Assembly (NCBI GenBank): GCA_018663815.1
Contig: JABJPQ010000320.1
Coordinates: 1 to 12,204, forward strand
Source of the DNA: Halobacteriovoraceae bacterium
GTDB lineage: Bacteria; Bdellovibrionota; Bacteriovoracia; Bacteriovoracales; Bacteriovoracaceae
Direction of reading: 5' to 3'
DNA: 12,204 nucleotides
Shown: positions 1 to 12,204 of the stretch, piece by piece
Numbering within the stretch: position 1 is the stretch's first letter
Layout of the letters: every line of letters starts with the position of its first letter
Translations under genes and position numbers: made by a program
Notes under the pieces: model-generated
Database searches by the model: none
What the model saw: only the letters and a program-made list of their open reading frames with translations
What the model was told of the DNA's origin: nothing

Positions 1-1802
1 CAGAAATTCTCTCGACAATGAATCTTATCACAGATGACCCTATACCTGGCTATCCTGACTGGAGTATTCAGGAGATGAGAATTTATCAACAAGATGATCA
101 GACAAACTTGTGTCCGATATATTTTTCAGTATCGCGCTACGCAAGCCTTAATAATACCTCTATGGGAGCAGCGACTAAAAATTTCTGGATCATACTTAAT
201 TGTACTGTAGTGGGTACATTAGTGACATACTGTTCAAGTATTGAGAAGTATAACAATGGTCTTTGGGACTATGTTACAGATGGCGTTCCAACTGATGGCA
301 TTCACTTCTCTGGAGGTGGTTCGGTTGGAATTGGAGTTAATCCTCCAATTCGTCAACTACACTCAGCTTCAGCAACAGTTTCTAATGAATTTATAATGGA
401 AGTAGAGGATGGGCTGGCAGATTGGAAAAAATGGAATTTTGTCGTTGCTGGTGGTGCAGCTAATGCACAAAATATGTACCTAAGAATACTTAATGACGTA
501 GGAGCTGCATCATCAATGGATGCGATGACTTGGCTCGCTAACGGTAATGTCGGTGTTGGTTCAATGGCACCAGCTGCTAAACTTGACGTTGTTGGCGATA
601 TCACAGCGAGCACAACGATAACAGCAGGTACAGGGCTGACAGTCACAGCGGGAGATGCAGCTATTACAGATGGTAATTTGACTGTTACCGGAGCTGGTAA
701 CGGCACTATAACAGCAGCCTCTGATATCACAACAACTGCTGGTGCCCTTCTTTTTACCGACGTCAATAATAGAATTGCTAAGCCAGCAGCAAACGAATTG
801 GCTTTCTATACAAACAATAGCGAAAAAATGTCTATAAACTCAACTGGTATTGTTGATATACAAAATGGAGTATTAGTACTTAACAAAGGAAACGGAAGCG
901 TAGGAACAAACTCCGATATTTACTTTAACGGCCAAGGATTAATTGCCTCTCAAAGCAGTCTTTATATTAATATTGACAGCGATAATAACCAAGCAAATGC
1001 GAGTCTTTTTATTAAAACAAACGCGGAAACAAGCGGCGGGCTAACTCTTCTCAAAGTTGATGAAGACGGAACTGTCACAACCACAAACAAAGTCTTGTTA
1101 GATACAGCTAGTATTGGCGCATTTGATGCTGTAGCCCCAGGGACTAAAGTCGCAAACACACACGCTGTAAACAAACAGTGGGTGTGGGATTTTTTAACAG
1201 GCATCCAAGCAGGTGCGATGACCGACGCTCAAAGGGAAGCTATTGTTGCACATATTTTGGCCGGAACAACTGCTGATAATTATGCAGAGCTTGAAACTGC
1301 TATTCACAGTAGTCTTAACAGTACTTCTGCAGTTTGTGGAGATGATACCTGGACGAAATCAGTCGTACTTACAGGCGGCGTTGTTACCAATACATGTGGA
1401 GGATTTTCAGCAAATGTGACAATGCCAGGAGCCTTGATAGTGACAACAAACCTAACCGTCTCCTCCGACAAACGCCTAAAAAAGAACATCAAAAAACTAG
1501 ATAGCTCCCTGGCAAAAATCATCCGCCTAGAAGGAGTTGAATACTTTTGGAAAGACCGAAAGAAATCAAAAAGAAAACAAATCGGGCTTATCGCGCAAGA
1601 GTTATTAAAGGTATTTCCCGAGCTAGTTGAGAAAAGCCCTGGCGATAAATATTACTCTGTTAATTATATTGGACTTATCGCGCCCCTAATTGAGGCGACT
1701 AAAGAGCAACAAGAACAAATCGAAGAATTAAAGCAAGAAAACGAGCAAATGCGACGGTTTTTATGCGATAAATTTAATAACGAAGCCCAGTTTTGCAACT
1801 AG
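1..1802 (+). CDS. Phage-fibre-like surface protein with C-terminal peptidase S74 chaperone domain (5' partial)
   Basis: The reading frame is open to the left edge (codons from position 3) and the first ATG at 18 has no ribosome binding site, so the true start probably lies outside the window. Residues are numbered from that ATG. Residues 98-106 and about 175-195 carry the Gly-rich NGNVGVG...KLDVVGDI type of motif typical of trimeric beta-rich fibre shafts. A Thr/Ala/Gly-rich stretch without hydrophobic segments follows. Cys440 and Cys460 could form a disulfide. At 482-491 is the S74 signature SSDKRLKKNI. By analogy with phage endosialidase, Ser483 and Lys488 would form the self-cleavage dyad and the C-terminal domain would be released after trimer folding. 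Later S74 landmarks are IGLIAQEL, FPELV and YIGLIAPLIEA, then a short coiled coil (EEQ/KQEN type). Similar proteins in Bdellovibrio are surface fibres for prey recognition; that role here is inference. It is not in an operon with the next gene. Confidence 0.85.
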   Translation, partial: EILSTMNLITDDPIPGYPDWSIQEMRIYQQDDQTNLCPIYFSVSRYASLNNTSMGAATKNFWIILNCTVVGTLVTYCSSIEKYNNGLWDYVTDGVPTDGIHFSGGGSVGIGVNPPIRQLHSASATVSNEFIMEVEDGLADWKKWNFVVAGGAANAQNMYLRILNDVGAASSMDAMTWLANGNVGVGSMAPAAKLDVVGDITASTTITAGTGLTVTAGDAAITDGNLTVTGAGNGTITAASDITTTAGALLFTDVNNRIAKPAANELAFYTNNSEKMSINSTGIVDIQNGVLVLNKGNGSVGTNSDIYFNGQGLIASQSSLYINIDSDNNQANASLFIKTNAETSGGLTLLKVDEDGTVTTTNKVLLDTASIGAFDAVAPGTKVANTHAVNKQWVWDFLTGIQAGAMTDAQREAIVAHILAGTTADNYAELETAIHSSLNSTSAVCGDDTWTKSVVLTGGVVTNTCGGFSANVTMPGALIVTTNLTVSSDKRLKKNIKKLDSSLAKIIRLEGVEYFWKDRKKSKRKQIGLIAQELLKVFPELVEKSPGDKYYSVNYIGLIAPLIEATKEQQEQIEELKQENEQMRRFLCDKFNNEAQFCN

Positions 1803-1807
1803 CTACC

Positions 1808-1838
1808 TGTAAGTATTAGGATCCTCTTAATATTTACA
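1808..1838 (+). terminator. 14-bp hairpin after the S74 gene
   Basis: An inverted repeat starts 6 nt past the stop codon. The arms are 1808-1821 and 1825-1838, with a TCC loop. All 14 positions pair in RNA, two of them as G-U. The stem is AT-rich and is followed only by a weak T-rich stretch (TAGCTTT), so it is either a modest intrinsic terminator or an mRNA 3'-end protector for the fibre gene. It fills much of the 73-bp gap before the response regulator. Confidence 0.55.
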
Positions 1839-1875
1839 TAGCTTTAAAGTAGAAATTCACCTATTATTATAAAGT

Positions 1876-2247
1876 ATGCAGAATAAAAAAAAATATAAGC
1901 TACTCATTGTCGATGATGAGGTTGATCTATGTAAGTTTGTTCAGTTGTGCTTAGATGAAGATCTCTTTCAAGTTGAGTACACTCACTCAGGCCAGGATGC
2001 TTTCAAAATATTATCTCACCAAAATTATGATTTAGTCCTCTCTGATATAAAAATGAAAAGAGGTGACGGGATTGAACTTTTAACAAATATCCGAACTCTC
2101 CCATCCCCTCCTTGCGTCGTCATCATGACTGCATATTCAGAAGTCAGCAAAGAGGAAATTCTAAAAACCGGAGCTAAGGCCATATTGGTCAAACCATTTG
2201 ATCTTGATGAGCTCGAAGAAGCATTAGAGAAATGTTTTACTAACTAA
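1876..2247 (+). CDS. Stand-alone receiver-domain response regulator (CheY/NtrC-type receiver)
   Basis: This is a 123-residue cytoplasmic protein made of one phosphoacceptor receiver domain with no output domain. The acidic pocket is Asp13-Asp14, the phosphorylation site is Asp57 (in LVLSDIKM), the switch Thr is Thr85 (IMTAYS) and the conserved Lys is Lys106 (VKPF). The residue after DxxM is Lys61 rather than the usual Pro. No histidine kinase lies next to it, so its partner is unknown. The receiver resembles those of NtrC-family regulators (SDIKM, DGIELL) at least as much as CheY. There is no good Shine-Dalgarno. A TATTAT box ends only 5-8 nt before the ATG, which could mean a very short or leaderless transcript, but no convincing -35 box was found. 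Its 3' end overlaps the convergent feoB by 8 bp. Confidence 0.9.
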   Translation: MQNKKKYKLLIVDDEVDLCKFVQLCLDEDLFQVEYTHSGQDAFKILSHQNYDLVLSDIKMKRGDGIELLTNIRTLPSPPCVVIMTAYSEVSKEEILKTGAKAILVKPFDLDELEEALEKCFTN

Positions 2248-4099
2248 ACAGCAAATAAGTAATCCAAGCAAAGAAATAGGCTAAAAAAAATGTATAGGCC
2301 AAATAGATCAGCGGGTATTTATACCCGTCAGTTTCTTTTTTCATCACGGCTAAAGTCGAGATACATTGAGGAGAAAAAACAAACCAAATCAATAACGACA
2401 ATAGTGTCGCAAGAGAGTAAGTATCAGATAGCTGATGGGATAGGTTTCCAATATAATGATCATCCTCTGGATCAGCGCCCTCACTTACAAAAACTGTTCC
2501 AAGTGAGACAACTAATAATTCTCGAGCACCAAAACTAGGAATAAGTGCAGTCGTTAATCTCCAATCAAAACCAAGGGGTTTAAATATCGGTTCGAACGTT
2601 TTTCCAATCGATGCCGCGTAAGAATAATGAATGGCCGGCTTATCAGCTCCCATAGGTTTTTTTGGGAAAGTAACCAAACCCCATATTAAAATCGACAATA
2701 CTAAAATAATCGTGCCCGCTTTTTTTATAAATATCCAACCTTTTTGCACGGAACCTTTAACAACGTTTTTTAAAGATGGCATTCTATAGGGTGGTAGCTC
2801 CATTAGCAGATAACTTGGACTGGCCGGTGCGATCATTTTTTTGGCCATAAAAGCCACAACAAATGCGGAAATAATTCCAAATAAATATAATCCCATCAAT
2901 ACCAATCCAGGTAGGCTCAAAAATCCGAAAACTCTTTCATTCGGTACAATAACTGCAATAAGTAAGGTGTACACAGGAAGTCTGGCTGAACAAGCCGTTA
3001 AGGGGGCAATTAAAATGGTGATCATGCGCTGTCGATAGTTTTGAATTATTCTAGCAGACATTATGCCTGGAATGGCACAAGCATGGGAAGAAAGCAAAGG
3101 AACAACTGCTCTTCCCGGAAGTCCTAATTTTCTCATTAAGTAATCAAGTGAAAAAGCCACTCGCCCTAGGTAACCAAAGTCTTCTAAAAAATAAATAATA
3201 AAAAATAAAAAGACAATATGAGGAATAAAAACCAAAATACCACCAACGCCAGCAATGACTCCATCCACAAGCAAGGACTTTAAAAGACCATCAGCTAAAT
3301 GTTGTGAGGTAAATAAACCTAACCAAGAAAAGAAACCTTCAATAAGTCCCATAAATGGATCGGCCCAAGCGAATAGTAATTGAAAAATAAAAGTGAGTAC
3401 AAATAGTAAGATAACAGGACCAAAAATAGGATGTAAAAATAGATTATCTAATTTTGACGTCAAGCTATCGGGACGAATCTTATCCACAATAATATCTTTT
3501 AATAAAGTATCCATGGCCTGCAATTTGTCTTTCACATAATTAGGTTCCTTAATCTTTTTTTGAAAATCAGGAGGTATTGAAAAAGGAGTAGCTCGCATTT
3601 GTTCATAGCTTGTTATCAGTTGTGCTAAATCTGTAACTCCACTTTTATTAGTTGCTATAGTTGGAATTATTTTTCTATTTCCTAATTTTTCACTCAAAAG
3701 TTTAAGATCAATTGTTTGGCCTCTTTGATTAGCAATATCCATCATATTGAGCGCAACAACATAATTAACTCCCAGCTCATTAAGTTGAGAAGCGAGGTAG
3801 AGAGACTTTTTTAAACTGGTCGCATCTATTACCAAGATAAAAAAAGAGATTTTATCTGCTGTATTTTTTTGAAAAATATAATCTTTGGTCACTTTCTCAT
3901 CCAAAGTTGAGACATCAAGCGTATAGATTCCGGGCAAATCAATAATTTCATGCTGTGAATGGCCATTAAGAGTGCCTGATCTTTTTTCCACCGTGACGCC
4001 GGGAAAGTTAGCCACTCTTTGGCGATTGTTAGTCAATTGATTAAAAAGAGCTGATTTCCCAGAGTTAGGTAAACCTATAAGTCCTATTGATTTCATCAT
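2240..4099 (-). CDS. feoB: Ferrous iron transporter FeoB
   Basis: This inner-membrane Fe(II) transporter has an N-terminal G-protein domain and 619 residues. The G motifs are all visible: G1 GLPNSGKS (9-16), switch-I Thr36 in the VANFPGVTVE region, G3 DLPG (54-57), G4 NMMD (118-121) and a G5-like ATNKSG (149-154). About 37 residues separate G5 from the conserved stretch leading into the membrane part, so the helical GDI region looks shorter than in the ~770-residue E. coli protein. Membrane helices begin near residue 222. The first Gate region includes the conserved-Cys motif SSHACAIPGIM, and the second Gate the SFGARELLVVSLGT segment. It starts with ATGATG; the first ATG overlaps the feoA stop as ATGA, so the pair is translationally coupled. 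No feoC is present. It converges on the response regulator with an 8-bp overlap. Confidence 0.97.
   Translation of the reverse strand: MMKSIGLIGLPNSGKSALFNQLTNNRQRVANFPGVTVEKRSGTLNGHSQHEIIDLPGIYTLDVSTLDEKVTKDYIFQKNTADKISFFILVIDATSLKKSLYLASQLNELGVNYVVALNMMDIANQRGQTIDLKLLSEKLGNRKIIPTIATNKSGVTDLAQLITSYEQMRATPFSIPPDFQKKIKEPNYVKDKLQAMDTLLKDIIVDKIRPDSLTSKLDNLFLHPIFGPVILLFVLTFIFQLLFAWADPFMGLIEGFFSWLGLFTSQHLADGLLKSLLVDGVIAGVGGILVFIPHIVFLFFIIYFLEDFGYLGRVAFSLDYLMRKLGLPGRAVVPLLSSHACAIPGIMSARIIQNYRQRMITILIAPLTACSARLPVYTLLIAVIVPNERVFGFLSLPGLVLMGLYLFGIISAFVVAFMAKKMIAPASPSYLLMELPPYRMPSLKNVVKGSVQKGWIFIKKAGTIILVLSILIWGLVTFPKKPMGADKPAIHYSYAASIGKTFEPIFKPLGFDWRLTTALIPSFGARELLVVSLGTVFVSEGADPEDDHYIGNLSHQLSDTYSLATLLSLLIWFVFSPQCISTLAVMKKETDGYKYPLIYLAYTFFLAYFFAWITYLLFS
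2312..2341 (+). terminator. Intrinsic terminator of the response regulator, inside feoB
   Basis: A GC-rich hairpin CGGGTAT/ATACCCG (arms 2312-2318 and 2321-2327) is followed after 4 nt by TTTCTTTTTT. It sits 65 nt downstream of the response regulator stop and within the antisense of the last ~100 nt of feoB. The orientation of the T-run fits termination on the plus strand only. Confidence 0.65.
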
Positions 4100-4329
4100 T
4101 GTTTTAACTCAATCGTAATATTTTTGGCCATGGAAGTGGTGATTGCCACTTGAACACCACTAATTTCAAAAAGTAGTGGGTCTTTAAATATGGGAGCCTT
4201 TCGAATCAGTTTAATCATTTCTCCTGGAACAATACCTAATTGATAAAGCCGGGCCAATACTTTTTCATCGGGATAATTGACCCCAACAACCTGATAATCT
4301 TGTTTAATTTGCGCATCGTCTAATAACAT
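4096..4329 (-). CDS. feoA: FeoA, small SH3-like ferrous iron transport protein
   Basis: This 77-residue cytoplasmic protein has the FeoA fold pattern. An LYQLGIVPGEMIKLIRKAP segment matches the family's LGLxPGxxVxVxRxAP motif, followed by DPLLFEISGVQVAI and a last strand. FeoA is thought to bind FeoB and modulate it. An AGG three to five bases into the leader (4335-4337, spacing 5) supports the ATG at 4329. The stop TGA overlaps the feoB start. The length is normal for the family. A dyad/hairpin immediately precedes the ribosome binding site and is the only candidate control element seen. No clear Fur box was recognised. Confidence 0.95.
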   Translation of the reverse strand: MLLDDAQIKQDYQVVGVNYPDEKVLARLYQLGIVPGEMIKLIRKAPIFKDPLLFEISGVQVAITTSMAKNITIELKQ

Positions 4330-4337
4330 AGCAACCT

Positions 4338-4373
4338 GTTTGGTATGTGAAACTTAGATAGCATGTACCAAAC
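4338..4373 (-). promoter_or_regulatory. Inverted repeat in the feoA leader
   Basis: The arms are GTTTGGTA (4338-4345) and TACCAAAC (4366-4373), perfect over 8 bp. Two mismatches and two further pairs (TG/CA) follow, leaving a 12-nt centre. On the minus strand the structure ends exactly at the AGG of the feoA ribosome binding site, and a TATCTA box, a possible -10, lies in its centre. It could be an operator over the promoter or an mRNA hairpin that gates feoA translation. There is no T-run after it, so it is a poor terminator. Confidence 0.45.
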
Positions 4374-4432
4374 ACAAAAAACTAAGTCTATGATTTTAAT
4401 TAGGAATTACAAAAAACAAGTTAAAATAACAA

Positions 4433-6745
4433 CTAATAGTGAGATGATTTATATTCAGAGTCCATATGACTACTCAAAAAGACACTTTGTTTAGCCTCTT
4501 TAAAAATTGCTTGCAAATCTCCAACGAGACTCTGCTCTACGGACTCTATCTCGCTTTGGAAAATATTTAGTTTTTTTCTGAGCATTTTTACTTCCGAATC
4601 ACTTAGCTTTAATTGTTGTTGCTCATAATCTGAGCTTATATCAGCAAGTTGACTTTGATTGGAACTAAGAATGAGTTGAGATTTACTCATGAGAAGCTCA
4701 AGTCCTGAAATATTCTTATCCAGGTTTTCAACATGGCCATCAAAAACTTCAAAGGAGCTAAGAGTTTTATCCACGGCCTGCTTAACTTTATCAACACTGG
4801 CCTGGCCCTCAACTCTATTAACCTGGCTTTTTAACTGTTTAAGTTCATGGCCTAGTTTTAATTTAAACTCATACATTATCGTTTTATTATCTCGTAATTC
4901 ATCTTTATATTGGTTTAGTTTTGGTAAGGATTTAATTACATCCTGTGAAATTTCTTTTAGTTTATTTATCTTACCAACACCATTTTTAAGAGCATTATTA
5001 TTAGCATGAATCAGCTCCAGGTCACTAGAGTTAGCCTTTTCTAGTTTATGGCTTAGATTCATAAGTGTTATAATATTTTTCTTAAATGATTTAAGTAGTT
5101 CAATATTATTGCGACTACTTACAATTTTTTCACCTAGATTTCCCCTAACATTTTCATCTCGCTGCTGATGAAAGCTCAGTTTATTATGCAAAGATTCAAT
5201 TTCACTTATTAAACGTTGATTTTCATTTGTCACTTTTGTGTGTAGCTCTAAAAACTCATTGTAAACGTCACTAATATCAGCAATATTAAAATCACTTTCA
5301 AGGTCTTCACTTGCTTGGAATTGATCTTCTTGCATCATGGTCAAACTTCTCCTTATAGGTGAAATAAGACTTTGAGCTTGATCTTGTATCGTTTCTTCTA
5401 GGTTTGTTAAATCATAAAAGAAAAGCATAATCCTGGTCTGACCTTGATAATCAACAGGAGAGACAAACATTTCATAAGGACGAGCAGGACTGGTATCATT
5501 AGGTTTCACATGAACTTGATAAATTCCAGCAATTTGATGCTTTAAAGCTTCTAGGATAGGATCATTATTGCCAAGATTTGTAAGTTTGCTTAGGTAATCC
5601 CAGCTCATGTAATCTTTATTTATTTCATCCTCTGAGATCTTCCAATCCTCACAAAATTGTTTATTGGCCCATTGAACTTTTAGGTTCTTATCTAGTAGGA
5701 CAGAAGAAAGAGGAAGAGCATCTTGAAAAACACTTCCAAAGCTCATTCTCTTATTGAGATAATCAGACATTGTATGAGTATGCCGTATAAATTCAGGAGA
5801 AAATCCTTCTCCTGCAAGCATTTCTCCTGCCAGAAGGTTTTTATCAATAAAAATTTTCATCTTTTTTTCAAAGCTCATTTGAGCGGAGCGAAAATAAAAG
5901 CGATTAAGTAAAAAGCTCACCAAGAAAAGAATGAGTGATAAAAAAGCAATCGCTCCAAACCCCATAACATAATATTTTCCAATTTGTTCTATTTGAATTT
6001 TTTGTAAAGTAATTTCAGGGGCAACAGTACTCATCCATTTTTGCATGAGCTTATTTGCTTCGGCATAGATTTGATAAAAGAATTTTCTCTCATCAACATA
6101 TTTTTTGAGCATGTTAATTTCAATTTTTAAATTTGAAAGTCGGCTTATGACTTCGGCTTTATCTTTGCGAGGAAGCACAGAGTTGCCAATAATTTTTTCC
6201 ATTGTTGAAAACTCACGACTGAGGCTGCTTACCAAAGAGGTTAGTTTTTTCTTATTAAGATGTCCGCTTGTTTGAGATAAAACTCTATCACTCATGCGAG
6301 AGAGAGTCCTCCAGTTGTTTTTTTGTACATAATGATAAAAAGTGGCCATTTTACCATTAAAAACTTTAATCACTTTTTCAACTTTTGAAAAGGAGATTAA
6401 GTTTGCTGAAGATGTTTTTAACTTTTGAAGATCTGCTTGTAAAAGGACAAATTCTTGAACCTCGACTTGATCATTTATTTTTTTAAAATCTTTTTCAATA
6501 TCTTTTATTTTTATTATAGCTTGTTTAGGATTTTCATTAGTAATCAATTGTTTTACATCCTTGAAAACATTCTTTGATTCGTATGTTTCAATGATAAAAC
6601 TAGCTTTATGCAGATCCTGCCCTCGACTCCCATTAACAAACCCTAACTTCCAAAAATAAAGAACGATTCCTAAGGTGCATATAAATATAATAAGAAATGA
6701 AGCCTGATAATACTTCACAATATTTTTTAAGAATTTTTCAATCAT
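4433..6745 (-). CDS. Two-TM membrane protein with periplasmic helical domain, PAS domain and long coiled coil; function unknown
   Basis: The ATG at 6745 is preferred because AGAGG precedes it with 5-nt spacing. The frame can extend to a GTG at 6790 that lacks a ribosome binding site. The resulting protein has 770 residues. TM1 is at about 16-36 and TM2 at about 258-283. The ~220-residue region between them is predicted periplasmic and nearly all helical, like four-helix-bundle sensor domains. Residues about 345-450 look like a PAS domain (a LLDKNLKVQWANKQF core, ending in FFYDLTNLEE). The last ~320 residues are Lys/Glu/Gln/Ser-rich heptads, a long coiled coil. No HAMP, histidine kinase H-box or ATPase, GGDEF, or chemoreceptor hairpin-tip signature was seen. 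The arrangement resembles a chemoreceptor or sensor kinase whose output has been replaced. It lies between fliA and feoA on the same strand, so a motility link is suggested only by position. Confidence 0.8.
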   Translation of the reverse strand: MIEKFLKNIVKYYQASFLIIFICTLGIVLYFWKLGFVNGSRGQDLHKASFIIETYESKNVFKDVKQLITNENPKQAIIKIKDIEKDFKKINDQVEVQEFVLLQADLQKLKTSSANLISFSKVEKVIKVFNGKMATFYHYVQKNNWRTLSRMSDRVLSQTSGHLNKKKLTSLVSSLSREFSTMEKIIGNSVLPRKDKAEVISRLSNLKIEINMLKKYVDERKFFYQIYAEANKLMQKWMSTVAPEITLQKIQIEQIGKYYVMGFGAIAFLSLILFLVSFLLNRFYFRSAQMSFEKKMKIFIDKNLLAGEMLAGEGFSPEFIRHTHTMSDYLNKRMSFGSVFQDALPLSSVLLDKNLKVQWANKQFCEDWKISEDEINKDYMSWDYLSKLTNLGNNDPILEALKHQIAGIYQVHVKPNDTSPARPYEMFVSPVDYQGQTRIMLFFYDLTNLEETIQDQAQSLISPIRRSLTMMQEDQFQASEDLESDFNIADISDVYNEFLELHTKVTNENQRLISEIESLHNKLSFHQQRDENVRGNLGEKIVSSRNNIELLKSFKKNIITLMNLSHKLEKANSSDLELIHANNNALKNGVGKINKLKEISQDVIKSLPKLNQYKDELRDNKTIMYEFKLKLGHELKQLKSQVNRVEGQASVDKVKQAVDKTLSSFEVFDGHVENLDKNISGLELLMSKSQLILSSNQSQLADISSDYEQQQLKLSDSEVKMLRKKLNIFQSEIESVEQSLVGDLQAIFKEAKQSVFLSSHMDSEYKSSHY

Positions 6746-6750
6746 CCTAA

Positions 6751-6755
6751 CCTCT
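6751..6755 (-). promoter_or_regulatory. Ribosome binding site deciding the PAS-protein start
   Basis: AGAGG on the minus strand stands 5 nt before the ATG at 6745. The upstream GTG at 6790 has only an AT-rich leader. This favours the shorter 770-residue protein. Confidence 0.7.
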
Positions 6756-6864
6756 AAGTTAACACTTCCATGTGCACTTTTTTTAAGCACTTAATACGAC
6801 TATAGTATCTAATATTTTCAGTATTTTTGTAAAGTTAAGAATGAAAAAATATTTTTTGAGATAA

Positions 6865-6888
6865 GCCAGAAGCCTTGATACTTCTGGC
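6865..6888 (-). terminator. Hairpin after fliA
   Basis: A perfect 8-bp stem GCCAGAAG/CTTCTGGC with an 8-nt loop begins 11 nt past the fliA stop. On the minus strand it is followed by TTATCTC and then by a 14-bp A6TAT6 palindrome (6844-6857), so the T-run comes late. On the plus strand it is followed by CCCTTTTATTTATT, a better tract, but no plus-strand gene feeds it. It probably marks the end of the flh-fliA transcript. The rest of the 154-bp gap to the PAS gene is AT-rich, and I could not assign a clear promoter in it. Confidence 0.55.
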
Positions 6889-6899
6889 CCTTTTATTTA

Positions 6900-7685
6900 T
6901 TAAATAGCTATATCTTCATATGATTCAAAATCATTTTTAAGTTTTGCTTTTAACTTTAATATTGCTTGTGTATGTAATTGAGAAACGCGAGACTCTGTCA
7001 CATCCAAAACTTGACCGATCTCCTTTAGGTTTAAATCTTCAAAATAGTAAAGAGAAAGGACAAGCCTTTGTTTTTCAGGTAAAGATTTTATGCCCTCTTT
7101 TATAATCTTTTGGGCCCTTTTATAGTTTACTGCTGAGAATGGATTTGATGATCTTCTATGTTCAAGAAGTCCCATCATTAATTTCTTATCTCCACGACTA
7201 AACGTTGTTGAATCATCAATATTAAGTAATGAGACAGACTTGGACTTATTTATCATTTCATGAAACTCTTCGAGATTACACTCGAGGGAAGCACACATTT
7301 CATCATCTGTAGCAGGTCTTCCAAGGTCTCGTTCTAACTTAGCGTATGTTCTTTCAAGTTGCTTAGATTTTTCTCTGACTGATCTAGGAACCCAATCCTG
7401 AGAGCGTAGCTCATCTAAGATTGAACCTCTAATTCTGAACTCAGCATAGGTTTTAAATTTATTATCACGTGAAGAATCAAATTTTTCGATGGCATCCATT
7501 AAGCCAATTACTCCACACGAGATTAAATCATCAAGCTCAATATTAGCCGGTAATCTCGATGCTATTTTTTGAGCAATAAAACGAACCAAAGGAGCGTATT
7601 CAACAACAATTTTGTCCTTTACACCTGGTTCCATCGTACATCTGTAATCTTTTAAATTTTTTAGTTTAGCCGTTAGTGATGACAT
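6900..7685 (-). CDS. fliA: Flagellar sigma factor FliA (sigma-28)
   Basis: This 261-residue group 3 sigma factor directs RNA polymerase to late flagellar and chemotaxis promoters. Region 2 spans about 26-102: DDLISCGVIGLMDAIEKFD, then the FKTYAEFRIRGSILDELR and DWVPRSVR stretches that are hallmarks of FliA. Region 3 is about 108-155. Region 4 is about 190-250, with its helix-turn-helix in LKEIGQVLDVTESRVSQLH. Length and motifs are typical. The ATG at 7685 has AAGGAG 7 nt upstream. It lies 23 bp after flhG and ends the flhA-flhF-flhG-fliA series, the order known from polarly flagellated bacteria. The anti-sigma factor FlgM is not in the window. Confidence 0.97.
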   Translation of the reverse strand: MSSLTAKLKNLKDYRCTMEPGVKDKIVVEYAPLVRFIAQKIASRLPANIELDDLISCGVIGLMDAIEKFDSSRDNKFKTYAEFRIRGSILDELRSQDWVPRSVREKSKQLERTYAKLERDLGRPATDDEMCASLECNLEEFHEMINKSKSVSLLNIDDSTTFSRGDKKLMMGLLEHRRSSNPFSAVNYKRAQKIIKEGIKSLPEKQRLVLSLYYFEDLNLKEIGQVLDVTESRVSQLHTQAILKLKAKLKNDFESYEDIAI

Positions 7686-7708
7686 TAAGCTTCTCCTTAA
7701 GCGTGTGA

Positions 7709-8599
7709 TTAATGAACTTCCTGTTCAATTCTTCTTTTTGGGTGAAAAGCTTGACTGCCCTTTTCGGTCCCATTTGCGCTTAATTCATCGGTTAGTTTAT
7801 GTACGACTTTAAGAAAGTTTTCATGGTGGCTATTTTTTCCCCTCGCTAAAAAATATTGATCAAAATTATTTGCCTGAGTATCTAGCTTTTTAATCCCACC
7901 AAGGATTTTTGTGCGACAACCAAGAAAGTTCTCTACTGTTTCGCTCAAGGTTTGAATAACTTTTACATATTGAGGCTTGGTATTAACCATATTCACAAGT
8001 AAGTGGTTTTGATTAACACCAAACTTCTTGTTAAGAACCTTAATTAGTGAATATGAATCCGTTATGGATGAGCGATCTGGAGTAACAATAAGTATACGAT
8101 GATCACAATAGGCATTTAGCACCAACGACTCCCTAGAGAGGCCTGCGGGACAATCAAGTAAGATGTAATCATACTCTTTTTCATGTGCCGTCATGATATC
8201 AATAATTATTTCTTCCAACCTAAAACTAGCATCAAAAAGATCAATTGATCCGTTACAGGCAGAAAGAAGATGAAAACTTCCTTCTTGGTATAAACACTCT
8301 TGAAATGATTTCTCAGCCGAAACCAAGTCATAAAAAGTATTGCTAAGTGGCAGTCCTAATTTTATTGCTGTATTTGATAAATTATAATCACAGTCAATTA
8401 AAAGAACCTTATTTCCTTGAGCTGCAAGCTCTTTAGCCATTTTCAATGAGACTGATGTTTTTCCAACCCCACCTTTACCGCCGGTAATGGAAATCGTTTG
8501 CGTTGTTTTTTCAGTAGGTTTTTTAAGGGACGCTATCGAATTAAGGTCTCTTACTTGATTTGAGTTAAAAGAGCGTAACCACTCACTTGTTTTTTCCAT
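7709..8599 (-). CDS. flhG: FlhG/FleN, MinD-like ATPase controlling flagellar number
   Basis: This 296-residue cytoplasmic ATPase belongs to the ParA/MinD family. The deviant P-loop GGKGGVGKTS is at 40-49, with signature Lys42 and Lys47. LLIDCDYNLSN (67-77) is the A' motif and LLDCPAGLS (147-155) the Walker B/switch II region. FlhG normally limits flagellar number by acting on FlhF and on flagellar regulators. Its N-terminal FlhF-activating motif, DQAxxLR elsewhere, is seen only as a relaxed NQVRDLN at 14-20; the Gln is kept but the Asp and Arg are not. The C-terminal ~20 residues are polar and charged. An AGGA about 6-8 nt before the ATG supports the start. It follows flhF by 63 bp and precedes fliA by 23 bp. 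Confidence 0.93.
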   Translation of the reverse strand: MEKTSEWLRSFNSNQVRDLNSIASLKKPTEKTTQTISITGGKGGVGKTSVSLKMAKELAAQGNKVLLIDCDYNLSNTAIKLGLPLSNTFYDLVSAEKSFQECLYQEGSFHLLSACNGSIDLFDASFRLEEIIIDIMTAHEKEYDYILLDCPAGLSRESLVLNAYCDHRILIVTPDRSSITDSYSLIKVLNKKFGVNQNHLLVNMVNTKPQYVKVIQTLSETVENFLGCRTKILGGIKKLDTQANNFDQYFLARGKNSHHENFLKVVHKLTDELSANGTEKGSQAFHPKRRIEQEVH

Positions 8600-8622
8600 C
8601 GACTTCCTGTCCTTCTCTCAGC

Positions 8623-8641
8623 ACTCAACATCCTGTCGAGT
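8623..8641 (-). other. Small hairpin in the flhF-flhG gap
   Basis: On the minus strand ACTCGACA/TGTTGAGT (arms 8634-8641 and 8623-8630) pair over 8 bp with one G-U and a 3-nt loop. It has no T-run, so it is not a terminator by itself. It could be an RNA processing or stability element between the two coding regions. The 7-mer GACAGGA occurs both in this hairpin and in the flhG ribosome binding site. Confidence 0.3.
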
Positions 8642-8662
8642 ATTTTCAACATTCAAAACTAA

Positions 8663-10126
8663 TTATAAACGAAACATTCCTGCAAGTAATCTCTCTACAG
8701 AAGCAGCTTCAATATCATCAGGAACTATCGCCCCTGTTCCAAAAAATTTCAATGGCAATTCTGAATGTTCTGCATGAACATTTAGTAAAGATCCAAAGCT
8801 TAAACACTGATCCATATATGAAACAATCACTCCATCTGAAAATGGCTTATACTTAGAAAGAATTTTTCTATTGTACAGCTCTGAATGAATTCCTGAAATA
8901 ATTGTTAATATTTCCATGTGATCAAATGACCTCTTAAGCGTCTCAATAAATTTCTTTGACTCATTTGTTTCTTTAAAATTTAGTTTTAAATCTAAAATAA
9001 GAGATTGATTATCGTGAATGGCCTTGCGGGCTTCACTCATTAAGTGAGCTAATGTATTTACGGTCGTGATATTTAATTTAAATATTCTCGCTGTAAAATC
9101 TGCATCATGCGTATCCAGTTCATTTTCTCTAAACCTAATAATACGCACATTTTCTTGTAAGGCCGCTAGCTTCATGGCCATACTCGTTTGACCGCATGAA
9201 TTCTCTGAAATGAGTGTCGTTACAACTGGCTGGGTAGTAGAGTCAACTCTTGAAAAAAGAGGTAATTCAACTCGAATCAGCTCACTTATTTCTCGTAAAG
9301 CAAAATCATTAGTCAGTTCATGGCTTTCAAGCTCGTCTTTTAACAACTCAAAACTCGCTTTTTTTAGTATTTTTTGAGTTATGCTCTCGCTTAAATCAAG
9401 TGACCTCAAACTCATTCGTAAAGATCTAATCCCTAAAGGTATTTTTTGCTCATACTCTACTCGGGTCTCTGATATTTTTTCAGTTAACTCAAATAATTTT
9501 TTCTCTAATAAATCAATTTGATGCTTTTGAGTTTTTATTTCTTGTCTTAATTCGGAGGATATCTCTTCATTATACTCTTGATTTGCTTGTATCGTGTGCT
9601 GGGTATCAAGTCTTTGCACTTCTCGTTCAGTACGATCATGTGACAGCTCATGACTTTCTAACTCATGCGCTTCATCTGCTATAAACCCTTGAAAATCACT
9701 CTCTGACTTTGGAGCTTCTTCTTCCATCGTCAAAAAATCATCCAAAGAATTTTTAATTTTATGAGAAGCCGTTGAGACTGATTGAACAACTTTATTTAAA
9801 CCTATAGAGCCATAACTCGTACCATGGCTCTCTTTAAGTTTTGATCGATTTTGATCGTAGTCATCAATCATATTATTAATACGACTTGCAGGGGCTTGAT
9901 AAAATTGTTCTTTTTGCCCATCTGTAAGAACATGGTCAACTCTTGCTTTCTTTTCATAGCTTTGTTCTGAAATTGCTGCTGTTATTTCAATTCGTCGTTT
10001 TTTAAATGCACCCTTAAGGCCCTTGTTTGTTACTGTCTTTAAAATAATCGCATCTGGACCCAGCTCAGCTTTAACTGATTTTAAAGTCTCATCAAGCGAA
10101 TCACCTTCAAATTTCTTAACATACAT
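8663..10126 (-). CDS. flhF: FlhF, SRP-type flagellar placement protein with degenerate GTPase motifs
   Basis: FlhF marks the pole for flagellar assembly. This copy has 487 residues. Residues 1-50 hold the usual start (FEGDSLDETL, ELGPDAIILKT, FKKRRIEITAA). A charged linker with a coiled coil spans about 60-225, and the helical N domain about 226-290. The G domain follows but its nucleotide motifs are lost. The P-loop GxTGxGKTT aligns with residues 307-315 SENSCGQTS (Gln313 for Lys), DTAG with DLKL (379-382), TKxD with SYMD (436-439), and the TGQxVPDD motif with TGAIVPDD (464-471). Flanking family residues (KLAA after the P-loop, FGSLLNV, VPDDIE) remain, so alignment is clear and no frameshift is visible. 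It probably cannot bind or hydrolyse GTP normally. The ATG at 10126 is 3 nt after the flhA stop, with GAGGG inside the flhA end. Confidence 0.93.
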   Translation of the reverse strand: MYVKKFEGDSLDETLKSVKAELGPDAIILKTVTNKGLKGAFKKRRIEITAAISEQSYEKKARVDHVLTDGQKEQFYQAPASRINNMIDDYDQNRSKLKESHGTSYGSIGLNKVVQSVSTASHKIKNSLDDFLTMEEEAPKSESDFQGFIADEAHELESHELSHDRTEREVQRLDTQHTIQANQEYNEEISSELRQEIKTQKHQIDLLEKKLFELTEKISETRVEYEQKIPLGIRSLRMSLRSLDLSESITQKILKKASFELLKDELESHELTNDFALREISELIRVELPLFSRVDSTTQPVVTTLISENSCGQTSMAMKLAALQENVRIIRFRENELDTHDADFTARIFKLNITTVNTLAHLMSEARKAIHDNQSLILDLKLNFKETNESKKFIETLKRSFDHMEILTIISGIHSELYNRKILSKYKPFSDGVIVSYMDQCLSFGSLLNVHAEHSELPLKFFGTGAIVPDDIEAASVERLLAGMFRL

Positions 10127-10129
10127 TTT

Positions 10130-12204
10130 CTATACCCTCACAGTCCCTAATGATCTGATATTAACTTCAGGACTTAATTCGTTATGACTAACGACAATTA
10201 AGTTTGGAATAAATTTTTCAGTCAATTTTTTAAAATGCCTTCTCACCACTGGTGAACAAAGGACAATCATTTTTTCACCCATATTAGTGGCTTCTTCAAT
10301 TCTTTCATTTAAGCTAGCTAAGATAGTTTGAGTCAATTTAGGATCTAATGACAACTCTTGTCCTTTCTCAGTTTGAATTAAGTTTTGAGCTAAAGATTCT
10401 TCAATTCCTCTGTCTAACGTAAACAATGGAATATCACCTTGATCACTTTTAACTTTTTCAGTTATTGTTCTATACAAAGACTCCCTGGCCATTTCAGTCA
10501 AGGTGTCTGCATCCTTAATTATTGTACCATGCTCAGCAAGGGATTCAAGAATTGTTCTTAAATCTCTAACAGGAACACTTTCCCTAAGTAAATTTTGCAG
10601 AACTTTTAACACCGTGCCAAGGGATAAAGTATCAGGGACCAAATCATCAACGATTTTAGGATAGTCCTGTTTAAAATTATCAAGTACTCCAACTAACTCT
10701 TGTCTTCCAAACAACTCATGCAGGTTGTTTTTAAGAAGTTCTGTTATATGTGTAGCAATGACAGTTGATAGATCGACTACAGTATAGCCGTTATATTGAG
10801 CATCATCTTTAAGTTCCTCATTAATCCATACAGCATCAAGACCAAAAACAGGCTCCTTGGCTTCGATCCCATCAATCGTCTCAATGACAGTTCCCGGGTC
10901 CATAGCAAGAAAATGGTCTGGCATTAAGTCTGCCGAAGCAACTTCAATACCTTTTATTTTTAAAGAATATCCACCTGGTTTAAGCTCTAGGTTATCTCTT
11001 ATCCTAACCGAAGGTATAATAACTCCCCAGTCCGTTACAAACTGCTTTCTGATATGACTAATTCTTTCTAGCAAATCACCATTTTGATCTGAATCAACAA
11101 TATTTACTAAACCATAACCAACTTCTAACTCTACCATCTCAAGACTCAGAAGTTCCTCAAGATTATCTGTCGTTGCTTTTTTCTCTTCAACTGCATTCTT
11201 TTTCTCTAAAGCGATTTTATCTTGTGCTTTTCGATCTATCCTAAAAGCAACAAAACCAAGCATAAACGAAACTGCCGCAAAGGGAAAAACAGGGAACCCA
11301 GGTATCAAGGCAAAAAGAAAAAGGATAACAGAAGTAATATAAATAGCTTTAGGATTATAACTAAATTGTTCACCTAATTGAGTACTTAGACCTGTATCAT
11401 TAGTATTTCTGGTAGCAATAATACCTGCGGCAGTAGAGATAACAATAGCTGGAATTTGAGCAATCAATCCATCACCAACAGTTAAGAGAGTAAAAATCTT
11501 TGTTGCATCACCAAAGTCCATTCCGTTTTGAGCAACTCCAACAATGATTCCCCCAATGATATTAATGGCCGTAATTAAAATACCCGCAATGGCATCTCCC
11601 CGAACAAATTTACTCGCACCATCCATAGACCCATAAAAATCTGCTTCCTGTGAAACTTCTGCTCGCCTTGTTTTTGCTTGTGTTTCATTTATTAAGCCTG
11701 CATTTAAATCAGCATCAATGGCCATTTGCTTTCCTGGCATTGCGTCCAAGGTAAATCTTGCAGCGACCTCAGCAACTCGTCCTGCACCTTTTGTAATAAC
11801 GATAAAATTGATAATAACAAAAATGATAAACATAATAATACCGACGGCGAAATTCCCCGCAACAATATAATCTCCAAAGGCCCTAATAATTTCTCCGGCC
11901 GCACTTGCATTACCTCCGCCTGAGCCACCTCCTCTTAAGAGTATGTTTTTTGTGGAAGCAACGTTTAATGACAAACGAAAAAGTGTAATGACGAGTAAAA
12001 CTGCTGGAAAAGTTGAGAAGTCCAAAGGCTTTTTAATATAAACACTTAAAAGTAAAATAACTATTGAGGAGGCGAGACTTAAAGCAATAAATAAATCCAT
12101 GGCCCACGGAGCGATTGGAACAATCATAACCCCAAGGATAACCACCAGGCCAACGGCAACGGCGATATCTGCATTTTTACTTACATCAAAAAATTTACTA
12201 AACA
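10130..12204 (-). CDS. flhA: Flagellar export gate protein FlhA (5' partial)
   Basis: FlhA is the inner-membrane core of the flagellar type III export apparatus; its cytoplasmic ring binds chaperone-substrate complexes. The frame stays open to the right edge. The residues before the GTG at 12145 (SKNADIAVAVGL) match the usual FlhA N-terminus, so that GTG is internal and about 690 residues are visible, with only a short start missing. Counting from the edge, membrane helices run through about residue 320. The FHIPEP signature (RVAEVAARFTLDAMPGKQMA) is near 142-161, and EADFYGSMDGASKFVRGDAIAG near 186-207. A charged linker precedes the soluble domain (GYGLVNIVD, then RIRDNLELKPGGY, then SPVVRRHFKKL). 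A Gly/Ser-rich loop at 11909-11935 is slightly longer than in E. coli FlhA. It ends 3 nt before flhF, so the two are likely co-translated. Confidence 0.98.
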   Translation of the reverse strand, partial: FSKFFDVSKNADIAVAVGLVVILGVMIVPIAPWAMDLFIALSLASSIVILLLSVYIKKPLDFSTFPAVLLVITLFRLSLNVASTKNILLRGGGSGGGNASAAGEIIRAFGDYIVAGNFAVGIIMFIIFVIINFIVITKGAGRVAEVAARFTLDAMPGKQMAIDADLNAGLINETQAKTRRAEVSQEADFYGSMDGASKFVRGDAIAGILITAINIIGGIIVGVAQNGMDFGDATKIFTLLTVGDGLIAQIPAIVISTAAGIIATRNTNDTGLSTQLGEQFSYNPKAIYITSVILFLFALIPGFPVFPFAAVSFMLGFVAFRIDRKAQDKIALEKKNAVEEKKATTDNLEELLSLEMVELEVGYGLVNIVDSDQNGDLLERISHIRKQFVTDWGVIIPSVRIRDNLELKPGGYSLKIKGIEVASADLMPDHFLAMDPGTVIETIDGIEAKEPVFGLDAVWINEELKDDAQYNGYTVVDLSTVIATHITELLKNNLHELFGRQELVGVLDNFKQDYPKIVDDLVPDTLSLGTVLKVLQNLLRESVPVRDLRTILESLAEHGTIIKDADTLTEMARESLYRTITEKVKSDQGDIPLFTLDRGIEESLAQNLIQTEKGQELSLDPKLTQTILASLNERIEEATNMGEKMIVLCSPVVRRHFKKLTEKFIPNLIVVSHNELSPEVNIRSLGTVRV

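Follow-up and report, generated by a model that had tools for sequence, protein, structure and literature searches.

The window analysed here is the whole 12,204-nucleotide stretch of contig JABJPQ010000320.1 (assembly GCA_018663815.1) from a Halobacteriovoraceae bacterium. Its reverse strand carries an intact flhA-flhF-flhG-fliA cluster (Table 1), in which flhF has the position of an orthologue, between flhA and flhG/fliA. The same neighbours recur in relatives: in a scan of named genomes, covering the best 80 of 103 relatives and including Halobacteriovoraceae and Bacteriovoracaceae MAGs, Bacteriovorax and Halobacteriovorax marinus, flhF is accompanied by FlhA at 79 loci, FlhG at 77 and FliA at 72, some of the flanks being partial. 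Both families belong to the class Bacteriovoracia of the Bdellovibrionota, and the 129 'class' genomes that we also scanned all fall into one family of the genome classification used.

Table 1. Features of the flagellar cluster in the window (positions are those of the window).
Feature	Position	Strand	Basis
flhA	10130..12145	-	TIGR01398, 864.9 bits; adjoins flhF upstream
flhF, putative pseudo-GTPase form, 487 aa	8663..10126	-	Frame without internal stop
FlhF B domain / FliG-interaction domain, residues 1-60	9947..10126	-	Strongly conserved; TIGR03499 from residue 1
FlhF N domain, residues 226-298	9233..9451	-	Inside the 2px3 alignment (model 230-486)
FlhF G domain, residues 299-487	8666..9232	-	PF00448 (SRP54), 24.4 bits; fold match to FlhF and FtsY
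Degenerate P-loop (G1), S307-E-N-S-C-G-Q-T-S315	9182..9208	-	DNA: tca gag aat tca tgc ggt caa acg agt
Gln313 codon CAA at the P-loop Lys position	9188..9190	-	DNA and alignments
G3 position, DLKL (D379 retained, Gly gone)	8981..8992	-	Alignment
G4 position, SYMD (S436-Y-M-D439) plus Q440, C441	8804..8821	-	Lys gone; D439 and new C441 conserved
G5 and closing loop, GTGAIVPDDIEAASVER	8690..8740	-	Lowest mean entropy among four loop groups, 0.98 bits (ingroup)
flhG (MinD/FleN-type ATPase), partner gene	7709..8599	-	AF2 model match to 5j1j and 4rz3
FlhG N-terminal Trp motif MEKTSEWLRSFN, where DQAxxLR would be	8564..8599	-	Sequence counts
FlhG deviant Walker A, intact GKGGVGKT	8456..8479	-	GKGGVGK invariant, T48 nearly invariant (45 sequences)
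fliA (sigma-28), downstream neighbour	6900..7685	-	TIGR02479, 270.6 bits

Directly after fliA, on the same strand (4433-6790), lies the gene for a 785-aa protein with apparent membrane segments (judged by eye) and two weak PAS matches below cut-off. It is present in 65 of the 80 named loci (partial flanks) and in 50 of 191 phylum genomes, all 50 from the window's own family; one genome that has it, G029, shows neither FlhF nor FlhA. We regard the protein as a candidate class-specific polar or sensory partner. Close to its C-terminus, the protein encoded by positions 18-1802 of the forward strand has a Peptidase_S74 (chaperone of endosialidase) domain, a tail-spike-like module. Elsewhere in the window's own genome (G000) there are three FliG_C matches over cut-off (C495, C561, C185; L247-L249), and the genome may have more than one FliG-like frame. 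We considered whether the EQEV at the end of FlhG encodes the ribosome-binding site of fliA and dropped the idea, a separate aaggag being present downstream in the window.

Domains and motifs of the window FlhF

The window protein has both the N-terminal domain and the NG domain of FlhF. Its N-terminal domain is recognized by TIGR03499 (E 4.3e-16) and, over residues 1-39, by the FlhF model NF011310 (E 1.2e-5); residues 1-60 have a mean entropy of 0.76 bits in the ingroup alignment, and this region also gives a weak profile match to the solved FlhF chain 9en1_A (E 0.0012). The TIGR03499 cut-off itself is missed by a wide margin (59.7 vs 174.15 bits). An AF2 monomer model of the protein aligns with 2px3 at 17% identity, and the predicted P-loop retains its shape, with a strand at 302-307, a loop and a helix from 313; confidence is lower in the G5/closing loop (pLDDT 68-83). 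Influenza HA2 chains made up most of the matches shown (60 of 126) when the PDB was searched with an FlhF profile, and we took them, confined as they are to a helical segment, as chance coiled-coil matches.

The G domain had been located correctly in the preliminary description (8663-9241, residues 296-487), which read the protein as a pseudo-GTPase. The DNA bears out its reading of the P-loop, in which Lys is replaced by Gln313 and the flanking Gly positions 307 and 310 by Ser, Gly312 being retained; the changes from DTAG to DLKL, TKxD to SYMD and TGQ to TGA (T464-G-A466) are likewise all there. Hence, none of the patterns of an active SRP-type GTPase is found at G1 (GxxxxGK[ST]), G2 (DTxR or I-box region), G3 (DxxG) or G4 ([N/T/S][K/Q]xD, of which the Asp is kept). 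At G5 the window has GTGA, against a pattern of Gx(G/S)(K/E/Q).

Conservation of the altered pocket

Gln stands at the P-loop Lys column in all 108 distinct class sequences that have this column, and in all 119 relatives listed besides the window protein in a protein search (120 listed of 838; some organisms may overlap). In alignments that contain some genomes twice, both Q313 and S307 are found in 113 of 113 ingroup rows, as compared with K and G in 11 of 11 outgroup rows each, and in a larger alignment Q313 is found in 177 of 178 ingroup rows, the remaining row (L227) showing a gap from a trimmed start. Such uniformity excludes chance or sequencing error. The preliminary description had proposed to test whether the motifs are conserved as lost in relatives, and they are; we sought relatives with an intact motif and found none among the class rows. 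Two divergent members, L226 and L230, retain the first P-loop Gly and already have the Gln.

The remaining motifs were compared between the 108 distinct ingroup sequences and 31 outgroup rows, which were sampled, mostly as best-scoring, from the 199 matched genomes outside the class (318 matches less 119). G1 is intact in none of the 108 and in all 31, G3 DxxG in 2 vs 26 and G4 [NTS][KQ]xD in 2 vs 20, and a looser I-box (G2) pattern is found in 0 vs 23. The Glu that follows the G4 Asp is present in 2 vs 27. The nearest match from outside the family, L206, has canonical G1, G3 and G4. Two patterns were discarded as discriminators: the strict G2 DTxR misses all 31 outgroup rows as well, and the loose G5 form (46 of 108 ingroup vs 20 of 31 outgroup) does not separate the groups. 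The outgroup FlhFs of family f3 (L042, L043, L044; ~370 aa), with an intact P-loop and with SxSS in place of the G5 TGQ, are another divergent FlhF type in the phylum. One assembly, G001, has two Q-type flhF genes (C1:215374-216846 and C20:46013-47473; L006, L033); with a contamination of 9, it possibly combines two organisms.

The loss is not complete. The preliminary description spoke of the loss of four motifs, and although the substitutions are real, the motifs partly survive: among 113 ingroup rows G312 is kept in 111, S/T314 in 107, D379 in 112, D439 in 112, T464 in 110 and G465 in 111. A new residue, C441, is found in 109. The near-invariance of the retained residues counts against a pure scaffold, which would have no obvious need of them, and makes a remodelled nucleotide binder the main rival to an empty pocket. 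Such a protein would bind GDP, GTP or an alarmone in a new manner, Gln313 standing in for Lys, and might be locked and unable to hydrolyse; it would then be an FlhF stabilised by nucleotide and not a nucleotide-free one. In favour, the replacement is not random, Gln313 being polar and invariant, and the strand-loop-helix shape of the predicted P-loop would suit such binding. However, the P-loop Lys is gone in all sequences and two of the three Gly in nearly all, and the I-box-like loop, the G3 Gly, the G4 Lys and the Glu after the G4 Asp have gone with them. In the Shewanella putrefaciens FlhF, Lys254, Thr255, Thr256, Asp388 and Glu389 are reported to contact the phosphates and base of GDP (PMC10910532), and two of these five residues are lost in the window FlhF. 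All in all, we consider a remodelled binder unlikely, though deserving of serious attention.

Origin, selection and gene retention

In a tree of the NG domain, built from the 31 outgroup rows and 47 distinct ingroup rows (35 drawn at random and 12 selected for their depth or interest), every ingroup row lies beyond one branch with a support of 100/100, recovered in 100% of 200 bootstrap trees. The tree is rooted at its midpoint, and it is the canonical status of K that gives the change its direction, towards Q. Read in this way, the sequences point to a motif change that happened once, on the stem of the class.

The separating branch is long (2.03 changes per column on one side and 0.76 on the other), as would be expected if flhF were a functionless relic that drifts in this class, and a few very divergent members (L226, L034, L032), together with one of the 119 FlhF-bearing class genomes (G141) in which the frame has an internal stop, could be taken in the same sense. 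Against such decay, dN/dS in close pairs is about 0.046 for the G domain, close to the 0.043 of residues 1-95 and below the 0.11 of the linker; the ratios are approximate, coming from 34 pairs of which 28 are distinct (6 repeat another pair, through genomes entered twice) and with dS saturated in many. Taken together, the former G1, G3, G4 and G5/closing loops (36 positions) have a mean entropy of 1.14 bits vs 1.77 in random draws from the G domain; none of 188 circular shifts and none of 10,000 random draws gave a value as low. Ingroup and outgroup are each completely fixed at position 313, with a different residue in each. The low loop entropy and this fixed position show that the pocket site is conserved in a new form.

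The gene is also retained together with flhA. FlhF protein was detected in 43 of 59 genomes and in 119 of the 129 class genomes; nine of the ten class genomes that lack it show no FlhA either, several of them being incomplete (56-99%), and the tenth, G064, has an FlhA match. With invariant new residues and a gene that is absent where FlhA is absent, a relic in decay is scarcely credible, and the earlier view of a selected FlhF is upheld by a full-length frame in an intact cluster, by the class-wide loss and by the low dN/dS. The retained fold, the missing motifs and purifying selection are together the marks of a pseudo-GTPase.

A second, canonical FlhF, which the preliminary description had named as contrary evidence, was not found in the genomes scanned. 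In the window's own genome (80.7% complete) PF00448 gave two matches; NCBIfam models identify them as FtsY and Ffh, both with scores above the respective cut-off. Across the 129 class genomes no frame exceeds the TIGR03499 cut-off, which 2 of 14 control genomes pass; the best class frame (87 bits, L131) is FtsY. The Q-type is thus the only FlhF found in the class, and is kept or lost with the flagellar FlhA.

The partner FlhG

The AF2 model of the window FlhG matches AMPPNP-bound FleN (5j1j, E 1.5e-19) and FlhG (4rz3, E 1.1e-17). At the N-terminus, a Trp motif (W, then L, R or M) in a helix predicted with low confidence is present in 106 of 107 distinct ingroup vs 1 of 19 outgroup FlhGs, and DQAxxLR in 0 of 107 vs 5 of 19. 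These counts are unbiased, with one outgroup FlhG that has DQAxxLR (L217) skipped by the Walker pattern and the L226 FlhG masked; the 45-sequence alignment used for the Walker motif had the Trp motif as an entry requirement, which excluded none of the named loci. An MTS-like C-terminal motif, by a pattern of our own, is found in 0 of 92 ingroup vs 8 of 12 outgroup complete FlhGs.

The Gln of the DQAxxLR helix is reported to be co-catalytic for FlhF (PMC12826062). However, loss of DQAxxLR alone says little, because it is missing in 14 of 19 outgroup FlhGs, while all 31 outgroup FlhFs retain GK[ST], and is reported missing from Pseudomonas FleN (PMC12713375).

A more specific and tentative reading, which we hold to be possible though doubtful, is that the single polar flagellum is placed by a nucleotide-free FlhF whose pocket was rebuilt once as a socket (S307, Q313, K319, D379, D439, C441, PDD469-471) in which the FlhG Trp motif docks, the FlhG ATPase alone releasing FliG. 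If true, a switch of two NTPases would have been reduced to one with a single NTPase. Two ingroup lineages (G004 and genus g33) have no flhG between the Q-type flhF, which stays, and fliA (loci L034 in G004, L035 in G035 and L228 in G106); FlhG therefore cannot be the release factor in all lineages. Elsewhere in G004, G035, G104 and G106 there are only weak FlhG matches, the best having E values of about 1e-10 to 1e-11. We considered whether the FlhF pocket erodes where the FlhG Trp motif is lost, as L032 (no Trp) and the flhG-less L034, L035, L227 and L228 are eroded in the G4 region. We do not claim it, given that L230, with Trp, is eroded too and the rows are divergent.

Discussion

We consider it reasonably likely that the window FlhF is the orthologous Bacteriovoracia FlhF turned pseudo-GTPase, which tethers FliG at the pole with no cycle of GTP. 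Judging from the sequences, FlhF in this class probably serves as a scaffold and not as a switch driven by GTP, and we infer that it runs no cycle of GTP binding and hydrolysis. The N-terminal domain would hold FliG and the NG domain a polar partner, giving a constitutive tether; the former nucleotide pocket, which is still among the very conserved parts of the domain, would be free of nucleotide and make contact with another FlhF molecule or a different partner; and the release step, given elsewhere by GTP hydrolysis, would have moved to FlhG or another factor.

S. putrefaciens offers a comparison. There the FlhF FID is reported to bind FliG, with FlhF blocking FliG from FliM/N; FlhG is reported to stimulate the FlhF GTPase and is proposed as the factor that lifts the FliG block (PMC11236974, PMC12826062). 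NG-FlhF of this species is reported to bind the landmark HubP irrespective of nucleotide (PMC11236974), and for this reason no new switch need be assumed for pole selection. The preliminary description, which had called for a different switch in pole selection, was overstated on this point; it is the checkpoint of release or assembly, driven by GTP elsewhere, that has to be different. The tether parts of FlhF appear from the alignments to be kept in the window protein, and the GTP step not. Halobacteriovorax isolates are described as still having one polar flagellum (PMC12724312). A FimV/HubP landmark was sought with TIGR03505 in 39 genomes and none was detected; as the control genomes gave no match either, the search carries no weight.

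It could also be that the tether never needed GTP and the class has simply dropped an optional cycle, FlhF function being otherwise ordinary: hydrolysis is reported to be dispensable in several species (P. aeruginosa and V. alginolyticus), and the HubP contact to be GTP-independent (PMC12713375, PMC11236974). The outgroup FlhFs of the phylum are, moreover, already variable in G3-G5. Binding, unlike hydrolysis, is nevertheless reported as needed in those species; GK[ST] is retained in every outgroup row, and the pocket is fixed in a new form and not relaxed. We consider the simple loss of an optional cycle improbable.

Under the pseudo-GTPase reading, the class-wide exchange of the P-loop Lys for Gln amounts to a mutation that evolution has already tried out, and bears on the debate over which FlhF functions (pole placement, FliG capture, release) need GTP, and Bacteriovoracia FlhF would be an SRP-type pseudo-GTPase. 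Among titles and abstract openings of the open-licence literature we found no FlhF without this Lys and no SRP-type pseudo-GTPase, nor any that pairs FlhF with Bacteriovorax or Bdellovibrionota, or pseudoGTPase with SRP.

Compared with canonical FlhF, an SRP-type GTPase (2px0/2px3; S. putrefaciens 8r9r), the window FlhF is without the P-loop Lys and GxxxxGK[ST], and its G2, G3 and G4 are altered. The window FlhG shares the fold and Walker A of the FlhG/FleN/YlxH ATPases (5j1j, 4rz3), and FlhG of Bacteriovoracia differs from them in having no DQAxxLR, a near-invariant Trp motif and no MTS-like C-terminal motif. p190RhoGAP is a eukaryotic Rho-signalling protein and not an SRP-type GTPase. Its GTPase-like domains are likewise reported as pseudoGTPase (PMC5593906). 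In septin pseudo-GTPases, too, a GTPase with its nucleotide at an assembly interface is described as losing binding or hydrolysis and having the interface rebuilt; however, septins are eukaryotic filament proteins with several independent losses, whereas the change in FlhF, an SRP-type GTPase, is a single one fixed in a bacterial class (PMC10731463). Septins thus already provide the case of a pseudo-GTPase at an interface that once depended on nucleotide, and what would be new here is its occurrence in FlhF, which has been treated as a conserved GTP switch for flagellar site and number (PMC12826062).
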